Source: Aquabacterium sp. NJ1
GTDB lineage: Bacteria; Pseudomonadota; Gammaproteobacteria; Burkholderiales; Burkholderiaceae_C
NCBI RefSeq assembly: GCF_000768065.1
Contig: NZ_JRKM01000001.1
Span: 806,001-870,000, forward strand
Length of the DNA stretch: 64,000 bases
Direction of reading: 5' to 3'
Program-made: the position numbers and the translations under genes
Notes under the pieces: generated by a model
Database searches by the model: none
Seen by the model: the letters and a program-made list of their open reading frames with translations, nothing else
What the model was told of the DNA's origin: nothing
Shown: one piece after another, positions 1 to 64,000 of the stretch
Numbering within the stretch: position 1 is the stretch's first letter
How the letters are laid out: each line of letters starts with the position of its first letter

Positions 1-170
<170 letters not shown>

Positions 171-223
171 ACGACGCCGAATAGGCCTGGGTACCTGTCT
201 GGCACCTGGGCGCGCCAATCAAC

Positions 224-248
224 AAAGGGGCCAAGCAGGCCCCTTTTT
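224..248 (+). terminator. rho-independent terminator after nadC
   Basis: A 9-bp perfect stem, AAAGGGGCC (224-232) with GGCCCCTTT (238-246), closes a 5-base loop and runs into TTTTT. It sits 54 bases after the nadC stop and before the next gene, as expected for an intrinsic terminator. The A-run on the left arm could also let it work in the opposite direction. Confidence 0.85.
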
Positions 249-301
249 CACGACACAGCAAGCCCAGGCTGGGCGACACTGTCCGGTGTACTTCCATCGA
301 G

Positions 302-598
302 ATGGGCCCCGCCATGGCATCCGATTTCACGACGCTGCACAACTACTACGAGAAACAGGTGGTCGACCTGGTTCTGGAACAGGCCGCCCATTACCCCTTG
401 CTGGACAAGGACCACCTGCCTGACGTGGCCTGTGTGGCGCTCAACCGGCTACCGCCGCGCTACATCCGCCACCAGGTGGACCTGGCTTTTCACATGACCG
501 AGAAAGAGCGCCAGGACAGCGAGCAGTTGATCCAGGACGCGGTCAAGTTCGCGTTCGAGTTCGTGCAGGCCCGCTACGCGATGCGCGCCAGACGCTGA
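302..598 (+). CDS. ComFB-like (late competence development) domain protein
   Basis: This is a 98-residue soluble protein; the next ATG at 314 would give 94 residues and is equally possible because neither start has a clear ribosome binding site. The stretch DVACVALNRLPPRYIRHQVD is the hallmark of the ComFB family (xDVxCxALNxLPPxY). The N-terminus (HNYYEKQVVDLV) matches its usual leading helix. ComFB was first named from the Bacillus comF operon, and many gamma- and betaproteobacteria have stand-alone copies. The molecular role is not established by anything in this sequence. Homologues often have Cys residues for metal, but here only one remains, so a zinc site looks unlikely. The gene stands alone between the nadC terminator and a secreted hydrolase. 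Confidence 0.7.
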   Translation: MGPAMASDFTTLHNYYEKQVVDLVLEQAAHYPLLDKDHLPDVACVALNRLPPRYIRHQVDLAFHMTEKERQDSEQLIQDAVKFAFEFVQARYAMRARR

Positions 599-704
599 AC
601 GCGCCCGGGTTCCCCCGAGGCACACAAACCCGTATTTGTCGACCCACCGACATCATCGTCAGGTGCTTGGCGCCAGCATGGGCCACTTTCAAATGGAGTC
701 GCCC

Positions 705-1619
705 ATGAACAAGCTTGCATCCGGCCTGCGTGGCCCACTCACCAAACTCGTTCGCCTTGCCACGATCACCCCGCTGCTTGCGGCCATCCTGGCGCTGGCC
801 TTGCCTGCACACGCGGCCACATCAGACTTCACGGCCAGCTACAAGGGTGGCTCCAGCAGTTGCGGCACCACGTACCAGATCAAGGGCAAGGAGCCTGCCG
901 ATCAGAACAAACACCCGGTGTTCATCTACATGGTGGGCACCAGCGACACCTACGACAACGCGCAGGCCATGACCGCCGTGCAGGGCATGGCCGATCGCGG
1001 TTATGTCGCGGCCACCATCGAATATCCGAACGCGGCAATGGGCTTTTGCAACACGCTGACGGCGCGCAGCAAGTGCATCTTCGACCAGTCGAGTGCCCAA
1101 AGCGCCGTGGCAGCCCTGTGTTCGCGTGAGCACGCCGATTGCGGCAAGGGCATGGTGGTGGGCGGTTTCAGCCAAGGCGCCTTGCTGAGCATCCTGGCCA
1201 AGAACTTCGATAACCGGGTCGAGGCGGTCTATGCCACGGGCGCCCACAAGAACTACATCATCTACAACGTCAATGCCTGCGTAGGCAATGGCAAACGCGT
1301 GTTGCCATCGTCACGCTTGCGCGTGGTCAACGGCGAGAACGACCTGTATGGCGGTGGCACGCAGGCCGGCGTGCGAAGCAGCAGCGAGGCGCTCACGGGC
1401 TACCAGTGCAATGGCACGAGCTGCCTGCAAGGCAATGGCAGCGGCTGGCGCATGGTGCTGAAAAGCGAGGTGCAGGATGGCTCGGCTGACCACTGCTACA
1501 TCCGCGCCAACAGCTGCCTGAGCAATCAGAACAACCTGGACCCAGGCTGGGCGACCGGAACCGCCGAGTGGACGCTCAACGGCAACCTCGACTGGTTGAC
1601 GCAGTTCACGGCGCGCTGA
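705..1619 (+). CDS. secreted alpha/beta hydrolase
   Basis: I start the gene at ATG 705, which follows GGAG (695-698) and opens a clean signal peptide: a basic N-region, then a hydrophobic stretch ending in LPAHA before ATSDF. The predicted precursor has 304 residues. The nucleophile elbow GGFSQG puts the catalytic serine near residue 156. NGEND and ADHCY later in the protein are plausible sources of the catalytic Asp and His, in the right order. About ten Cys residues in the mature part suggest disulfides and an extracellular or periplasmic location. The overall pattern resembles secreted esterase, cutinase or polyester-depolymerase-like hydrolases, but the substrate cannot be read from the sequence. 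The stop is 34 bases from the convergent nadB stop. Confidence 0.7.
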   Translation: MNKLASGLRGPLTKLVRLATITPLLAAILALALPAHAATSDFTASYKGGSSSCGTTYQIKGKEPADQNKHPVFIYMVGTSDTYDNAQAMTAVQGMADRGYVAATIEYPNAAMGFCNTLTARSKCIFDQSSAQSAVAALCSREHADCGKGMVVGGFSQGALLSILAKNFDNRVEAVYATGAHKNYIIYNVNACVGNGKRVLPSSRLRVVNGENDLYGGGTQAGVRSSSEALTGYQCNGTSCLQGNGSGWRMVLKSEVQDGSADHCYIRANSCLSNQNNLDPGWATGTAEWTLNGNLDWLTQFTAR

Positions 1620-1653
1620 GCCCACCCTCAGGAAAAGATGCCGACCGGCCGCC

Positions 1654-3288
1654 TCAAGGCAACCAGGCATCCTTTTTCTTGGGCTTCTTGCACAGGATGG
1701 TCGGGAAGCTGACCGGCAAGGTGCGCGGGTAGTCGCGGCTGAAATGCAGGCCGCGGCTTTCCTGGCGTGACAGGGCCGAGCGCACGATGAGCTCGGCGCA
1801 ATCCACCAGGTTGCGCAATTCCAGCAAGTCGCGGCTGACGCGGAAGGCCGCGTAGTAATCGTCGATCTCGTGGCGCAGCAGCTTGATGCGGTGCAAGGCG
1901 CGCTCCAGGCGGCGCGTGGTGCGCACGATGCCCACGTAGTTCCACATCACCAGGCGCAGTTCGTCCCAGTTGTGGGCGATGACGACTTCCTCGTCGGCGT
2001 CCGTCACCTGGCTTTCGTCCCAGTCGGGCACCTTGGGCGCCGAGGCGGGGATCTGCCCCTGGATGTCTTCGGCGCACGTGCGGCCCAGCACCACGCATTC
2101 CAGCAAGGAGTTGCTGGCCAGGCGGTTGGCGCCATGCAGGCCGGTGTAGGTGGTCTCGCCCACGGCATACAGGCCCGGCAGGTCGGTGCGGCCGTGCAGG
2201 TCGGTCACCACGCCGCCGCAGGTGTAGTGCGCCGCCGGCACCACGGGAATGGGTTGCTTCGCGATGTCGATGCCCAAGGACAGGCAGCGCGCGTAGATGG
2301 TCGGGAAGTGCTCTTTGAGGAAGGCTTCGCCGAGGTGCGTCGCATCCAGCCAGACGTGGTCCACGCCGTGCTTCTTCATCTCGAAGTCGATCGCGCGGGC
2401 CACGATGTCACGCGGGGCCAGTTCGCCGCGCTCGTCGTGGTCGGGCATGAAGCGCGTGCCATCGGGCAGACGCAGGATGCCGCCTTCGCCACGCAGGGCT
2501 TCGGTGATCAGGAAGCTGCGCTCTTGCGGGTGGTACAGGCAGGTCGGGTGGAACTGGATGAACTCCATGTTGCCGACGCGGCAGCCTGCGCGCCAGGCCA
2601 TGGCGATGCCGTCGCCCGTGGACGTCTCAGGGTTGGTGGTGTAGCGGTAGACCTTGCCCGCGCCGCCGGTGGCCAGCACGACCGCCGAAGCAGCCAGGGT
2701 TTCGACGCGGTGGGTTTCAATGTCCAGGGCATACACGCCATGGCAGCGTTGGGCTTCCTGCTGCTCTTGCGCAGATTTTTTGAGGTGGCGGTTGGTGATC
2801 AGGTCGACCGCCATCCACTTTTCGCGCAGCTGGATGTTGGGGTGGCGCTTGACCTCGGCCAGCAGCACGTCGTGGATGGCCTTGCCGGTGGCGTCCGCTG
2901 CGTGGGCGATGCGGCGCACGGCATGGCCGCCTTCGCGGGTCAGGTGCAGGCCCAGGGGGCCATCGGGGTCAGGCGAGAACGGCACACCACGGGCCACCAG
3001 CCATTCAACGGCCTGGGCGCTGTGGCGGGCGATGAACTCGGCGGTGTGCTCGTCCACCAGACCGGCGCCGGCCTCCTGTGTGTCGCGCACGTGCGAGGCG
3101 ATGCTGTCGTCGCTGCCCAGCACGCCGACGATGCCGCCTTGCGCCCAGGCGGTGGCGGCCTCTTCAAGCTGGCGTTTGGCCAGCACGATCACGGGCTGGG
3201 TTTCCGCCAGGTGCAACGCCACCGTCAAACCGGCCAGACCGGCCCCGATGATGACAACAGGCAAGGACGAATCCGACGCAGCAGACAT
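1654..3288 (-). CDS. nadB: L-aspartate oxidase
   Basis: The enzyme oxidises L-aspartate to iminoaspartate with FAD, the first step of de novo NAD synthesis; NadA then condenses the product to quinolinate. The N-terminus has the FAD dinucleotide-binding fold, [19 protein letters not shown], at about residues 11-29. It is followed by the ATAWAQGG active-site loop typical of NadB and fumarate reductase flavoproteins. HPTCLY and the [17 protein letters not shown]-terminal motif are also present. I take ATG 3288 (544 residues) because the conserved protein begins there; the open frame continues upstream without homology-like sequence. A TAGAAT hexamer on the minus strand (3326-3331) may be the -10 box. 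The gene is divergent from the histidine kinase. Confidence 0.95.
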
Positions 3289-3481
3289 AAATACTCGCGA
3301 GCCGTGAGGCAAAAGGTAGGCGCTGATTCTATCGCCGGAGCTCCCTTTCATAGGCGCAAGCAAACCGATGCGCAAGGCTGGGTATTCCTCTGCCCTCATT
3401 TATTGGCAGGCGCTAGAACAATGGGGTAGCCTGCCTGTTCACCCCACTGCTTCGGCTCAAGCCCCCTGCATATCCACTGAC

Positions 3482-5965
3482 ATGACCAGCGCATCCCCCG
3501 CATCCAGGCCGAATCTGGTCCGGTTCTCGCTGTATGTCTGGCTGACGATCGCCATGTTTGCCGTGGTGATCGCCTGCTTCGTCGTCTATGTACGCGCCGA
3601 AAAACGGATTGACGCGGCCAACGAGGTGCGCGTTCAGTCGCTGGCCTTGTCCGATGAGTTGCGCCGCTCATCTGACGACCTGACGCACATGGTGCGCATC
3701 TATGTGGCAACGGGACAACCTATCTTCAAGCAGCACTACCAGGAGATCCTGGACATCCGCGACGGCAAGGCACCTCGCCCGGTGGATTACCAGAACGTGT
3801 ATTGGGATCTGGTCACACCAGACAACCAGCGGCCTCGTCCCATGGGGCCGGCCATCCCCTTCTTGAAGCTGCTGCAGCAGGCCGGCTGTACCGAAGCAGA
3901 GTTTGCCAAGCTCGCGCAAGCCAAGGCCAGATCGGATGCCCTGGCCCGGACCGAGTTTGCGGCCATGGCCTTGCTCGAATCCAGCCATCCGATCGCGCCT
4001 GCGCAGCAAATCAAGGCGCAGGAGATGTTGACCAATGCGGCCTACCAGGAGGCCAAGGCCGGCATCATGCGCCCTATCAGCGAGTTCAACAGCCTGGTGG
4101 CCACACGCACGCTGCAAGCCGTGCGGGACGCAGAAGGCCATGCGGCCACCATGCGTGCGATCCTGATCGCACTGGCCCTGGTCCCCATGGTGCTGTTGTG
4201 GCGCACGAGCCAGAGCCTGCTGGCGATTCTGGGGGGGCCGGTGAACGAGGTCTTCACCAGCATCGAGCGCCTGGGGGGCGGGGATTTCTCCAGCCCCATC
4301 CCGGTGGCCAAAGGCCGGGAAAACAGCGTGCTGGGCTGGCTGCGCGCCACCCAGCTGAACCTGGCTCAGCTGTACGCGCAGCGCACACAGGCCGAGGACG
4401 CAGTCCGCCTGTCCGAGCAACGCTTCCACCAGGCGCTGGATGACATGCTGGAAGGCTGCATGCTCATTGGCTTTGACTGGACGATCCTGTATGTCAATGA
4501 GGCTGGGGCACGCTTCGCCCAGCAGCAGCGTGACGAACTCATGGGCCGCAAGCTGACGGAGGCCTTCCCCGGTATCGAGCAGTCGGAGGTGTTTGCGCTG
4601 TACCAGCAGGTCATGCAGGAGCGGGCGCCGCTGCGCCAGGAGGTGTGCTTCCAGTTCCCGGATGACGGCGTCAAGTGGTTCGAGCTCTGCGTGGCGCCAA
4701 CCCAGGAGGGCATCAGCTCCTTGGGGCTGGACATTTCCGAGCGGCGCCAACTGGCCCAGCGCCAGGAGATCGCCAACGCGCAACTGGAACAGCAGGTGGC
4801 CGAACGCACGGCCGATCTGCAGGCCGCGCTGGATGCGGCCCACCAGGCCAGTGCGGCCAAATCGACCTTCCTCTCGGGCATGAGCCATGAGCTTCGCACG
4901 CCCATGAACGCGATTCTGGGCTTCTCTCAGTTGCTGCAGATGCAAGCCTTGCCTGACAAGCAGATGGGCATGGTCACCGAGATCCGCCGGGCCGGCCAGC
5001 ATCTGCTGGCCCTGATCGATGACCTGCTGGACCTGACCCGCGTCGAGTCAGGCAAGGTGGCTTTGTCCATCACGCCGGTTGCGCTGACCGAGGCCGTGAA
5101 CGAGGCCTTGAGCATCACGCAGGACCACATCAAGGCCATGCACCTTGAACTGGTGAACCACTGCAGCACACAGGCCCGCGTGCTGGCCGATGCTGTCCGG
5201 CTCAGGCAGGTCATCGTGAACCTGTTGACCAACGCCGCCAAGTACAACCGGGAACATGGCCGCATCACCATCGACACGGCGGTGAACGGTGGCCATCGCC
5301 TGCGCTTGTCCATCCGCGATACAGGGCAAGGCCTCACACCCGCGCAACTGCCCCTGCTGTTTCGCACGTTCGAGCGGCTGGGGGCCGAGCGCTCGGGCAT
5401 CCAGGGCAGTGGCATCGGGCTGGCGCTGTCCAAACAGCTGACGGAGCTGATGGGTGGCGAGATCGGGGTGTCGTCCACCGTGGGGGTGGGCAGCACCTTC
5501 TGGATCGAGCTGCCGCTGGCCCAGCCTGACACCGCGGCCGATGTGGCTGCGCTGCCGCAGGTGGACGAGGCCCGGCCAGCCGCGCCGCTGAGGGCCCTCT
5601 ACATCGAAGACAACCCGGCCAACCTCCAGGTTGTTCAGGCATTGTTTGCCCTGCGACCTCACTGGCATCTGGCAACGGCCGAGAGCGGCCCGGCCGGCCT
5701 GGCCTTGGCCACACGGGCACCGCTGGATGTCATCTTGCTGGACATCCACCTGCCGGGCATGGATGGCTACGAGGTCTTGCAAGCACTGCGGGCCGACGAC
5801 CGCACCCGCGCCATCCCCGTCATCGCCTTGTCAGCCGATGCCATGCCCGAGCAGGTGGAGCGTGGTTTGAAAGCGGGTTTCAAGGCCTATCTGGCCAAGC
5901 CGCTGGACCTGCAGCAGGTGATGGCGGCGCTGGATGCACTGGCCGACCAGGCCATCAGCGCTTAG
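3482..5965 (+). CDS. membrane-bound hybrid sensor histidine kinase with PAS and receiver domains
   Basis: The start at ATG 3482 gives 827 residues and places a first membrane helix at about residues 12-36. A periplasmic or extracytoplasmic sensor segment follows, then a second helix (about 224-245). Next come a HAMP-like linker, a PAS domain (about 310-420) and a short coiled coil. The HisKA dimerisation box SHELRTP has the phospho-accepting His at residue 469. The HATPase domain shows NLLTNAAKYN, DTGQGL and GSGIGLALSK. A C-terminal receiver domain (about 700-827) has its phospho-acceptor at Asp754 in LLDIHLPGMDG. No HPt or DNA-binding domain is fused, so a separate phosphotransfer protein is expected, and none is encoded nearby. 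The ligand is unknown. The 3' end overlaps the convergent glycosyltransferase gene by four bases. Confidence 0.88.
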   Translation: MTSASPASRPNLVRFSLYVWLTIAMFAVVIACFVVYVRAEKRIDAANEVRVQSLALSDELRRSSDDLTHMVRIYVATGQPIFKQHYQEILDIRDGKAPRPVDYQNVYWDLVTPDNQRPRPMGPAIPFLKLLQQAGCTEAEFAKLAQAKARSDALARTEFAAMALLESSHPIAPAQQIKAQEMLTNAAYQEAKAGIMRPISEFNSLVATRTLQAVRDAEGHAATMRAILIALALVPMVLLWRTSQSLLAILGGPVNEVFTSIERLGGGDFSSPIPVAKGRENSVLGWLRATQLNLAQLYAQRTQAEDAVRLSEQRFHQALDDMLEGCMLIGFDWTILYVNEAGARFAQQQRDELMGRKLTEAFPGIEQSEVFALYQQVMQERAPLRQEVCFQFPDDGVKWFELCVAPTQEGISSLGLDISERRQLAQRQEIANAQLEQQVAERTADLQAALDAAHQASAAKSTFLSGMSHELRTPMNAILGFSQLLQMQALPDKQMGMVTEIRRAGQHLLALIDDLLDLTRVESGKVALSITPVALTEAVNEALSITQDHIKAMHLELVNHCSTQARVLADAVRLRQVIVNLLTNAAKYNREHGRITIDTAVNGGHRLRLSIRDTGQGLTPAQLPLLFRTFERLGAERSGIQGSGIGLALSKQLTELMGGEIGVSSTVGVGSTFWIELPLAQPDTAADVAALPQVDEARPAAPLRALYIEDNPANLQVVQALFALRPHWHLATAESGPAGLALATRAPLDVILLDIHLPGMDGYEVLQALRADDRTRAIPVIALSADAMPEQVERGLKAGFKAYLAKPLDLQQVMAALDALADQAISA

Positions 5966-7533
5966 TTGCAGCGGGCCTTGCCGCACAGCCGCTCGCAGAA
6001 CGCGCAGCCCCTCACTGGCAGCCAGGCCGGGAAGTTGTAGTAGCGCCGGTTGACTTCGGCCATCACCACATCCTTGTAGATGGCGTAGTGAAAGTTGACG
6101 CCTTCGACCGCGTAGAAGGTGGCGCCGTCCTGCTGGAAGGTGAGCAGGCGGACCTGATCGAAATACGGCCGGTAGTCGTCAACGGACGGCTCGCGCGTGG
6201 CCATGACGCGGATGGTCTTGCCCTCGAACTGGCTGTAGTCCACGATCAAATCATCCTGGCGGGCGTGCACGCTGCCCATGCCCAGCACCGGCACATGGGC
6301 CTTGGCCGCATAACCAAAAATGGCCGCGGACGAATAGCCGTTGGAGGCCAGCACCACGCCGGGCGCCCTCACCTGCTGCACCATCTGTTCGCTGCGGGCA
6401 GCTTCAACCAGGCGGTGGTAATACTTGAAGTGCTGCCATTGATGCAAGCCCAGCACCGCCAGCACCACCGAAGCCACCAGGTGCAGCGCGAGAATCAGGC
6501 CCAGGCCCTTGGCCGCGCGGGCCATGGACTTGCCATCCGGCAAGGCCCATGCAAACAGCAGGAAGATGAAGGGATAGAAGCCCATCACCCAATGCAGGCC
6601 GATGACCTTCTTGGCCGACATCAGGCCAAACAGCAGCAGCGGAACCACGGCCATGCAGGTCAGCAAGGCTTGGCGGCGCGCCACCTGCCCCAGAGCCTGA
6701 CGATGGCGCCAGCCCATCCACAGCAGCACGGGGCTGATCAGGTAGGCCATCATGCCCACGTAGCTGAACACCGTGTCCCACGAGGCCACCGCGTCTTCAT
6801 TGCGGTTGAACAGGTTGAACATGATGTTCGTCCAGCAATGGTTCAGGTTCCAGACCAGATTGACGGCCGCGCCCGGCAAGGCGAACAGCACCATCATAAG
6901 GAACCCGCGCCAGTGAGGCCGCGCAAACAGCATGAAATAGACGACGTAGGCCACGCCCAGCAGCACGGCAAAGTACTTGGACAGGAAGGCCGCGCCCATG
7001 AACAGGCCGCTGAGCGCGTACAGCTTGTGCAAGGCCCAGCCCGTGCGCCCCTGGGACGCCGCCTGCTCGGCACGCGCCATGGCCGCAGCAGACCAGGCTG
7101 CCCACAGGATCAGGGGCGTGTCGGTGGCGATCAGGGCATTGAGCCAGTTGACGGGCGTGAGCCAGTACAAGAGCACGGCCCAGGCCGCCCGTTCGCGGTT
7201 GACAGGCGACCAGCCCCACCACATGGCCCAGCCCACGCCCAGCGGCAGCAAGGTGGCCGGCAGCCGCACCGCCCAGGCCGCATCACCAAACAAGGGGCGC
7301 ATCGCCGCAATCCACCAGGCCACCATGGGCGGGTGGTCGTAATAGCCGTAATCCAGATAGCGGGCCCACCAGTAAAACAGGGCTTCGTCGCCAGTCAAGG
7401 GCAAGGCCGCAGACACCCACCAACGCCAGCCCAGCGACGCCAGCGCCACCAGCCACAGCCATCTGGCGGGAGAGCTCAGCACCAGGGGGTGCGAGGAAGC
7501 GAGCGAGGGGGAATCGGACAAGGCGGACTTCAT
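5962..7533 (-). CDS. GT39/ArnT-like membrane glycosyltransferase
   Basis: This 523-residue polytopic membrane protein has many hydrophobic helices. Near its N-terminus LPLTGDEALFYWWARYLDYGYYDHPPMVAWW contains the acidic GDE plus the YYDHPP pattern of the PMT_2/ArnT family. Members move a sugar from an undecaprenyl- or dolichyl-phosphate carrier to lipid A, a protein or another acceptor at the periplasmic face. The C-terminal third is soluble-looking and has several Cys (CAFCERLCGKARC) at the extreme end. Donor and acceptor cannot be inferred, and there is no arn operon around it. The ATG at 7533 lacks a good ribosome binding site, and a TAGAAT hexamer lies only ten bases upstream on the same strand. 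Confidence 0.8.
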   Translation of the reverse strand: MKSALSDSPSLASSHPLVLSSPARWLWLVALASLGWRWWVSAALPLTGDEALFYWWARYLDYGYYDHPPMVAWWIAAMRPLFGDAAWAVRLPATLLPLGVGWAMWWGWSPVNRERAAWAVLLYWLTPVNWLNALIATDTPLILWAAWSAAAMARAEQAASQGRTGWALHKLYALSGLFMGAAFLSKYFAVLLGVAYVVYFMLFARPHWRGFLMMVLFALPGAAVNLVWNLNHCWTNIMFNLFNRNEDAVASWDTVFSYVGMMAYLISPVLLWMGWRHRQALGQVARRQALLTCMAVVPLLLFGLMSAKKVIGLHWVMGFYPFIFLLFAWALPDGKSMARAAKGLGLILALHLVASVVLAVLGLHQWQHFKYYHRLVEAARSEQMVQQVRAPGVVLASNGYSSAAIFGYAAKAHVPVLGMGSVHARQDDLIVDYSQFEGKTIRVMATREPSVDDYRPYFDQVRLLTFQQDGATFYAVEGVNFHYAIYKDVVMAEVNRRYYNFPAWLPVRGCAFCERLCGKARCN

Positions 7534-7542
7534 AGGCCCCGC

Positions 7543-7574
7543 GATTCTAGGTTCTTGGCGCGCGGCCTAGAATC
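7543..7574. promoter_or_regulatory. inverted repeat with -10-like hexamers facing both ways
   Basis: GATTCTAGG (7543-7551) and CCTAGAATC (7566-7574) are perfect 9-base inverted repeats with a 14-base spacer, in the gap between two divergent genes. Each arm carries TAGAAT read toward its own gene (minus strand 7549-7544, plus strand 7568-7573). It could be a pair of divergent -10 boxes, an operator, or both. No consensus -35 box is obvious on either strand. Confidence 0.45.
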
Positions 7575-7612
7575 CTCGGGGCACGATACCTGACACCAAC
7601 GAGGAACGCACC

Positions 7613-8506
7613 ATGCGCTGGCAAGGCAACCGAGAGAGCGACAACGTGGAAGACGTGCGTGACGACGCTGGCGGTGGTGGTGGGCCAGGCATGTCCTTCG
7701 GGGGGCGCGGCATCGGGCTGGGCTCGGTGGCGATTGCCCTGGTGGCCAGCTACTTTCTGGGCGTGAACCCGATGACGGTGCTCAACCTGCTCGGTGGTGG
7801 TTCGGGCGGCAGCGTGGGCGTGCCCTCCGGCAACCAGGCCGCTCGCCCGCACCCTCCGGCCAATGACGAGCAGACCAAGTTCGTGCGCACGGTGCTGGCC
7901 GATACCGAAGACGTCTGGCACCAGTTGTTCAAGGAAGCCGGCGGCGAGTACCGTGACCCCAAGCTTGTGTTGTTCCGTGGCGCGGTGCCGACCGCCTGCG
8001 GACGCGGTGAAGCGGCGACCGGCCCCTTCTACTGCCCCGGCGACCAGAAGGTCTACATCGACCTGGACTTCTACGATGTGATGCGCGACCGCCTGGGTGC
8101 ACCCGGTGACTTCGCGCAGGCCTACGTCATCGCGCACGAGATCGGCCACCACGTGCAGAACCTCGTGGGCACATCGGCCAAGGTGGACGCCATGCGCCAG
8201 CGCGTCAGCAAGGTGCAGTACAACGCACTGAGCGTGCGCCTGGAGTTGCAGGCCGACTGTTATGCCGGCGTGTGGGCCAACCACGCGCAAAAGGCCCGCC
8301 AGATCATCGAAGCAGGCGATGTGGAGGAAGCACTGAACGCCGCCTCGCAGATTGGCGACGACACCTTGCAGCGCAATGCCACAGGCCATGTGTCCCCGGA
8401 GACCTTCACGCACGGCAGCAGCCAGCAACGCGTGACCTGGTTCAAGCGCGGGATGGACTCCGGCGACATGAAGCAATGCAACACCTTCGCCAAAGACGCG
8501 GTTTAA
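7613..8506 (+). CDS. ypfJ: neutral zinc metallopeptidase, YpfJ/KPN_02809 family
   Basis: The 297-residue protein has the family layout: a short charged N-terminus (MRWQGNRESDNVEDVR), a Gly-rich stretch, one transmembrane helix at about 40-58, then an extracytoplasmic catalytic domain. The zinc site is AHEIGHHVQ with His175 as the first ligand. ELQADCYAGVWA downstream supplies the third ligand and the usual Glu/Asp. The GRGEAATGPFYCPGDQKVYIDL strand pattern is also typical. The family is widespread but its physiological substrates are not known. GAGGAA eight bases before the ATG fixes the start. The quinone reductase gene follows after 17 bases, so the two may be co-transcribed. Confidence 0.9.
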   Translation: MRWQGNRESDNVEDVRDDAGGGGGPGMSFGGRGIGLGSVAIALVASYFLGVNPMTVLNLLGGGSGGSVGVPSGNQAARPHPPANDEQTKFVRTVLADTEDVWHQLFKEAGGEYRDPKLVLFRGAVPTACGRGEAATGPFYCPGDQKVYIDLDFYDVMRDRLGAPGDFAQAYVIAHEIGHHVQNLVGTSAKVDAMRQRVSKVQYNALSVRLELQADCYAGVWANHAQKARQIIEAGDVEEALNAASQIGDDTLQRNATGHVSPETFTHGSSQQRVTWFKRGMDSGDMKQCNTFAKDAV

Positions 8507-8523
8507 CAACGGAGACAAACACC

Positions 8524-9501
8524 ATGCAAGCCTGGACCTGTAGCGAACTGAGCGGCCCTGACGCCCTGACCTGGCAGGAAAGCCCCACGCCCGAACCCGG
8601 CAAGGGCGAAGTGCGCATTGCCATCAAGGCAGCCAGCCTGAACTTCCCCGACCTGCTGATCGTGCAGGGCAAGTACCAGATGCGCCCGCCCCTGCCCTTC
8701 GTGCCTGGCGCCGAATTCGCCGGCGTGGTGGAAGCCGTGGGTGAAGGCGTCAAGCACCTGGCCGTGGGCACGCATGTGGCCGGCTTTGCGGGCACGGGCG
8801 GCTTTGGCACGCACACGGTCGCGCCGGCTGCGATGCTGATGCCCCTGCCCCCGGTGTTCTCGTTTGAAGACGCCGCGGCCTTCCTGTGCACCTATGGCAC
8901 CACCTACCATGCGCTGATGGACCGCGCCACGCTCAAGGCCGGTGAAACCGTGCTGGTGCTGGGCGCCGCCGGTGGCGTGGGCACCGCCGCCATCCAGATT
9001 GCCAAGGCCGCTGGCGCCAAGGTGATTGCCGCCGCTTCGACCGACGAGAAGTGCGCGCTGTGCCGCGAACTGGGCGCCGACGCGTCCATCAACTACACCA
9101 GGCAAAACCTGCGCGACGAGCTCAAGGCCATCACCGAAGGCAAGGGCCCGGACGTGGTCTATGACCCCGTGGGTGGCGACCTGACCGAGCAGGCCTTCCG
9201 CTCCATTGCCTGGCGCGGCCGCCACCTGGTCATCGGCTTTGCCAATGGCCCTATCCCCGCCCTGCCCTTGAACCTGGCCTTGCTCAAGGGCGCGTCGATC
9301 ATGGGCGTGTTCTGGGGCGAGTTCGCCAAGCGCGAGCCGCAGAACAACGCCGCCTGCCTGATGCAGCTGGCCGCCTGGTACATGGAGGGCAAGATCAAGC
9401 CCGTCATCGAGCACAAGCTGCCCATGTCGCAACTCAAGGAAGCCTTCGCGCTGATGGGGTCGCGTCAGGTGCGCGGCAAAGTCGTGCTGGTCAACGGCTG
9501 A
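8524..9501 (+). CDS. NADPH:quinone oxidoreductase family protein (zinc-independent MDR)
   Basis: The real start is ATG 8524, preceded by GGAGA; this gives 325 residues. The N-terminal GroES-like half contains SLNFPDLLIVQGKYQ and PFVPGAEFAGVV. The NADPH-binding Rossmann half has VLVLGAAGGVGTAAIQIAKAAGA and GPDVVYDPVGGD. No catalytic or structural zinc cysteines are present, as in the QOR branch of the medium-chain dehydrogenase/reductase superfamily. The likely reaction is reduction of quinones or activated enones with NADPH. Its neighbours downstream are two glutathione transferases, so a role in detoxifying electrophiles is plausible but inferred. Confidence 0.88.
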   Translation: MQAWTCSELSGPDALTWQESPTPEPGKGEVRIAIKAASLNFPDLLIVQGKYQMRPPLPFVPGAEFAGVVEAVGEGVKHLAVGTHVAGFAGTGGFGTHTVAPAAMLMPLPPVFSFEDAAAFLCTYGTTYHALMDRATLKAGETVLVLGAAGGVGTAAIQIAKAAGAKVIAAASTDEKCALCRELGADASINYTRQNLRDELKAITEGKGPDVVYDPVGGDLTEQAFRSIAWRGRHLVIGFANGPIPALPLNLALLKGASIMGVFWGEFAKREPQNNAACLMQLAAWYMEGKIKPVIEHKLPMSQLKEAFALMGSRQVRGKVVLVNG

Positions 9502-9534
9502 TCATCAGCAGATCAAACACGGGGAGCCCCCAGC

Positions 9535-10389
9535 ATGAGTGATTCATCCCACTACACACCGCCTGCCGTCTGGACCTGGAACAAGGCCAACGGTGGGCAG
9601 TTCGCCAGCATCAACCGGCCCGTTGCAGGCCCGACCCACGAGAAGGCACTGCCGGTTGGCAAACACCCGCTGCAGCTGTATTCACTGGCCACGCCCAATG
9701 GCGTCAAGGTCACCGTGATGCTGGAAGAGTTGCTGGCGCTGGGCCATGTTGGCGCCGAATACGACGCCTGGCTGATCGACATCAAGGAGGGGCAGCAGTT
9801 CGGCAGCGGCTTCGTGGACGTCAACCCCAACTCCAAGATACCCGCCTTGATGGACCACAGCGGCGACAAGCCGGTGCGGGTGTTCGAGTCCGGCGCGATC
9901 CTGCTGTACCTGGCAGAGAAGTTCGGCGCCTTCCTGCCGACCACCATGCCCCAGCGCGCCGAGTGCCTGTCGTGGCTGTTCTGGCAGATGGGCAGCGCGC
10001 CCTTCCTGGGCGGGGGCTTTGGCCACTTCTATGCCTATGCCCCGGTCAAGATCGAGTACGCCATCGACCGCTACGCGATGGAAGTCAAGCGCCAGCTGGA
10101 TGTGCTCAACCGCCGCCTGGCCGAGAGCCCGTATCTGGCGGGTGACGACTACACGATTGCCGACATGGCCGTGTGGCCCTGGTATGGCGCGCTCGTGAAA
10201 GGCCAGTTGTACAGTGCAGGTGAGTTCCTGCAGGTACAGGACTACACCCACGTGGTGCGCTGGGCCGATCAGATCGCGCAACGCCCGGCAGCGCAACGCG
10301 GCCGCAAGGTCAACCGGACCTGGGGCGAGCCCTCCAGCCAGTTGCCCGAACGCCATGACGCCAGTGACTTTGACAAGCTGCCCACATGA
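9535..10389 (+). CDS. yghU: YghU-type glutathione transferase / disulfide reductase
   Basis: This 284-residue protein opens with the extended N-terminal segment specific to the YghU/Ure2p-like group (YTPPAVWTWNKANGGQFASINRP). A thioredoxin-fold GST domain (LQLYSLATPNGVKVTVMLEEL) and an alpha-helical C-terminal domain (LAGDDYTIADMAVWPWYG) follow. E. coli YghU binds two glutathiones and has disulfide-bond reductase activity. The TPNGVKV motif with Thr/Asn replaces the Tyr or Cys of ordinary GSTs, as in that group. GGGGAG stands seven bases upstream of the start. The stop overlaps the next GST gene in ATGA, so the two are translationally coupled. Confidence 0.92.
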   Translation: MSDSSHYTPPAVWTWNKANGGQFASINRPVAGPTHEKALPVGKHPLQLYSLATPNGVKVTVMLEELLALGHVGAEYDAWLIDIKEGQQFGSGFVDVNPNSKIPALMDHSGDKPVRVFESGAILLYLAEKFGAFLPTTMPQRAECLSWLFWQMGSAPFLGGGFGHFYAYAPVKIEYAIDRYAMEVKRQLDVLNRRLAESPYLAGDDYTIADMAVWPWYGALVKGQLYSAGEFLQVQDYTHVVRWADQIAQRPAAQRGRKVNRTWGEPSSQLPERHDASDFDKLPT

Positions 10390-11018
10390 TCACCCTCTAT
10401 GACTGCGCCACGGCGCCCAGCCCTCGCCGCGCCCGCATCCTGCTGGCTGAAAAAGGCATCGTGCATGAAACGGTTCAAGTGGACTTGCGCGCGGGCGAGC
10501 AACTCAGCGAATCCTTCCGCAAGATCAACCCGCAGTGCACCGTGCCGGCGCTGCGAACCGAAGAGGGCCTGATCCTGACGGACAACGCCGCGATCACGGC
10601 CTACGTGGAAGCGCGTTACCCGGACCCACCGCTGCTGGGCGTGACGCCCACCGAAAAGGCCGAGATCGCGAGCTGGAACTGGCACGTGGAGTTCGAAGGC
10701 CTGCTGGCCATTGCCGAGGCTTTTCGCAACAGCACGCCGGCCATGGCCAACCGCGCCTTGCCCGGGCCCGTGAACTACGTGCAGATTCCGGAACTGGCCC
10801 AGCGAGGCCTGACGCGTGTGCAGCAGTTCTTCGCCGGGCTCAACGAGCGCCTGGCCGAGCGTGAGTTCATCGCCTCGGACCGCTTCAGCGTGGCGGACAT
10901 CACGGCCGTGGTGGCGGTGGACTTCGCGCGTATCGTCAGGGTCAAGCCCGATGAGCAGCACCCGCATCTGGTGCGCTGGCGTGCGGCCATGGCGCAAAGG
11001 CCATCGATGTCGCTGTAG
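10386..11018 (+). CDS. glutathione S-transferase family protein
   Basis: The 210-residue protein has an N-terminal thioredoxin-like GST domain (ITLYDCATAPSPRRARILLAEKG) with Ser/Pro in the active-site position. The glutathione-binding cis-Pro and TDNAAITAYVEARYP follow. The all-helical C-terminal domain ends in FSVADITAVVAVDFA, the N-capping box of GST helix 6. It overlaps yghU by four bases and forms the end of the oxidoreductase/GST run that begins with ypfJ. The substrate is unknown. The convergent xdhC-like gene begins its stop 21 bases further on. Confidence 0.85.
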   Translation: MITLYDCATAPSPRRARILLAEKGIVHETVQVDLRAGEQLSESFRKINPQCTVPALRTEEGLILTDNAAITAYVEARYPDPPLLGVTPTEKAEIASWNWHVEFEGLLAIAEAFRNSTPAMANRALPGPVNYVQIPELAQRGLTRVQQFFAGLNERLAEREFIASDRFSVADITAVVAVDFARIVRVKPDEQHPHLVRWRAAMAQRPSMSL

Positions 11019-11038
11019 ATCGCGTTTTCAGGCGACGT

Positions 11039-12082
11039 TCAAGCAACGCCGCACGAGGGCGCCGTCACGCTCGACCGTGTGCTCAGCTGCGATTTGCCGG
11101 CCTCGACCGGCACGGTAGCGCCCACGCCGACGCCGTTCTTCACGGCCACGATTTCGGCCAGGATGGACAAGGCAATCTCGGCCGGCGTCTTGCTGCCGAT
11201 GTACAAGCCGGCTGGCCCGTGCAGGCGCTGCAAGGCGTCTTCCGGGATGTCGAAATGCGTGCGCAGCCGCTCCCGGCGATGCTGGCTGTTGCGGCGTGAG
11301 CCAATCGCCCCCACGTAGAAGGCATCAGACTGCAAGGCATCGATCAAGGCCAAGTCATCCAGCTTGGGGTCGTGCGTCAAGGCCACCACGGCGGTGCGGG
11401 CATCGGGGCGCAAGCGTTGAACGAGGTCGTCCGGCATCTCGTGGCTGACTGCAACGCCCGGCATGCCCCAGCTGGCGCGCTGCTCTTCGCGCGGGTCGCA
11501 CACGATGACCTCGAAACCCACGCTCAGGGCCATCTCGCACAGGTAGCGTGACAGGTCGCCCGCACCGATCACGATCAGGCGCGCCTGCGGCCCGAGATAA
11601 GTGACCAGCTGATGCTCGTCCACATGCGGCACGCCATCACGCTGGCCTGGGCGCAGGTCAACATGGCCAGTAGCCAGATCCAGCACGCGCTCGGTGCTGC
11701 GACGCTGTTGGCAGGCCAGCAAGAGCTCATCGAGCCGGCTGTGCGGGGCGACAGGTTCCAGCACCAGTTCCACGGTACCGCCACATGGCAGGCCGAAGCG
11801 GTGTGCTTCATCGGCCGAGATGCCATAACGCAGCACGGCCGGCGTGGAGGTGGCGCACGCTGCCTGCACGCCGCCCTCGCGGATACCGTGGATGAGGTCA
11901 TCCTCGATGCAACCGCCTGACACCGAGCCCACCGTTTCACCACGGCCATTGATGGCCATGAGCGAGCCGGGTGGCCGGGGTGATGAGCCCCAGGTGCGCG
12001 CCACGGTGACCAGCACCACGGGCAGACCAGCAGCCTGCCAGCTCACGGCGGTGCGCAAGACCAGGGTGTCAAGGTCTTCCAT
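11039..12082 (-). CDS. XdhC/CoxI family molybdenum cofactor insertion protein
   Basis: I start at ATG 12082, four bases after the iorB-like stop, which gives 347 residues; the longer open frame upstream is antisense-like. The N-terminal XdhC_CoxI domain has GSVSGGCIEDDLI with the conserved SGGC cysteine. The C-terminal Rossmann-like XdhC domain has LIVIGAGDLSRYLCEMA, ALTHDPKLDDLAL and YVGAIGSRRNSQHRRERL. XdhC proteins bind the molybdenum cofactor, promote its sulfuration and deliver it to xanthine-dehydrogenase-type enzymes. Its place as last gene after the two catalytic subunits fits a dedicated maturation factor. Confidence 0.88.
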   Translation of the reverse strand: MEDLDTLVLRTAVSWQAAGLPVVLVTVARTWGSSPRPPGSLMAINGRGETVGSVSGGCIEDDLIHGIREGGVQAACATSTPAVLRYGISADEAHRFGLPCGGTVELVLEPVAPHSRLDELLLACQQRRSTERVLDLATGHVDLRPGQRDGVPHVDEHQLVTYLGPQARLIVIGAGDLSRYLCEMALSVGFEVIVCDPREEQRASWGMPGVAVSHEMPDDLVQRLRPDARTAVVALTHDPKLDDLALIDALQSDAFYVGAIGSRRNSQHRRERLRTHFDIPEDALQRLHGPAGLYIGSKTPAEIALSILAEIVAVKNGVGVGATVPVEAGKSQLSTRSSVTAPSCGVA

Positions 12083-12086
12083 GAAA

Positions 12087-14327
12087 TCAGGCCAGCTTGA
12101 AAGGCAGATTGCGCACAGGCTTGCCCGTGAGCTTGGCAATCGCATTGGCAAACGCCGGCGCCAAGGGAGGCAAGCCCGGTTCACCCATGCCCGTGGGCGC
12201 ATCCGCACTGGGCACGATGTGCACGGCGATCTCGGGCATGTCGGTGATGCGGGGCACCACGAAATCGCCGAAGTTGCTTTGCTGCACTTCACCGTCCTTG
12301 AGCGTGATGGCGGCACCAGGCAGGCACATCGACAAGCCCATCAAGGCGGCGCCCTGCACCTGTGCCTCGATGGTGCGCGGGTTCACGGCCAGGTTGCAGT
12401 GCACGGCGCCGGTCACCTTGTGCAGCACCGGTTGGCCCTGCTTCACCGAGGCCTCGACCACGTAGGCCACCACGGTCTCGAACGATTCGTGTACCGCCAC
12501 GCCCCAGGCGCGGCCGGCGGGCAGGCGCTTCTTGCCGTAACCGCTCTTGTCCACGGCCAGCTGCAAGGCGGCGCGATGGCGCGGGTGCTTGTCGCCGAAC
12601 ATCTGCATGCGGTAGGCCACCGGGTCCTGCTTGGTGTTGCGGGCGAGCTCGTCGATCAAGGTCTCCATCACGAAAGCGGTGTGGGTGGAGCCCACGCTGC
12701 GCCACCACAGCACCGGCACGTTCACCTTGGGGTGGTGCACGGTGAGGCGCATGGGGATGGGGTAAGGCTCACGCATGCCTTCGACCGCGGTGGCATCGAT
12801 GCCGTTCTTGACCATGCCGCCTTCGAACATCGTGCCGGTGGTGATGGATTGCCCCACCAGCACGTGCTCCCAGGCCAGCACCTTGCCCTGCTCGTCAAAG
12901 CCGATACGGGCCTGGTGCAGGTGCATGGGGCGGTAGTAGCCACCACGGATGTCGTCCTCGCGGCTCCAGACCATGCGCACGGGTGCATTCAAACCAGCCG
13001 CACGCGCGGCCTTGGCAATCTCGCAGGCCTCGACCACGTAGTCGCTGGTGCCCACCGCGCGTCGGCCAAACCCGCCACCGGCCATCTGCACATGCATGCT
13101 CACCTGCTCGGGTTTGAGACCCAGCACGCGCGCAGCGGCGTTGCCATCCACGCCCGGGAACTGCGTGCCCACCCACAGGTCGGCCTTGCCGTCTGCCAGC
13201 TGCACGGTGCAGTTCAAGGGCTCCATGGGCGCGTGGGCCAGGTAGGGGAAGACGAACTCGGCGTCGATGTGCCGGGGCGCCTTGTCCATGGGTGCCATGT
13301 CGGCGTCGAACTGACGGGGGCCTGACTGTTTGGCCAGCTCGCGGTACTGGGCGAGCTGCTTGTCGCTGTCGACTTTCTCGACCGCAGACGTGTCCCACTG
13401 CAGCTTGAGCGCATCGCGCCCTTGCTTGGCGGGCCAGTAGCCATCGGCCACCACGGCCACGCCCTCGGCACCACGGTCCAGCGGCACGCGCAGCACGGCT
13501 TTCACGCCCTTGATGGCGCGTGCGGCGCTGTCATCCACCGATTTCAGGCGTGCACCGAACACCGGCGGGTGAGCCACCACGGCGGTCAGCTGGCCGGGCA
13601 GGTGCACGTCGATGCCGAAGTCCTGGCGGCCGCTGCTCTTGGCTTTGGCATCCAGCCGATTGGTAGGCTTGCCGATGAGGCGGAAGTGCTTGGGGTCCTT
13701 CAGCGCGACCTTCTGGGGTACGGGCTGAGCCATCGCAGCCTCGGCCAGCTCGCCATAGCTCGCCTTCAGGCCGCCCGGACCGATGACCGAGCCAGACTGC
13801 GTGTGCAGCGCGGCCGCATCCACCTTCCAGCGTGCAGCAGCAGCGTTGAGCAGCATGGCCCGCGCGCGTGCGCCCAGTTCGCGGTATTGCGTGAAGCTGT
13901 GCTTGATCGAGTTGGAACCACCCGTGAGATGGATGCCCCAGAGCGGGTCGGCATAAGCCGGGTCACTGGAGCCGTGTTCCGCACGCACCAGGCTCCAGTC
14001 GGCATCCAGCTCTTCAGCCAGGATCATGGGCAAGGCCGTCAGCACGCCTTGACCAAACTCCAGGCGGTTGATGACGACGGTGACCTCACCGTTGGGCGCG
14101 ATCCGCACGAAGGCCGATGGCTGCTGGGTGGGCTTGAGGGCGGTGTCTGCGGTGCCGCCCCCTTGCGCTGCAGCGGTCAAGGGGAAGGCGCCGATGGCCA
14201 GGCCGCCGATACCGGCGAGCTTCAGGAAGCTGCGGCGCGGCAGGTTGGCTGCGTCCTCGCCTTGCTGGCGTGCCAGCAGGTGTTGCAGGGCGCGCGGGAT
14301 CTCATGTTGGTCGATGTAGCTCAGCAT
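12087..14327 (-). CDS. molybdopterin-binding large subunit of an IorB-type (isoquinoline 1-oxidoreductase-like) aldehyde/xanthine dehydrogenase
   Basis: ATG 14327 follows AAGGAG and gives 746 residues. A twin-arginine signal lies unusually far in, with Arg31-Arg32 in LPRRSFLKLAGIGG, so the folded enzyme is probably exported by Tat to the periplasm. The rest is the xanthine-oxidase-type molybdenum domain: GQGVLTALPMILAEEL, QMAGGGFGRR and, near the C-terminus, TGMGEPGLPP with the catalytic Glu at about residue 716. Such enzymes hydroxylate N-heterocycles or oxidise aldehydes using water as oxygen donor. It lacks FAD, so electrons go through the 2Fe-2S subunit to an external, probably cytochrome, acceptor. 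The gene lies between its iron-sulfur subunit and the XdhC factor. The substrate is unknown. Confidence 0.9.
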   Translation of the reverse strand: MLSYIDQHEIPRALQHLLARQQGEDAANLPRRSFLKLAGIGGLAIGAFPLTAAAQGGGTADTALKPTQQPSAFVRIAPNGEVTVVINRLEFGQGVLTALPMILAEELDADWSLVRAEHGSSDPAYADPLWGIHLTGGSNSIKHSFTQYRELGARARAMLLNAAAARWKVDAAALHTQSGSVIGPGGLKASYGELAEAAMAQPVPQKVALKDPKHFRLIGKPTNRLDAKAKSSGRQDFGIDVHLPGQLTAVVAHPPVFGARLKSVDDSAARAIKGVKAVLRVPLDRGAEGVAVVADGYWPAKQGRDALKLQWDTSAVEKVDSDKQLAQYRELAKQSGPRQFDADMAPMDKAPRHIDAEFVFPYLAHAPMEPLNCTVQLADGKADLWVGTQFPGVDGNAAARVLGLKPEQVSMHVQMAGGGFGRRAVGTSDYVVEACEIAKAARAAGLNAPVRMVWSREDDIRGGYYRPMHLHQARIGFDEQGKVLAWEHVLVGQSITTGTMFEGGMVKNGIDATAVEGMREPYPIPMRLTVHHPKVNVPVLWWRSVGSTHTAFVMETLIDELARNTKQDPVAYRMQMFGDKHPRHRAALQLAVDKSGYGKKRLPAGRAWGVAVHESFETVVAYVVEASVKQGQPVLHKVTGAVHCNLAVNPRTIEAQVQGAALMGLSMCLPGAAITLKDGEVQQSNFGDFVVPRITDMPEIAVHIVPSADAPTGMGEPGLPPLAPAFANAIAKLTGKPVRNLPFKLA

Positions 14328-14337
14328 GGCGGCTCCT

Positions 14338-14811
14338 TCAAGCAAGGGCGCGGGCCGCATCGGCCACGGCAGCGCGGATACGGGCGTAGGTGCCACAGCG
14401 GCAGATGTTGCCGGCCATGGCCGAATCGATTTCAGCGGCGCTGGGCTGCTTGCCACGCGGCAGCGATTTGAGGAAGGCCGTCGCGCTCATGACCTGGCCG
14501 CTCTGGCAATAACCACACTGGGCCACGTCGTGCTTGACCCACGCGGAGAGCACAGCAGCACCGACGCGGTCGTGCCCATCGGTCACTGCTTCGATGGTGG
14601 TGATCTTCTTGCCCTCGGCCGCCGCCATGGGCGTCACGCAGGAACGGATGGCCTGGCCGTCCAGGTGAACGGTGCAAGCGCCGCACTGGGCCACGCCGCA
14701 GCCGAACTTGGTGCCCGTCATGCCCAGCGTGTCACGCAAGGCCCACAGGATGGGGGTGCCGGGGTCGGTATCGACCGTGTGCTCCCGGCCGTTGACGTTG
14801 AGCTTGCTCAT
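14338..14811 (-). CDS. 2Fe-2S small subunit of the IorAB-type dehydrogenase
   Basis: From ATG 14811 the protein has 157 residues. A plant-type ferredoxin cluster is bound by Cys38, Cys43, Cys46 and Cys58 (GCGVAQCGAC then C). The second, all-helical domain binds another 2Fe-2S cluster through Cys99-x2-Cys102 and Cys137-x-Cys139 (QCGYCQSG and ICRCGTY). This is the canonical small subunit of molybdenum hydroxylases, which carries electrons from the molybdenum centre. It has no signal peptide of its own and probably travels with the Tat-tagged large subunit. It is the first gene of a three-gene operon and is divergent from the AraC regulator. Confidence 0.93.
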   Translation of the reverse strand: MSKLNVNGREHTVDTDPGTPILWALRDTLGMTGTKFGCGVAQCGACTVHLDGQAIRSCVTPMAAAEGKKITTIEAVTDGHDRVGAAVLSAWVKHDVAQCGYCQSGQVMSATAFLKSLPRGKQPSAAEIDSAMAGNICRCGTYARIRAAVADAARALA

Positions 14812-14832
14812 GGTGGTCTCTCTCCGTGAAGT

Positions 14833-14883
14833 GGGCACAAATGGACTGCAGCGCTGCATGCTAAAGGAGTTTGGAGTGTGCCC
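14833..14883. promoter_or_regulatory. nested inverted repeats between iorA-like gene and AraC regulator
   Basis: In the 209-bp divergent gap there is a perfect 12-bp palindrome TGCAGCGCTGCA (14847-14858). It is flanked by a longer-range inverted repeat, GGGCACA (14833-14839) with TGTGCCC (14877-14883). They lie close to the start of the dehydrogenase operon, where an activator or repressor site would be expected. The AraC-type protein encoded 140 bases away is the obvious candidate ligand, but AraC proteins usually bind direct repeats, so this is only suggestive. Confidence 0.4.
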
Positions 14884-15020
14884 GCCATGCCCCTGCTAGG
14901 TTTGCCGTTTTTGCGGCTTGTCTTGCCTTTTTCAACGAGTCTTCACCCGGCAGCCACACGCCCTGCCATCTGCCCCGTTAAAGTCGCGGCCAAGACATCA
15001 TCTTCATCGAAAGGTTGGCC

Positions 15021-15917
15021 ATGCCCGTTGACACCCTGGCCATGGCGCTGGGCCAGATTGCCCGAACTGACGGCCGCCATGAAACGGGCATCCCCGAGTT
15101 GTCCGTTTACCGCAGCAGCGTGAAGACCGAGCCCATGGCCTGCTTCTACACCTTGGGGCTGGCCATTGCCGCGCAGGGCGACAAGCAGGTCACGCTGGGG
15201 GATCAGGTGATCACCTATGGCCCCGGGCAGTCCTTGCTGACCACGGTGGACCTGCCCGTGATCGCCCATGTCACACGGGCGAGCCTGGCCCAGCCTTATC
15301 TGGGGATGCTGCTGACGCTGGACACGCGGGCCCTGGTGCAACTGGCCACCGAGATGGACATGCCACCGCTGCCGCGAGAACAGGCTCCCAGGGCGATCTC
15401 GCTGTGCACGCTGGAGCCGCCCTTGCTGGACGCGGCCATCCGGCTGGTTCAGGTGCTGGAGCAGCCTCGCGTCATGACGCACCTGGCGCCTTTGATCCAG
15501 CGAGAGATCATGGTGCGGCTGCTGACCGGCCCGCATGGCCCCTATCTACGGCAATTGCTGGCCACCGGCTCACCCAGCCACCAGATTGCCCGCGCGATGG
15601 CCTGGCTCAAGCAGCACTTCCGCGACGACGTGCTGATGGATGAACTGGCTGCACATGTCCACATGAGCCCGTCCACGTTCCGCCAGCACTTTCGCAACCT
15701 CACCGGCCTGAGCCCCTTGCAATACCAGAAGCAACTGCGCCTGCAAGAAGCCAGGCATTTGATGCTCAACCAGGAGCTGGACGCCAGCAGCACGGCTGCC
15801 CGCGTGGGTTATGAAAGCGCCTCGCAGTTCAGCCGTGACTACAGCCGCCTGTTCGGTGCGCCACCACAGCGCGACATCAAACGCATGCGGGACGGGCAGA
15901 CCGAAGCACAGGCTTGA
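15021..15917 (+). CDS. AraC family transcriptional regulator (AraC_N/YqhC-like)
   Basis: ATG 15021 follows AAAGG by six bases and gives 298 residues. The N-terminal 165 residues match the AraC_N ligand domain (ELSVYRSSVKTEPMACFYTLGLAIAAQG, then YGPGQSLLTTVDLPV). The C-terminal 100 residues are a double helix-turn-helix: MDELAAHVHMSPSTFRQHFRNLTGLSPLQYQKQLRLQEAR, then AARVGYESASQFSRDYSRLFG. Regulators of this type often sit beside and control aldehyde-metabolising genes; E. coli YqhC activating yqhD is the known example. Here the divergent partner is a molybdenum dehydrogenase operon, so it is probably its aldehyde- or substrate-responsive activator. The 3' end meets a convergent LysR gene. Confidence 0.88.
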   Translation: MPVDTLAMALGQIARTDGRHETGIPELSVYRSSVKTEPMACFYTLGLAIAAQGDKQVTLGDQVITYGPGQSLLTTVDLPVIAHVTRASLAQPYLGMLLTLDTRALVQLATEMDMPPLPREQAPRAISLCTLEPPLLDAAIRLVQVLEQPRVMTHLAPLIQREIMVRLLTGPHGPYLRQLLATGSPSHQIARAMAWLKQHFRDDVLMDELAAHVHMSPSTFRQHFRNLTGLSPLQYQKQLRLQEARHLMLNQELDASSTAARVGYESASQFSRDYSRLFGAPPQRDIKRMRDGQTEAQA

Positions 15918-15921
15918 GCCC

Positions 15922-16809
15922 TCAATTCAAGCCTTGTCTGCAAGCCAGCACGAAGTTGCGCACGGCAGGTGCGGTGTTCTGGCGGTGCACGGCCAAACCC
16001 AGCGTGGCAACGGGTGCGGGCCCGCTGATGTCGACATAGTTGACCCCAGCCAGGTGGATCTGGGACAAGGAAGCCGGCACGATGGACACGCCCATTTCCG
16101 CAGCAACCAGGTTGATCACCGAGGCCAGCTGAGGCGCCTCCTGCCCCAACTGGGGCACGAACCCTGCAGCCTTGCAGGCCTCGATCACCGAGTCGTAAAG
16201 ACTCAGCCCCACCGAACGGGGAAACAGCACGAAGGGGTCATCGGCCAGACGGCCGAGCTCGATGCGCTTGCGCCCCGCCAGAGGGTGCGACGACGGCAGC
16301 GCCACCTTCATGGGCTCATCCTTGAAGCGCAGCACATCCATCTCGGCCAGACCGGATGAGGCTGGCCGCAGAAACGCGGCGTCCACCGCACCATGAAGCA
16401 GGCGCTCGGTCAGTTTGGTGGTGTTGTTTTCTTCCAGGATGAGCTGCACGTCCGGCCACTGGCGGCGGAAGTCCCGGATGGTGCGGGCCACCACCGGATG
16501 GAAGGAGGCAGACCCCGTGAACCCGACACGCACCGTGCCGGTCTGGCCTCTGGAGGCCCGCACCGCCGCAAGGCGAGCCTGCTCGGCAGCTTGCAAGGTG
16601 CGCTGAGCCTCCTGCCGGAAAGCCTCGCCCGCCGCGGTCAAGGACATGCCTTGCGGCGTGCGATGGAACAGCTCGACCCCCAACCCGCGCTCCAGCTCTT
16701 TCAACTGCTGGCTCAAGGGTGGCTGGCTGATGCCAAGTCGGGCAGCCGCCCTGGTCACGTTGGATTCGGCCGCGACCGCCAGGAAATATCGAAGGTGCCT
16801 CAGCTCCAT
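15922..16809 (-). CDS. LysR family transcriptional regulator
   Basis: This is a 295-residue protein if started at ATG 16809 (MELRHLRYFLAVA); an ATG two codons upstream is also possible. The N-terminal winged helix is textbook: ARLGISQPPLSQQLKELERGLGVELFHRT. The effector domain begins at about residue 90 (GTVRVGFTGSASFHPVV), as in the CatR/BenM/YnfL group. The gene is divergent from an MFS transporter of the YnfM type, the same arrangement as E. coli ynfL-ynfM, so it likely controls that transporter. The shared spacer is AT-rich and contains a short palindrome. Confidence 0.88.
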   Translation of the reverse strand: MELRHLRYFLAVAAESNVTRAAARLGISQPPLSQQLKELERGLGVELFHRTPQGMSLTAAGEAFRQEAQRTLQAAEQARLAAVRASRGQTGTVRVGFTGSASFHPVVARTIRDFRRQWPDVQLILEENNTTKLTERLLHGAVDAAFLRPASSGLAEMDVLRFKDEPMKVALPSSHPLAGRKRIELGRLADDPFVLFPRSVGLSLYDSVIEACKAAGFVPQLGQEAPQLASVINLVAAEMGVSIVPASLSQIHLAGVNYVDISGPAPVATLGLAVHRQNTAPAVRNFVLACRQGLN

Positions 16810-16818
16810 TGCCATACG

Positions 16819-16865
16819 CCAAACATATGAATACGTCATCAATAATATATTGGACATATTGAAAG
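16819..16865. promoter_or_regulatory. AT-rich divergent promoter/operator between lysR and MFS gene
   Basis: The 75-bp spacer is far more AT-rich than its surroundings. It contains CAATA-ATA-TATTG (16840-16852), an inverted repeat with a 3-base centre, followed by a second ATATTG-like copy (16855-16860). Such AT-rich dyads are typical LysR contact sites. Several weak -10-like hexamers occur on both strands, so exact promoters cannot be fixed. Confidence 0.4.
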
Positions 16866-16884
16866 CACCACCAGACAATGGGCC

Positions 16885-18090
16885 ATGTCTTCTGGTTCAT
16901 CGATCAGGCAAGGCCCTCTGGCCCTGTTTCTGATTGGCTTTGTCACCTTCGCCCTGCTTTACGCCGTGCAACCGCTCATGCCGGTGTTTGCGCGTGAGTT
17001 CCACACCAGCGCGGCGGGCAGCGCCCTGGCCTTGTCCATGTCCACGGGCTTGCTGGCCGTGTCCATCCTGGCCAGTTCCTTGGTGGCCAGACGGTTCGAG
17101 CGGCGGCGCCTCATGATCAGCGCGATCCTGCTGGCCACGGTGCTCAATGCTCTTTCCGTGATCTGTACCGACTGGTGGCAGGTGCTGCTCTGCCGGGCCT
17201 TGCTGGGCGTGTTCCTCGGCGCGGTGCCCGCCACGGCCATGGCCTACCTGGGCGACACGGTCGAGCCTTCACGGCTGGCCAAGACCATGGGGCTGTATGT
17301 CGCTGGCACCGCCATGGGCGGCATGAGCGGTCGGGTCGGCATCGCACTCGTGGCGGACCTGTTTGGCTGGCGCACGGCGCTTTTGGGCATGTCCGTCCTG
17401 TGTCTGCTGGCCGCTTTGGGGATCGCGCTCATGATGCTGGGCCAAAGCCCGCGATCCACGCCTGTCACGCCCCCTCGCCAAATGCCGCTCGCGCCTTGGC
17501 ATGATGTCCTGTTCCACCCGACGCTGCCCAAGCTGTTCCTGTGCGGTGGTATCGCCTCGGGCATCTTTGTCACGGCCTACAACTACGCAGGCTTCCATCT
17601 GCTGTCCGCACCATTCGCCTTGCGCCCTGCACAAGTGGGCCTGATCTTCAGCTGCTACCTGTTCGGCGTGGCCTCGTCCAGCCTCAGCGGGCGCCTTGTG
17701 GACGCCTGGGGCAGCGCGCGCGTGCTGACAGGCTCGTGTGCCACCACGGCCATAGGCCTGGCCATCACACAGACCAGCCAGCTGCCCGCCTTCATCCTGG
17801 GGCTGTGCCTGATGACCGCCGGCTTCTTCGCCATGCACGCCGTGTGCTCAGGCCTGGTGGGCAAGGTGGCGGGCCCTCGCAAGGCACAAGCCACCTCCCT
17901 GTATTTGCTGGCGTATTACGTCGGCTCCAGCGTGCTGGGTTATGCCGGTGGCTGGCTGTGGGACCACGGTGGCTGGCCCGTGCTCAGCATCGGTTTGCTG
18001 GCCACATTGGCCTTGTTCATGTGGCTGGTTCATGCCATGGCACAACAGCCGGATGCGCCCCTGGCCTCGGCGCCTCGCGCGGCCAGCTGA
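16885..18090 (+). CDS. MFS transporter, YnfM-like
   Basis: This 401-residue protein has about twelve hydrophobic helices in two halves of six, split by a polar loop near residue 195 (SPRSTPVTPPRQM). The signature between helices 2 and 3 is present in degenerate form (LVARRFERRRLM). LGVFLGAVPATAMAYLGD is the motif of helix 5. The sequence resembles the YnfM/AraJ branch of drug and sugar efflux proteins. It is probably induced through the adjacent LysR regulator. The exported compound is unknown. No strong ribosome binding site precedes ATG 16885. Confidence 0.85.
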   Translation: MSSGSSIRQGPLALFLIGFVTFALLYAVQPLMPVFAREFHTSAAGSALALSMSTGLLAVSILASSLVARRFERRRLMISAILLATVLNALSVICTDWWQVLLCRALLGVFLGAVPATAMAYLGDTVEPSRLAKTMGLYVAGTAMGGMSGRVGIALVADLFGWRTALLGMSVLCLLAALGIALMMLGQSPRSTPVTPPRQMPLAPWHDVLFHPTLPKLFLCGGIASGIFVTAYNYAGFHLLSAPFALRPAQVGLIFSCYLFGVASSSLSGRLVDAWGSARVLTGSCATTAIGLAITQTSQLPAFILGLCLMTAGFFAMHAVCSGLVGKVAGPRKAQATSLYLLAYYVGSSVLGYAGGWLWDHGGWPVLSIGLLATLALFMWLVHAMAQQPDAPLASAPRAAS

Positions 18091-18275
18091 CACAAGCTCC
18101 TGGCGGCACCGCTCACATCAAGCCGCCCCCTTAGCCAGCCATGCAGCCTGCCCCCTGCACCGCCGCGGGCAGCCCTGCTGTGGCATGCTCGGCCCAGGCC
18201 ACACCGGCCACCACTTGTCACCAGAAGACCGGACACGGGCCCGCTGCCCGCCGTCTTCTGCATTTCGGAGCCCTC

Positions 18276-19604
18276 ATGCCATCCAGGCTTTCTCGCCTCA
18301 ACACCCCAGCGCTCACATGGGCCCCATGGTTGATCCTGGCCGCGCTCTCCGGCTGTGCATCCGGCCCGGCCCCAAACGCATCCCCCCGCGCCACCAGTCC
18401 CGCGGCATCCGCCCAGCCCGCATCGTCTGCTGAACCCGGCGCCACCCTGCAGACCAAGGCCACCGACACCACGTCGACAGACGAGCGTTTCGCGCAATGG
18501 ATCGCGAACTTCCGCGACACCGCGCGCGCAGCCGGTATCGACGAGGCCACGCTGCACGCAGGGCTTGATGGCGTGCGCCTGCGCCCACGCGCGGTCGAGC
18601 AGGACCGTACCCAGCCGGAATTCACACGTGCCTTGTGGGACTACCTGGATGCCATCATCTCGCCGCAACGCATTGCAGCAGGCCAGCAAAAGCTGGCGCA
18701 ATTCCAGCAAGAGGCCGATGCGGCCAGCACGCGCTATGGCGTCCCCGGGCCCATCCTGATGGCGGTGTGGGGCCTGGAAAGCAATTACGGCAGCAACTAC
18801 GGCGATGTGCCCGTCTTCGATGCCTTGGCCACCCTGGGCTTCGAGGGGCGACGCGAGGCCTGGGCGCGCAGCGAGCTGCTGGCCGCGCTCAAGATCCTGC
18901 AACGCCATGACATCGAGAAGGACCGCATGATCGGCTCCTGGGCCGGTGCCATGGGGCAGACCCAGTTCATGCCTTCGTCCTACCTGGCGTATGCCGTGGA
19001 TGCCGATGGCGACGGGCGCCGCGACATCTGGGGCAGCATGGCCGATGTGCTGGCCTCCACCGCCAACTTCCTGGCACGCTCAGGCTGGCGCGCCGATGAA
19101 GCCTGGGGCGCCGAAGTCCAACTGCCGGCGGGCTTCGACCCGGCCCGTGCCGATCCAGGGCTGCGCCAAACCTCGGCGCAATGGGCTGAGGAAGGGGTGC
19201 GCACCATGGACGACACCCCCCTGCCCACCCTGGCCGATGCAGCCATCCTGCAACCTGCAGGCGTACGTGGCCCGGCCTTCCTGGTCGGACGCAACTACCG
19301 CACCATCCTGCGCTACAACAACTCGACGAGCTATGCGCTCACGGTGTGCCTGCTGGCGCAACGCATTGCGGGTGGCGCTTCAGTTCAAGCGAGCTGGCCA
19401 CGAGACCTGCGCGCGCTCAGCCGCAGCGAGGTCCAGGCCCTGCAAACCGCTCTGAATCGCAAAGGCTTCGAGAGCGGCAAGCCGGATGGCCAGATAGGCC
19501 CGGCCACGCGCAGTGCCCTGCAGCAATACCAGCGCAGCATCGGGCTGCCTGCCGACGGTTTCCCGACCGCCGACCTGCTCACGCGTTTGCAACAGGCGCC
19601 CTGA
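18276..19604 (+). CDS. mltB: membrane-bound lytic murein transglycosylase B, lipoprotein with peptidoglycan-binding domain
   Basis: ATG 18276 follows CGGAG and opens a lipoprotein signal ending in LAALSGC, so the mature 442-residue precursor product is probably anchored in the outer membrane. After a Pro/Ala/Ser-rich linker the SLT_2 domain (about 65-365) contains VWGLESNYGSNYG, where Glu168 is the catalytic acid. GAMGQTQFMPSSYLAYAVDADGDG and RSGWR follow. A PG_binding_1 domain closes the protein (about 380-440; LNRKGFESGKPDGQIGPATRSALQQYQ). The enzyme cleaves the glycan strand to form 1,6-anhydro-muramic ends. The 185 bases upstream hold no other gene that I can support. Confidence 0.92.
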   Translation: MPSRLSRLNTPALTWAPWLILAALSGCASGPAPNASPRATSPAASAQPASSAEPGATLQTKATDTTSTDERFAQWIANFRDTARAAGIDEATLHAGLDGVRLRPRAVEQDRTQPEFTRALWDYLDAIISPQRIAAGQQKLAQFQQEADAASTRYGVPGPILMAVWGLESNYGSNYGDVPVFDALATLGFEGRREAWARSELLAALKILQRHDIEKDRMIGSWAGAMGQTQFMPSSYLAYAVDADGDGRRDIWGSMADVLASTANFLARSGWRADEAWGAEVQLPAGFDPARADPGLRQTSAQWAEEGVRTMDDTPLPTLADAAILQPAGVRGPAFLVGRNYRTILRYNNSTSYALTVCLLAQRIAGGASVQASWPRDLRALSRSEVQALQTALNRKGFESGKPDGQIGPATRSALQQYQRSIGLPADGFPTADLLTRLQQAP

Positions 19605-19616
19605 GGGCCAAACGCT

Positions 19617-19853
19617 TCAGCAGCGGCCAGAGCGTCTGCTGCGTGGGTTCAGCTTGTCCAGCTCGGCCAGCTGCTGCTTGAGCAGGATCACCAAGGTGCG
19701 CGCATCGTCAACGGGCAGCGACAGGCAGCTGACCACAGCGCCTTCGTCGCGAGCAGGGCGAGGCAGGACCAGCACATCAACGCCCAGCTCGATCAGGCCT
19801 TTGTCATGGCGGGCCGATTTCAGGCGCTGGATTTCGATGTTGTAGGTTTTCAT
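19617..19853 (-). CDS. hypothetical 78-residue protein
   Basis: I do not recognise this small protein. It has a strand-rich N-terminus (MKTYNIEIQRLKSARHDKGLIELGVDVLVLPRP), a hydrophobic DDARTLVILLKQQLAELDKL helix and an Arg-rich end; there is no signal peptide or Cys pair. Codon third positions are GC-rich in this frame and it fills the space between two plus-strand genes, which argues for a real gene. The start ATG at 19853 has only a weak upstream AAGAA. It overlaps nothing if the downstream exported protein starts at 19977. Confidence 0.5.
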   Translation of the reverse strand: MKTYNIEIQRLKSARHDKGLIELGVDVLVLPRPARDEGAVVSCLSLPVDDARTLVILLKQQLAELDKLNPRSRRSGRC

Positions 19854-19976
19854 GGGGGTTCTTCTTCGGATAGGTCAAGGCGACATTGTCAGGGCAATCG
19901 GCAACGCTGCACAGCGCCTGGAACCGCTATCCTCCCAATCCAGAAGCCCTGTCCACCAAGGGCTCAAGGGAGACAA

Positions 19977-22901
19977 ATGACCAAGCACGCACGCGCCTGG
20001 CTGTTCAGATGCGCACAGGCTGCGCTGGCCATCGCGATCATCGCCGCCACAGCGTTCGCCGACCTGCCTGAGGCCAGCGCCCAGACGAGCAGCGACCGGA
20101 ACCTGCCCTTATCGCCACCAGAATTCGATGCCGTGATCAACGAGATCCAGCGGATGGTGGTCACCAAGGACAACGATGTTCACCGCTTTGTGGTGCACGA
20201 GGCCACGCCCGAGCGCATTCAACGGCTCTACAACATGCCGGCGCTGCTCAAGCAACGCACGGTCATCCGGGAAAACGGGCTGATCTTCGCCGGCCAGGGC
20301 ACGCTGCTGAGCTTTGACAAGCCCTCTGACGTGATCAACAAGGTCGCCAGCTGGTTTCCCGAAGAAGTGGCTGCGGCTCGCCAGGCCCCTGAGCTGCGTT
20401 TTTTCACACACCTGCACCTGTACGGCCCCTACGCCTCCTGGCAGGATGAACCAGCAGCCTTCATGGCAATGTGGAACTGCATGCCCCAGATCGCCTGGCT
20501 CACACCAGATGCAGACCCGTTCCGTCGCCGGCTGAAGATCAGCTCATTGACCATGTGGGGCGTTGCCGCTACCAGTTCAGACCCGCAAGAAGGTGACTTT
20601 GGCTTTTGTGTTCGCGAGCGCAGTGGGCTCCGCCCCGCCGAGACACCAGCAGCGCGCCAGGCCAATCAGCAGGAAGTTCGCAGCATTGGCGAGCGAGTAA
20701 CCGCTACCTTGCCCGGCAAGTTCTCGCGCTTCCTGGCCAGACAGGGCTGCAGCGGCACGGGGCCCGATGACTGCGTCTTGGTGTTGCACCTTTGGGCCAG
20801 CCTGGCTCCGGTTGATCCGGATCTGGCTTCGGCCCTGGCACGCCTGGAACCACTGGTGCAGCTTGATGCCCCCTTGCCTCCGCTTCAAAAGCCGGCGGCC
20901 CAATACGGAGCGGGTGGTCAGGAGGGCGAGCCCCGCTTCGACGCAGTGTTGAGGCAAGGCGCCTTTTTGCGGGCCAAGCTGGCATCCGTTTTGAAGCAGC
21001 CTGCGGCCTGGCCAACCGATGCGTTGGCCAGCACCCTGCACCAGATGACGACGCTCGAGCGGAAGATGGCTCAAGCCATCGACCACCGCTGGTACTACTA
21101 CGAGCTGGGTTACTACAACGCCCTCGTCAACCCATGGGGCCCGCTGGGGCACTACCTAGCCGAATCGCCCACCGTCCGCGATGCCGTGATGGCCGAGATC
21201 AATGCCATCGGCGAGGATGACCAGGACTGCAACCTTCACCGCTCATGGCTGGATAGCTACCCCGACCTGCTCAACCGCTTCGTGTTGCAGCACCTCCAGG
21301 AGGCCCCGTCCAACCGATGCGCCAAGCCGGATTGGTCGCGCATCAAGGCCGGTGCCACGCCGCAGGCTGTCGAATTGCGCCAGCAATACCTGAATCTGCT
21401 GGCGCGCACCCCGTCCGACGCGACGCGCGACGAGATCCTCAGCCAGTTCACCAGCAATGGCGACGACTGCTTCAACGCGCAAGGCAAGCCCGCATTGAAG
21501 TGGCAGGTCGACCTGTGCCGAGCCTGGATCCATGAGCCTCAGCTCACCCCGCTGGCCCTCCGGCACAGCAAGCTCACGCTGGATAAGCGCCACCAGTTTG
21601 ACAAGGTGATCCGTCAAGCGCCCACGGCGGGCGAGAACGGTGCCATCAAGCCCGATCAACGCGCATGGCTGGGCACCCTGACCCAGGGCATGCATGCCGA
21701 TGCGGTGGCCAGCATGCGGACCTATGCCGAAGCCCTGTGGCAACAACACCGCTTGGTGCGACAGGCCACCCATTGGCGCCACCCCGGGCACAGCCGCTCA
21801 CTCATCGAACTTGATCTGGCAGACAACGAAGGCACCCGGATCGACCTGATCCTGACGCCACACGGGCTGCAGGAGTTGACCGTGCCTTCGCGCCTGTACT
21901 GGCCGCAAGACCGGCCGGACATCGTGCGGGTGTCTGATCTGGATGCCGACGGCCATCTTGAGCTCTGGTGGTCCAAGCCATTTGATGAATGCCACGGTGA
22001 CAGCAGCGATCTGGCGCGCAATCTGGACTGTTCGGCCACCAGTGCCATGAGCGCAACCATGGGGGAAGCGAACAGAAATGGCGTCTCCTACTTTGTTGAC
22101 GATCGCCCTACCCACCCCACAGTCCCCGCTGGCGAGAACTGGCGCTCGCGCCCCAACGGGATCACGACCAAGCGCCCCGATCAAATCCCCGAAGAGCGCC
22201 CGACCTGCAACCGCATCTTGCTGGGTTCGTTCCTGTCAGACCAACTGGAAGTTTCCTTCTCCGAGCCACAGGAAGAATCATCCGGCTACCCCCGCCTGAT
22301 CGACCTGACCTGCAAGCCCCACCCCTTGCACCCGAACCTGGCACTGGTGGCCCTGTTCCATGAGCTCCGTGAAGAACCCAACGCCGATGGCAACACAGCA
22401 AAAGGCTTCGTCATGGCGGTGGTCGATATCCAGCGCCGTCGGCTGATCAGGTTGTACCGCGACAAAATCCTGGAAGATGCTGGCACTCGCATCAGCGAGT
22501 TCAGCCTGCACCTGGACACGGCGCCCTACAACATCGCGCCGGGTGTGCGCGCCTTCGGTGTGCGCATGAACATTGGGTACAGCCCTCGCTACGCAGAAGG
22601 CGGCGAGAGCGACTACCTCACACTGTTCATCGAGCACGGCAAGACCTTGCGGCCCATCATCCAGAACATGCCCATGAGTTCATGGCGAATGGTGGGTGAC
22701 ACGGCCCATTGCTTCGACGATGCCGAAACGGGTTGCGCCATCGAAAACAAGGCCGTGCGCCTCGCCCTGGCATCGACCTCCACCCATGGTTGGCGTGATC
22801 TGGAAGTGATCACCACAACCAGCATCGGTGACACGAACACCCAGAAAGCGCGCGTCCAGGTGACAGGCAAGCTGCGTGCGCAAGCCTGCGTTTACCACTG
22901 A
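19977..22901 (+). CDS. large exported protein of unknown function (974 residues)
   Basis: AGGGAG four bases before ATG 19977 and a signal peptide of about 36 residues (basic start, then ALAIAIIAATAFA, ending near ASAQ) fix this start and predict export. I recognise no enzyme family. The mature protein has scattered Cys residues and many Trp and Tyr. One Asp-rich loop near residues 650-660 (DLDADGHLELWW) resembles a single FG-GAP/VCBS-type calcium loop. There are no membrane segments after the signal, no clear internal repeats and no C-terminal anchor, so it is likely periplasmic or secreted. It is flanked by a small unknown gene and an ArsR cluster and appears to be a single-gene unit. Confidence 0.7.
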   Translation: MTKHARAWLFRCAQAALAIAIIAATAFADLPEASAQTSSDRNLPLSPPEFDAVINEIQRMVVTKDNDVHRFVVHEATPERIQRLYNMPALLKQRTVIRENGLIFAGQGTLLSFDKPSDVINKVASWFPEEVAAARQAPELRFFTHLHLYGPYASWQDEPAAFMAMWNCMPQIAWLTPDADPFRRRLKISSLTMWGVAATSSDPQEGDFGFCVRERSGLRPAETPAARQANQQEVRSIGERVTATLPGKFSRFLARQGCSGTGPDDCVLVLHLWASLAPVDPDLASALARLEPLVQLDAPLPPLQKPAAQYGAGGQEGEPRFDAVLRQGAFLRAKLASVLKQPAAWPTDALASTLHQMTTLERKMAQAIDHRWYYYELGYYNALVNPWGPLGHYLAESPTVRDAVMAEINAIGEDDQDCNLHRSWLDSYPDLLNRFVLQHLQEAPSNRCAKPDWSRIKAGATPQAVELRQQYLNLLARTPSDATRDEILSQFTSNGDDCFNAQGKPALKWQVDLCRAWIHEPQLTPLALRHSKLTLDKRHQFDKVIRQAPTAGENGAIKPDQRAWLGTLTQGMHADAVASMRTYAEALWQQHRLVRQATHWRHPGHSRSLIELDLADNEGTRIDLILTPHGLQELTVPSRLYWPQDRPDIVRVSDLDADGHLELWWSKPFDECHGDSSDLARNLDCSATSAMSATMGEANRNGVSYFVDDRPTHPTVPAGENWRSRPNGITTKRPDQIPEERPTCNRILLGSFLSDQLEVSFSEPQEESSGYPRLIDLTCKPHPLHPNLALVALFHELREEPNADGNTAKGFVMAVVDIQRRRLIRLYRDKILEDAGTRISEFSLHLDTAPYNIAPGVRAFGVRMNIGYSPRYAEGGESDYLTLFIEHGKTLRPIIQNMPMSSWRMVGDTAHCFDDAETGCAIENKAVRLALASTSTHGWRDLEVITTTSIGDTNTQKARVQVTGKLRAQACVYH

Positions 22902-22928
22902 GCCACGCTCAGAGCAGGGCCTTTTCAT

Positions 22929-22958
22929 TTGACATGCAGGCAAATACTTGCATATTAT
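22929..22958 (+). promoter_or_regulatory. sigma-70 promoter with inverted-repeat operator for the ArsR-type gene
   Basis: TTGACA (22929-22934), an 18-base spacer and TATTAT (22953-22958) make a near-consensus promoter in a locally AT-rich stretch. An inverted repeat ATGCA (22934-22938) with TGCAT (22949-22953), with inner arms GCAA (22940-22943) and TTGC (22948-22951), fills the spacer. A repressor bound there would block RNA polymerase, which fits autoregulation by the ArsR-type protein encoded next. Transcription should begin near 22965. Confidence 0.75.
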
Positions 22959-22990
22959 TGCCCCAACGCACCCAGCCCCATCAACCCATT

Positions 22991-23320
22991 TTGGACATCG
23001 ACAAAGTTTTCAAGGCGCTGGCAGACCCGACACGCCGCCAACTGCTGGACCTGCTGCACGCCGACAACGGCCAGACGCTCACCGCCTTGTGCGAACACAT
23101 GGCCATGACGCGCCAGGCCGTGACCCAGCACCTGCAACTGCTGGAGCAGGCGCAGCTCGTTGCGGTTGTCTGGCAGGGGCGGGAAAAGCTGCACTACCTC
23201 AACCCGGTGCCCCTGCACGAGATCTACGAGCGCTGGATCGGCAAGTTCGAACGCAGCCGCCTGAGCGCGCTGCATGCCCTCAAACAGAAACTCGAAGGTG
23301 ATGAAGATGAGCAAACCTAG
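22991..23320 (+). CDS. ArsR-type winged-helix repressor, SRPBCC-associated
   Basis: I place the start at TTG 22991, giving 109 residues (LDIDKVFKALADPTRRQLLDLL), because the first in-frame ATG at 22934 lies inside the promoter's -35 box and because this family normally begins just before that helix. The recognition helix is MTRQAVTQHLQLLEQAQLV, followed by the WQGREKLHYLNP wing. No metal-binding Cys motif (CVC-type) is present, so it is not an arsenic sensor. Relatives paired with SRPBCC/AHSA1 proteins respond to unknown, probably organic, signals. Its stop overlaps the SRPBCC gene by 14 bases, so the two are co-translated. Confidence 0.83.
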   Translation: MDIDKVFKALADPTRRQLLDLLHADNGQTLTALCEHMAMTRQAVTQHLQLLEQAQLVAVVWQGREKLHYLNPVPLHEIYERWIGKFERSRLSALHALKQKLEGDEDEQT

Positions 23321-23786
23321 CTTCGTGTACGTGACCTACATCGCCACCACGCCCGAGAAGGTGTGGCGGGCCTTGGTCGACACCGACGTGACGCGCCAGT
23401 ACTGGGCGGACCCGATCGGCAACTGCGCCCCTCATGTCAACGTGTCGGACTGGAAAGCCGGCTCGCCGTGGGCGCATCAACGCGCCGACGAGACAGGCGC
23501 CATCGACATGGTCGGCAAGGTATTGGAAAGCCGGCCGCCCCAACGCCTGGTGATCACCTGGGCCAGGCCCGCCGAGGTGGATGACGAACGCAAGCATTCG
23601 CGCGTCACGTTCGACATTGCCGCGCATGGCAACCAGCTCGTCTGCCTGACCGTCACCCATGAGGATCTGGAACACGACCCGCAGATGCTGGCCGGCATTT
23701 CGGGTGGCTGGCCCAAGGTGCTGTCCAACCTCAAGTCCCTGCTGGAGACAGGGCATGCGTTACCACGGGTTGCATTGGCAGCCTGA
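23307..23786 (+). CDS. SRPBCC/AHSA1 (START-like) domain protein
   Basis: This is a 159-residue protein from ATG 23307 (an ATG two codons earlier is possible), overlapping the ArsR-type gene. It opens with VYVTYIATTPEKVWRALVD, the first strand and helix of the AHSA1 fold. YWADP, GKVLESRPPQRLVITWA and a C-terminal GGWPKVLSNLKSLLETG helix follow. The fold encloses a hydrophobic cavity and binds small lipophilic ligands; bacterial members have no single known function. ArsR-SRPBCC pairs are common and the SRPBCC protein is usually the main product of the repressed operon. Confidence 0.87.
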   Translation: MSKPSFVYVTYIATTPEKVWRALVDTDVTRQYWADPIGNCAPHVNVSDWKAGSPWAHQRADETGAIDMVGKVLESRPPQRLVITWARPAEVDDERKHSRVTFDIAAHGNQLVCLTVTHEDLEHDPQMLAGISGGWPKVLSNLKSLLETGHALPRVALAA

Positions 23787-23850
23787 GCCCGGGCGCCCCT
23801 TTGTGTAGCATGCCGACATCGCCCAAACCGCCCTGCCGGCTGCACACCCC

Positions 23851-24216
23851 ATGTCCTACATGCTGCTGATCATCGAACCCGTGGGCCAACGCGCCATGCG
23901 CACCGAGGCCGAAGGCCGTGAGGCTTATGCCGTGATGCAGCGCTTCGCCGAAGGGCTGGCCACGCAAGGCAAGCTCAAGGCCGTGGAGTCGCTGGCCTCC
24001 CAGGCCCAGGCCGTGCGCATCAGCCATGCCGGTGGCAAACCACAAACGCTGGACGGCCCCTTTGCGGAGGCCAAGGAAATGATCGGCGGCTTCTTCCTGC
24101 TGCAGAACGTCACCCGCGAGGAAGCCATCGCGGCGGCGCATGCATGCCCTGCGGCCCAGTGGGCCACCGTGGAGGTACGTGCCCTCGCCCCCTGCTTTGA
24201 CGAGAGCCACGCATGA
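23851..24216 (+). CDS. YciI/DGPF-domain protein, first copy
   Basis: This 121-residue ferredoxin-like-fold protein carries the DGPF signature in TLDGPFAEAKEMIGGFFLL, preceded by a small-residue-rich first half. DGPF (YciI-like) proteins are the typical partners of ECF42 sigma factors. Their biochemical role is unknown; the YciI fold elsewhere supports small-molecule chemistry with a His-Asp pair. It starts 65 bases after the SRPBCC gene and ends 127 bases before the next gene, in a gap that contains an ECF-like promoter, so it probably belongs to the ArsR-controlled unit. Confidence 0.87.
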   Translation: MSYMLLIIEPVGQRAMRTEAEGREAYAVMQRFAEGLATQGKLKAVESLASQAQAVRISHAGGKPQTLDGPFAEAKEMIGGFFLLQNVTREEAIAAAHACPAAQWATVEVRALAPCFDESHA

Positions 24217-24241
24217 TCAGGGTTTCCACCCAGATCAAAGC

Positions 24242-24268
24242 TGTCGATTTTCGCCAGCCTGCTTCGTC
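24242..24268 (+). promoter_or_regulatory. candidate ECF42 sigma promoter
   Basis: TGTCGA (24242-24247), a 17-base spacer and CGTC (24265-24268) match the ECF42 -35/-10 consensus (TGTCGA and CGA/TC) as I recall it from work in Streptomyces. It lies 75 bases before a VOC gene that begins the run ending in the ECF42 gene itself, so it would give positive autoregulation. A short inverted repeat, GTCGT (24266-24270) with ACGAC (24278-24282), covers the predicted start site. No other copy of the motif occurs in the remaining gaps of the cluster. Confidence 0.6.
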
Positions 24269-24343
24269 GTACTCAAGACGACGCGATTGAAGCACCGGGC
24301 ACCAGGCACCGGCCAGGACGTCGTTCAAGTGGAGAGACTCACC

Positions 24344-24769
24344 ATGACGACCCCCAGCGTTCCCATGTGCCCCGTGGTGCACTTCGAGATGCCCTACCGC
24401 GACCGTGATCGCGCGGCCCGTTTCTACGCCGAAGCCTTCGGCTGGCAATGCCAGAAGCTGGGCCCCGAGATGGGCGACTACCTGCTGGTCACCACCGCGC
24501 CACCGGGCACACGCCCCGGCCTGCCGCCGCAGGCCCCCGTGGGCGCCATCAACGGCGGCCTGTTCCCATTCAAGCCGGACGTCCCCATGCAGTACCCGGC
24601 GGTCGTCATGGGCGTGGACGACATCCGCGCGGCCATGAGCCGCGTCAAGGCAGCAGGCGGCGAAGTGATGGGCGAACCCATGACCATTCCCGGCGTGGGC
24701 GACTACGTGTCTTTCGTGGACACCGAGGGCAACCGCAACAGCATCATCCAACCCCTGATGCCCGCTTGA
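24344..24769 (+). CDS. VOC family protein (glyoxalase/bleomycin-resistance fold), first copy
   Basis: ATG 24344 follows GGAGAG and gives 141 residues. The sequence VVHFEMPYRDRDRAARFYAEAFGWQ is the first beta-alpha-beta-beta module of the vicinal oxygen chelate fold. The second module has VMGVDDIRAAMSRVKAAGGEVMGEPMTIPGVGDYVSFVDTEGN. A His near the start (VHFEMP) and a Glu near the end (TEGN) are in the usual metal-ligand places. Substrate and activity are unknown. It is the first gene behind the candidate ECF42 promoter. Confidence 0.87.
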   Translation: MTTPSVPMCPVVHFEMPYRDRDRAARFYAEAFGWQCQKLGPEMGDYLLVTTAPPGTRPGLPPQAPVGAINGGLFPFKPDVPMQYPAVVMGVDDIRAAMSRVKAAGGEVMGEPMTIPGVGDYVSFVDTEGNRNSIIQPLMPA

Positions 24770-24781
24770 AGGGAGCACCTC

Positions 24782-25207
24782 ATGCGATTCATGATCATCG
24801 TGAAGTCCTGCCCCGAGTTTGAAGCCGAGGTGCAACCCGATCCGGACCCCGAGGTGATGGCCGCCATGGCCAAGTACCACGAGGAACTGGCCAAGGCCGG
24901 CGTGCTACTGGACGGCACCGGCCTCAAGCCGAGCCGCACCGGCTGGCGCATCCACTATGGCAAGGAAGGTCGCCGCGTGGTGGACGGCCCGTTTGCCGAA
25001 GCCAAAGAACTGATCGCGGGCTACACGCTCATTCAGGTTCGCTCGCGCGAAGAGGCCCTGGAATGGAGCCGGCGCTTTCCCAACCCCGTACGCGAAGGCG
25101 CCGAGGCCATCGTCGAAGTGCGCGAGTTGTTCGAGCTGGAAGACTTCACCCCCAGCGAGGCACTCGACAAGTTCAAGGCCATGGACGCCATGAACAAGCA
25201 CGCCTGA
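24782..25207 (+). CDS. YciI/DGPF-domain protein, second copy
   Basis: This 141-residue protein starts 12 bases after the VOC gene, with GGGAG upstream. It has MRFMIIVKSCPEFE, EELAKAGVLLDGTGLKPS and VVDGPFAEAKELIAGYTLIQVRSREEALEW, the full DGPF-family pattern in the longer form typical of ECF42 neighbourhoods. It is clearly related to the copy at 23851 but more divergent at both ends. A C-terminal ELFELEDFTPSEAL segment extends the fold. The role is unknown; association with the sigma factor is the strongest clue. Confidence 0.9.
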   Translation: MRFMIIVKSCPEFEAEVQPDPDPEVMAAMAKYHEELAKAGVLLDGTGLKPSRTGWRIHYGKEGRRVVDGPFAEAKELIAGYTLIQVRSREEALEWSRRFPNPVREGAEAIVEVRELFELEDFTPSEALDKFKAMDAMNKHA

Positions 25208-25237
25208 ACCACACAGCCCCCACACAGAAAGCCCATC

Positions 25238-25648
25238 ATGCTCAGACAGATTTTCGTCAACCTGCCCATCAAGGACATGGCCCGCTCGCAAGCCTTCTTC
25301 AAGGCGCTCGGCCTGAAGTTCAACCCGCGCTTCACCAATGAACAAGGCGCCAGCCTGGAAATCGCCGAAAACATTTACGCCATGCTGCTGGTCGAGCCCT
25401 TCTTCCAGGGCTTCACCAAACTGCCCTTGTGCGACGCCAGGAAGGCCACCGAGGTGCTGATCGCCTTGTCATGCGACAGCCGCGAGGAGGTCGAGGACAT
25501 GGTGCGCAAGGCCGTGGCCGCTGGGGGCACCACGCCCAACGAGCCGAAGGACTACGGCTTCATGTACCAGCACGGCTTTGCCGATCTGGACGGGCACCAG
25601 TGGGAGGTGTTCTACATGAACATGGACGCCGCCCCGGCGCAGATGTAA
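25238..25648 (+). CDS. VOC family protein, second copy
   Basis: This 136-residue protein begins LRQIFVNLPIKDMARSQAFFKALGLKFNPRFTNEQ, the glyoxalase-like fold of the YaeR/PhnB-related group commonly annotated as glyoxalase/bleomycin-resistance protein. FADLDGHQWEVFYMNMDA ends the second module. The first metal ligand position is Asn or Phe rather than His (FVNLP), so metal binding may be altered. It lies 30 bases after the second DGPF gene and 21 bases before the sigma-factor gene, in one transcription unit. Confidence 0.87.
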   Translation: MLRQIFVNLPIKDMARSQAFFKALGLKFNPRFTNEQGASLEIAENIYAMLLVEPFFQGFTKLPLCDARKATEVLIALSCDSREEVEDMVRKAVAAGGTTPNEPKDYGFMYQHGFADLDGHQWEVFYMNMDAAPAQM

Positions 25649-25669
25649 GGCTGGGTGTAGAACGCAGGC

Positions 25670-26938
25670 ATGCACTCCCAGGTCCACGACACCATCGCCG
25701 CGGTGTGGCGCATTGAATCGGCACGCATCGTGGCCACGGTGGCGCGGCGCGTGCACGACCTGGGCGTGGCCGAAGAGCTGGCGCAGGACGCCCTGGTCGC
25801 GGCGCTGGAGCGCTGGCCGCTGGATGGCCTGCCCGACAACCCGGCCGCGTGGCTGATGACCACGGCCCGCAACCGCGCGCTCGACCACCTTCGCCACCGG
25901 CAGATGGCCGAGGCGAAGCACGAGAACCTGGCCCGAGACCTCGATGCACTGGAGGCCCTGACCGTGCCCGACTTCGTGGATGCGCTGGACGAGGCCCGGC
26001 AGGACGACATCGGCGACGACCTGCTGCGCCTGATCTTCACGGCCTGCCACCCGATCTTGTCCACCGAGGCGCGAACGGCCTTGACGCTCAAGCTGCTGGG
26101 CGGCCTGAGCACGCACGAGATCGCCCGCGCCTACCTCGTGCCCGAGCCCACGGTGGCCCAGCGCATCGTGCGGGCCAAGCGCAGCCTGAGCGAAGCCAGC
26201 GTGCCGTTCGAAGTCCCTCGCGGGCCTGCCCTGCCCGAGCGCCTGCCCGCCGTGCTGGAGGTGGTCTACCTGATCTTTAACGAGGGCTACACCGCCACCA
26301 GCGGCGCCGACTGGATGCGCCCGGCCCTGTGCGACGAAGCCTTGCGCCTGGGCCGCATGCTGGCCGAACTGGCGCCTGATCTGGCCGAGGTGCACGGCCT
26401 GGTCGCGCTGATGGAGGTCCAGGCCTCGCGCCTGGCCGCCCGCGTGGACGCACAAGGCCAGGCCATCTTGCTGGCAGACCAGAACCGCGCGCGCTGGGAC
26501 CACCTGCTGATCCGCCGGGGCCTGGCGGCGCTGGCACGTGCGCAAGCCTTGCAGCAAGCCATTGGCAGCTATCGCCTGCAGGCGGAGATTGCGGCCTGCC
26601 ATGCCCGCGCCCCCAGCGCCCCCGCCACCGACTGGGCGCGCATTGCGGCGCTGTATGCCCAACTCATGCAGGTGGCGCCCTCGCCGGTCGTGGAGCTCAA
26701 TCGCGCGGTGGCCGTCAGCATGGCGCAAGGCCCAGCTGCAGGCTTGACCGTGATCGAGCCCCTGCTGGCAGACAAGGCACTGCGGCGCTACCACTGGCTG
26801 CCCGCCGTGCAAGGCGACCTGCTGCACAAGCTGGGCCGTGTGGACGAGGCACGTGCTGCCTTTTCGCGTGCCGCTGAACTGGCGAGCAACGAGCGCGAGC
26901 GGGCTGTGCTGCTGGCGCGGGCGCAGTCGGCGTTGTGA
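25670..26938 (+). CDS. ECF42-type RNA polymerase sigma factor with C-terminal extension
   Basis: At 422 residues this is about twice the length of an ordinary ECF sigma factor. Region 2 spans about residues 10-85 (VAEELAQDALVAALERWPLDGLPDNPAAWLMTTARNRALDHLRHR). Region 4 spans about 110-175 (LGGLSTHEIARAYLVPEPTVAQRIVRAKR). The remaining 240 residues start with VLEVVYLIFNEGYTATSG and are helical with TPR-like repeats near the end (GRVDEARAAFSRAAELA). This architecture next to DGPF genes defines the ECF42 group, where the extension replaces a separate anti-sigma factor; none is encoded here. It ends a VOC-YciI-VOC-sigma operon and probably drives it. Confidence 0.92.
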   Translation: MHSQVHDTIAAVWRIESARIVATVARRVHDLGVAEELAQDALVAALERWPLDGLPDNPAAWLMTTARNRALDHLRHRQMAEAKHENLARDLDALEALTVPDFVDALDEARQDDIGDDLLRLIFTACHPILSTEARTALTLKLLGGLSTHEIARAYLVPEPTVAQRIVRAKRSLSEASVPFEVPRGPALPERLPAVLEVVYLIFNEGYTATSGADWMRPALCDEALRLGRMLAELAPDLAEVHGLVALMEVQASRLAARVDAQGQAILLADQNRARWDHLLIRRGLAALARAQALQQAIGSYRLQAEIAACHARAPSAPATDWARIAALYAQLMQVAPSPVVELNRAVAVSMAQGPAAGLTVIEPLLADKALRRYHWLPAVQGDLLHKLGRVDEARAAFSRAAELASNERERAVLLARAQSAL

Positions 26939-27035
26939 AGCTGCCGCCAGACGCATCGGCCCATCAAGCCGGGTGATCCGAGGTGCGTGCGATCAACGAT
27001 GCGCGCGATTTCCCTCTGCGCCTAAAGCACCCGGA

Positions 27036-28127
27036 TCAAGCCGTGGGCGCTTGCGCCAGCGCCCACTCAACGTGCTCGCCAACCAGCGCCGCATCCGTCC
27101 CTGCTGGCGGTGTGCTCAACCACGCGCTCAACGCATCCCGCATCGCCACGCGCACAGCCCCATCCAGCTGGCCCCGCAAGGCATTGCCCATCGCCACCGC
27201 GATGTTGCGCTGCCAGCTTGCAAAACCGATGCGCCGGATCGGGCTGCCCTCCGTCAGGCGCAGGAAGGTGGCCTCATCCCACGACCACAGCTGCAGCAGA
27301 TCAGGGTTGGCCAGCGCAGGCCGCACATCGAAATCAGGCAGCACGGCGCGGCGGGCGAACTTGTTCCAGGGGCAGATCAGCTGGCAGTCATCACAACCGT
27401 AGATGCGGTTGCCCATCAGGGGGCGCAGCTCAGGCGGGATTGGCCCGGCTTGTTCGATCGTGAGGTAAGAAATGCAACGGCGCGCATCCACCAGGCGCTC
27501 ACCCACGATGGCTTGCGTCGGGCAGACATCGATGCAGGCCTGACAGGAGCCGCAGTGCGCGGTTTCGGCCTCGGTCAACGGCAAGGCAATGTCCACAAAT
27601 ATCTCGCCCAGAAAGAACGCCGACCCGGCCTCGCGAGACAGCAGCAGCGTGTGCTTGCCCCGCCAGCCCAGGCCACTGCGGCTGGCCAGCTCCACCTCCA
27701 GCACGGGTGCGGAGTCGGTGAACACGCGGTGCCCGAAAGGCCCGATCAGCTCGGCCAGTTTGTCGGCCAGCTTCTGCAGCCGGGCCCGCAACACCTTGTG
27801 ATAATCCCGTCCTCGGGCATACATGGACACGGCCGCGGCCGTGGGCCGATGGAGCCGATCCCATTCGATGCGCTGCCATTCGCCAGGCAGTGGCGGCAGG
27901 CTCGCAGGCAAATAATCCATGCGCGCCGTGATGACCCGCACCGTGCCCGGAACCAGCTCCGCAGGCCTGGCCCGCTTCAATCCATGGCTGGCCATGTAGT
28001 GCATCTCGCCGTGGAAACCGCGCGCCAGCCAGTCCATCAAAGGGGCCTCGGCACTTGACAAATCCACATCAGCTACGCCAATCTGAGAAAATCCCAGTTC
28101 TGTCGCCCATTGGCGCAAGCTCGCCAT
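27036..28127 (-). CDS. queG: epoxyqueuosine reductase
   Basis: QueG reduces epoxyqueuosine to queuosine in tRNA, the last step of Q34 modification, using cobalamin and two 4Fe-4S clusters. The ferredoxin-like part has CGSCQACIDVCPTQAI and later YGCDDCQLICPWN. The N-terminal half has the DYLP and YARGRDYHKVLRARLQ motifs of the family. I start at ATG 28127 (363 residues), which leaves a 78-bp gap to the divergent tsaE. An upstream ATG at 28214 would give 392 residues and overlap tsaE, and cannot be excluded. The C-terminal HEAT-like stretch is short. The gene converges with the ECF42 operon. Confidence 0.93.
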   Translation of the reverse strand: MASLRQWATELGFSQIGVADVDLSSAEAPLMDWLARGFHGEMHYMASHGLKRARPAELVPGTVRVITARMDYLPASLPPLPGEWQRIEWDRLHRPTAAAVSMYARGRDYHKVLRARLQKLADKLAELIGPFGHRVFTDSAPVLEVELASRSGLGWRGKHTLLLSREAGSAFFLGEIFVDIALPLTEAETAHCGSCQACIDVCPTQAIVGERLVDARRCISYLTIEQAGPIPPELRPLMGNRIYGCDDCQLICPWNKFARRAVLPDFDVRPALANPDLLQLWSWDEATFLRLTEGSPIRRIGFASWQRNIAVAMGNALRGQLDGAVRVAMRDALSAWLSTPPAGTDAALVGEHVEWALAQAPTA

Positions 28128-28205
28128 GACCAAAGCGAGGTCGGCCGTCCGGCCCGGATTCCCCGAATTCCCCGGATAAGCGCCCGGAATAGGTGACTGA
28201 AGTAC

Positions 28206-28811
28206 ATGACGCATGTGACGATCGTAGCAAGCCCTGCCAGCCCGCAGGCCAAACCGCCTGTCGCGGTGGGCGACTTCATCTGGACCGATGAAGCCGCATG
28301 CGCAGCCATGGCCGCAGACCTGGCCCACGCCTTGAAACCGAGCCTGCTGGCCGGTGATTCAGCCTATATCGAACTGCATGGCACGCTGGGTGCCGGCAAA
28401 ACCACGTTCACCCGCCACCTGTTGCGCGCCCTGGGGGTGCAAGGGCGCATCAAGAGCCCCAGTTATGCCGTGGTCGAGCCGCACGATGTACCCGGCATGG
28501 CCATCCACCATTTCGATTTCTACCGTTTCAATGACCCGCAGGAGTGGGAAGACGCCGGTTTTCGTGATCTGTTCGCCGCCCCTGGCCTGAAACTCGCCGA
28601 GTGGCCCGAAAAGGCCGCCGGCCTGCTGCCGCGCGCGGACTTGCAAATCCATATCCAGCCACAACCTCAGACCGATCAGGGCGAGCAACGCACGGTTCGC
28701 ATCGAGGCATTCAGCCCTGCCGGGCAGCAAGCCTTGATGGCCTTGCAGGTGTCTGAGGCCTTGAACGCCAAGCCGGCTGTAGAACCAGCGGGGGTGCAAG
28801 CCCATGGATAA
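28206..28811 (+). CDS. tsaE: tRNA threonylcarbamoyladenosine biosynthesis ATPase TsaE
   Basis: TsaE is the ATPase that works with TsaB and TsaD to put threonylcarbamoyl on A37 of ANN-decoding tRNAs. The P-loop is GTLGAGKTTFTRHLLRALG at about residues 58-76. KSPSYAVVEPHD supplies switch I, and HHFDFYRFNDPQEWEDAGFRDLF and KLAEWPEKA are family signatures. At 201 residues it is longer than most TsaE at both ends; a GTG at 28266 could be the true start. Its last eight bases overlap amiC, the usual tsaE-amiC arrangement in betaproteobacteria. Confidence 0.92.
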   Translation: MTHVTIVASPASPQAKPPVAVGDFIWTDEAACAAMAADLAHALKPSLLAGDSAYIELHGTLGAGKTTFTRHLLRALGVQGRIKSPSYAVVEPHDVPGMAIHHFDFYRFNDPQEWEDAGFRDLFAAPGLKLAEWPEKAAGLLPRADLQIHIQPQPQTDQGEQRTVRIEAFSPAGQQALMALQVSEALNAKPAVEPAGVQAHG

Positions 28812-30390
28812 AGCACATCAAGCACATCGCCGCAGCCTGCTCAAGCAGGCGCTGGGCGGCACCCTGATCATGGTGCTGGGCCCCAAGGAGCTCGCCTTTG
28901 GCGCGCAGCTGCTGGCCGTGCGCGTCTGGCCTGCGGCCGACTACACCCGCGTCACGCTGGAGTCGGACATCCCGCTCAACGCCACCTTCTTCTCGGTGGC
29001 CAACCCCACCCGCCTGGTCATCGACATCGAAGGGCTGGAGATCAGCCCCCAGCTGCGCGAGATCGTCAGCAAGGTGCGCGCGGACGACCCCTACATCGCC
29101 GGCGTGCGGGTGGGCCAGAACCGCCCCAAGGTGGCCCGACTGGTGCTGGACCTCAAGCAGGCCATCAAGCCGCAGGTGTTCGGCCTGCCGCCTGTCGCGG
29201 CCTACCAGCACAGGCTGGTTTTTGACCTGTACCCCACCCAGGCAGCGGACCCCAAGCTGGCCTTGCAACAAGCCCCCGCAGCCTCGCCCCAGCCATCCGC
29301 TGCGGCCAGTGGCGCCAGTGCGGCGGCCAGCAATGCGCCCACCAATGGCAATGGCAATGCCACCGCCTCGACGGGCAGCAGCCCCGGCGCCTACATGTCG
29401 GCACCCGGCGCGCCGGGCAACGCGGCGCGCCCCGCCCTGCCCAATGCCCAGTCCGATCAGGCGGCAGACGCCATGAACGACGCGCTGGGCGACTTCATTG
29501 GCGGCCTCAAGCGCCCGCCACAGGGCGGTGACAAGGCCGTGGCCAAGGCCACGCCCGCGCGCCCCGGCGACAAGATCGCGGCTGACAAGCCCACGGACAA
29601 AACAGCCGACAAGCTGGCCGACAAAGGCCCGGACAAACCTGCTGACGAGCCCCCAATGGGCAACGCCAAAGCCGGCGCCCAGCGCCTGGTGATCGTCGCG
29701 CTGGACGCAGGCCATGGCGGCGAAGACCCGGGCGCCATCGGCCCCAGTGGCCTGTTCGAAAAAGACGTGGTGCTGAAGGTGGCGCACAAGCTGCGCGCCC
29801 TGATCAATGCCCAGCCGGGCATGCGCGCCATGCTCACGCGCGAATCAGACTACTTTGTGCCGCTGCACGAACGCGTGGTCAAGGCGCGCCGTGTGCAGGC
29901 CGACCTGTTCGTGTCCATCCATGCCGATGCCTTCATGAACCCGCAGGCGCGGGGCGCATCGGTGTTCGCATTGTCTGAAACCGGTGCTTCCAGTGCCGCC
30001 GCGCGCTGGATGGCCAAGCGCGAAAACGCATCCGATCAGGTCGGTGGCGTCAACATCAAGAACAAGGACGCCACGGTGATGCGCGCCCTGCTGGACATGT
30101 CCACCACGGCCCAGATCAAGGACAGCATCAAGCTGGGCAATGCCGTGCTGGGCCACCTGGGCAAGATCGGCAGGCTGCACCGGGGCAAGGTCGAACAGGC
30201 GGGTTTTGCCGTGCTCAAGGCGCCGGACATCCCCTCCATCCTGGTGGAAACGGGCTTCATCTCGAACCCCGAAGAAGAATCCAAGCTGCAAGACGACGAC
30301 TACCAGAGCGACTTGGCCGATGCGCTGCTGCAAGGCATCCAGCGCTACTTCGCCAAGAACCCGCCACTGGCGCGCAACCGCGCCCTGTGA
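28804..30390 (+). CDS. amiC: N-acetylmuramoyl-L-alanine amidase AmiC
   Basis: The 528-residue precursor has a twin-arginine signal (HRRSLLKQALGG), as E. coli AmiC does. An AMIN domain (about 35-145) directs such enzymes to the division site. A low-complexity linker follows (about 150-295), rich in Ala/Pro and then in repeated DK/ADK units. The Amidase_3 domain starts at RLVIVALDAGHGGEDPGA. Zinc ligands are the His in DAGHGG, the Glu of the EKDVVL segment and the His in SIHADAF; VETGFISN supplies the catalytic Glu. It splits septal peptidoglycan for cell separation. In many relatives mutL follows directly, but here dedA is inserted on the other strand. Confidence 0.94.
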   Translation: MDKAHQAHRRSLLKQALGGTLIMVLGPKELAFGAQLLAVRVWPAADYTRVTLESDIPLNATFFSVANPTRLVIDIEGLEISPQLREIVSKVRADDPYIAGVRVGQNRPKVARLVLDLKQAIKPQVFGLPPVAAYQHRLVFDLYPTQAADPKLALQQAPAASPQPSAAASGASAAASNAPTNGNGNATASTGSSPGAYMSAPGAPGNAARPALPNAQSDQAADAMNDALGDFIGGLKRPPQGGDKAVAKATPARPGDKIAADKPTDKTADKLADKGPDKPADEPPMGNAKAGAQRLVIVALDAGHGGEDPGAIGPSGLFEKDVVLKVAHKLRALINAQPGMRAMLTRESDYFVPLHERVVKARRVQADLFVSIHADAFMNPQARGASVFALSETGASSAAARWMAKRENASDQVGGVNIKNKDATVMRALLDMSTTAQIKDSIKLGNAVLGHLGKIGRLHRGKVEQAGFAVLKAPDIPSILVETGFISNPEEESKLQDDDYQSDLADALLQGIQRYFAKNPPLARNRAL

Positions 30391-30477
30391 TTCAGGTGGC
30401 GCCCGTCCGGGGCATCACCTGTGCGCTCGTACAGCGCCCTTCGTCAGCGATTCAAGCCGCGCTTCAGTTTGAACCGC

Positions 30478-31131
30478 TCAAGCGGCCGTCGCAGCCGCCT
30501 TGCGGCCAGCGCGCCAGGCACCGAAGATGGCCAGCGCACCCGGCACCAGGATCATCGCCCAGATGATCTTGTCCAGGTGCGTCTTCACAAAGGGGATGTT
30601 GCCGAAGAAGTAGCCCGCCAGCGTGACACCGGCCACCCACAACGTGCCGCCGCTCACGTCATACATCGTGAACTTGCCGCGGCTCATGGCCGACACGCCC
30701 GCCACGAAAGGCGCAAACGTGCGCAAGAAGGGCATGAAGCGTGCGATCACGATGGTGATGCCACCGTACTGCTCGTAGAAAGCATGAGCCTGCTCGAACG
30801 CCTTCTTGTTGAAGAAGCGGGACTGCTCCCACTGGAAGACCTTGGGCCCCAGCTTGCGCCCGATGGCGTAATTGCTCTGGTTGCCCGCGATGGCCGCCAC
30901 CGTGAGCAGGCCGATGGACAGGGGCAGACTCATCATGCCCAGGCCGCACAGCGTGCCCACCACGAACAGCAGCGAATCACCCGGCAGGAAGGGCATGACC
31001 ACCACACCGGTTTCCACAAAGATGATCAGGAACAGCAGGGCATAGACCCAGGGCCCGAAATCCTGGACAAACATCATCAGGTGCTTGTCGACGTGCAGGA
31101 TGAAATCAATCAGAAAGTGTGCGATGTCCAT
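30478..31131 (-). CDS. DedA family inner-membrane protein
   Basis: This 217-residue protein has four to six hydrophobic segments and the DedA/SNARE-associated core: FVETGVVVMPFLPGDSLLF, then NYAIGRKLG and ARFMPFLRTFAPFVAGVSAMSRGKF. The Glu in FVETG and the Arg residues of ARFMPFLRTF are the functional residues of the family. DedA proteins recycle lipid carriers such as undecaprenyl phosphate and support membrane homeostasis. The C-terminus is Arg/Lys/Ala rich. A CATAAT hexamer eight bases upstream of the ATG, without a ribosome binding site, hints at a very short leader. It is divergent from mutL. Confidence 0.93.
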   Translation of the reverse strand: MDIAHFLIDFILHVDKHLMMFVQDFGPWVYALLFLIIFVETGVVVMPFLPGDSLLFVVGTLCGLGMMSLPLSIGLLTVAAIAGNQSNYAIGRKLGPKVFQWEQSRFFNKKAFEQAHAFYEQYGGITIVIARFMPFLRTFAPFVAGVSAMSRGKFTMYDVSGGTLWVAGVTLAGYFFGNIPFVKTHLDKIIWAMILVPGALAIFGAWRAGRKAAATAA

Positions 31132-31199
31132 GGCGGCGCATTATGGCCGGGAATGGTGAAGGCCCCTCCCCCAGGGCAAGGGCCTCCTACAATAGCGGG

Positions 31200-33362
31200 A
31201 TGACGCCTGAGCCCGCCCGCGACCCCGCTTTTTCGGATAACGCAACCGACCCCGGCCAAGCCGCGCCCCGCCGCACCATCCAGGAACTGCCCGACGAACT
31301 GATCAGCCAGATTGCCGCGGGTGAGGTGATCGAGCGCCCGGCCTCGGTGGTGCGCGAACTGGTCGACAACGCGCTGGACTCCGGTGCCAGCCAGATCACG
31401 GTCAAGCTGCTGGCCGGTGGTGTGCGCCAGATCCTGGTCGAAGACGATGGCTGCGGCATCCCCGTGGCCGAGTTGCCGCTGGCGCTGCGTCGGCACGCCA
31501 CCAGCAAGATCCGCTCGCTGGATGACCTGGAGCACGTGGCCACCATGGGTTTCCGAGGCGAGGCCTTGGCCGCCATTTCATCGGTGTCGGACACCTCCTT
31601 GTCCAGCCGCACGCCGGATGCGGCGCATGCGCATCGGCTGGATGCGCGCTCCGGCGAGTTGAGCCCCGCCGCACGTGCCGTGGGCACCAGTGTGGAAGTG
31701 CGCGAGCTGTTTTTCAGCACCCCTGCCCGCCGCAAGTTCCTCAAGAGCGACGCCACCGAGCTGGCGCATTGCCTGGAAGCCGTGCGCCGCCATGCCCTGG
31801 CACGGCCCGACGTAGGCTTCAGCGTCTGGCACGAAGGCAAGCTGGTGGAACAGTTGCGCCCTGGCACCCCAGCCCAACGCCTGGCCGACGTGCTGGGCGA
31901 CGAATTCGTGCGCACCAGCCGTGAGGTGGATCTCGCCATCGGCCCCATGCGCATCCACGGCCGCGCCGGCCTGCCTGATGCGGCCCGCTCACGTGCCGAC
32001 TGGCAGTACTGCTATGTGAACGGCCGCTATGTGCGCGACAAGCTGCTGGCGCACGGGGTGCGCTCGGCTTATGAAGACGTGCTGCACGGCTCGCGCCAGC
32101 CTACCTATGCGCTGTTCATCGAGATCTCGCCAGAGCTGGTGGACGTGAACGTGCACCCCACCAAGATCGAAGTGCGCTTCCGTGATTCGCGCCAGGTGCA
32201 CCAGGCCGCGCGCCGCGCGGTCGAATCCTCGCTGGCGCTGTCGCGTGCCGCTGCGCCGCAGGCAGGTATGGGCGCGGGCGTGGGAGACATGAGCGCGGGG
32301 GGCAGTGCCACGCCTGGATTGGCTGCCGCGTCTGCATCAGCGTCCAGCACCGCCCTCGGTGCCTCGTCCGCTCAGGCGGTTGAAGCTGTCCGCAACAACC
32401 CAACCCAGCAAACCGCGCTGCCCTGGACGCGTGCGCAGGACAGTGCCCCCGAGCGCCGCTGGGCGGGGTGGCCTGGTCAACAGGCTGCGCCCTCGGGCCC
32501 CACGGTCTTGTCGACTGCATCCAGCGCCTCGGTACCTGATCCCTTTGCCGACCTGAGCCTGCCGCGCGTCGTGGCCGCAGCGCAAGATGAGGGCATGGTT
32601 ATGGCGCCGCGCGACATGGATGCGGCGAACACGCCCAGCTTGTCGCAGCAACGCAGTGATGCGGGCTGGGCTGGCGAAACGGCGGCGCGCTTGGCAACGC
32701 CGGCAGCACAGCCGCAGATGCCTCAAGCAGGGCTGGCGCCGCAAAGCGCCCAGGCCACACCCATGGACGACAGCCACGAATGGCCCCTGGGCCGCGCCGT
32801 GGCGCAGATCGGCGGCATCTATGTGCTGGCAGAAAACGCCAAGGGCCTGATCATCGTGGACATGCACGCTGCGCACGAGCGCGTGGTGTACGAGCGCCTG
32901 AAAGCGCAACTGGCGCATGAGCGGCTGGAAAGCCAGCCCCTGCTGATCCCGCTGACCTTCGCTGCCAACCCGCAAGAGGTGGCCACCGCAGAATCCCAGC
33001 GCGAGGCCCTGCTCGCCCTGGGCCTGGACGTGGACGCCATCGGCCCCGGCAAGCTGGCCGTGCGCTCCCTGCCCATGGCCCTGACGCAAGCCGACGGCGT
33101 GGAACTCGCCCGCTCGGTGCTGGCCGAGCTCGCCCAGATCGATGCCAGCGACGTGATCAAGCGCGCGCAGCATGAGCTGCTGGCCACCATGGCCTGCCAT
33201 GGCGCCGTGCGCGCCAACCGCCGCCTCACCCTGACCGAGATGAATGCCCTGCTGCGCGACATGGAAGCCACCGAACGCGCCGATCAGTGCAATCATGGCC
33301 GCCCCACCTGGCGCCAGCTCACGTTGAAAGAACTCGACGCCCTCTTCCTGCGTGGTCGCTGA
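31200..33362 (+). CDS. mutL: DNA mismatch repair protein MutL
   Basis: The 720-residue protein starts at ATG 31200; codons upstream in the same frame look non-coding. The GHKL ATPase N-terminus is clear: [34 protein letters not shown], then DDGCGI and [16 protein letters not shown] disordered linker of about 190 residues (roughly 350-535) follows. The C-terminal domain has [30 protein letters not shown]. That contains D-x-H-A-x2-E-x4-E from Asp554, the metal-binding endonuclease motif of MutL proteins in bacteria without Mut[10 protein letters not shown] and CNHGRPTW complete the site. So this MutL probably nicks DNA itself. TACAAT lies six bases before the ATG. Confidence 0.96.
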
Positions 33363-33390
33363 CCCACGCTGCCGCTCTGCCGGACCCCTT

Positions 33391-34842
33391 ATGACCGAAC
33401 GCAAGAAACTGAGCCTGACCAAGCCGGACCAGGCCCCCACCGACGCCACGGGCGGCACCCACCGCAAGCCACCCGTGCGCGGCGCGGGCAGCGCGCCCCG
33501 TAAGCGCATGACGGCCGCGGAAGCCGCCGAAGCCGCACGGGCGCGCGAAGAAGCCGCCAAGCGTGAACAGCAGGCGCCGCGCCGTGAGGAGCAGGCACCC
33601 CGCGGGGCTTACCGCGATGAGCGCAGTGCCCCACGAGGTGACCGCGGCGCGCCTCGAGGCAATCGCCCCGACCGCGACGGGTCTGGCGCAGACGTGCACG
33701 GCGCGCTTCGTGGTGACGCGCGCCGTGCGCCACGCGACGAGCCACGTCGTGATCCGCGTGACGCCCGCCAGGATGCAAGCCGCGCCCCGCAAGGCGACAG
33801 GCGAGCCGCGCCAGACCGGGCACCGCGAGGTGCGGGAGGCTGGGATGTTCGTGGTGAGGGTCGCGGGGAAGGTCGTGGTGATCGCCGCGATGACCCACGT
33901 GGAGACCAGCGTGGCGACCCTCGCCAGGCCTCCCGCGGCGCCTACGACGACACCCGCCCCGTGGACCAGGCCCCCCCGCGCCGGGACCACCGCCGCGCCG
34001 ATGGCCGTGACGCCTCCCGCCCGCCGCGCGAAACCAGTGCCCACCAGGCCACCCCGCCAGCCGCCCCCCGCGAAGACGATGGCCGCCTGCGCCTGTCCAA
34101 GTTGATGAGCGAAAAAGGCCTGGCCTCGCGCCGTGAAGCGGATGAGTGGATCGAGCAAGGCTGGGTCCGCGTCGATGGCGAAGTGGTGGCCGAGCTGGGC
34201 ACACGCGTCTTCCCCGATCAGGTCATCACCATCGACCCGCTGGCGCGTTCACAACAAGCCCAGCGCGTCACCATCCTGATCCACAAGCCCATCGGCTATG
34301 TGAGCGGCCAGGCCGAAGATGGCTATGAACCCGCCGTGGCCCTGATCAAGCCCGAGAGCCGCTGGAGCGACGACAAGCTGCCCATCCAGCTGACGCGTGG
34401 CCACCTGAGAAACCTGGCCCCCGCAGGCCGCCTGGACATCGACTCCACCGGCCTGCTTGTGCTCACGCAGGATGGCCGCGTCGCCAAGCAGCTGATCGGC
34501 GAGGACTCCGGCATCGAGAAGGAATACCTGGTGCGCGTGGTCGCCATGGGGCAGGAAGAGGCTGAAAACGTGTCCGCCATCGTCCCGCCCGAAGCCATCG
34601 AGCAACTGCGTTTTGGCCTGGAGCTCGACGGCCGCCAGCTCAAGCCGGCGCAGGTGTCGTGGCAGAACGAACAGCAGCTGCGCTTCGTGCTGCGCGAAGG
34701 CCGCAAGCGCCAGATCCGCCGCATGTGCGAACAGGTCGGCCTCAAGGTCGTGGGCCTCAAGCGCGTGCGTATGGGCCGCATCACCCTGGGCAAGTTGCCA
34801 CAAGGGCAATGGCGCTTCCTGAGGCCTGACGAGCGATTCTGA
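33391..34842 (+). CDS. rluB: 23S rRNA pseudouridine(2605) synthase, RluB type, with long basic N-terminal tail
   Basis: The enzyme domain begins near residue 230 with the S4 RNA-binding fold ([31 protein letters not shown]). The RsuA/RluB catalytic domain has [17 protein letters not shown], where the first Asp of LDIDS is the catalytic residue, and [16 protein letters not shown]. It makes pseudouridine in helix 89 of 23S rRNA, or, less likely, at a related site. The first 229 residues are disordered and rich in Arg, Asp, Gly and Pro, with [11 protein letters not shown] and [11 protein letters not shown] repeats. The start at ATG 33391 lies 28 bases after mutL; the stop and the next ATG share a base (TGATG). 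Confidence 0.88.
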
Positions 34843-36152
34843 TGAGCGCATCTGAGGCCCAGGCCGCTTCGGCGGCGCGCAGCTCCTCACCCGCGTCACC
34901 GCCTCCCGCGTCGCATGTGGGCGGGCTGCCAGACTGGGTCATCGTGGCCGCACTGGGCATGCTGACCGGACTGCAACCCGTCACCACCGACCTCTACCTG
35001 CCGGCCCTGCCGCAGATGCAGCAGGCATTGGGGCTGACGACCGCTGCCGCGCAGTGGACGCTGTCGGTGCTGATCTTGTCCTTCGGCATCGGGCAACTGG
35101 TGTGGGGGCCGATCTCCGACCGCTTCGGGCGCCGCCCCGTGTTGCGCTGGGGCCTGGGGCTTTACGTGGTTTCCAGCCTGGCCGCCACGCTGGCCAATGA
35201 CCTGCCGGTGATGCTGCTGGCGCGTGTCGTGCAAGGCGTGGGCCTGTCTGCCTCGGTGATGTGTGGCCGCGCCATGATCCGCGACCTGTATGCGCCCGAG
35301 CAAGGCGCACGCATGATGGCACGCGGCATGTCAGGCCTAGGCGTGATCGCGCTGCTGGGCCCCATCCTGGGCGGGCTCACGGCCACCTACCTCGGCTGGC
35401 GCGCCACGATGAGCGTACTGGCCATCTTCGGCGGCGTCATCCTCGTCTTCGTGTGGCTCAAGCTACCCGAGACCTTGCCACCCGCGCGCAGGCAGGCCCA
35501 CCTGCACTGGGGCGCCATGGCGCGCAACTGGTGGGGCATCGCGCAGCACCCCACCTTCCGCGCCCACACGCTGCTGACCTCGTCCACCTATGGCGGGCTG
35601 TACGCCTACCTGGCGCTGTCTTCGTTCGTCTTCATCAATGTGCTGGGCACCAGCCGCACGCTGTTTGGTGTGGCCATGGCCAGCATCTCGCTGTCTTACC
35701 TGGGTGGCACCATCCTGTGTCGGCACTGGCTGCCCACGCACGGCCTGACAGGCACGGTGCGGCTGGCCGGCTGGTGCTCGCTCACCGGGGGGCTGCTGCT
35801 GGTGATCATCTCGGGCTGGCAATGGCTCATGGGCCACCACGTGCCTGCCTGGACGCTGCTGCCCGGCATGTGGGTCTATGCCTTTGCCCACGCCACGCAC
35901 CAGTCCTGCGGCCAGACGGGCGTGGTCTCGGCCTTTCCCACGCGCGCTGGCGCCGCATCGGCCCTGTCAGGCTTCCTGCTGTCTGTCACGGCCTTTGTGA
36001 TCGGCACCCTGCTGTCACTGTGGACGGCCCTGCCCGGCTGGGCCGACACCATCCACCCGATGACACTCAGCATGGGCCTGGGCGGCGCCATCACGGCCTG
36101 GATCGCCTTGGGTCGCGTGCAACGGCACGGCCTTTCCACCGACGACGCATGA
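34842..36152 (+). CDS. MFS multidrug efflux transporter, Bcr/CflA type
   Basis: This 436-residue protein has twelve predicted helices. Helix 1 carries [21 protein letters not shown], the Bcr/CflA signature. [20 protein letters not shown] is the helix 2-3 motif, and [22 protein letters not shown] and LLGPILGGL complete the family pattern. The family exports bicyclomycin, chloramphenicol, sulfonamides or small peptides by proton antiport. It is coupled to rluB by the TGATG overlap and to miaA by ATGA, so the three form one unit. Confidence 0.9.
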
Positions 36153-37156
36153 TCCAAGCCACGCCACCCGCCACGCCCGCTGTGAAGCCCATCACCACGC
36201 CCACCACGATGCCGGCCACCTGGATCCTCGCCGGCCCCACCGCCTGCGGCAAAACCGCGACCGCCCTGGCCCTGGCCCACGATGTGGACATCGAGATCAT
36301 CAGCGTGGACTCGGCCCTGATCTACAAAGGCATGGACATCGGCACCGCCAAGCCCAGCCCGCAAGAACTGGCGGCCGTGCCCCACCACCTGATCGACATC
36401 CTCGACCCCACCGAGAGCTACAGCGCCGCGCGCTTCGTGAGCGACTGCACCCGCTTGATCGACGAGATCCGCTCGCGTGGCCGCACGCCGCTGCTGGTGG
36501 GCGGCACCATGCTTTACATCAAGGCCCTGCTGGAAGGTCTGGACGACATGCCCGCTGCCGACCCGGCCATCCGTGCCATGCTCGACGCCCAGATGGCCGA
36601 GCGTGGCAGCCCTGCCCTGCATGCCGACCTCGCCCAGGTGGACCCGATCACCGCCGCGCGGCTGGCCCCTGGCGACACCCAGCGCATCCAGCGTGCATTG
36701 GAGGTGTGGCACAGCACTGGCCAACCCTTGTCGAGCTTCCACAAGCGTGCGGAGCAAGCCGATGCGCAGCCCGCCCACCATGCCATCCTCGTCTCCCTGG
36801 AACCCACTGACCGCGCCTGGCTGCACCAGCGCATCGCGCAACGTTTCGAGCTGATGATGCAAGCCGGCTTCATCGACGAGGTCATGCGCCTGCGCCAAAG
36901 GCCCGATCTGCACGTGGGCCTGCCCTCGATCCGCTGTGTGGGCTATCGCCAGGTGTGGGAAGCGCTGGATGCCGGCCTGGACCTGGGCCAAGCCGCCGTA
37001 CTCAAGGACGTGATGGACAAAGGCATCGCCGCCACGCGCCAACTCGCCAAGCGCCAGGTGACCTGGCTGCGCAGCATGCCGCTGCGCATCGTGGTGCCGG
37101 CCGACCAGCCCGGCGCGCTGGATGCCGTGCGGCGCGCATTCCTGAACAAGCCCTGA
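36149..37156 (+). CDS. miaA: tRNA dimethylallyltransferase
   Basis: The start at ATG 36149 overlaps the transporter stop (ATGA) and gives 335 residues; the much longer open frame upstream is antisense-like. MiaA adds dimethylallyl to N6 of A37 in tRNAs that read UNN codons. The P-loop [17 protein letters not shown] has Cys where most homologues have Ser. [51 protein letters not shown] and [13 protein letters not shown] are all family signatures. An N-terminal Thr/Pro-rich stretch of about 20 residues precedes the conserved core. Confidence 0.96.
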
Positions 37157-37189
37157 CCACGCCCGCAACCAATAGACACGCAGGCTTTT

Positions 37190-37242
37190 CGTCAAGAAGC
37201 CACACGCGTCAAGAACCAGGCTGTCAAATCCGACAGGTCTTG
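37190..37242. promoter_or_regulatory. repeat cluster upstream of the MBL-fold gene
   Basis: In the 146-bp gap after miaA, CGTCAAGAA occurs twice as a direct repeat (37190-37198 and 37207-37215). TCTTG (37238-37242) repeats part of it in inverted orientation. Between the second copy and the inverted one lies a hairpin, CTGTC (37221-37225) with GACAG (37232-37236). The set could be an operator array or a structured leader for the gene at 37303. No consensus promoter is certain, though TTGATG (37240-37245) could be a -35 box. Confidence 0.35.
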
Positions 37243-37302
37243 ATGTGGGTTAACGATGGCAAGCGTTTAACTCCTTAAGCTGGCGGCTCACTGAGAACCA
37301 CC

Positions 37303-38073
37303 ATGCCGCACGAACTGTTTCGCCACAAGGGCCACGCCTGCCTGATGTTTTCCGATCTGAGCGACGAAGGGGGCGGCGCGGTACAGGCCAACCAGTTCCT
37401 CATCGTCAACGACGACACCGGCGCCATCATCGACCCGGGCGGCAACCTGGCCTACAGCGAGCTGTACCTGGGCATGACGCGGCATTTCCCGCCCAACCGG
37501 CTGTCGGCCATTCTGGCCTCACACGCGGACCCGGACATCATCGCTTCGCTCGACCGATGGATGACGGCCACGCCCGATGCCAAGCTGTATGTCTCGACCT
37601 TGTGGGAGCGCTTCGTGCCGCACTTCTGCAAGCCGGGCAAGACCACCGGCCGCGTGGTGGGCATCCCCGATCAAGGCATGCGCATCCCCATTGGCAACAG
37701 TGAACTGATCGCCCTGCCCGCGCACTTCATGCACGCCGAAGGCAACTTCCAGTTCTACGACCCGCTCAGCCGCATCCTGTTCTCGGGCGACCTGGGCGTG
37801 TCCTTCACCACCGGCAAGCAGGCACAGCAGGCCATCACCTCGCTGATGCCCATGCCTGCTGGCATGGAGGCCTTCCACCGCCGCTACATGGTGTCCAACA
37901 AGGTGCTGCGCTTCTGGGCACGCATGGTGCGCCAGCTGCCCATCGACATGATCGTGCCGCAGCACGGCGCGCCGCTGCAAGGCGCCGCCATCCAGCAGTT
38001 CATCGAATGGGTGGAAGGCCTGTCGTGCGGCGTCGACCTGATGACCGACGCCAGCTACGCCATCCCGCGCTGA
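37303..38073 (+). CDS. MBL-fold protein of the oxygen-binding di-iron (flavodiiron-like) group
   Basis: This 256-residue protein has the metallo-beta-lactamase fold in its flavodiiron branch: the QANQFLIVNDDTGAIIDPGG start, then SHADPDI with His74, Asp76 and Asp78. ALPAHFMHAEGNFQFYDP (His141 or His144), FSGDLG (Asp163) and VPQHG follow. True flavodiiron proteins have H-x-E-x-D-H; here Glu is Asp and the last His is Ile79, so one metal ligand may be missing. No flavodoxin domain is attached. Relatives bind O2 or NO, and some act as sensors or reductases with separate partners. The gene stands alone between miaA and the convergent emrB. Confidence 0.8.
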   Translation: MPHELFRHKGHACLMFSDLSDEGGGAVQANQFLIVNDDTGAIIDPGGNLAYSELYLGMTRHFPPNRLSAILASHADPDIIASLDRWMTATPDAKLYVSTLWERFVPHFCKPGKTTGRVVGIPDQGMRIPIGNSELIALPAHFMHAEGNFQFYDPLSRILFSGDLGVSFTTGKQAQQAITSLMPMPAGMEAFHRRYMVSNKVLRFWARMVRQLPIDMIVPQHGAPLQGAAIQQFIEWVEGLSCGVDLMTDASYAIPR

Positions 38074-38111
38074 TCAGCGCATTCACCCCGAGCACGCCCT
38101 TTCAAAGGCAA

Positions 38112-39665
38112 TCAGTGCGCCCCGCCCGCGTCCACCGCAGCGGCAGACTTCTTGGGCTTGGCCAACCACACAACCGGGATCAGCAACAAAAACAGCACCG
38201 ATGAAATCAGGTAGACGTCATCGGCTGCCCGCGTGAAGGCCTGCTGGTCGATCATGCGGCTGATCTGGGCGGCGGCCTGGTCAAAGCTCATGCCCGAACT
38301 CATCAAGGCATTGATGCCATCCATCGCACCCGGGTTGGTGCGCGACACGTTCTCGGCCATGTGCACGTGGTGCAGCGTGGCGCGGTCGTCCCAGATCGTG
38401 GCCACGGCGGAGGTGCCCATGGCACCCGCCGTGATGCGCACGAAATTGCTCAGGCCTGAGGCAGAAGGGATGCGATCCGGCGTCAAGCCATTGAGCGTGA
38501 TGGCGCTCAGCGGGATGAAGAAGAACGCGATCGCCCCACCCTGCAGGATGGTCGGCACCATGATCGTGTCGAAGTCGACCAGGGTGCTGAAGTGCGAACG
38601 CATCCACATCACCAGGGCAAAGCCCAGGAAGGCCACCGTGGCCAGCCAGCGCGCGTCAACCCTGTTCACGTTCTTGCCCACCAGCGGCGACAGCAAAATG
38701 GCCAGCAAGCCCACGGGCGCCACCGCCATGCCCGCCACCGAGGCGGTGTAACCCATGTACTGCTGCAGCCACATGGGCAGCAGCACCACGTTGCCGAAGA
38801 ACAGCCCATAGGCCACCGACAAGGCGATCACCCCGAACAGGAAGTTGCGGCTGGCAAACAGGCGCAGGTCGACCACCGGGTGCTCTTGCGTGAGCTCCCA
38901 CACGAGGAAGACGGCAAAGCCGATCAGCGCCACCAGGCCCAGCATCACGATCTGGCTGCTCTCGAACCAGTCCAGCTCCTTGCCCTTGTCCAGCATGATC
39001 TGCAGGGCGCCCACCCACAGAACCAGCAAGGTGAGCCCCACCGTGTCGATGGGCAGCTTCTTGGTGGGCGTCTCGCGCCTGGCATAGATGCGCCAGGTCA
39101 CCAGTGCCGCCCCCAGGCCCACCGGGATGTTGATGTAGAAGATCCAGGGCCAGGACATGTTGTCCGTGATCCAGCCACCCAATAGCGGCCCGGTGACCGG
39201 CGCCACCAGCGTCGTCATCGCCCACATGGCCAGCGCCATGCCGGCCTTGGCAGGCGGGTAGCTGCTGAGCAACAAGGTCTGCGACAGCGGGATCATCGGG
39301 CCCGCGACCAGGCCTTGCAGCACGCGAAACGCGATCAGCATCTCCAGCGACGAGGCCAGGCCGCACATCCATGATGCCAGCACGAACATCAGCACGCTGG
39401 CCGTGAACAGCCGCACCGCGCCAAAGCGCTGCGTGAGCCAGCCCGTCAAAGGCACGGCGATGGCGTTGGACACGCCGAAACTGGTGATGACCCAAGTGCC
39501 CTGCGTCGGGCTCACGCCCAGGTTGCCGGCGATCGCGGGCAGCGACACGTTGGCGATGGACGAATCCAGCACGTTCATGAAGGTGGCCAGGGACAGGGCC
39601 ACCGTGCCCATGATCAGGTCACCGCCATGCAGCGGCTTGGGTGCGTGCGATGGCGCGGCACTCAA
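38112..39665 (-). CDS. emrB: DHA2 family MFS drug transporter, EmrB type
   Basis: I take TTG 39665 as start (517 residues) because GGGAG stands seven bases upstream and the frame follows the emrA stop by one base; the next in-frame ATG would cut off helix 1. The protein has about fourteen helices. ATFMNVLDSSIANVSLPAIAGNLG is helix 1 with the conserved Asp, GWLTQRFGAVRLF is the helix 2-3 loop, and PVTGPLLGGWITD is the helix 5 antiporter motif. It is the inner-membrane pump of a tripartite efflux system with EmrA and the outer-membrane factor encoded just upstream. Confidence 0.93.
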   Translation of the reverse strand: MSAAPSHAPKPLHGGDLIMGTVALSLATFMNVLDSSIANVSLPAIAGNLGVSPTQGTWVITSFGVSNAIAVPLTGWLTQRFGAVRLFTASVLMFVLASWMCGLASSLEMLIAFRVLQGLVAGPMIPLSQTLLLSSYPPAKAGMALAMWAMTTLVAPVTGPLLGGWITDNMSWPWIFYINIPVGLGAALVTWRIYARRETPTKKLPIDTVGLTLLVLWVGALQIMLDKGKELDWFESSQIVMLGLVALIGFAVFLVWELTQEHPVVDLRLFASRNFLFGVIALSVAYGLFFGNVVLLPMWLQQYMGYTASVAGMAVAPVGLLAILLSPLVGKNVNRVDARWLATVAFLGFALVMWMRSHFSTLVDFDTIMVPTILQGGAIAFFFIPLSAITLNGLTPDRIPSASGLSNFVRITAGAMGTSAVATIWDDRATLHHVHMAENVSRTNPGAMDGINALMSSGMSFDQAAAQISRMIDQQAFTRAADDVYLISSVLFLLLIPVVWLAKPKKSAAAVDAGGAH

Positions 39666-39666
39666 G

Positions 39667-40920
39667 TCAGGCTCCCGAACTCACGGCACGGCCTGTTGCG
39701 GCGTGCACCGAGCGGCCCAGGTTGGCCGAGATGATGCGGTCCACCAACTGGTCGGCATCCTTTTGCAGGTTGTCGAACACCGCGGTCTGCGCCACAGCCT
39801 GGGTGCGCGGCGCCTGGGCCAGCATCTGGCCATCCTGCTTGCCCACGTCCACTTCGACTTCCATCGACAGGCCCACGCGCAGGGGGTGTGCCTTGACCTC
39901 ATCGGGCTGCAGCGTCACGCGAACGGGCACGCGCTGCACGATCTTGATCCAGTTGCCTGTGGCGTTCTGCGCAGGCAGCAGCGAGAACGCCGCACCCGTG
40001 CCTGCACCCAGGCCGCTCACGGTGCCGTGGTAGACCACCTTCTGGCCGTACACGTCTGCGGTCAAGGTGGCGGGCTGGCCAATGCGCACGCGCTGCAACT
40101 GGCTTTCCTTGAAGTTGGCGTCCACCCAGGGCTGGTCCAGCGACACCACGGTCATCAGCGGCGAGCCGGCCTGCACGCGCTGGCCCACCTGCACGCTGCG
40201 CTTGGCCACATAGCCGTCCACCGGCGCCAGCAGGCTCACGCGCTTGAGCGCCAGGTAAGCCTCACGCACGCGGGCAGCGGCGCGTTGCACATTGGGGTGC
40301 TGCACCACCGAGGTCCCGTCCGTCAGGGACTGGTTGGATGCCAGTTGTTCACGCGCCGTGATCAACGCGGACTCGGCTGCCGCCAAGGCGCTGCGCGCGG
40401 CGGTCAATTGCGACTGGGCATGGTTGAACTCTTCCTTGCCCACCGCACCGCTGGCCAGCAAAGGCGCACGGCGGTTGACATCGTCCTGCGCGCGGGCCAC
40501 TTCGTTTTGCGCCTTGCTCACGTCGGCCTGGCGCATCTGGATCTGCGATTGCAGGCTGCCATTGTTGGCAAACAGGGTGCGCACTTCGCGCACGGTCTGT
40601 GCCAGCTGGGCCTGCGCCTGGTCCAGCGCCACCTGGGCATCGACGGCGTCCAGCTTGATCAGCAACTGGCCAGCCTTGACCACATCGGTGTCATCGGCAT
40701 GGATGGCCAGCACGGTGCCCGACACCTGCGGCGTGATCTGCACCACATTGGCTTGCACATAGGCGTTGTCGGTGTGTTCGTAGTGGTTGGCCACCAGCGC
40801 GTAGTAAGCGCCATAAGCACCACCACCCAGCAGCACGGCCAGGGCAATCGCAGTGAGGGCCTTCTTGCGCGCAGGCTGGGCGTTGTCGGTATCGGTCACT
40901 TGGTTATCAGCGGTGCTCAT
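39667..40920 (-). CDS. emrA: membrane fusion protein, EmrA/HlyD type
   Basis: This 417-residue protein has one N-terminal membrane helix (about 22-45), then a periplasmic adaptor: the biotinyl-lipoyl-like VVQITPQVSGTVLAIHADDTDVVKAGQLLIKLD. A long coiled-coil hairpin (about 95-215) and the barrel strand with LLAPVDGYVAKRSVQVGQRVQAGSPLMTVVSLD follow. It links EmrB to the outer-membrane channel. ATG 40920 follows GGAGA and overlaps the preceding gene in ATGA. The order marR, outer-membrane factor, emrA, emrB is a common self-contained efflux operon. Confidence 0.94.
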   Translation of the reverse strand: MSTADNQVTDTDNAQPARKKALTAIALAVLLGGGAYGAYYALVANHYEHTDNAYVQANVVQITPQVSGTVLAIHADDTDVVKAGQLLIKLDAVDAQVALDQAQAQLAQTVREVRTLFANNGSLQSQIQMRQADVSKAQNEVARAQDDVNRRAPLLASGAVGKEEFNHAQSQLTAARSALAAAESALITAREQLASNQSLTDGTSVVQHPNVQRAAARVREAYLALKRVSLLAPVDGYVAKRSVQVGQRVQAGSPLMTVVSLDQPWVDANFKESQLQRVRIGQPATLTADVYGQKVVYHGTVSGLGAGTGAAFSLLPAQNATGNWIKIVQRVPVRVTLQPDEVKAHPLRVGLSMEVEVDVGKQDGQMLAQAPRTQAVAQTAVFDNLQKDADQLVDRIISANLGRSVHAATGRAVSSGA

Positions 40921-42428
40921 GAACGGTCTCCGGCCTGCGAGGCGGCCTTCGTGTTGTCGGTAGATGCGGTGGGGGCGCTGGGGGCGCTGGGGGCGCTGGG
41001 CGCTGCGGGCTGCAGTTGCCCGCCCAGTGCGCGGATCAGGTTGAGTTGCGTGTCGAGGGCTTGCGTCAGCAGATCAATGGCTTTGTGCCTTTGCGTCAGC
41101 ACCGAGGACTCCACGCTCAACACCGTCAGGTAGTTGCCCAGGCCAGCCTTGTAGCGCGCCACAGCCAGCTCATAAGCCGCCTCGACGCTCTTTTGCGCCA
41201 GGCGTTGGTCCTGCCGCTGGCGTGCCACGGATTGCGTGGTGCTGATCTGGTCAGCCACCTCCTGCACGGCCTGCAGGATGGTCTGGTTGTAGTTGGCCAG
41301 TGCCACATCCTGATCAGCGAGCTTGCCTTGCAGGTTGGCCACGCGCTGCTGGCCATCGAACAGGGGCAGGTGGATCGCTGGCATCAGCCCCCATTGCCAG
41401 CTGGTGGGCTTGATGAGCTGATCCAGGCCGATGGCGTTGTAGCCGGCATAGCTAACCAGGTCCACGTTCGGGTAGAACATGGCACGCGCGGCGTCCACCT
41501 GGTGGCCCGCTGCTTGTGCACGCCACAGCGCCGCCATCACATCAGGGCGGCGGGCCAGTGCATCCACGGGAATGTGCTCGGGCGAAGGCAGCGGCTCCAC
41601 CACGTCCTTCACCAGCAGATGGGCCAGCGCATCCGGCGCCTGGCCGGTCAGCATGGCCAGTGCATGGCGCATGCGGGTGAGCTCGTCACCCCAGGCTTCG
41701 ATCTGGGTGCGGGCTTCCGGCAAGGCGCCTTCGCCCTGCTTCAACTCCACGTTGGTATCCAGGCCGGCCTGCACACGCTGGCGGATCAGGCCCAGCATCT
41801 CTTCGCGTTGCGCCAATGCGCGTTCACTCACCTCGCGTTGGAATTGCGCGCGGCCCAGCTCCAGGTAGGCTCGCGCCACATTCCAGCTCAGCACCAGGCG
41901 CGCGGTCTGTACATCGGCCTGCGCAGCGCGCTTCTGGCCCACCAGCGCCTCGATCTCGGCATGCTGGCGGCCGAACAGGTCCAGCTCCCACTTGCCTTCG
42001 AGCTGCAAGGTGCCCGATGTCAGCGAGGCACCAGCCAGCGGTGGCGGGTACATGCCATGGCGAGAGAAATGCTGGCGGTCGACTTCTGCAGAGGCCTGGA
42101 TCTGCGGTTGATCTGCGCCGCGCGAAGCGGCCTCCATGGCCTCGACCCGACGCAGCCGGGCCTGCGCCACCTGCACCGTCGGGTTGCCCGCCAAGGCCTG
42201 CTTCATCAAGGCATCGAGCTGCCGGTCGCCATAGGCTTCCCACCAGGCAGGCAGCGTGTCGCCAGGCTCTTTGGCTTGCACGCCCTGCACGCCCAGCTTG
42301 CCGGCATCCAGCACCTGCACATCGGCCTGCAATTCAGGGTGGGTGGAACAGGCCGTCAAGGCGGCCAGCGTCAACGCAGACAAGGGCACAAGGCACGCCC
42401 TGCGAAGACGCGAAAATCGATCTGACAT
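40917..42428 (-). CDS. outer-membrane efflux lipoprotein, NodT/OprM family
   Basis: ATG 42428 follows GGAG and starts a lipoprotein signal, LSALTLAALTACS, giving 503 residues. Two OEP repeats follow, each with long helices: AWWEAYGDRQLDALMKQALAGNPTVQVAQARLRRVEA, then ARRPDVMAALWRAQAAGHQVDAARAMFYPNVDL. RYKAGLGNYLTVLSVESSVL is the conserved end. It forms the TolC-like outer-membrane channel. The C-terminal tail is a Pro-Ala-Ser repeat encoded by tandem 9-bp units (40971-40997), followed by a Thr/Ala-rich end. It is the second gene of the marR operon. Confidence 0.92.
   Translation of the reverse strand: MSDRFSRLRRACLVPLSALTLAALTACSTHPELQADVQVLDAGKLGVQGVQAKEPGDTLPAWWEAYGDRQLDALMKQALAGNPTVQVAQARLRRVEAMEAASRGADQPQIQASAEVDRQHFSRHGMYPPPLAGASLTSGTLQLEGKWELDLFGRQHAEIEALVGQKRAAQADVQTARLVLSWNVARAYLELGRAQFQREVSERALAQREEMLGLIRQRVQAGLDTNVELKQGEGALPEARTQIEAWGDELTRMRHALAMLTGQAPDALAHLLVKDVVEPLPSPEHIPVDALARRPDVMAALWRAQAAGHQVDAARAMFYPNVDLVSYAGYNAIGLDQLIKPTSWQWGLMPAIHLPLFDGQQRVANLQGKLADQDVALANYNQTILQAVQEVADQISTTQSVARQRQDQRLAQKSVEAAYELAVARYKAGLGNYLTVLSVESSVLTQRHKAIDLLTQALDTQLNLIRALGGQLQPAAPSAPSAPSAPTASTDNTKAASQAGDRS
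40971..40997. repeat. three tandem 9-bp units inside the outer-membrane factor gene
   Basis: GGGGGCGCT is repeated three times without gaps (40971-40979, 40980-40988, 40989-40997) and followed by a partial unit. On the coding strand it encodes Ala-Pro-Ser repeats in the C-terminal tail. Slippage would change the tail by whole triplets and not disrupt the frame. Confidence 0.9.
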
Positions 42429-42462
42429 GGGAAGCTCCAGCGGGATCTTGTTGTTGTGGGAT

Positions 42463-43005
42463 TCAACCGTGCCGCTCGGCATCGGTCTCTTCTCGCATGG
42501 CCTCGGCATTGGCCAGCAAGCGCCGCATCAAGGTCATCAAGGTCTGCCATTCATCGCGGGTGAAGCCATCCAGCAAGCGGTTGGACACTTCGCACAACAC
42601 CCCTGGCACGGGTGCAATGGCCGCTTCGCCTTCCGGCGTCAGGGCCAGGTGCACCACACGGCGGTCTTCGGTCGAGCGTTCGCGCTTGCACAGGCCCTTG
42701 GCTTCCAGGCGATCCAGCGTGCGCGTCAAGGCGCCGGCATCCAGCTGCAACTCGCGCGACAAGGCTGCCAGCGTGTTGCACTCGCCCTTGCTGATCATGA
42801 ACATCGGCGTCCATTGCGCCTGGGTCAGCCCATGGGTGTCCAGCCGCTTGTCTGCCTGGCTCACCATGATCTGCACCACGCGGCGCATGAGGTAGCCGAA
42901 GCTGTTTTCCCGGGCCCAGTTGCCCTTGCTGTAAATCGGCGCGGCGGGGGCCGAGCCTGCCTCCGCACCACAGGCGTCGGCTGAAGAAGTTGACGAATCA
43001 GTCAT
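42463..43005 (-). CDS. MarR family repressor of the efflux operon
   Basis: This 180-residue protein has an N-terminal Ala/Ser-rich stretch of about 25 residues, then the MarR winged-helix core: SFGYLMRRVVQIMVSQADKRLDTHGLTQAQWTPMFMIS. AALSRELQLDAGALTRTLDRLEAKGLCKRERSTEDRRVVHLALTPEG is the DNA-binding helix and wing with the DRR motif. As first gene of an efflux operon with a promoter-embedded inverted repeat, it most likely represses its own operon and releases it on binding drug-like ligands. The predicted transcription start coincides with ATG 43005 and no ribosome binding site is present, which suggests a leaderless mRNA. Confidence 0.9.
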   Translation of the reverse strand: MTDSSTSSADACGAEAGSAPAAPIYSKGNWARENSFGYLMRRVVQIMVSQADKRLDTHGLTQAQWTPMFMISKGECNTLAALSRELQLDAGALTRTLDRLEAKGLCKRERSTEDRRVVHLALTPEGEAAIAPVPGVLCEVSNRLLDGFTRDEWQTLMTLMRRLLANAEAMREETDAERHG

Positions 43006-43011
43006 GGCGTT

Positions 43012-43040
43012 AATTTATTTGCCTACGCAAATATTGTCAA
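43012..43040 (-). promoter_or_regulatory. marR operon promoter with perfect inverted-repeat operator in the spacer
   Basis: Read on the minus strand, TTGACA (43040-43035), a 17-base spacer and TAAATT (43017-43012) form a near-consensus sigma-70 promoter. The palindrome TATTTGC-CTAC-GCAAATA (43016-43033) has perfect 7-base arms and occupies the spacer. A dimeric MarR protein bound there would exclude RNA polymerase. The site also lies in the 5' region of the divergent ABC exporter, so both units may share it. Confidence 0.82.
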
Positions 43041-43079
43041 GGCATGATAATGGGACAAGTTTCACGAGTCAGCCCCCTC

Positions 43080-44927
43080 ATGCCCCGCACTGCCACTGCT
43101 CAACCACCTGCCGGCAAGTCTGTCCGGTCGCTCAACGACCTCAAGCCCTTCCTGCAGCCCTACAAGACCCGCATCGCCCTGGCGCTGCTCTTCTTGTTGA
43201 TGGCGGCCTTGACCACCCTGGTGCTGCCGATTGCCCTGCGCACCCTGATCGACCAGGGCATGGTGGCCGCCGACCCGGGCCAGCGCGTGATGGCCATGCG
43301 CGACCACTTCCTGGCCCTGTTCGGCGTGGGCGTGGCCATGGGCCTGTTCTCGGCTTCGCGCTACTACTCGGTCACCTGGCTGGGCGAGCGCATCACGGCA
43401 GACATCAAAAGCGCCGTGTATGGCCACGTGCTCAAGCAAAGCCCCGAATTCTTCGAGACCACGCAAAGCGGTGAAGTCCTGTCACGCCTGACGGCCGACA
43501 CCACCCTGATCCAGACGGTGGTGGGCACCAGCGTGTCCATGGGCCTGCGCAACGCCATCATGGCCGTGGGCGCCCTCACCATGCTGATCGTCACCAACCC
43601 GTATGTGATGGCCCAGGTGCTGGGTGGGCTGGTGCTGGTCGTCATGCCGGCGATCATCTACGGCCGCCGCGTGCGCCGCCTGTCGCGCGCCAGCCAGGAC
43701 CGCGTGGCCGACTCCAGCGCCATCGCCGCCGAGGTGCTCAATGCCGTACCCGTGGTGCAAAGCTACACAGCCGAGGGGCGCGAGGCCACACGCTTCATCA
43801 ACGCCACCGAAAGCGCCTTCAAAACCGGCGAGCGCCGCATCCGCGCCCGCGCCGTGCTGGTGGCCTTCATCATCATCGCCACCACCGGCGCGCTGCTGTG
43901 GGGGCTGTACCAGGGCACGCAAGCCGTCATGGACGGCAAGATCAGCGCCGGCCACATGGGCCAGACCGTCGTCTACGTGATCCTGCTGCTGAGCTCGGTG
44001 GCAGCCTTGTCCGAAGTCTATGGCGACATCCTCCGCGCCGCAGGGGCTACCGAACGCCTGATGGAGCTGCTGGCTGCGCGCTCCCCGATCCAGTCGCCGG
44101 CACAGCCCAAGTCGCTGCCAGCGCCCAGGGGCGGCTCACGCCTGACGCTGTCTGACGTGTCTTTCCACTACCCATCCCGGCCCGGCCAGACCGCACTCGA
44201 TCACTTCAAGCTGGTGGTCAACCCCGGCGAAACCGTGGCCCTCGTCGGCCCCAGTGGTGCAGGCAAGAGCACGGTCTTCCAGTTGCTGCTGCGCTTTTAC
44301 GATCCGCAAAACGGCCGCATTGAACTGGATGGGGAATCCGTGACGCAACTGAGCCTGGAAGACCTGCGCCAACGCATCGGCATCGTGCCGCAAGACAGCA
44401 CCATCTTCTCAACCACCGCGCTGGAAAACATCCGCTACGGCTGCCCCGGCGCCACGGATGAACAGGTCCACGCAGCGGCACGCGCCGCCCACGCACACGA
44501 CTTCATCACCGCCCTGCCCGAGGGCTACAACACCTTCCTGGGCGAGCGCGGTGTGCGCCTGTCTGGCGGCCAGCGCCAGCGCATCAGCATCGCGCGGGCC
44601 ATCTTGAAAAACGCGCCGCTGCTGTTGCTCGACGAAGCCACCAGTGCGCTTGACACGGAGAGCGAACGCGCCGTGCAGGCCGCGCTGGAAGAGGCCATGA
44701 AAGACCGCACCACGCTGGTCATCGCCCACCGCCTGAGCACGGTGGTCAACGCCGACCGCATCGTGGTGCTGGATGGCGGGCAGATCGTCGACGTGGGCTC
44801 GCATGCGGAACTCATGGCGCGCAATGGGCTCTATGCCAAACTGGCTGCGATGCAGTTTGACCAGGCTGCGCCCGCCACCGGGGATGACGCCAACGATGGC
44901 GAGGCTCCACAAGCCTTGTCAGCCTGA
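43080..44927 (+). CDS. ABC exporter (fused permease and ATPase), MsbA-like
   Basis: From ATG 43080 the protein has 615 residues. ATG codons at 43044 and 43050 are possible, but the extra residues do not look conserved and the region upstream is regulatory. Six membrane helices occupy about residues 30-310. The nucleotide-binding domain has GPSGAGKST (Walker A), LSGGQRQRISIARAIL (signature), LLLLDEATSALD (Walker B) and IAHRLST (H-loop). Such half-transporters work as homodimers and export lipids, peptides or drugs. The position opposite the MarR efflux operon favours drug or stress-lipid export, but the substrate is unknown. Confidence 0.9.
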   Translation: MPRTATAQPPAGKSVRSLNDLKPFLQPYKTRIALALLFLLMAALTTLVLPIALRTLIDQGMVAADPGQRVMAMRDHFLALFGVGVAMGLFSASRYYSVTWLGERITADIKSAVYGHVLKQSPEFFETTQSGEVLSRLTADTTLIQTVVGTSVSMGLRNAIMAVGALTMLIVTNPYVMAQVLGGLVLVVMPAIIYGRRVRRLSRASQDRVADSSAIAAEVLNAVPVVQSYTAEGREATRFINATESAFKTGERRIRARAVLVAFIIIATTGALLWGLYQGTQAVMDGKISAGHMGQTVVYVILLLSSVAALSEVYGDILRAAGATERLMELLAARSPIQSPAQPKSLPAPRGGSRLTLSDVSFHYPSRPGQTALDHFKLVVNPGETVALVGPSGAGKSTVFQLLLRFYDPQNGRIELDGESVTQLSLEDLRQRIGIVPQDSTIFSTTALENIRYGCPGATDEQVHAAARAAHAHDFITALPEGYNTFLGERGVRLSGGQRQRISIARAILKNAPLLLLDEATSALDTESERAVQAALEEAMKDRTTLVIAHRLSTVVNADRIVVLDGGQIVDVGSHAELMARNGLYAKLAAMQFDQAAPATGDDANDGEAPQALSA

Positions 44928-44946
44928 GCCCCAACCGATGCGTTGA

Positions 44947-44972
44947 GGATGCATGACTTAGACAGTGCATCC
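44947..44972. other. stem-loop between ABC exporter and OmpA-like gene
   Basis: GGATGCA (44947-44953) and TGCATCC (44966-44972) form a 7-bp stem with a 12-base loop, 19 bases after the exporter stop and 36 bases before the next gene. No T-run follows, so it is not a standard terminator. It may be a transcript-stabilising hairpin or a protein site. Confidence 0.35.
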
Positions 44973-45008
44973 ACGATGCACGCCCTTCAACCGAGCCCAC
45001 ATACCAAC

Positions 45009-45677
45009 ATGCCCACCATGCAAACCACTCGCACCCTGATGATCTCAGCCCTCAGCTCGGCCGTCCTGCTCGGCGGCTGCGCCAACATGGACGAAACCCA
45101 GCGCGGCACAGCCCAGGGCGCAGCCATCGGCGCAGTGGCGGGCGCGGTCATCGGCCAGGTGGCCGGCAAGAACGCCGCAGCCGGTGCGGCCATCGGCGGC
45201 ATCGCCGGCGCCGTGGCGGGCAACGTCTGGTCCAAGCGCATGCAGGCCCAGCGCGAAGCCATGGAACAGGCCACCCGCGGCACCGACGTTGAAGTCACCC
45301 GCACGGCCGACAACCAGCTGAAGGTGAACATTCCCAACGACATCTCCTTTGCCACTGGCAGCGCCGCCATCAAGCCCGAGTTGCGCTCCGTGCTGGAGAC
45401 CTTTGCCAGCGGCCTGAGCAAGGATGGCTCCGGCATGCATGTGCGCATCGTCGGCCACACTGACAGCACCGGCTCGGAAGCCGTCAACAACCCGCTGTCG
45501 CGCGAACGAGCTGAGAGCGTCAAGAACTTCCTGGTTGACCGGGGCGTGCCATCCAGCCACGTGGAAACCGTTGGCCGCGGCGAGCGCGAACCCATCGCCA
45601 GCAACGAAACCGCCGAGGGCCGCGCCAAAAACCGCCGCGTCGAAATCTTCCTGCGCGATCCGGAACAGAAGTCCTGA
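45009..45677 (+). CDS. OmpA-family lipoprotein with glycine-zipper domain
   Basis: The start may be ATG 45009 (222 residues) or 45018; neither has a clear ribosome binding site. A lipoprotein signal ends in AVLLGGC. A glycine-zipper stretch follows (GAAIGAVAGAVIGQVAGKNAAAGAAIGGIAGAVAG), which may insert in or pack against membrane. The C-terminal OmpA domain has FATGSAAIKPE, IVGHTDSTGSEAVNNPLSRERAESVKNFL and VGRGEREPIASNETAEGRAKNRRVEI, the residues that bind diaminopimelate in peptidoglycan. It thus ties outer membrane to cell wall, like YiaD. It stands alone between the exporter and thyA. Confidence 0.92.
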   Translation: MPTMQTTRTLMISALSSAVLLGGCANMDETQRGTAQGAAIGAVAGAVIGQVAGKNAAAGAAIGGIAGAVAGNVWSKRMQAQREAMEQATRGTDVEVTRTADNQLKVNIPNDISFATGSAAIKPELRSVLETFASGLSKDGSGMHVRIVGHTDSTGSEAVNNPLSRERAESVKNFLVDRGVPSSHVETVGRGEREPIASNETAEGRAKNRRVEIFLRDPEQKS

Positions 45678-45751
45678 TCCCCACGACTTGGTCAAACCAG
45701 GCAGCCGGGCAGAGATAATCCCGGCTGTTGTCATTTTCGAGGACGCCCCAG

Positions 45752-46582
45752 GTGAGCCGCCCCATTCGCAGTCAATTTGAAGACTTCATGCGCCACGTCC
45801 ACACCACGGGCGTGCTCAAGGCCGACCGCACCGGCACCGGCACGCGCAGCGTGTTTGGCCACCAGATGCGTTTTGACCTCAGCGAAGGCTTCCCCCTGGT
45901 CACCACCAAGAAGGTGCACCTGAAGTCCATCATCGTCGAGCTGCTGTGGTTCCTGCGTGGCGACAACAACGTCAAATGGCTGCAAGAGCGCGGCGTCACC
46001 ATCTGGGACGAATGGGCCCGTGAAGACGGCTCGCTGGGGCCCGTGTACGGCGTGCAGTGGCGCAACTGGCCCAAGCCCGATGGCGGCCACGTTGACCAGA
46101 TCAGCGAGGTCGTCAAGCAGCTCAAGACCACGCCGGATTCCCGCCGCATCATCGTCAGCGCCTGGAACCCCGGCCAGATCGAGCAGATGGCCCTGCCACC
46201 TTGCCATGCCTTCTTCCAGTTCTACGTGGCGCCGCCGCAAGCCGAAGGCGAACGCCCCAAGCTCAGCTGCCAGCTGTACCAGCGCAGTGCCGACATTTTC
46301 CTGGGCGTGCCCTTCAACATCGCCAGCTACGCCCTGCTGACCCACATGCTCGCGCAGCAGTGCGACATGGACGTGGGCGACTTTGTCTGGACAGGCGGCG
46401 ACTGCCACCTCTACAGCAACCACACCGAGCAGGTCGAGCTGCAACTCAGCCGCACGCCCTACCCTTACCCGGTGCTGAACATCAAGCGCAAGCCCGCCTC
46501 GATCTTTGACTACGAGTACGAAGATTTCGAAGTGCTGGAGTACCAGCACCACGCGGCCATCAAGGCACCCGTGGCGGTCTGA
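45752..46582 (+). CDS. thyA: thymidylate synthase
   Basis: I take GTG 45752 as start (276 residues): GAGG lies nine bases upstream, and alignment to the family puts the N-terminus only a few residues before FEDFMRHV. ThyA methylates dUMP to dTMP with methylene-tetrahydrofolate. [19 protein letters not shown], the catalytic Cys151 in [32 protein letters not shown] and GDCHLYSNH are all present. folA follows after 22 bases and recycles the dihydrofolate that ThyA produces, a standard operon. Confidence 0.96.
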
Positions 46583-46604
46583 CGCGAGCACATCGACTTC
46601 GCAC

Positions 46605-47096
46605 ATGACCACACTCAGCCTGATCGCCGCCGTGGCCCGCAATGGCGCCATCGGCAAGGACAACGCCCTGCTGTGGCGCCTGTCCGAAGACCTGCAGTTC
46701 TTCAAGCGCACCACCATGGGCTGCCCCGTGATCATGGGCCGCAAGACCTATGACTCCATCGGGCGCCCGCTGCCTGGCCGACGCAACATCGTCATCACGC
46801 GCAACCCGCAGTGGTCTGCCCCCGGCATTGAAGGCGCGCCCTCGCTGCAAGCGGCGCTAGCCCTGCTCGACAACACGGTCGACAAGGCCTTTGTCATCGG
46901 CGGTGCACAAATCTATGCCGAAGCCCTGCCGCTCGTGCAGGAAATCGTGCTGACCGAGATCGACCGGGATTTCGAGGCCGATGCCTTCTTCCCGTCCTGG
47001 GACAAGGCGACCTTCACGGAAGTGGCACGCGAAACCCACCACGCCCCCGCACCCAACGATTTCGACTACGCCTTTGTGACCTACCGTCGCAACTGA
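46605..47096 (+). CDS. folA: dihydrofolate reductase
   Basis: The protein has 163 residues from ATG 46605. LSLIAAVARNGAIGKDNALLWRLSEDLQFFKRTTMGCPVIMGRKTYDSIGRPLPGRRNIVITR covers the substrate and NADPH sites, with Leu-Ser-Glu-Asp holding the catalytic acid. FVIGGAQIYAEALP and LTEIDRDFEADAFFP are also typical. It reduces dihydrofolate to tetrahydrofolate with NADPH. The gene is the second of the thyA-folA unit. No terminator is obvious in the 236 bases to the convergent pirin gene. Confidence 0.96.
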   Translation: MTTLSLIAAVARNGAIGKDNALLWRLSEDLQFFKRTTMGCPVIMGRKTYDSIGRPLPGRRNIVITRNPQWSAPGIEGAPSLQAALALLDNTVDKAFVIGGAQIYAEALPLVQEIVLTEIDRDFEADAFFPSWDKATFTEVARETHHAPAPNDFDYAFVTYRRN

Positions 47097-47132
47097 GCCG
47101 CCGCATCAAGAAGACCGAAGCATCCAACCAAT

Positions 47133-47332
47133 GGAACGACTAACCAGGCCAAGCGCAGCAAGCAAGGCCTGGCCTCCGCCCTGGTGGTCGATGACGGCAA
47201 GTGCGCGTTCTACCAAAAGGAAGCCGAGTCCAGGCACTTCGATGAGCTGGGTGACGCGCACATGCACGAGCACCACCGCCTGGTTCCACCTGCCAGCCAG
47301 GCGACACCACGCCGGCGACGCTCAGACACCCG
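47133..47332 (+). pseudogene. possible gene remnant between folA and pirin
   Basis: Between two convergent genes the plus strand has an open stretch without a start codon or ribosome binding site. Its codons keep high GC at third positions to about 47290 (NQAKRSKQGLASALVVDD, then GKCAFYQKEAESRHFDELGD and AHMHEHH). The frame upstream is closed by a TAA in the neighbouring frame (47142-47144 region), as if by a frameshift. I do not recognise the protein. It could be a decayed gene or simply GC-rich non-coding sequence. Confidence 0.25.
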
Positions 47333-48211
47333 TCAGGCGAACTGCCCGGCCTTGAAGTCCGCCACCGCCTGGAAGATTTCCTCCTGGCGGTTCATCACGA
47401 AGGGCCCGTACTGCGCGATGGGCTCGTTCAAAGGCCGGCCCGCAATGAGCAAGGCCCTGGTGGCCCCTCGGGCAGACAAGCTCACCCCGTCTCGATCAAC
47501 CTGGTTTTTCAGGATGGCCATGCGCTGCGCGGGCACCACCGTATCCCCCAAGGCCAACTCACCCCGGTACACATACACAAAGGCGTTGTGCTCGGGCGGC
47601 AGCAACTGATCAAAGCGCGCGCCATCGGGCAAGTGCAAGTCCAGATACAGCGGTGCGGTCGCTTCGCGTTGCACGGCCCCCTCGACACCATGGCTGCTAC
47701 CGGCGATCACGCGCACGGTCACACCGGCATCGGTCGTGAACTCAGGGATGTCTGCGCTCTGGATATCGCGGTACCAGGGCGCCGTCATCTTGTCCTTGGC
47801 AGGCAGGTTCAACCACAGCTGGAAACCTTCCATGCGCCCAGCTTCCTGCTCGGGCAACTCCGAGTGGATCACCCCACGCCCGGCGGTCATCCATTGCACG
47901 CCGCCGTTTTGCAGCAAGCCCTCATGGCCAGCACTGTCGCGATGGCGCATGCGACCAGCGATCATGTAGGTCACGGTCTCGAAGCCGCGATGCGGGTGGT
48001 CCGGAAAACCGCCGATGTAGTCGTCCGGGTTGTCCGTGCCGAACGCGTCCAGCATCAGGAAGGGGTCCAGCCTGCGCTGCAAGGGCTGCGTCAGCACACG
48101 CGTGAGCTTGACGCCCGCGCCGTCCGACGTGGCCTGGCCTGCGATCAGGCGCTCGACGTCCCGAGGATTGGTCACGCTGCTTGACCGGACGATCTCATTG
48201 ACCTTGCTCAT
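47333..48211 (-). CDS. pirin family protein (probable quercetinase-like cupin)
   Basis: ATG 48211 follows GGAG and gives 292 residues in two cupin domains. The N-terminal cupin has FPDHPHRGFETVTYMIAGRMRHRDSAGHEGLLQNGGVQWMTAGRGVIHSELP. The HPHRG, the second His and the Glu are the metal ligands of pirins. Some bacterial pirins (YhhW) cleave quercetin and others affect redox regulation. The gene lies 74 bases behind azoR on the same strand, so the two are probably co-transcribed from the promoter next to the LysR gene. Confidence 0.92.
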   Translation of the reverse strand: MSKVNEIVRSSSVTNPRDVERLIAGQATSDGAGVKLTRVLTQPLQRRLDPFLMLDAFGTDNPDDYIGGFPDHPHRGFETVTYMIAGRMRHRDSAGHEGLLQNGGVQWMTAGRGVIHSELPEQEAGRMEGFQLWLNLPAKDKMTAPWYRDIQSADIPEFTTDAGVTVRVIAGSSHGVEGAVQREATAPLYLDLHLPDGARFDQLLPPEHNAFVYVYRGELALGDTVVPAQRMAILKNQVDRDGVSLSARGATRALLIAGRPLNEPIAQYGPFVMNRQEEIFQAVADFKAGQFA

Positions 48212-48285
48212 GCTGGACTCCTGATGCGCATCGACCTGCGCCCGGCGCGGTCGATGCAGACGAACATTGTCGACCACACCCGGCA

Positions 48286-48903
48286 TCAAGCCAGGGCAGC
48301 CTCACCGATGCCCAGTTCATCGATCTGGGCATGCGCCGACGCCAACGCATCCTGCTCGGCCTGCGACCCCAGGGCCATCCCTTCGGCGTACACGAACTGC
48401 ACGTCCGTCATGCCCAGGAAGGCCAGCACCGTCCTCAGATAAGGCACCTGCGTATCGGCTGGCGTATTGCGGTACTGGCCACCACGTGTCAGCGCCACAT
48501 ACACCTTCTTGCCGGTCAGCAAGCCCACGGGCCCCTTATCGGTGTAGGTGAAGGTGACGCGGGCACGGGCGATCGCGTCGATCCAGTTCTTGAGCTGGGC
48601 GGGCACGCCGAAGTTGTACATGGGCACGCCCAGCACCAGCACATCGGCTGCCTGAACTTCGGCGATCAGCGCGTCGTCAATGGCCACGCGGGCAGCCTGT
48701 TCGGCCGTGCGCTGTTCGGCGGGTGTGAACAAGGCCTGCAGGGCAGGCTCATCCAGCTCGGCCAGTGGCTGGCGCCCCAGATCACGCACGGTCAGCGCGC
48801 TGCCGCCATTTGCAGCCGCCACGCGTTGGGCGATCGTGCTGGCCAGGCGGCTGGAGTGCGAAGCATCAGGGCGGGCGCTGGAGTTGATTTGCAGGATGTT
48901 CAT
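48286..48903 (-). CDS. azoR: FMN-dependent NADH-azoreductase
   Basis: This 205-residue flavodoxin-like enzyme has the FMN-binding [16 protein letters not shown] loop at its start, then [40 protein letters not shown] and ALTRGGQYR. AzoR reduces quinones and azo compounds by two electrons. AAGGA is well placed before ATG 48903. It is the first gene of an azoR-pirin unit divergent from a LysR regulator, a frequent arrangement in quinone and electrophile defence. Confidence 0.94.
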
Positions 48904-48988
48904 GATGGGTCCTTCGGTTGGAAGTGAATGTCGATGGGCCCACTTTAATTATCCCAAACAGAACACAGAAGCCATCGAAATGGATAAC

Positions 48989-49010
48989 ATTGTTCCACCC
49001 AAGAAACAAT
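48989..49010. promoter_or_regulatory. inverted repeat between azoR and lysR, candidate LysR operator
   Basis: ATTGTT (48989-48994) and AACAAT (49005-49010) are perfect inverted arms with a 10-base centre; one step in, the match continues with a single mismatch. It lies in an AT-rich patch of the 139-bp divergent spacer, 33 bases before the LysR start, where autoregulatory LysR sites commonly occur. Confidence 0.5.
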
Positions 49011-49030
49011 CATCCTGATCCATCCTGATC
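49011..49030. repeat. tandem duplication of a 10-bp unit
   Basis: CATCCTGATC occurs twice back to back, directly after the inverted repeat and 13 bases before the LysR ATG. It probably arose by slippage and changes the spacing between operator and gene. Confidence 0.85.
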
Positions 49031-49042
49031 GGCCCGACCCCT

Positions 49043-50020
49043 ATGAACATCGAGCCCAATGACCTGCTGCTCTTTGCCCGCGTGGTCGATGCCCACAGCT
49101 TCAGCCGTGCCGCCGAGCAATTGGGCCTGCCCAAATCCACCGTGTCCCGCCGGGTGGCGGGGCTGGAAGCCCAGTTGGGCGAGCGCCTGTTGTTGCGCAC
49201 CACGCGCAAGCTCACGCTCACGGATTTCGGGCACACCGTGCTGGAGCACGCCCAGCAAATCGTCGCCGAGGTCGATGCGGCCTCCAGCCTGGCGCAGCAC
49301 CGGCAGGCGCAACCCAGCGGCCGACTGCGCGTGACCATGCCATCGGACTTCGCCAGCATGATGCTCGCCCCCATGATGGCCGACTTCGTTCGCCAGTACC
49401 CCGCCATCTCGCTGGAGCTGGACCTCACCCCACGCCGCGTCGATCTAATCGGCGAGAACATGGACCTGGCCATCCGCATGGGCGACCTGCCGGATGACGC
49501 CTCGCTGGCGGCCAGGCGCCTGGCCGTGTTCACCACTGGCCTGTACGCCTCACCCGCCTACCTGGCCGCGCGAGGTCATCCGTCCGAACCGGAGGCCCTC
49601 ATGGAGCACGACACGCTGCGCCTGCTGGGTCGAGATGGCGACGCCATCCCTTGGGTGTTGCAACGCGATGAGGCGCACTGGACGGGCATCCCCCCGGGTC
49701 GTGCCACGGCCAACTCGCCCGACCTGCTGATGCGCATGGCCCTCGCCGGGGCGGGCGTCGCGCTGATCAACGACTACTTCGCCGAGGCGCATGTGCGCAG
49801 TGGCGATCTGCAGCCGGTGCTGCCCGACTGGCGTGCGCCGTCCACCTCAGCCTGGGCCGTCTTCCCTGGGCGTAGGCTGATGCCCGCACGCACAAGAGTC
49901 TTTCTGGATGCGCTACAAGCCAAACTGTCTGGCGAACACTGCCAGGAGGCAGCCAACCGCATTGCACAAACCTTGCACACAGCCAGGCAAACGGCCAGGC
50001 GGGCGGCGCATCGAAACTAA
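49043..50020 (+). CDS. LysR family transcriptional regulator
   Basis: This 325-residue protein has a clear N-terminal helix-turn-helix: LLLFARVVDAHSFSRAAEQLGLPKSTVSRRVAGLEAQLGERLLLRTTRKL. The SxVSRRV version belongs to the CrgA/DsdC-like subgroup common in betaproteobacteria. The effector domain starts near residue 92 (GRLRVTMPSDFASMMLAPMM). About 25 extra residues at the C-terminus are basic and probably disordered. It is divergent from azoR-pirin and is the likely regulator of that pair. No strong ribosome binding site precedes the ATG. Confidence 0.88.
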   Translation: MNIEPNDLLLFARVVDAHSFSRAAEQLGLPKSTVSRRVAGLEAQLGERLLLRTTRKLTLTDFGHTVLEHAQQIVAEVDAASSLAQHRQAQPSGRLRVTMPSDFASMMLAPMMADFVRQYPAISLELDLTPRRVDLIGENMDLAIRMGDLPDDASLAARRLAVFTTGLYASPAYLAARGHPSEPEALMEHDTLRLLGRDGDAIPWVLQRDEAHWTGIPPGRATANSPDLLMRMALAGAGVALINDYFAEAHVRSGDLQPVLPDWRAPSTSAWAVFPGRRLMPARTRVFLDALQAKLSGEHCQEAANRIAQTLHTARQTARRAAHRN

Positions 50021-50068
50021 ACTACGCTCCTCGCCGACGACACCGCGTTGGCCCCCACACCCACGCGC

Positions 50069-50860
50069 ATGAAACTCGCTACCTGGAACGTCAACTCCCT
50101 GTCCGTACGCCTGCCGCAACTGCTGGACTGGCTCGCCGCCAACCCGGTCGATGCGCTGGTGCTGCAGGAAACCAAGCTCACCGACGACAAGTTCCCGCAT
50201 GCTGACCTGGAAGCCGCCGGTTATCAGAGCCAGTGGTTTGGCCAGAAGACCTACAACGGCGTGGCCCTGCTGACCCGCGCAGACAGCACGGCAGGCAGCA
50301 CCGACATCGTCAAGAACATCCCCGGCTTCAGCGATGAGCAGGCGCGTGTGATCGCCGGCACGGTTCAGGATGCGCAGCTGGGCAACGTGCGCGTGATCGG
50401 CTGCTACTTCCCCAATGGCCAGGCCCCCGACAGCGACAAGTTCAGCTACAAGATGAACTGGCTGGACGCGCTGCAAGCCTGGATCAAGCAGGAGCTGCAA
50501 ACCCACCCGCACCTCGTGTTGATGGGCGACTTCAACATCGCCCCCACCGACGCCGACGTGTACGACCCGATCGCCTGGAAAGACCAGATCCACTGCACGC
50601 CACAAGAGCGCACCCACTTTCAGCAACTGCTGGACCTGGGCATGCATGACGCGTTCCGGCTGTTCGAGCAGCCACCCAAACCCTGGAGCTGGTGGGACTA
50701 CCGCAACCTGGCCTTCCGCAAGAACCAGGGCCTGCGCATCGACCACATCCTGATCAGTGACGCCCTGAAAGCGCACACCACGGCCTGCGTGATCGACAAG
50801 GCGCCGCGCAAGAACGAGCGGCCGAGCGACCACGCACCGGTGATCGTCACGCTGGGCTGA
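50069..50860 (+). CDS. xthA: exodeoxyribonuclease III
   Basis: From ATG 50069 the protein has 263 residues, the normal size. MKLATWNVNSLSVRLPQLLDWL, VLQETKLTDD (catalytic Glu), YFPNGQ, LMGDFNIAPTDADVYDP (Asp/Asn) and PSDHAPVIVTL (Asp-His pair) are all present. It is an apurinic/apyrimidinic endonuclease and 3'-5' exonuclease of base-excision repair. It converges with mutY four bases away, and mutM lies nearby, so three base-excision repair genes cluster in 5 kb. Confidence 0.95.
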   Translation: MKLATWNVNSLSVRLPQLLDWLAANPVDALVLQETKLTDDKFPHADLEAAGYQSQWFGQKTYNGVALLTRADSTAGSTDIVKNIPGFSDEQARVIAGTVQDAQLGNVRVIGCYFPNGQAPDSDKFSYKMNWLDALQAWIKQELQTHPHLVLMGDFNIAPTDADVYDPIAWKDQIHCTPQERTHFQQLLDLGMHDAFRLFEQPPKPWSWWDYRNLAFRKNQGLRIDHILISDALKAHTTACVIDKAPRKNERPSDHAPVIVTLG

Positions 50861-50863
50861 CCC

Positions 50864-51961
50864 TCAACCCTGCAGCAGGCGCCGCAGCGGCGCGGGCAAG
50901 CCCCAGTTATCGAGGTCGGCCACAGGCACCCAACGGCCGCTGGAGGCCATCTCGGTCAAGCTGCGCTGCAAGCGTGCGGCCACCGCCGCATCACCCAAGA
51001 CAAGGCGGCGCGGGTTCAGGTACCAATCGAGGTGCGTCAGCACGTGTTTCGTGCGTGGCTGCGGCTCGATCAACGCCCCCAGCTTGTCGCCCAGCAGCGC
51101 CATCAAGGTTTGCTCGTCATCGAGCAAGGGCAGCGTCCACAGGCCCGCCCATACGCCCTTGTCAGGCATCTGTTGCAACCACACCTGATCCTGCCATTGC
51201 AACCACAACAACCAGCTCTCGCGCTCACTGCGCTTGAGCTTGCGCGTCTTGACCGGGTAACGCTCGGGGTCCCCCTTCACGCGCGCCTGGCAGATGTCGG
51301 ACCAGGGGCAAGTCAGGCATGCAGGCTTGCGTTGCGTGCACAAGGTGGCACCCAGGTCCATCAAGCCCTGCGTGTACGAAGGCATGTCGCCCTCACGCGC
51401 TGGCAACACGGCTTGCGCGGCTTCCCACAAGGCACGCTCATGCGTCTTGACGGACAGATCCTGATCCCATCCCAGCACACGGCTGAGCACCCGCTTGACA
51501 TTGCCATCCATGATGGAGATGCGCTCGTCAAAGCAGAACGCCGCGATGGCCGCTGACGTGGAGGGGCCAATGCCCGGCAGCGACTGCAAGGCCTCGCTGC
51601 TGCGCGGGAACACGCCGCCATGCTGGCTCACCACGGCCTGCGCACAACGATGCAGATTGCGAGCACGGCTGTAGTAGCCCAGGCCGCTCCACAAGGTCAA
51701 CACATCATCCAAGGGCGCAGCAGCCAGTGCCTGCACATCGGGAAAGCGCTGCAAAAAACGCTCGAAGTAGCCCAGCACGGTGCTGACCTGGGTCTGCTGC
51801 AGCATGATCTCTGACAGCCACACGCGGTAAGGATCACGCACACCCTGCCAGGGCAGATGATGGCGCCCTTCCTGACGCTGCCAGGCCACCAGGCGCTCAG
51901 CCAAGACTGGCGTCACCTGCTGCGCTTGCTGCAGCAGGCGGGCTGGGCTCGTGGCGCTCAT
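50864..51961 (-). CDS. mutY: adenine DNA glycosylase
   Basis: The 365-residue protein has the HhH-GPD fold: WLSEIMLQQTQVSTVLGYFERF (catalytic Glu), WSGLGYYSRARNLH, SLPGIGPSTSAAIAAFCFDERISIMDGNVKRVLSR (helix-hairpin-helix and catalytic Asp). A 4Fe-4S site is formed by C-x6-C-x2-C-x5-C (CTQRKPACLTCPWSDIC). A C-terminal NUDIX-like domain recognises 8-oxoguanine. MutY removes A mispaired with 8-oxoG. Its start overlaps the dynamin-like gene stop in ATGA, so translation is coupled. Confidence 0.96.
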   Translation of the reverse strand: MSATSPARLLQQAQQVTPVLAERLVAWQRQEGRHHLPWQGVRDPYRVWLSEIMLQQTQVSTVLGYFERFLQRFPDVQALAAAPLDDVLTLWSGLGYYSRARNLHRCAQAVVSQHGGVFPRSSEALQSLPGIGPSTSAAIAAFCFDERISIMDGNVKRVLSRVLGWDQDLSVKTHERALWEAAQAVLPAREGDMPSYTQGLMDLGATLCTQRKPACLTCPWSDICQARVKGDPERYPVKTRKLKRSERESWLLWLQWQDQVWLQQMPDKGVWAGLWTLPLLDDEQTLMALLGDKLGALIEPQPRTKHVLTHLDWYLNPRRLVLGDAAVAARLQRSLTEMASSGRWVPVADLDNWGLPAPLRRLLQG

Positions 51962-53970
51962 GCGCCCGCGGTGCTTTGCGACGTGGATTGAGAAGCCAGC
52001 GACAAGTCCAGCGTCACCTGCTGGACATCGGCCCCGTTGGCCGCAGACAAGGTATCGGTCTGCGCCTGCTTGACCAGCTCATCCACCAGCGACCCCAGAC
52101 GGGTCTGCAACTGCAGCACGCGCTCGTCCTGCGCCTGGACTTCCTGCACGCGGTTGTCCAGCTCGTTCGATGCCGACTGGATGCGGTCCAGCGACTCATA
52201 ACGGCGCTTGAAGTTGCGGCGGCGTTCGCGCAACTGGCTGTCCACCTGCGCCGACGCGGTCTTGTTCCACAGTTCGATGTCGTTGCTCACGGTCTCGAAC
52301 ACCACACGCAGACGCGAGATCAGCATGCGGCGGAACTGCTCCTGGAAGCCCGGCTGCGCCAGCCTGAAGGCCTGGCTCAGGCCCAGGTACTGCACGTAGT
52401 TGCGCTCGATGAGGTTGAGGTCTTCGGTGTACTTGCGCACATCCAGCGGCACATCGGCCACCAGGCTGAAGCCGAACTCGGCATTGAGCTTGGCGTACGA
52501 GGCCACCAGCATGGCGTGGATCTCGTCATTGCGCTGCTGCGCCTGCTCGATCAGGTCACGCAGGCGGCCACACAAGTCGATGAAGGACTTCTTGGCGCCC
52601 AGCGGCAACCACGAGCCCCCCAGCACCTGCTGCAGCACATCCACCTCCTGGCGCAGGCGATCTGCGGACAGGTCATGCAAGGCATTGCGCAACATGCGGG
52701 CATGCACACTGCGCATGGCCTGCAAGCGGGCCGTACATTGCTCGAACTCGGAGGCTTCGGCCTGCACCCGCTGCAGCATCAGCTGCACCTTGCCACTGCT
52801 CTTGCCGCGCAGGCCACGCAGTTCATGCAACTGGTCGGCATACAGGCGGCGCATCTCGCCGAAACGGCGGGTGAGCTGCTGCTGGAACTGCTGCGCCCCC
52901 TGCACCGCGGCCTGCCCCAACGTCTCGCGGCGACGCGGCAGCAGCCCTTCGGACAAGGCGTTCTCGAAGGTCTCCAGACGGCTTTCGCCCAGGCCTTCAC
53001 GGTTGCCGCTCAAGCGTGCAGCCAGGGCCTGACGTGCCGAGATCGGGAACACATGCGAAGTCGGGATCTCCAGCGTCTGCGCCACGCTTTCGCACTGGCG
53101 CACGATGGTCTGCTCGATCTGCTCGGGCGTGCTCAAGGGGTCGACCAAGGAGTCGATCTTGTTGAGCGCCACGAAACGGGCCAGCGCCGGGCCGCACAGG
53201 TGATCACGCCAGATCGACAGGTCGGACTTGGTCACGCCGGTGTCCGCCCCCAGGATGAACACGGTGGCATGCGCCTGGGGCAGCAGCCCCAACGTCAATT
53301 CAGGTTCCGTACCGATCGCGTTGAGACCAGGGGTGTCCAGCACCACCAGGCCGCGCTTGAGCAGCGGGTGCGGCAGGTTGATACGGGCATGGCGCCACAC
53401 CGGCACTTCAACCGAACCATCAGCCTGCAAGGGCGGGTTTTCTTCGGGGCGCTCGGGATCCCAGAAACCCAGGCGAGCGGCTTCCTCGGGCGACACCATG
53501 CGCGTGCGCATCACCTCGCTCAGCGCCTTGGCCATCCCCTCCGGATTGGACAGGTCCAGCTCGATCCAGGTCCACTCCTTGGGCAGGCGGCGGTACTCGG
53601 CCAGGGAGGCCGCCTCCAGGCGCGTGTCGATGGGCAGCAGCGACAAGCCAACCGGGTCGTGCGCGTCATACCCCAGCTCGACGGGGCACATCGTGGTGCG
53701 CCCGGCCGACGCCGGCATCATGCGGCGGCCCTTGTCCGAGAAAAAGATGGCGTTGATCAACTCCGACTTGCCGCGCGAAAACTCGGCGACAAACGCCACC
53801 ATCAGTTTCTCGCCGGACAGGCGATGACGCATGGCCTCGAACCATTCTGCGGACGCATCGTCAAGCAGATCATGTTCGCGGGCAAAGCGGGCCAGGGCCG
53901 CCAGTTTGGCGTCCGTGTCGGCGCGCCACTGCCCAAGGGCATCCAGGTGGCTGGCAAAAGTCGGCATCAT
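51958..53970 (-). CDS. bacterial dynamin-like GTPase
   Basis: This 670-residue protein has a GTPase domain at the N-terminus. The P-loop AEFSRGKS (Gly67-Lys68-Ser69) has Ala62 where most dynamins have Gly. SAGRTTMCPVELGY is switch I, VVLDTPGLNAIG is G3, and FVALNKIDSLVD is G4. The rest is almost all helical with long charged heptad stretches (about 350-650), as in dynamin middle/GED regions. A hydrophobic paddle is not obvious. Such proteins remodel or guard membranes. It precedes mutY with a 4-base overlap; the pairing with a DNA repair gene is likely historical, but a stress-response link is possible. Confidence 0.85.
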   Translation of the reverse strand: MMPTFASHLDALGQWRADTDAKLAALARFAREHDLLDDASAEWFEAMRHRLSGEKLMVAFVAEFSRGKSELINAIFFSDKGRRMMPASAGRTTMCPVELGYDAHDPVGLSLLPIDTRLEAASLAEYRRLPKEWTWIELDLSNPEGMAKALSEVMRTRMVSPEEAARLGFWDPERPEENPPLQADGSVEVPVWRHARINLPHPLLKRGLVVLDTPGLNAIGTEPELTLGLLPQAHATVFILGADTGVTKSDLSIWRDHLCGPALARFVALNKIDSLVDPLSTPEQIEQTIVRQCESVAQTLEIPTSHVFPISARQALAARLSGNREGLGESRLETFENALSEGLLPRRRETLGQAAVQGAQQFQQQLTRRFGEMRRLYADQLHELRGLRGKSSGKVQLMLQRVQAEASEFEQCTARLQAMRSVHARMLRNALHDLSADRLRQEVDVLQQVLGGSWLPLGAKKSFIDLCGRLRDLIEQAQQRNDEIHAMLVASYAKLNAEFGFSLVADVPLDVRKYTEDLNLIERNYVQYLGLSQAFRLAQPGFQEQFRRMLISRLRVVFETVSNDIELWNKTASAQVDSQLRERRRNFKRRYESLDRIQSASNELDNRVQEVQAQDERVLQLQTRLGSLVDELVKQAQTDTLSAANGADVQQVTLDLSLASQSTSQSTAGA

Positions 53971-54068
53971 GGAATTAATCGTATCTCAAGCCGGTGAACC
54001 GGAAATAAGCATATTCGTCCGAGTTGGGACAAAAAGTACAGCCTTATTCGCCAAGCAATCCACAGCCG

Positions 54069-54899
54069 TCACCTTTTCTGACAAATTGGGCAATAAAAGG
54101 TGGCGCGTTGCCCCTGCAGCACACGGCGAATCGGCGTGCCGCAAACCCGACAGGGCAGCGCTTCGCGTCCGTAAACCTGGGTCGCCAATTGAAAATGGCC
54201 CTGGGCACCGTGCGCGTCCTTGAAATCCTTCAGGCTGGAGCCACCCAGGGCAATGGCTTGCTGCAAAACAGATTGAACCTCTCGCACCAGTTTTTCACAG
54301 CGTGGTTTACTCACGCGCCCGGCGGGCAACCTCGGGTCGATACCCGCTCTGAAAAGCGCCTCACACGCATAGATATTGCCTGCCCCAACCACAATGTCGC
54401 CGGCGAGCAGGGCCTGCTTGATGGCCACCGAACGCCCCCGCAAACGCTCATGCAGATAAGCGCCATCCAAGGCTTCGTCAAATGGCTCCAGCCCGAGGCC
54501 CGCCAGCAATTTGCCGGGCACCCCTTCGTGCATCGAGGGTCCCCATACGACAGCACCAAAACGACGCGGGTCGGTCAGCCGCAAGGTCCCTTTGTCGGTC
54601 ACCATTTCAAAATGGTCGTGCACACCAGCCGGTGGCAAGCGGTGAGAAAACGACAAGGAGCCTGACATGCCCAGGTGGATCAGCAAACCGCCTTGCGTGC
54701 CATCCGACCGGGCCAAAGGCAGCCAGAGGTATTTGCCTCGGCGCAACACTTTGCCCACCTGCCAGCCATGCAAGGCATCCACGTCATACCCGACTGGCCA
54801 GCGCAATGGCTTGCCCATGTGCACGGAACGCACGCTCGCGCCTTCGATGCGGTCACCAAAACTCTGGCGAGTGACTTCAACTTCGGGTAATTCAGGCAT
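54069..54899 (-). CDS. mutM: formamidopyrimidine-DNA glycosylase
   Basis: The protein has 276 residues from ATG 54899, so mature MutM begins PELPEVE with the catalytic Pro2 and Glu3. GKYLWLPLA contains the conserved Lys near residue 57. [20 protein letters not shown] and [18 protein letters not shown] follow. A C-terminal zinc finger (CRVCG, then CPICQ) completes it. It removes 8-oxoguanine and ring-opened purines and is the functional partner of MutY. GATAAT lies seven bases upstream of the ATG with no ribosome binding site, so the mRNA may be leaderless. Confidence 0.96.
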
Positions 54900-54989
54900 G
54901 AAGGGAATTATCCCGTCCCAATCGAATCCATCGGAGCCAAGGCGAGTGGCCGCCACATCAATAGAATGGCCACATCAGTTGGAGACCCC

Positions 54990-56864
54990 ATGTCCCTCTC
55001 TTTTGCCAATTTGTCCGCCCTGGCCTTCAGAGCCGCCACCGCACCAGCCGCCCGCCGGCGGTCACGCTCATCCTCCCTGGCGGCCACGCTGGGCGCCGGC
55101 ACGCTGGCCCTGTGTGGCCTGAGCACGGCGTTTGCCCAAGGCCAGGCCGCATCCCCCCCGAGCAAGGCAGGCTCTGCAGCGGTCACATCCGTGGTGGTCA
55201 AGCCTACCGTCCAGAACTCGGCGATGGACGGCGCCCTGTTTTATCAAATCCTGGTCGCCGAGGTGCAAGCCAACAGGGGCGATGCCGGCTCTGCCTACCA
55301 GCTCTACCTGGAGTCTGCCCGCCGGCACCAGATCGGCCAGCTTTACCAGCGCGCCGTGGAAATCGCCTTGCGTGGCCGCGCTGGCGAGCAGGCATTGGCC
55401 GCAGCCAAGGCCTGGCGCCAGGCCATGCCACATTCCAAAGAAGCCTCCGAGTACACCGCGCAGATCCTGCTGGCGCTGGGCCGCACCAGCGACCTGGCCG
55501 CCCCGCTGCGCACACTGATCCAGCTGACCCCGACACCACAGCAACCGCAGGTGCTGGCCTCTCTGCCTCGCACCGTGGCCCGATTGAATGACAAACGCGC
55601 CGCGGCACAGGTGATCGACGAAGCCACCCAACCCTGGCGCCAGCCCCCGCTTGAACTGGCCGAAGCCTGGTCCGCCAGCGCCGAAGGCTGGATGCAGGCC
55701 AAGGACTACGACAAGTCCATGGCCGCACTGGAAAAGGCCGTTGCACTCAAGCCGTCCTTGCCCAACCCGGGCCTGATCGCCATCGACCTGATGAACATCG
55801 ACCCACGCGCCGAACAGTTCGTCAAGCAGCAACTGGCTCGCCCCGACGCTCCCTCGCTGGTGCGACTGGCTTACGGCCGAAAGCTGGCTGGCACGCAACG
55901 TTATGTCGAGTCGGCCGAGCAACTGGAGCAACTGCTGGCCACCCAGCCTGATCAGATGGGCACCTGGGTCACCCTGGCCGCCGTGCGGCTGGAGCTCAAG
56001 CAACTGGACAAGGCCGAAGCAGCCCTGCAGCCCGTGCTCAACCCGACCCCAGGCAACAACAAGGCCGCCACGTCCAACGTCACGCCACCTGACGCCAACG
56101 ACACCGAGCAGGCCTACCTGCTCATGTCCCAGATTGCCGAGCAACGCAACCAGCTGGCGCAATCGAGCGCCTGGCTGGACCGCGCCGACCCCAAGCATGA
56201 GCGGCTCAACATCCAGGCCCAACGTGCACGCCTGCTGGTCAAGCAGGGCAAGATCGCCGAGGCACGCAAGCTGATCCGCGAACTGCCCGAGACCGAACCG
56301 CGCGACGCCGTGATGAAGGTCCAGGCCGAAGCCCAGCTGCTGCGCGACGCACGCCAATGGGACGAGGCCTACAAGGTCCTGGGTGACGCCACCAAGCGCT
56401 TCCCGGACGACAGCGACCTCTTGTATGACCAGGCCATGCTGGGCGAACGCCTGAACAAGTTCACCGAGATGGAAGCGCAGCTGCGCAAGGTCATGGAGAT
56501 GGCGCCGGACAACCCCAACGCCTTCAATGCCCTGGGCTACAGCCTGGCCGACCGCGGCATCCGCCTGGATGAAGCGCGCACACTCATCAAGAAGGCGCTG
56601 GAGCTGCGCCCCGGCGACGCCTTCATCACCGACAGCCTGGGCTGGCTGGAGTTCCGCGCCGGCAATGGCGCCGAAGCCCTGCGCATCCTCAATGAGGCCT
56701 ACCAGTCCCGCCCTGACCCTGAAATTGCAGCCCACCTGGGTGAAGTGCTCTGGAGCCAGGGCAAGCAGGATGAAGCACGCCAGTTGTGGCTGGACGCCCT
56801 CAAGCGCGAGCCAGACAACGACACGCTCAAAGAGACCCTGACGCGCTTCAAGATCAAGCCGTGA
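54990..56864 (+). CDS. exported tetratricopeptide-repeat protein
   Basis: ATG 54990 follows GGAG and gives 624 residues with a signal peptide (Arg-rich start, then LAATLGAGTLALCGLSTAFAQ). The rest is built of TPR-like helix pairs from about 80 to the end; the clearest are near the C-terminus (NPNAFNALGYSLADRGIRLDEARTLIKKALELRPGD and the next two units). In betaproteobacteria this protein commonly lies just before lolB and ispE, and it is probably a periplasmic or outer-membrane scaffold. Its TGA overlaps the lolB GTG start (GTGA), so the two are coupled. TAGAAT at 54962-54967 may be its -10 box. Confidence 0.87.
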   Translation: MSLSFANLSALAFRAATAPAARRRSRSSSLAATLGAGTLALCGLSTAFAQGQAASPPSKAGSAAVTSVVVKPTVQNSAMDGALFYQILVAEVQANRGDAGSAYQLYLESARRHQIGQLYQRAVEIALRGRAGEQALAAAKAWRQAMPHSKEASEYTAQILLALGRTSDLAAPLRTLIQLTPTPQQPQVLASLPRTVARLNDKRAAAQVIDEATQPWRQPPLELAEAWSASAEGWMQAKDYDKSMAALEKAVALKPSLPNPGLIAIDLMNIDPRAEQFVKQQLARPDAPSLVRLAYGRKLAGTQRYVESAEQLEQLLATQPDQMGTWVTLAAVRLELKQLDKAEAALQPVLNPTPGNNKAATSNVTPPDANDTEQAYLLMSQIAEQRNQLAQSSAWLDRADPKHERLNIQAQRARLLVKQGKIAEARKLIRELPETEPRDAVMKVQAEAQLLRDARQWDEAYKVLGDATKRFPDDSDLLYDQAMLGERLNKFTEMEAQLRKVMEMAPDNPNAFNALGYSLADRGIRLDEARTLIKKALELRPGDAFITDSLGWLEFRAGNGAEALRILNEAYQSRPDPEIAAHLGEVLWSQGKQDEARQLWLDALKREPDNDTLKETLTRFKIKP

Positions 56865-57520
56865 GATCGCCGCGCGCCCTCGCTCGCGCCCTGTGCGTGC
56901 TGTGCCCCCTGATGCTGCAGGCTTGTGCCAGCGTGTCCGAGGGCGACCCCATCGTGGCGCAGATGCGATCCGGCGGCGCCTGTGCGGCAGCAGAGGCCTC
57001 ATCCGCGCCGGGCGCACCCTTGCCAGCTCAGGCGGCGGAAGCACGCCCGCCTGCTCGCGCCCTGCCCCGCATCGACCTGCAAGGACAGATGAGCGTCAAG
57101 CTGAGTGCCTTTGCCGATCAGCCCGCCAAGGGCCTCAGCCTGGGTTTTTTCTTCTCAGGCAACACCGACACCGGCCAGCTTGACCTGATGACCCTGATGG
57201 GCAGCCAGATGGCGCAGGTGAACTGGCAACCGGGCGAAGCCTGGCTGGTCAATGACAAGGGCCGCGCACGCTACGACAACCTCGACAGCCTGAGCGAAGC
57301 CGCGCTGGGCGAGCCCCTGCCCTTGCGGCAACTGGTGCACTGGATGCAAGGCCATCCAGACCCAGAACTGCCCAGCGCACCAGGCCCTGAGACCGACACC
57401 TTCACCCAGCAAGGCTGGCTGATCGACGCACGCGAACTGCCCATCAAGAAGCTGAACGCCCGGCGCGAAGCCACGCCCGTTCAACGAGGCGTCCAGCTCA
57501 AGATCTACCTGGACCGCTGA
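56861..57520 (+). CDS. lolB: outer-membrane lipoprotein receptor LolB
   Basis: I start at GTG 56861, which overlaps the TPR gene's stop and opens a lipoprotein signal (RALCVLCPLMLQAC) that longer frames would disrupt; the product has 219 residues. LolB takes lipoproteins from LolA and inserts them in the outer membrane. The core has FSGNTDTGQLDLMTLMGSQMAQVNW, EAWLVNDKG, LPLRQLVHWMQGHPDPE and QQGWLIDARE, the expected LolB pattern. An Ala/Pro-rich linker of about 35 residues separates the lipid anchor from the barrel. ispE follows after 18 bases. Confidence 0.9.
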   Translation: MRSPRALARALCVLCPLMLQACASVSEGDPIVAQMRSGGACAAAEASSAPGAPLPAQAAEARPPARALPRIDLQGQMSVKLSAFADQPAKGLSLGFFFSGNTDTGQLDLMTLMGSQMAQVNWQPGEAWLVNDKGRARYDNLDSLSEAALGEPLPLRQLVHWMQGHPDPELPSAPGPETDTFTQQGWLIDARELPIKKLNARREATPVQRGVQLKIYLDR

Positions 57521-57538
57521 AGCACCCGCACGCCCGCC

Positions 57539-58429
57539 ATGCCCAGCCTGCACAACCTGCCCGCACCCGCCAAGATCAACCTGTTCCTGCACGTGACGGG
57601 TCGCCGCCAGGATGGCCACCACCTGCTGCAGTCCGTCTTCATGCTGATCGACTGGCAGGACACCCTGCACATCGAGACCCGCAGTGATGGCCAGTTGCGC
57701 CGCCACGACCTCAACGTGGGCCTGCCCGACGATGACCTGTGCCTCAAGGCTGCACGGCTGCTGCAGGCCGAGAGCCGCACGTCGCAAGGCTGCGACATCC
57801 GCATCCACAAAGAGGTGCCCTGGGGCGCCGGCCTGGGCGGCGGCAGCTCGGACGCGGCCACCGTGCTGCTGGCGCTCAACCAGCTGTGGGGCCTGAACTG
57901 GCCGAGGTCGCACCTGGAGGCACTCGCCGTGAAGCTCGGGGCCGACGTGCCTTTCTTCGTGCGCGGGCACAACGCCTGGGTCGAAGGCATTGGTGAGTCC
58001 ATCACCCCGATCGCACTGCCAACCGAGGTGCTGAACACCCCCTTGGCCTTGCTCAAACCGCCTGTGGCCGTCCCCACTGTGGCGATTTTTGGCAACGAAT
58101 TGCTCAAGCGCGACACAAAGCATGCTATAGTCGAAGACTTTCTTGCAGCGCCCCGGCGCTTCGGCAGAAACGACTTGCAGGCTCCCGCGGAGTCCTACAG
58201 CGGTCAGATCAGTCAAGCGCTGGAGATCATGCAGAACCGCTTCGGCAACAGCCGGATGACGGGCTCAGGCAGTACCGTGTTTTCGTGGATGTCCACTGAC
58301 ACAAACAGCCAGACACCCACCTTCCAGCCAGCCGATCTGGGCCTGAATGATCCCGCATGGGTCGGTCGCGTCAGTCGCGGTCTGATTCAGCATCCCCTGC
58401 TTGATTTGCTTGATCCGATCCCTGATTGA
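57539..58429 (+). CDS. ispE: 4-diphosphocytidyl-2-C-methyl-D-erythritol kinase
   Basis: The 296-residue GHMP kinase has PAPAKINLFLHVTGRRQDGHHLLQSVFMLID at the start, the ATP loop PWGAGLGGGSSDAATVLLALN, and GADVPFFVRG with the catalytic Asp. RMTGSGSTVFSW is present near the C-terminus. It phosphorylates CDP-methylerythritol in the MEP pathway to isoprenoids. Sequence from about 58080 on is less GC-rich than the rest of the gene. It ends the TPR-lolB-ispE unit, just before the tRNA promoter. Confidence 0.95.
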   Translation: MPSLHNLPAPAKINLFLHVTGRRQDGHHLLQSVFMLIDWQDTLHIETRSDGQLRRHDLNVGLPDDDLCLKAARLLQAESRTSQGCDIRIHKEVPWGAGLGGGSSDAATVLLALNQLWGLNWPRSHLEALAVKLGADVPFFVRGHNAWVEGIGESITPIALPTEVLNTPLALLKPPVAVPTVAIFGNELLKRDTKHAIVEDFLAAPRRFGRNDLQAPAESYSGQISQALEIMQNRFGNSRMTGSGSTVFSWMSTDTNSQTPTFQPADLGLNDPAWVGRVSRGLIQHPLLDLLDPIPD

Positions 58430-58466
58430 TCCGCAAATTAAACAGTGAAGATTCTGAACAACAGAC

Positions 58467-58494
58467 TTGAATGACGCAAAAAACCGGCTATAAT
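58467..58494 (+). promoter_or_regulatory. promoter of tRNA-Gln
   Basis: TTGAAT (58467-58472), a 16-base spacer and a perfect TATAAT (58489-58494) lie 80 bases before the tRNA. Transcription would begin near 58501 with a leader of about 75 bases. The strong -10 fits a stable-RNA gene. With no terminator between tRNA and prs, it may also feed prs. Confidence 0.8.
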
Positions 58495-58574
58495 GCGAGG
58501 CTCTGAACAAGAGTGCAGCTTACTAGGTTGCAGCGCGATGAGGTAGCGATACATCAAAGCACTGTGTCCTGTGT

Positions 58575-58651
58575 AGGGGAATCGCCAAGTTGGTTAAGGC
58601 ATCGGATTTTGATTCCGACATACGAGGGTTCGAATCCTTCTTCCCCTGCCA
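58575..58651 (+). tRNA. tRNA-Gln (anticodon TTG)
   Basis: A full cloverleaf can be drawn over 77 bases including an encoded CCA. The acceptor AGGGGAA (58575-58581) pairs with TTCCCCT (58641-58647), followed by discriminator G and CCA. The anticodon loop TTTTGAT in a TCGGA/TCCGA stem gives TTG, which reads CAA for glutamine. The T-arm has GAGGG-TTCGAAT-CCTTC. The site between ispE and prs is a conserved location of this tRNA in betaproteobacteria. Confidence 0.97.
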
Positions 58652-58802
58652 AATAATTCGTTCGGTCCCTTGATCGAACATCACCTGCCCTACACCTTCC
58701 GCGAAGGCTGTTTTTCCTGGCAACAGTCAGGTACTCCTCAGGGCCAGGTGCTGGGCAGATGCTATTTTCGCCATCAGTCCCACGTTCTACGATCGGCCCG
58801 CC

Positions 58803-59765
58803 ATGCTATCCGATACCGTTCTGTTCACCGGCAACGCCAACCCGGCGCTCGCTCAGGAAATCGCCACCAACCTCGGCATCTCGCTGGGCAAGGCCTCGGT
58901 GGGCCGCTTCTCTGATGGTGAAACCACGGTCGAGATCCAGCAGAACGTGCGCGGTCGCGAGGTGTTCGTGGTGCAGTCCACCTGCGCCCCCACCAACGAC
59001 AACCTGATGGAACTGCTGATCATGGTCGACGCGCTCAAGCGCGCGTCCGCCCAGCGCATCACGGCCGTCATCCCCTACTTCGGCTACGCCCGCCAGGACC
59101 GTCGTCCTCGCTCGACCCGTGTGCCCATCTCGGCACGCGTCGTGGCCAACATGCTGGAAGCCGTCGGCGTCAACCGCGTCCTGACGATGGACCTGCACGC
59201 CGACCAGATCCAGGGCTTCTTCAACATCCCCGTCGACAACATCTACGCTTCGCCCGTGCTGCTGTCCGACCTGCAGGCCAAGAAGTACGAAGACCTCGTG
59301 GTCGTGTCGCCCGACGTCGGTGGCGTGGTGCGTGCCCGTGCGCTGGCCAAGCAACTGGGTTGCGATCTGGCCATCATCGACAAGCGTCGCCCCAAGGCCA
59401 ATGTGTCTGAAGTGATGCACGTCATCGGTGAAATCGATGGCCGCAACTGCGTGATCATGGACGACATGATCGACACCGCCGGCACCCTCGTGAAGGCGGC
59501 CGAAGTGCTCAAGGAGCGTGGCGCCAAGAGCGTGTACGCCTACTGCACGCACGCCGTGTTCTCGGGCCCCGCCATCGAGCGCATCAAGAATTCGCATCTC
59601 GACGAAGTCGTGATCACCAACACCATTCCGCTCAACGACAGCGCCAAGGGCACCGGCAAGATTCGCCAGCTCACCACGGCCTTCCTGTTTGCGGAAACCA
59701 TCCGCCGCATCACCGATGGTGAGTCGGTGACCTCGCTCTTCTCGGAACAGAACAACAACTTCTGA
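58803..59765 (+). CDS. prs: ribose-phosphate pyrophosphokinase
   Basis: The 320-residue enzyme makes PRPP from ribose 5-phosphate and ATP for purine, pyrimidine, His, Trp and NAD synthesis. It has [59 protein letters not shown] and the PRPP loop [20 protein letters not shown]. The C-terminus ([11 protein letters not shown]) is complete. No good ribosome binding site precedes the ATG. A terminator follows the stop, which separates it from rplY. Together with nadC in this window it supplies and uses PRPP. Confidence 0.97.
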
Positions 59766-59777
59766 TCCGATTCCCTT

Positions 59778-59806
59778 GACCGGGCCGTCGCAGGTCCGGT
59801 CTTTTT
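59778..59806 (+). terminator. rho-independent terminator after prs
   Basis: GACCGGGCC (59778-59786) pairs with GGTCCGGTC (59793-59801) over nine positions, with one G-T (G-U in RNA) pair and a 6-base loop, and is followed by five T. It lies 13 bases after the prs stop and before the rplY ribosome binding site. Confidence 0.8.
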
Positions 59807-59848
59807 ACAGCGCCTGGTCGCGGGCGCTATACCAACTTGGAGCATTCC

Positions 59849-60469
59849 ATGAAATTCACCGCCTTCGAGCGTAGCCTGCAGGGGACCGGAGCGAGCCGCC
59901 GCCTGCGCATTTCCGGCAAGACACCTGGCATCGTTTACGGTGCCGGCCAAGAGCCCAAGAACATCGAGCTGGACCACAACGCGCTGTACCACGCCATGCG
60001 CAAGGAAGCCTTCCATTCGTCCGTCCTGGACATGGAGCTGAACGGCAAGGTCGAAAAGGTCCTGCTGCGTGACTACCAGGCTCACCCCTTCAAGCCCCTG
60101 GTCCTGCACGTTGACTTCCAGCGCGTTGACGCCACCACCCGCATCCACAAGAAGGTGCCCGTGCACTTCGTGGGCGAGGTCGACTCTCCTGCAGTCAAGG
60201 TTGACAAGTGCATCATCAACCACGTCACCACCGAACTGGAAATCGAGTGCCTGGCTGAACAGCTGCCTGAATTCCTGACCTGCGACCTGAGCAAGGCCGT
60301 CAAGGGCCAGACCTTCGGCGTGGAAGACCTGGGCCTGGCTGCCCACATCAAGGTGCTGACGCACGGCCGCAAGGCTCCGACCCTGGCTACCGTGGTCGAG
60401 CCCGTGGAAGAAGTCATTGCCGCCCCCGTGGCTGCTGCCGAACCCGCCAAGGGCAAGAAGAAGAAGTAA
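59849..60469 (+). CDS. rplY: 50S ribosomal protein L25, CTC form
   Basis: ATG 59849 follows TTGGAG and gives 206 residues, the long general-stress (CTC/TL5) form. The N-terminal domain that binds 5S rRNA begins [31 protein letters not shown]. The C-terminal beta domain has [14 protein letters not shown] and [14 protein letters not shown]. The tail is Ala/Pro/Glu rich and ends in six Lys broken by Gly. It sits between prs and pth, the usual betaproteobacterial order, with its own terminator. Confidence 0.96.
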
Positions 60470-60498
60470 TCACTTCTTCCCTTGCGCTCATGCGAGTC

Positions 60499-60528
60499 AA
60501 GCCCCGCTCAAGCGGGGCTTTTCTTTTT
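60499..60528 (+). terminator. rho-independent terminator after rplY
   Basis: AAGCCCCGC (60499-60507) pairs with GCGGGGCTT (60512-60520) around a TCAA loop and runs into TTCTTTTT. It is a strong intrinsic terminator 30 bases after the rplY stop. Confidence 0.93.
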
Positions 60529-60559
60529 GTGGATGCCACCTAGATAATCCGCACCCATC

Positions 60560-61225
60560 ATGATTCGACTGTTTGTGGGCTTGGGCAACCCCGGCCCGGA
60601 ATACGAAGACACTCGGCACAACGCCGGTTTCTGGTTCATTGACGACCTGGCCCGCCGCCTGGGCGTCACCCTGCTGCCCGACCGCGCCTACCATGGCCTC
60701 GTCGCCCGCGCCAACACGCCACAAGGGCCTGTGTGGCTGCTGCAGCCGCAGACCTACATGAACCTGTCGGGCAAGTCGGTGGCTGCGCTGGCCCGCTTCT
60801 TCAAGATCACGCCCGAAGAAGTGCTGGTGGTGCACGATGAACTCGACTTGCTGCCCGGCCAGGTCAAGCTGAAAAAGGGTGGCGGTCATGGCGGCCACAA
60901 CGGCCTGCGCGACATCCACACCCAACTGGGCACGCCCGACTACTGGCGCCTGCGCCTGGGCATCGGCCACCCCGGGGTCAAACACGAGGTGGCCAACTTC
61001 GTGCTGCGCAAACCACCTCAGTCAGAGCGTGAGGCCATTTTCAAATGCATCAGCCAGTCGCTGGATGCCGTGGACGCCATGCTCGCCGGTGACATGAACA
61101 AGGCCGTCACCGTGGTGCATGCGCAGCCTCAGCGCCCCAAGCCGCCCCGCAAGGAAGCGACCGCCAAGCCCATTGAGTCCACTGAACCAGGCAAGACAAC
61201 GCCCCCGGAGGCGCCACCAGGCTGA
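60560..61225 (+). CDS. pth: peptidyl-tRNA hydrolase
   Basis: The 221-residue enzyme frees tRNAs from stalled peptides. [30 protein letters not shown] contains the catalytic His of RHNAG and the key Asn. [42 protein letters not shown] and [10 protein letters not shown] follow. The last 28 residues are a Pro/Lys/Glu tail beyond the normal domain. GATAAT lies eleven bases before the ATG and there is no ribosome binding site, so the leader may be very short. Confidence 0.96.
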
Positions 61226-61278
61226 GACCCATATCAGCCGGCTTGCCTGAACCACATACAACACAAGGAGGAAGGTTC

Positions 61279-61791
61279 ATGACACACCGGACACGCACCA
61301 TCAAGAAGCCGCATCAACGCGTGGCCACCTCTGTGGCCGTGGTGATGATCGGCCTGCTGCTCGGCATGAGCGGCGCAGCCGTACGCGCCAATGCGCCCTC
61401 GCCCGCCAGCACCAAGCAGAGCTGGCGCTGCACCAGCCAGACCGGCACGGTCACCTACAGCCAGCAACCCTGCGAGGGCCAGGCCGAGCTCAAGCAGATG
61501 GCCGACGATCGCAGCACCGCTCAACTGCGCCAGTCTCGCGACAACGGCCTGCGCGACGCCAAACTGGCCCGGCGAATGCAGCGTGAGCGCCGCCATGAAG
61601 AGCGCATGGCCAGCCTGGAGCGGCCGGTTGCGCTGTCGAAAAACAAGCCGCACGTGATCAAGGCCACGCCCAACAGCCATCGCCCCAAACCCGTCAGTGA
61701 CTCGACGCGCCCGGTCAAGATCAAATCAGAGAAAAAGCCGTCTGGCCGCAGCAACACAGCGGACAACCAGGGCTCGTCACTTCGCCCCTGA
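61279..61791 (+). CDS. exported DUF4124-like protein
   Basis: ATG 61279 follows AAGGAGGAAGG and gives 170 residues with a signal peptide (HRTRTIKKPHQRVATSVAVVMIGLLLGMSGAAVRANA). The short conserved module SWRCTSQTGTVTYSQQPCEG, with two Cys in a beta-hairpin, resembles DUF4124, which is common in exported betaproteobacterial proteins. A charged helix rich in Arg and Glu and a basic, disordered C-terminus follow. The function is unknown. It lies 53 bases after pth and converges with the ferredoxin gene. Confidence 0.72.
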   Translation: MTHRTRTIKKPHQRVATSVAVVMIGLLLGMSGAAVRANAPSPASTKQSWRCTSQTGTVTYSQQPCEGQAELKQMADDRSTAQLRQSRDNGLRDAKLARRMQRERRHEERMASLERPVALSKNKPHVIKATPNSHRPKPVSDSTRPVKIKSEKKPSGRSNTADNQGSSLRP

Positions 61792-61829
61792 TCAAGCGGC
61801 AGGCAAAAAGAGCCGCCCCACCAGGTAGC

Positions 61830-62090
<261 letters not shown>

Positions 62091-62114
62091 CTACCTTGCT
62101 TGCTCGGCGCCGGC

Positions 62115-62699
<585 letters not shown>

Positions 62700-63365
62700 T
62701 CAGGCAGGCGGAGCAGCCACGCGTCGAAAAAGGTGAAAGTGCACTGCCCCTGCCTGCCCGTGGCGATGCGGCGCAAGCTGGGCGATCAGGTGCGCGTGCT
62801 GTTCAGCATCAGGCAATTGCGCCAATGGTGCCGGCGATTCCAGATAGATCCAGCCGCCGTCTGGCACGCATTGAAGCGCCCCTTCCAGGGCTGACCAGAA
62901 CAAGCCTTCGTCAAAAGGAGGATCCAGAAAAACCAGGTCAAAGAGCCCGGCCTGACGCGCCTGGCGCATCCAGGGGATGGCGTCGGCCTGCATCACCCGA
63001 ACCTGGGAAGCCTTGAGCCGCGCTTGCACGGCTTGCAGATTGCGGACGAGACCGGGCTCGCGCTCCAGCAGCAGCACCTCCTCGGCGCCGCGCGACGCGG
63101 CCTCGAAGCCCAAGGCACCGCTGCCGGCAAAGGCATCCAGTACCCGCCAGCCAGACAGATCCTGCCCCAGCCAGTTGAACAAGGTTTCTCGCACGCGGCC
63201 AGGTGTGGGGCGCAGGCCAGCCGACACCGGCACGGGCAACACGGAGCGCTTCCACTGCCCCCCGATGATGCGAACCTCCTGTGCGGCGGTTTGCGCCACG
63301 GCTTGCGCCGCCTTGGTCTGCGGGCCTTTGATCGGATCGGGTTTGCGGGGGCGTGTTGCGCTCAT
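62700..63365 (-). CDS. rsmD: 16S rRNA (guanine(966)-N(2))-methyltransferase
   Basis: From ATG 63365 the protein has 221 residues. VRIIGGQWKRSVLPVPVSAGLRPTPGRVRETLFNWLG is the RsmD signature. VLDAFAGSGALGFEAASRGAEEV binds S-adenosylmethionine, and DLVFLDPPFDEG holds the DPPF catalytic motif. The first 30 residues are basic and Ala/Gln rich. It is the head of the rsmD-coaD-fdx unit and is divergent from ftsY with 57 bases between them; a TACAAT (minus strand, 63395-63390) may be its -10 box. Confidence 0.95.
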   Translation of the reverse strand: MSATRPRKPDPIKGPQTKAAQAVAQTAAQEVRIIGGQWKRSVLPVPVSAGLRPTPGRVRETLFNWLGQDLSGWRVLDAFAGSGALGFEAASRGAEEVLLLEREPGLVRNLQAVQARLKASQVRVMQADAIPWMRQARQAGLFDLVFLDPPFDEGLFWSALEGALQCVPDGGWIYLESPAPLAQLPDAEQHAHLIAQLAPHRHGQAGAVHFHLFRRVAAPPA

Positions 63366-63422
63366 GTCGTTCGGTCTTGCTCTGCGCGTATTGTAAAAAC
63401 CCGGGGCTCTTACAATGTGCCC

Positions 63423-64000
63423 ATGTTCAGTTTCATCAAGAAAAAGCTGGGGTGGGGCTCCGCCCAGCCTGAGTCCGCGCCCGCGCAGCCCTCCGGCGAT
63501 GCCGACAAGGCAGCAGGCGCGCCCGCACCTGCCGAGCAGCCGGCGCCAGCCATCTCCACCAAGCCTGCAAACGCCTCGCCTGCAGCGCAGCCCCCTGCTC
63601 AGCCCCCCGTTGCGCAGGCTGCACGCCCCGAGACACCTCAGGTCCAAGCATCACAAGCGCCTGCTGCAACGCCTGCACCAGCGCCGGCCCCCGAGCGCCG
63701 CTCCTGGCTGGACAAGCTGCGCGCAGGCCTGCGCAAGACCGGTTCCAGCATCGCCCAGGTCTTCACCGGCACGCAGATTGACGACGCCTTGTACGAGGAG
63801 CTGGAGTCCGCCCTGCTGATGGCGGACGCGGGCGTGGCCGCCACAGAGCACCTGCTGGCCGACCTGAAGCACCGCGTCAAGGAAACCAAGGCCACCGACC
63901 CATCGCAGGTCAAGAACCTGTTGATCGACGCCATCACCGAGCTGCTGCAACCACTGGAGAAATCCCTGGTGGTGGGGCTGCACACGCCCACCGTCATCAT
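63423..64000 (+). CDS. ftsY: signal recognition particle receptor FtsY, N-terminal part
   Basis: The gene runs off the window after about 192 codons. MFSFIKKKLGWG is the amphipathic membrane-targeting start. A disordered Ala/Pro-rich acidic-poor segment follows (about 15-95). The SRP N domain then begins at SWLDKLRAGLRKTGSSIAQVFTGTQIDDALYEELESALLMADAGV. The GTPase G domain lies beyond the end. FtsY docks SRP-ribosome complexes at the membrane. TACAAT (63411-63416) lies exactly six bases before the ATG and no ribosome binding site is present. The divergent rsmD neighbour is typical. Confidence 0.95.
   Translation, partial: MFSFIKKKLGWGSAQPESAPAQPSGDADKAAGAPAPAEQPAPAISTKPANASPAAQPPAQPPVAQAARPETPQVQASQAPAATPAPAPAPERRSWLDKLRAGLRKTGSSIAQVFTGTQIDDALYEELESALLMADAGVAATEHLLADLKHRVKETKATDPSQVKNLLIDAITELLQPLEKSLVVGLHTPTVI

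Follow-up and report, generated by a model that had tools for sequence, protein, structure and literature searches.

An ECF42 sigma factor locus in Aquabacterium sp. NJ1 and a cysteine-pair YciI protein that may be its partner

The interaction partner for most of the C-terminal extension of ECF42 sigma factors remains to be identified, in the words of a review that touches on this group (PMC8999054). The same source suggests that a YCII protein takes part in the control of ECF42, terms the TPR partner unidentified and mentions a YciI-ECF42 fusion in Caulobacter; no such fusion was found in the subset of loci searched for it. In Sinorhizobium meliloti, a YCII-related gene lies 5' of rpoE10, and in the reported data (PMC6180224) it did not rise on RpoE10 overexpression. 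Could the partner be a YciI protein encoded beside the sigma factor? Here we investigate an ECF42 locus within a 64,000-nucleotide stretch of the Aquabacterium sp. NJ1 genome (the window). The locus itself is of a known type, that of a self-amplifying stress regulator. What is new is its first YciI protein, YciI1, which has an invariant cysteine pair, travels with ECF42 in the family and may be the missing sensor of ECF42. The comparison points to a single small protein, a pair of residues in it and a particular promoter arrangement as a way into the ECF42 partner question.

The seven genes (Table 1) have the order, strand and families that a first-pass annotation had given them, with Pfam matches to HTH_20/ArsR, AHSA1, YCII, glyoxalase, YCII, VOC and sigma factor in turn. 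Both promoter-like sites that it had claimed exist, one sigma70-type and one ECF-type, and its statement that a classical anti-sigma factor is absent agrees with their listed Pfam matches (E up to 0.001), which include no such family. The sigma factor matches Sigma70_r2 (3.9e-11), Sigma70_r4_2 (5e-8) and DUF6596 (1.7e-37), and so has ECF-type regions 2 and 4. Its C-terminal extension is helical in the predicted structure (pLDDT 81.8), and the top Foldseek matches of the extension are TPR proteins, although weak (E 1.1e-3, none below 1e-3). A YCII-related gene adjoins the sigma factor gene, as expected of the ECF42 group. The proposal of two units under different control, one from an ArsR-type and one from an ECF42 promoter, is likewise supported by sequence, and the seven genes look like an ECF42 locus beside an independent, self-repressing ArsR-SRPBCC pair. 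In this reading of the locus and of its regulon we have high confidence.

Table 1. Features of the ECF42 locus and the adjoining ArsR-SRPBCC pair, in window coordinates.
Feature	Position	Strand	Basis
sigma70-type promoter of ArsR-SRPBCC, TTGACA-18-TATTAT	22929..22958	+	11/12 consensus positions
Putative ArsR operator, TGCAGG-N6-CTTGCA, filling the promoter spacer	22935..22952		Same as G000:C1:828935-828952; function inferred
ArsR-family repressor	22991..23320	+	HTH_20 3.7e-12, NF033788; probable TTG start
SRPBCC (AHSA1) protein	23307..23786	+	AHSA1 8.8e-20; start overlaps ArsR stop
Tentative weak housekeeping-like promoter 5' of YciI1, CTGAGC-17-TAGCAT	23783..23811	+	-10-like enrichment before clade A YciI
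YciI1 = YciI-A, ECF42-linked YciI paralogue	23851..24216	+	YCII 4.7e-13; clade, cysteines, co-occurrence
C99 codon of YciI1	24145-24147	+	
C115 codon of YciI1	24193-24195	+	
ECF42 promoter, TGTCGA-N17-CGTC (= TGTCGA-N16-TCGTC)	24242..24268	+	Genome and congener scans; position conserved
VOC1, glyoxalase fold	24344..24769	+	Glyoxalase 3.8e-9
YciI2 = YciI-B, 3' of ECF42 promoter	24782..25207	+	YCII 1.7e-17; clade B in tree
VOC2	25238..25648	+	Pfam; frequent ECF42 neighbour in family
ECF42 sigma factor with DUF6596/TPR-like C-terminal extension	25670..26938	+	Pfam and fold

The ECF-type site is not rare by itself, since shuffling the window 100 times gave at least one in 31 cases; its support comes from comparison between genomes. 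The exact pattern TGTCGA-N16-17-TCGTC has 17 matches in the genome and its reversed control 15. All three N16 matches lie in front of relevant genes, namely VOC1, a remote YciI gene and a remote AHSA1 (SRPBCC) gene, while none of the 14 N17 matches precedes a VOC, YciI or AHSA1 gene. Across 10 ECF42-positive congeners the N16 form was found 34 times, against 9 for the control. Seventeen of the 29 matches examined there (L264 and four others were left out) precede YciI, SRPBCC or VOC genes, 9 of them in ECF42-type operons and 8 elsewhere. Ten ECF42-negative congeners gave 6 matches and 6 control matches, and 0/6 precede such genes. The excess over the reversed control is thus confined to ECF42-positive congeners, and a chance match was rejected. 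These scans support the view that the promoter at 24242 places VOC1-YciI2-VOC2-ECF42 under the control of ECF42 itself. The remote YciI gene (3' of G000:C1:4371240) and the remote SRPBCC gene (3' of G000:C1:4863466, minus strand) are very probably ECF42-driven as well. The regulon of the congeners possibly takes in further genes that, judged by eye, are YceI-, DUF1428- and DHFR-like. The products of the predicted ECF42 targets resemble enzymes or ligand-binding proteins, and so compact a predicted regulon could reveal the compound that the ECF42 system handles.

After removal of L003 (which shares its contig with L104) and L005 from the 80 named loci, YciI proteins were compared across 17 Burkholderiales and 61 other loci. 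Family loci were sampled one per genus and placed in Burkholderiales on the strength of their relatedness to the genome of the window, gene strings came from custom HMMs and a crude gene caller, and all counts are raw with respect to relatedness. The first tree held 224 of 230 YciI proteins (six pieces shorter than 80 aa were omitted and counted as non-A) and the second 101 rows, with L147 and L156 left out. YciI1 falls in clade A (98/97.9 in the trees), a clade of 79 rows that leaves a core of 74 when the outliers L166, L205, L078, L172 and L180 are removed. C99 occurs together with C115 in 74/74 core members and in 0/151 other YciI proteins. The histidine column of clade B, in turn, is filled in none of the 74 core members and in 65 of the 151 non-A proteins. 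The title of PDB entry 1mwq names a putative active-site histidine in YCII enzymes, to which this column may correspond. In the predicted YciI-A fold C99 follows a helix and C115 lies behind the last strand, and the two may be far apart within one monomer of the model.

Clade A is also set apart by its promoters. The ECF42 site stands just 3' of YciI-A in 61 of the 74 core members and just 5' in none, the exact site being missing nearby in the other 13; the three clade A genes with a site 5' are all outliers (L172, L180 and, by subtraction, L205). In Burkholderiales, non-A YciI genes have the site 5' in 53/80 cases and 3' in 1/80, and family loci with a single YciI gene have it 5' in 10 and 3' in 4. 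The present locus follows the clade A arrangement, with the site 3' of the first YciI gene and 5' of the sigma-bearing operon. YciI-A thus lies outside the predicted ECF42 regulon, unlike most other YciI genes of ECF42 loci. A weak promoter of its own is a tentative call, and its TAGCAT is the best -10 element in the sister genome too. YciI-A was found in 121/165 ECF42-positive and 1/234 ECF42-negative family genomes, an association that YciI-B follows nearly as strictly (136/165 vs 8/234). In the other 44 of the 165 ECF42-positive genomes YciI-A is missing at E 1e-18, and ECF42 can therefore work without it.

How might such a protein act? Its basal expression would stem from a weak promoter of its own together with read-through, and YciI-A would stay off the self-amplified ECF42 transcript. 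It would serve as a soluble cysteine-pair partner, responsive to redox state, an electrophile or a metal, that sets ECF42 activity, probably through the TPR-like extension. A change in its thiol or ligand state would free or activate ECF42, which would then amplify itself and a set of small ligand-binding and enzyme-like products. Since YciI-A is not amplified, we propose that the sigma factor would outrun it and the switch would be self-reinforcing. We put the probability of this explanation as a whole, an ECF42 locus with YciI-A as a basal, cysteine-based partner, at about 0.47. Its parts differ in strength: judged by position and co-occurrence, YciI-A is somewhat likely to be a dedicated ECF42 partner, and sensing through its cysteines is put forward tentatively. 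A bolder form, in which the ECF42 partner of Burkholderiales is a YciI paralogue turned sensor that lost the YciI histidine, gained the invariant cysteine pair, is encoded outside the regulon and acts as a soluble thiol- or metal-responsive anti-sigma factor or co-activator on the TPR-like extension, seems to us rather doubtful. If true, such a YciI-derived sensor would represent a new way of controlling sigma factors.

A serious rival, which we regard as quite possible if not probable, makes YciI-A an enzyme or ligand binder of the same detoxifying pathway, kept at a basal level before induction. Its cysteines would then be structural or catalytic or bind a metal, and YciI-A would not touch the sigma factor. 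The YCII fold is present and shared with the solved YciI-type protein 1s7i, DGPF-motif residues are retained in both clades, and an enzyme would be in keeping with the character of the remaining predicted targets. An enzyme of the pathway, however, fits poorly with a gene that stays outside the regulon when most other YciI genes at such loci are within it, that is so rare without ECF42 and whose product lacks the clade-B histidine column.

The first-pass annotation had favoured another explanation, a dedicated two-input circuit of ArsR-SRPBCC-YciI and VOC-YciI-VOC-ECF42, which we now think improbable. The genes share a strand and the gap before YciI1 is 64 nt, a layout that would let transcription run on from the ArsR promoter. 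Within 8 kb, 5 of the 80 named ECF42 loci (L012, L021, L024, L025 and L072) have ArsR adjoining AHSA1, against a chance expectation of about one AHSA1 gene; at L072 a second YciI-ECF42 couple follows the pair on the same strand, and at L021 the pair is immediately 3' of ECF42. At L025 the order of the pair is reversed and points toward ECF42. Against this, no ArsR-SRPBCC pair was called among 65 family ECF42 loci. The SRPBCC orthologue is present in 2/42 congeneric genomes and ECF42 in 15/42. The ArsR-SRPBCC block has traded places with a 3-kb gene in the sister genome, where that gene separates the pair from the remainder, and ArsR-SRPBCC-YciI as a single conserved unit was rejected on this order. 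The grouping fits the promoter positions but is not one of evolutionary units, YciI1 belonging by descent to the ECF42 locus. Only ArsR calls beside SRPBCC were taken as pairs, because a weak "ArsR" call at L142 (about 20 bits) proved to be MarR; ArsR calls of 40-87 bits with no SRPBCC neighbour occur at L068, L144, L145 and L178.

The ArsR-SRPBCC pair looks like a separate module. An SRPBCC of at least 40% identity is encoded at 22 further loci of the family, of which 15 were examined (L207-L221). They resemble the present pair in SRPBCC, in ArsR (called in 14/15) and in the same operator inside a TTGACA promoter (8/15, the others having no usable upstream sequence), a layout that orthologues in other genera share. 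They differ in that ECF42 was found in 0/15 within the stretch examined, some contigs being short; L211, a candidate, has a small generic ECF factor instead (30.7 bits, 172 aa). A similar inverted repeat is present in the sister locus L109 and in L208, L210, L212, L213, L214, L216, L217 and L219. ArsR has a winged helix (HTH_20, NF033788), and its putative operator is this conserved repeat over its own promoter. Its start is probably TTG 22991 and not ATG 22934, from which the longest ORF runs, because 22934 falls within the promoter; the sister sequence agrees. The SRPBCC start, common to the sister genome, is probably at 23307. In ArsR/SmtB metal sensors the cysteine metal site is a CxC in the recognition region. 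Among thiolate sites, the only kind considered, this one is absent from ArsR, which has a single cysteine when read from TTG 22991. The exact operator pattern occurs at three places genome-wide, none of them 5' of YciI1 or the ECF42 promoter, and direct action of ArsR on the ECF42 operon was rejected on this exact pattern, degenerate sites lying outside the search. Nothing specific on ArsR paired with AHSA1 was found in the literature sampled.

Lastly, that all seven genes form one ordinary housekeeping operon with a chance ECF-type site is very improbable, for although the single strand, the short gaps throughout and the shuffles allow it, the position of the site is conserved across the family and its excess over the reversed control is found only with ECF42.

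Returning to YciI-A as a candidate ECF42 partner, a solved protein close to it is PA1349 of Pseudomonas aeruginosa (PDB 1s7i), which has a YciI-type fold, with 30% identity and a TM-score of 0.85 (query length) to the YciI-A model. The sequence alignment with YciI1 stops at residue 112, and C99 is aligned to isoleucine. ECF42 of Streptomyces venezuelae and ECF-10 of Pseudomonas putida share a TPR-type extension, a YCII-related neighbour and proposed control by a protein partner, but the review's account of them, as far as it goes, mentions neither a cysteine-pair YciI nor a YciI outside the autoregulated transcript (PMC8999054). A further likeness is to S. meliloti RpoE10 with SMc01151, SMc01149, SMc01148 and SMb20475, where ECF42 again has an upstream YCII-related gene (SMc01151) and TGTCG...CGTC motifs, and where the induced genes have a glyoxalase-like or hydrophobic-ligand domain, SRPBCC-like being our own reading (PMC6180224). 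There, as far as that report describes it, a predicted motif overlaps the point where the YCII-related gene starts. The novelty earlier seen in joining ECF42 to SRPBCC and VOC proteins is reduced by these published VOC-like and hydrophobic-ligand-type targets. In Aquabacterium sp. NJ1, by comparison, two VOC genes are in the operon and the site lies 3' of the first of two YciI genes, and it is this YciI1, of the cysteine-pair clade, that is the new point.

Along the plus strand of the window, ArsR, SRPBCC (AHSA1), YciI1, VOC1, YciI2 and VOC2 are followed by the gene of an ECF sigma factor that carries a DUF6596 extension (Pfam and sequence), and the first-pass annotation rightly described seven genes and two promoter-like sites. 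The likely start of ArsR is TTG 22991, which is also found in the sister genome (G019), because ATG 22934 lies within the near-consensus σ70 promoter. The interesting part of the locus is YciI1, the gene that the annotation placed in an ArsR-controlled unit.

Promoter-like sites and sigma factor gene of the locus, in window coordinates
Feature	Position	Strand	Basis
Near-consensus σ70 promoter (putative)	22929-22958	+	sequence
ECF-type site (putative promoter)	24242-24268	+	sequence
ECF42 sigma gene	25670-26938	+	DUF6596 extension (Pfam)

ArsR-SRPBCC looks like a module of its own. A putative operator, TGCAGG-N6-CTTGCA, occupies the spacer of its promoter, a layout shared with the sister locus (L109) and 8 of 15 family loci with an SRPBCC ortholog (L208, L210, L212, L213, L214, L216, L217 and L219). 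These 15 (L207-L221) were examined out of 22 other family loci whose SRPBCC is at least 40% identical; no ECF42 gene was found in the examined stretches, and one carries a different, small ECF factor. Among the 42 congeners scanned, a close SRPBCC homolog is present in two and ECF42 in 15. By blastn, a 3-kb gene of the PA3715 family stands in the sister between ArsR-SRPBCC and the following YciI1-VOC1-YciI2-VOC2-ECF42, but precedes ArsR in the window, so that it and ArsR-SRPBCC have exchanged positions between the two genomes. The PA3715-family gene is a single 1031-aa ORF in the window (19806-22901); the sister sequence (L109 9919-12850) splits it into two frames of 298 and 711 aa.

Could ArsR and ECF42 nevertheless form one circuit, as the annotation proposed? 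Their adjacency in the window is probably accidental, given the swapped order in the sister and a genome scan in which the exact operator pattern, present at three places (none for the reversed pattern), was absent from YciI1 and from the ECF42 promoter. Counting against a separate module, 5 of 80 named loci (L012, L021, L024, L025 and L072) have ArsR beside AHSA1 at no more than 8 kb from ECF42. From a density of 102 AHSA1 genes in ~127 Mb in 20 of the named-locus genomes, including the five with pairs, about one would be expected by chance over the 1,268 kb that these loci span. The pairing thus recurs weakly in other taxa, but no ArsR-AHSA1 pair was called in any of the 65 family ECF42 loci. 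The pair is immediately 3' of ECF42 in L021 (9363-10173) and just before a second YciI-ECF42 couple in L072 (13260-16517), each time on the same strand. In L024 (3517-4800) a same-strand pair lies upstream of ECF42, and a direct link may merit attention in these three non-family loci.

The order YciI1-VOC1-YciI2-VOC2-ECF42 is identical in the sister and in another genus (L151), and many relatives have YciI-YciI-SRPBCC-VOC2-ECF42. Exact TGTCGA-N16-17-TCGTC has 17 matches in the window's own genome versus 15 for the reversed control. Of the three N16 matches one precedes VOC1, one a remote YciI gene (L235) and one a remote AHSA1 gene (L238); none of the 14 N17 matches precedes a YciI, SRPBCC or VOC gene. 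Ten ECF42-positive congeners, including this genome, have 34 N16 matches (control 9); ten ECF42-negative congeners have six (control 6), none before a YciI, SRPBCC or VOC gene. Such genes follow 17 of 29 matches examined in the positive congeners, nine in ECF42-type operons (counting L255, where ECF42 itself is out of view) and eight elsewhere. A further six stand before ORFs named by eye as DUF1428-like, DHFR/RibD-like or YceI-like, and the last six have no assigned gene. The YceI-like and DHFR/RibD-like ORFs (L246, L248 and L270, sites near position 1501) suggest a wider candidate regulon in ECF42-positive congeners. Sites near position 1501 also precede DUF1428-like genes, again named by eye, in three ECF42-positive congeners (L261, L267, whose ORF is only 41 aa as read, and L272); in one ECF42-negative congener a site (L278, one of the six matches there) precedes the same DUF1428-like gene.

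Where two YciI genes are present, the recognisable site in Burkholderiales lies behind the first: in 12 of 12 loci of the genus, 33 of 33 of the family (one locus per genus; four more lack a site) and 8 of 8 other named Burkholderiales (three more lack one). In other taxa it lies in front of the first YciI in 7 of 7 (seven more lack one). Single-YciI loci are mixed in the family (10 in front, 4 behind); the counts are 0 and 4 in other named Burkholderiales and 14 and 0 in other taxa. In a tree of 224 YciI proteins one clade, A (79 rows, SH-aLRT 99; 74-row core, SH-aLRT 95), holds the first YciI gene of 57 of the 60 Burkholderiales loci that have two, the three others being from Duganella. A careful 101-row tree separates 41 core members from the rest by a branch with support 98/97.9. 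Per gene, the site is behind 60, in front of 3 and missing from 13 in Burkholderiales clade A, versus 1, 53 and 26 in Burkholderiales non-A; the figures are 1 behind and 2 without a site for clade A of other taxa, 0, 21 and 50 for their non-A genes, and 61, 0 and 13 for the core. By descent YciI1 (YciI-A) goes with the ECF42 locus. In front of clade A genes a -10-like element scores better than in mononucleotide shuffles (mean rank 0.75, n=76; 0.38, n=80 for non-A), consistent with a weak housekeeping promoter of their own.

Both C99 and C115 are present in 74 of 74 core proteins versus 0 of 151 non-A proteins, and no core protein has a histidine in the column of the clade-B histidine (H33 of YciI2). 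The predicted YciI-A model (pLDDT 93.7) places C99 after a helix and C115 after the last strand, and it matches 1s7i, PA1349, by structure and sequence. For ECF42 (pLDDT 81.8) Foldseek gave weak matches to TPR proteins, with sigma factors further down. ECF42 also has conserved cysteine-histidine pairs of its own: C126-H127 and C310-H311 do not vary in an alignment of 40 ECF42 proteins drawn from many phyla.

Of 399 family genomes 165 have ECF42 and 122 have YciI-A at E up to 1e-18; of these 122, 121 are among the 165 ECF42-positive genomes and 1 is among the 234 negative. At least 106 of 124 YciI-A places are within 6 kb of an ECF42 place, among the ECF42 places listed. For YciI-B (the clade of YciI2) the counts are 136 of 165 and 8 of 234, so each of the two is linked to ECF42, with YciI-A a little the stricter. 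At this threshold 44 ECF42-positive genomes lack YciI-A, which is therefore a lineage-specific layer and not a universal ECF42 part.

The sequences themselves show the gene content, the promoter-like sites, the clade, its cysteines and the co-occurrence; beyond these we infer a model in which the promoters are active and YciI-A binds ECF42 and senses a signal. Before stress, YciI-A would be at a basal level with a little read-through sigma factor. A cysteine change (oxidation, electrophile or metal) or a ligand change might then alter its hold on ECF42, in a direction that the model presumes, and ECF42 would transcribe its own operon and remote genes. YciI-A would stay constant while ECF42 fires, so the switch would be sharper.

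Parts of this are not new. According to PMC6180224, genes of glyoxalase-like and hydrophobic-ligand type that follow TGTCG...CGTC motifs went up when S. meliloti RpoE10 (an ECF42 factor) was overexpressed, so such targets are known; the YCII-related gene that lies before rpoE10 showed no response. Nor is the partner idea, since a YCII protein in ECF42 regulation has been suggested (PMC8999054) and a ligand, possibly a protein, suppressing activity at the TPR domain is a reported suggestion (PMC9023288). The open-access literature searched, which includes passages of PMC8999054, PMC6180224, PMC8103513, PMC9023288 and PMC10880074, showed neither the cysteine-pair clade nor its position outside the regulon. 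What appears to be new, relative to these systems, is a YciI clade with a cysteine pair, positioned outside the predicted ECF42 regulon.
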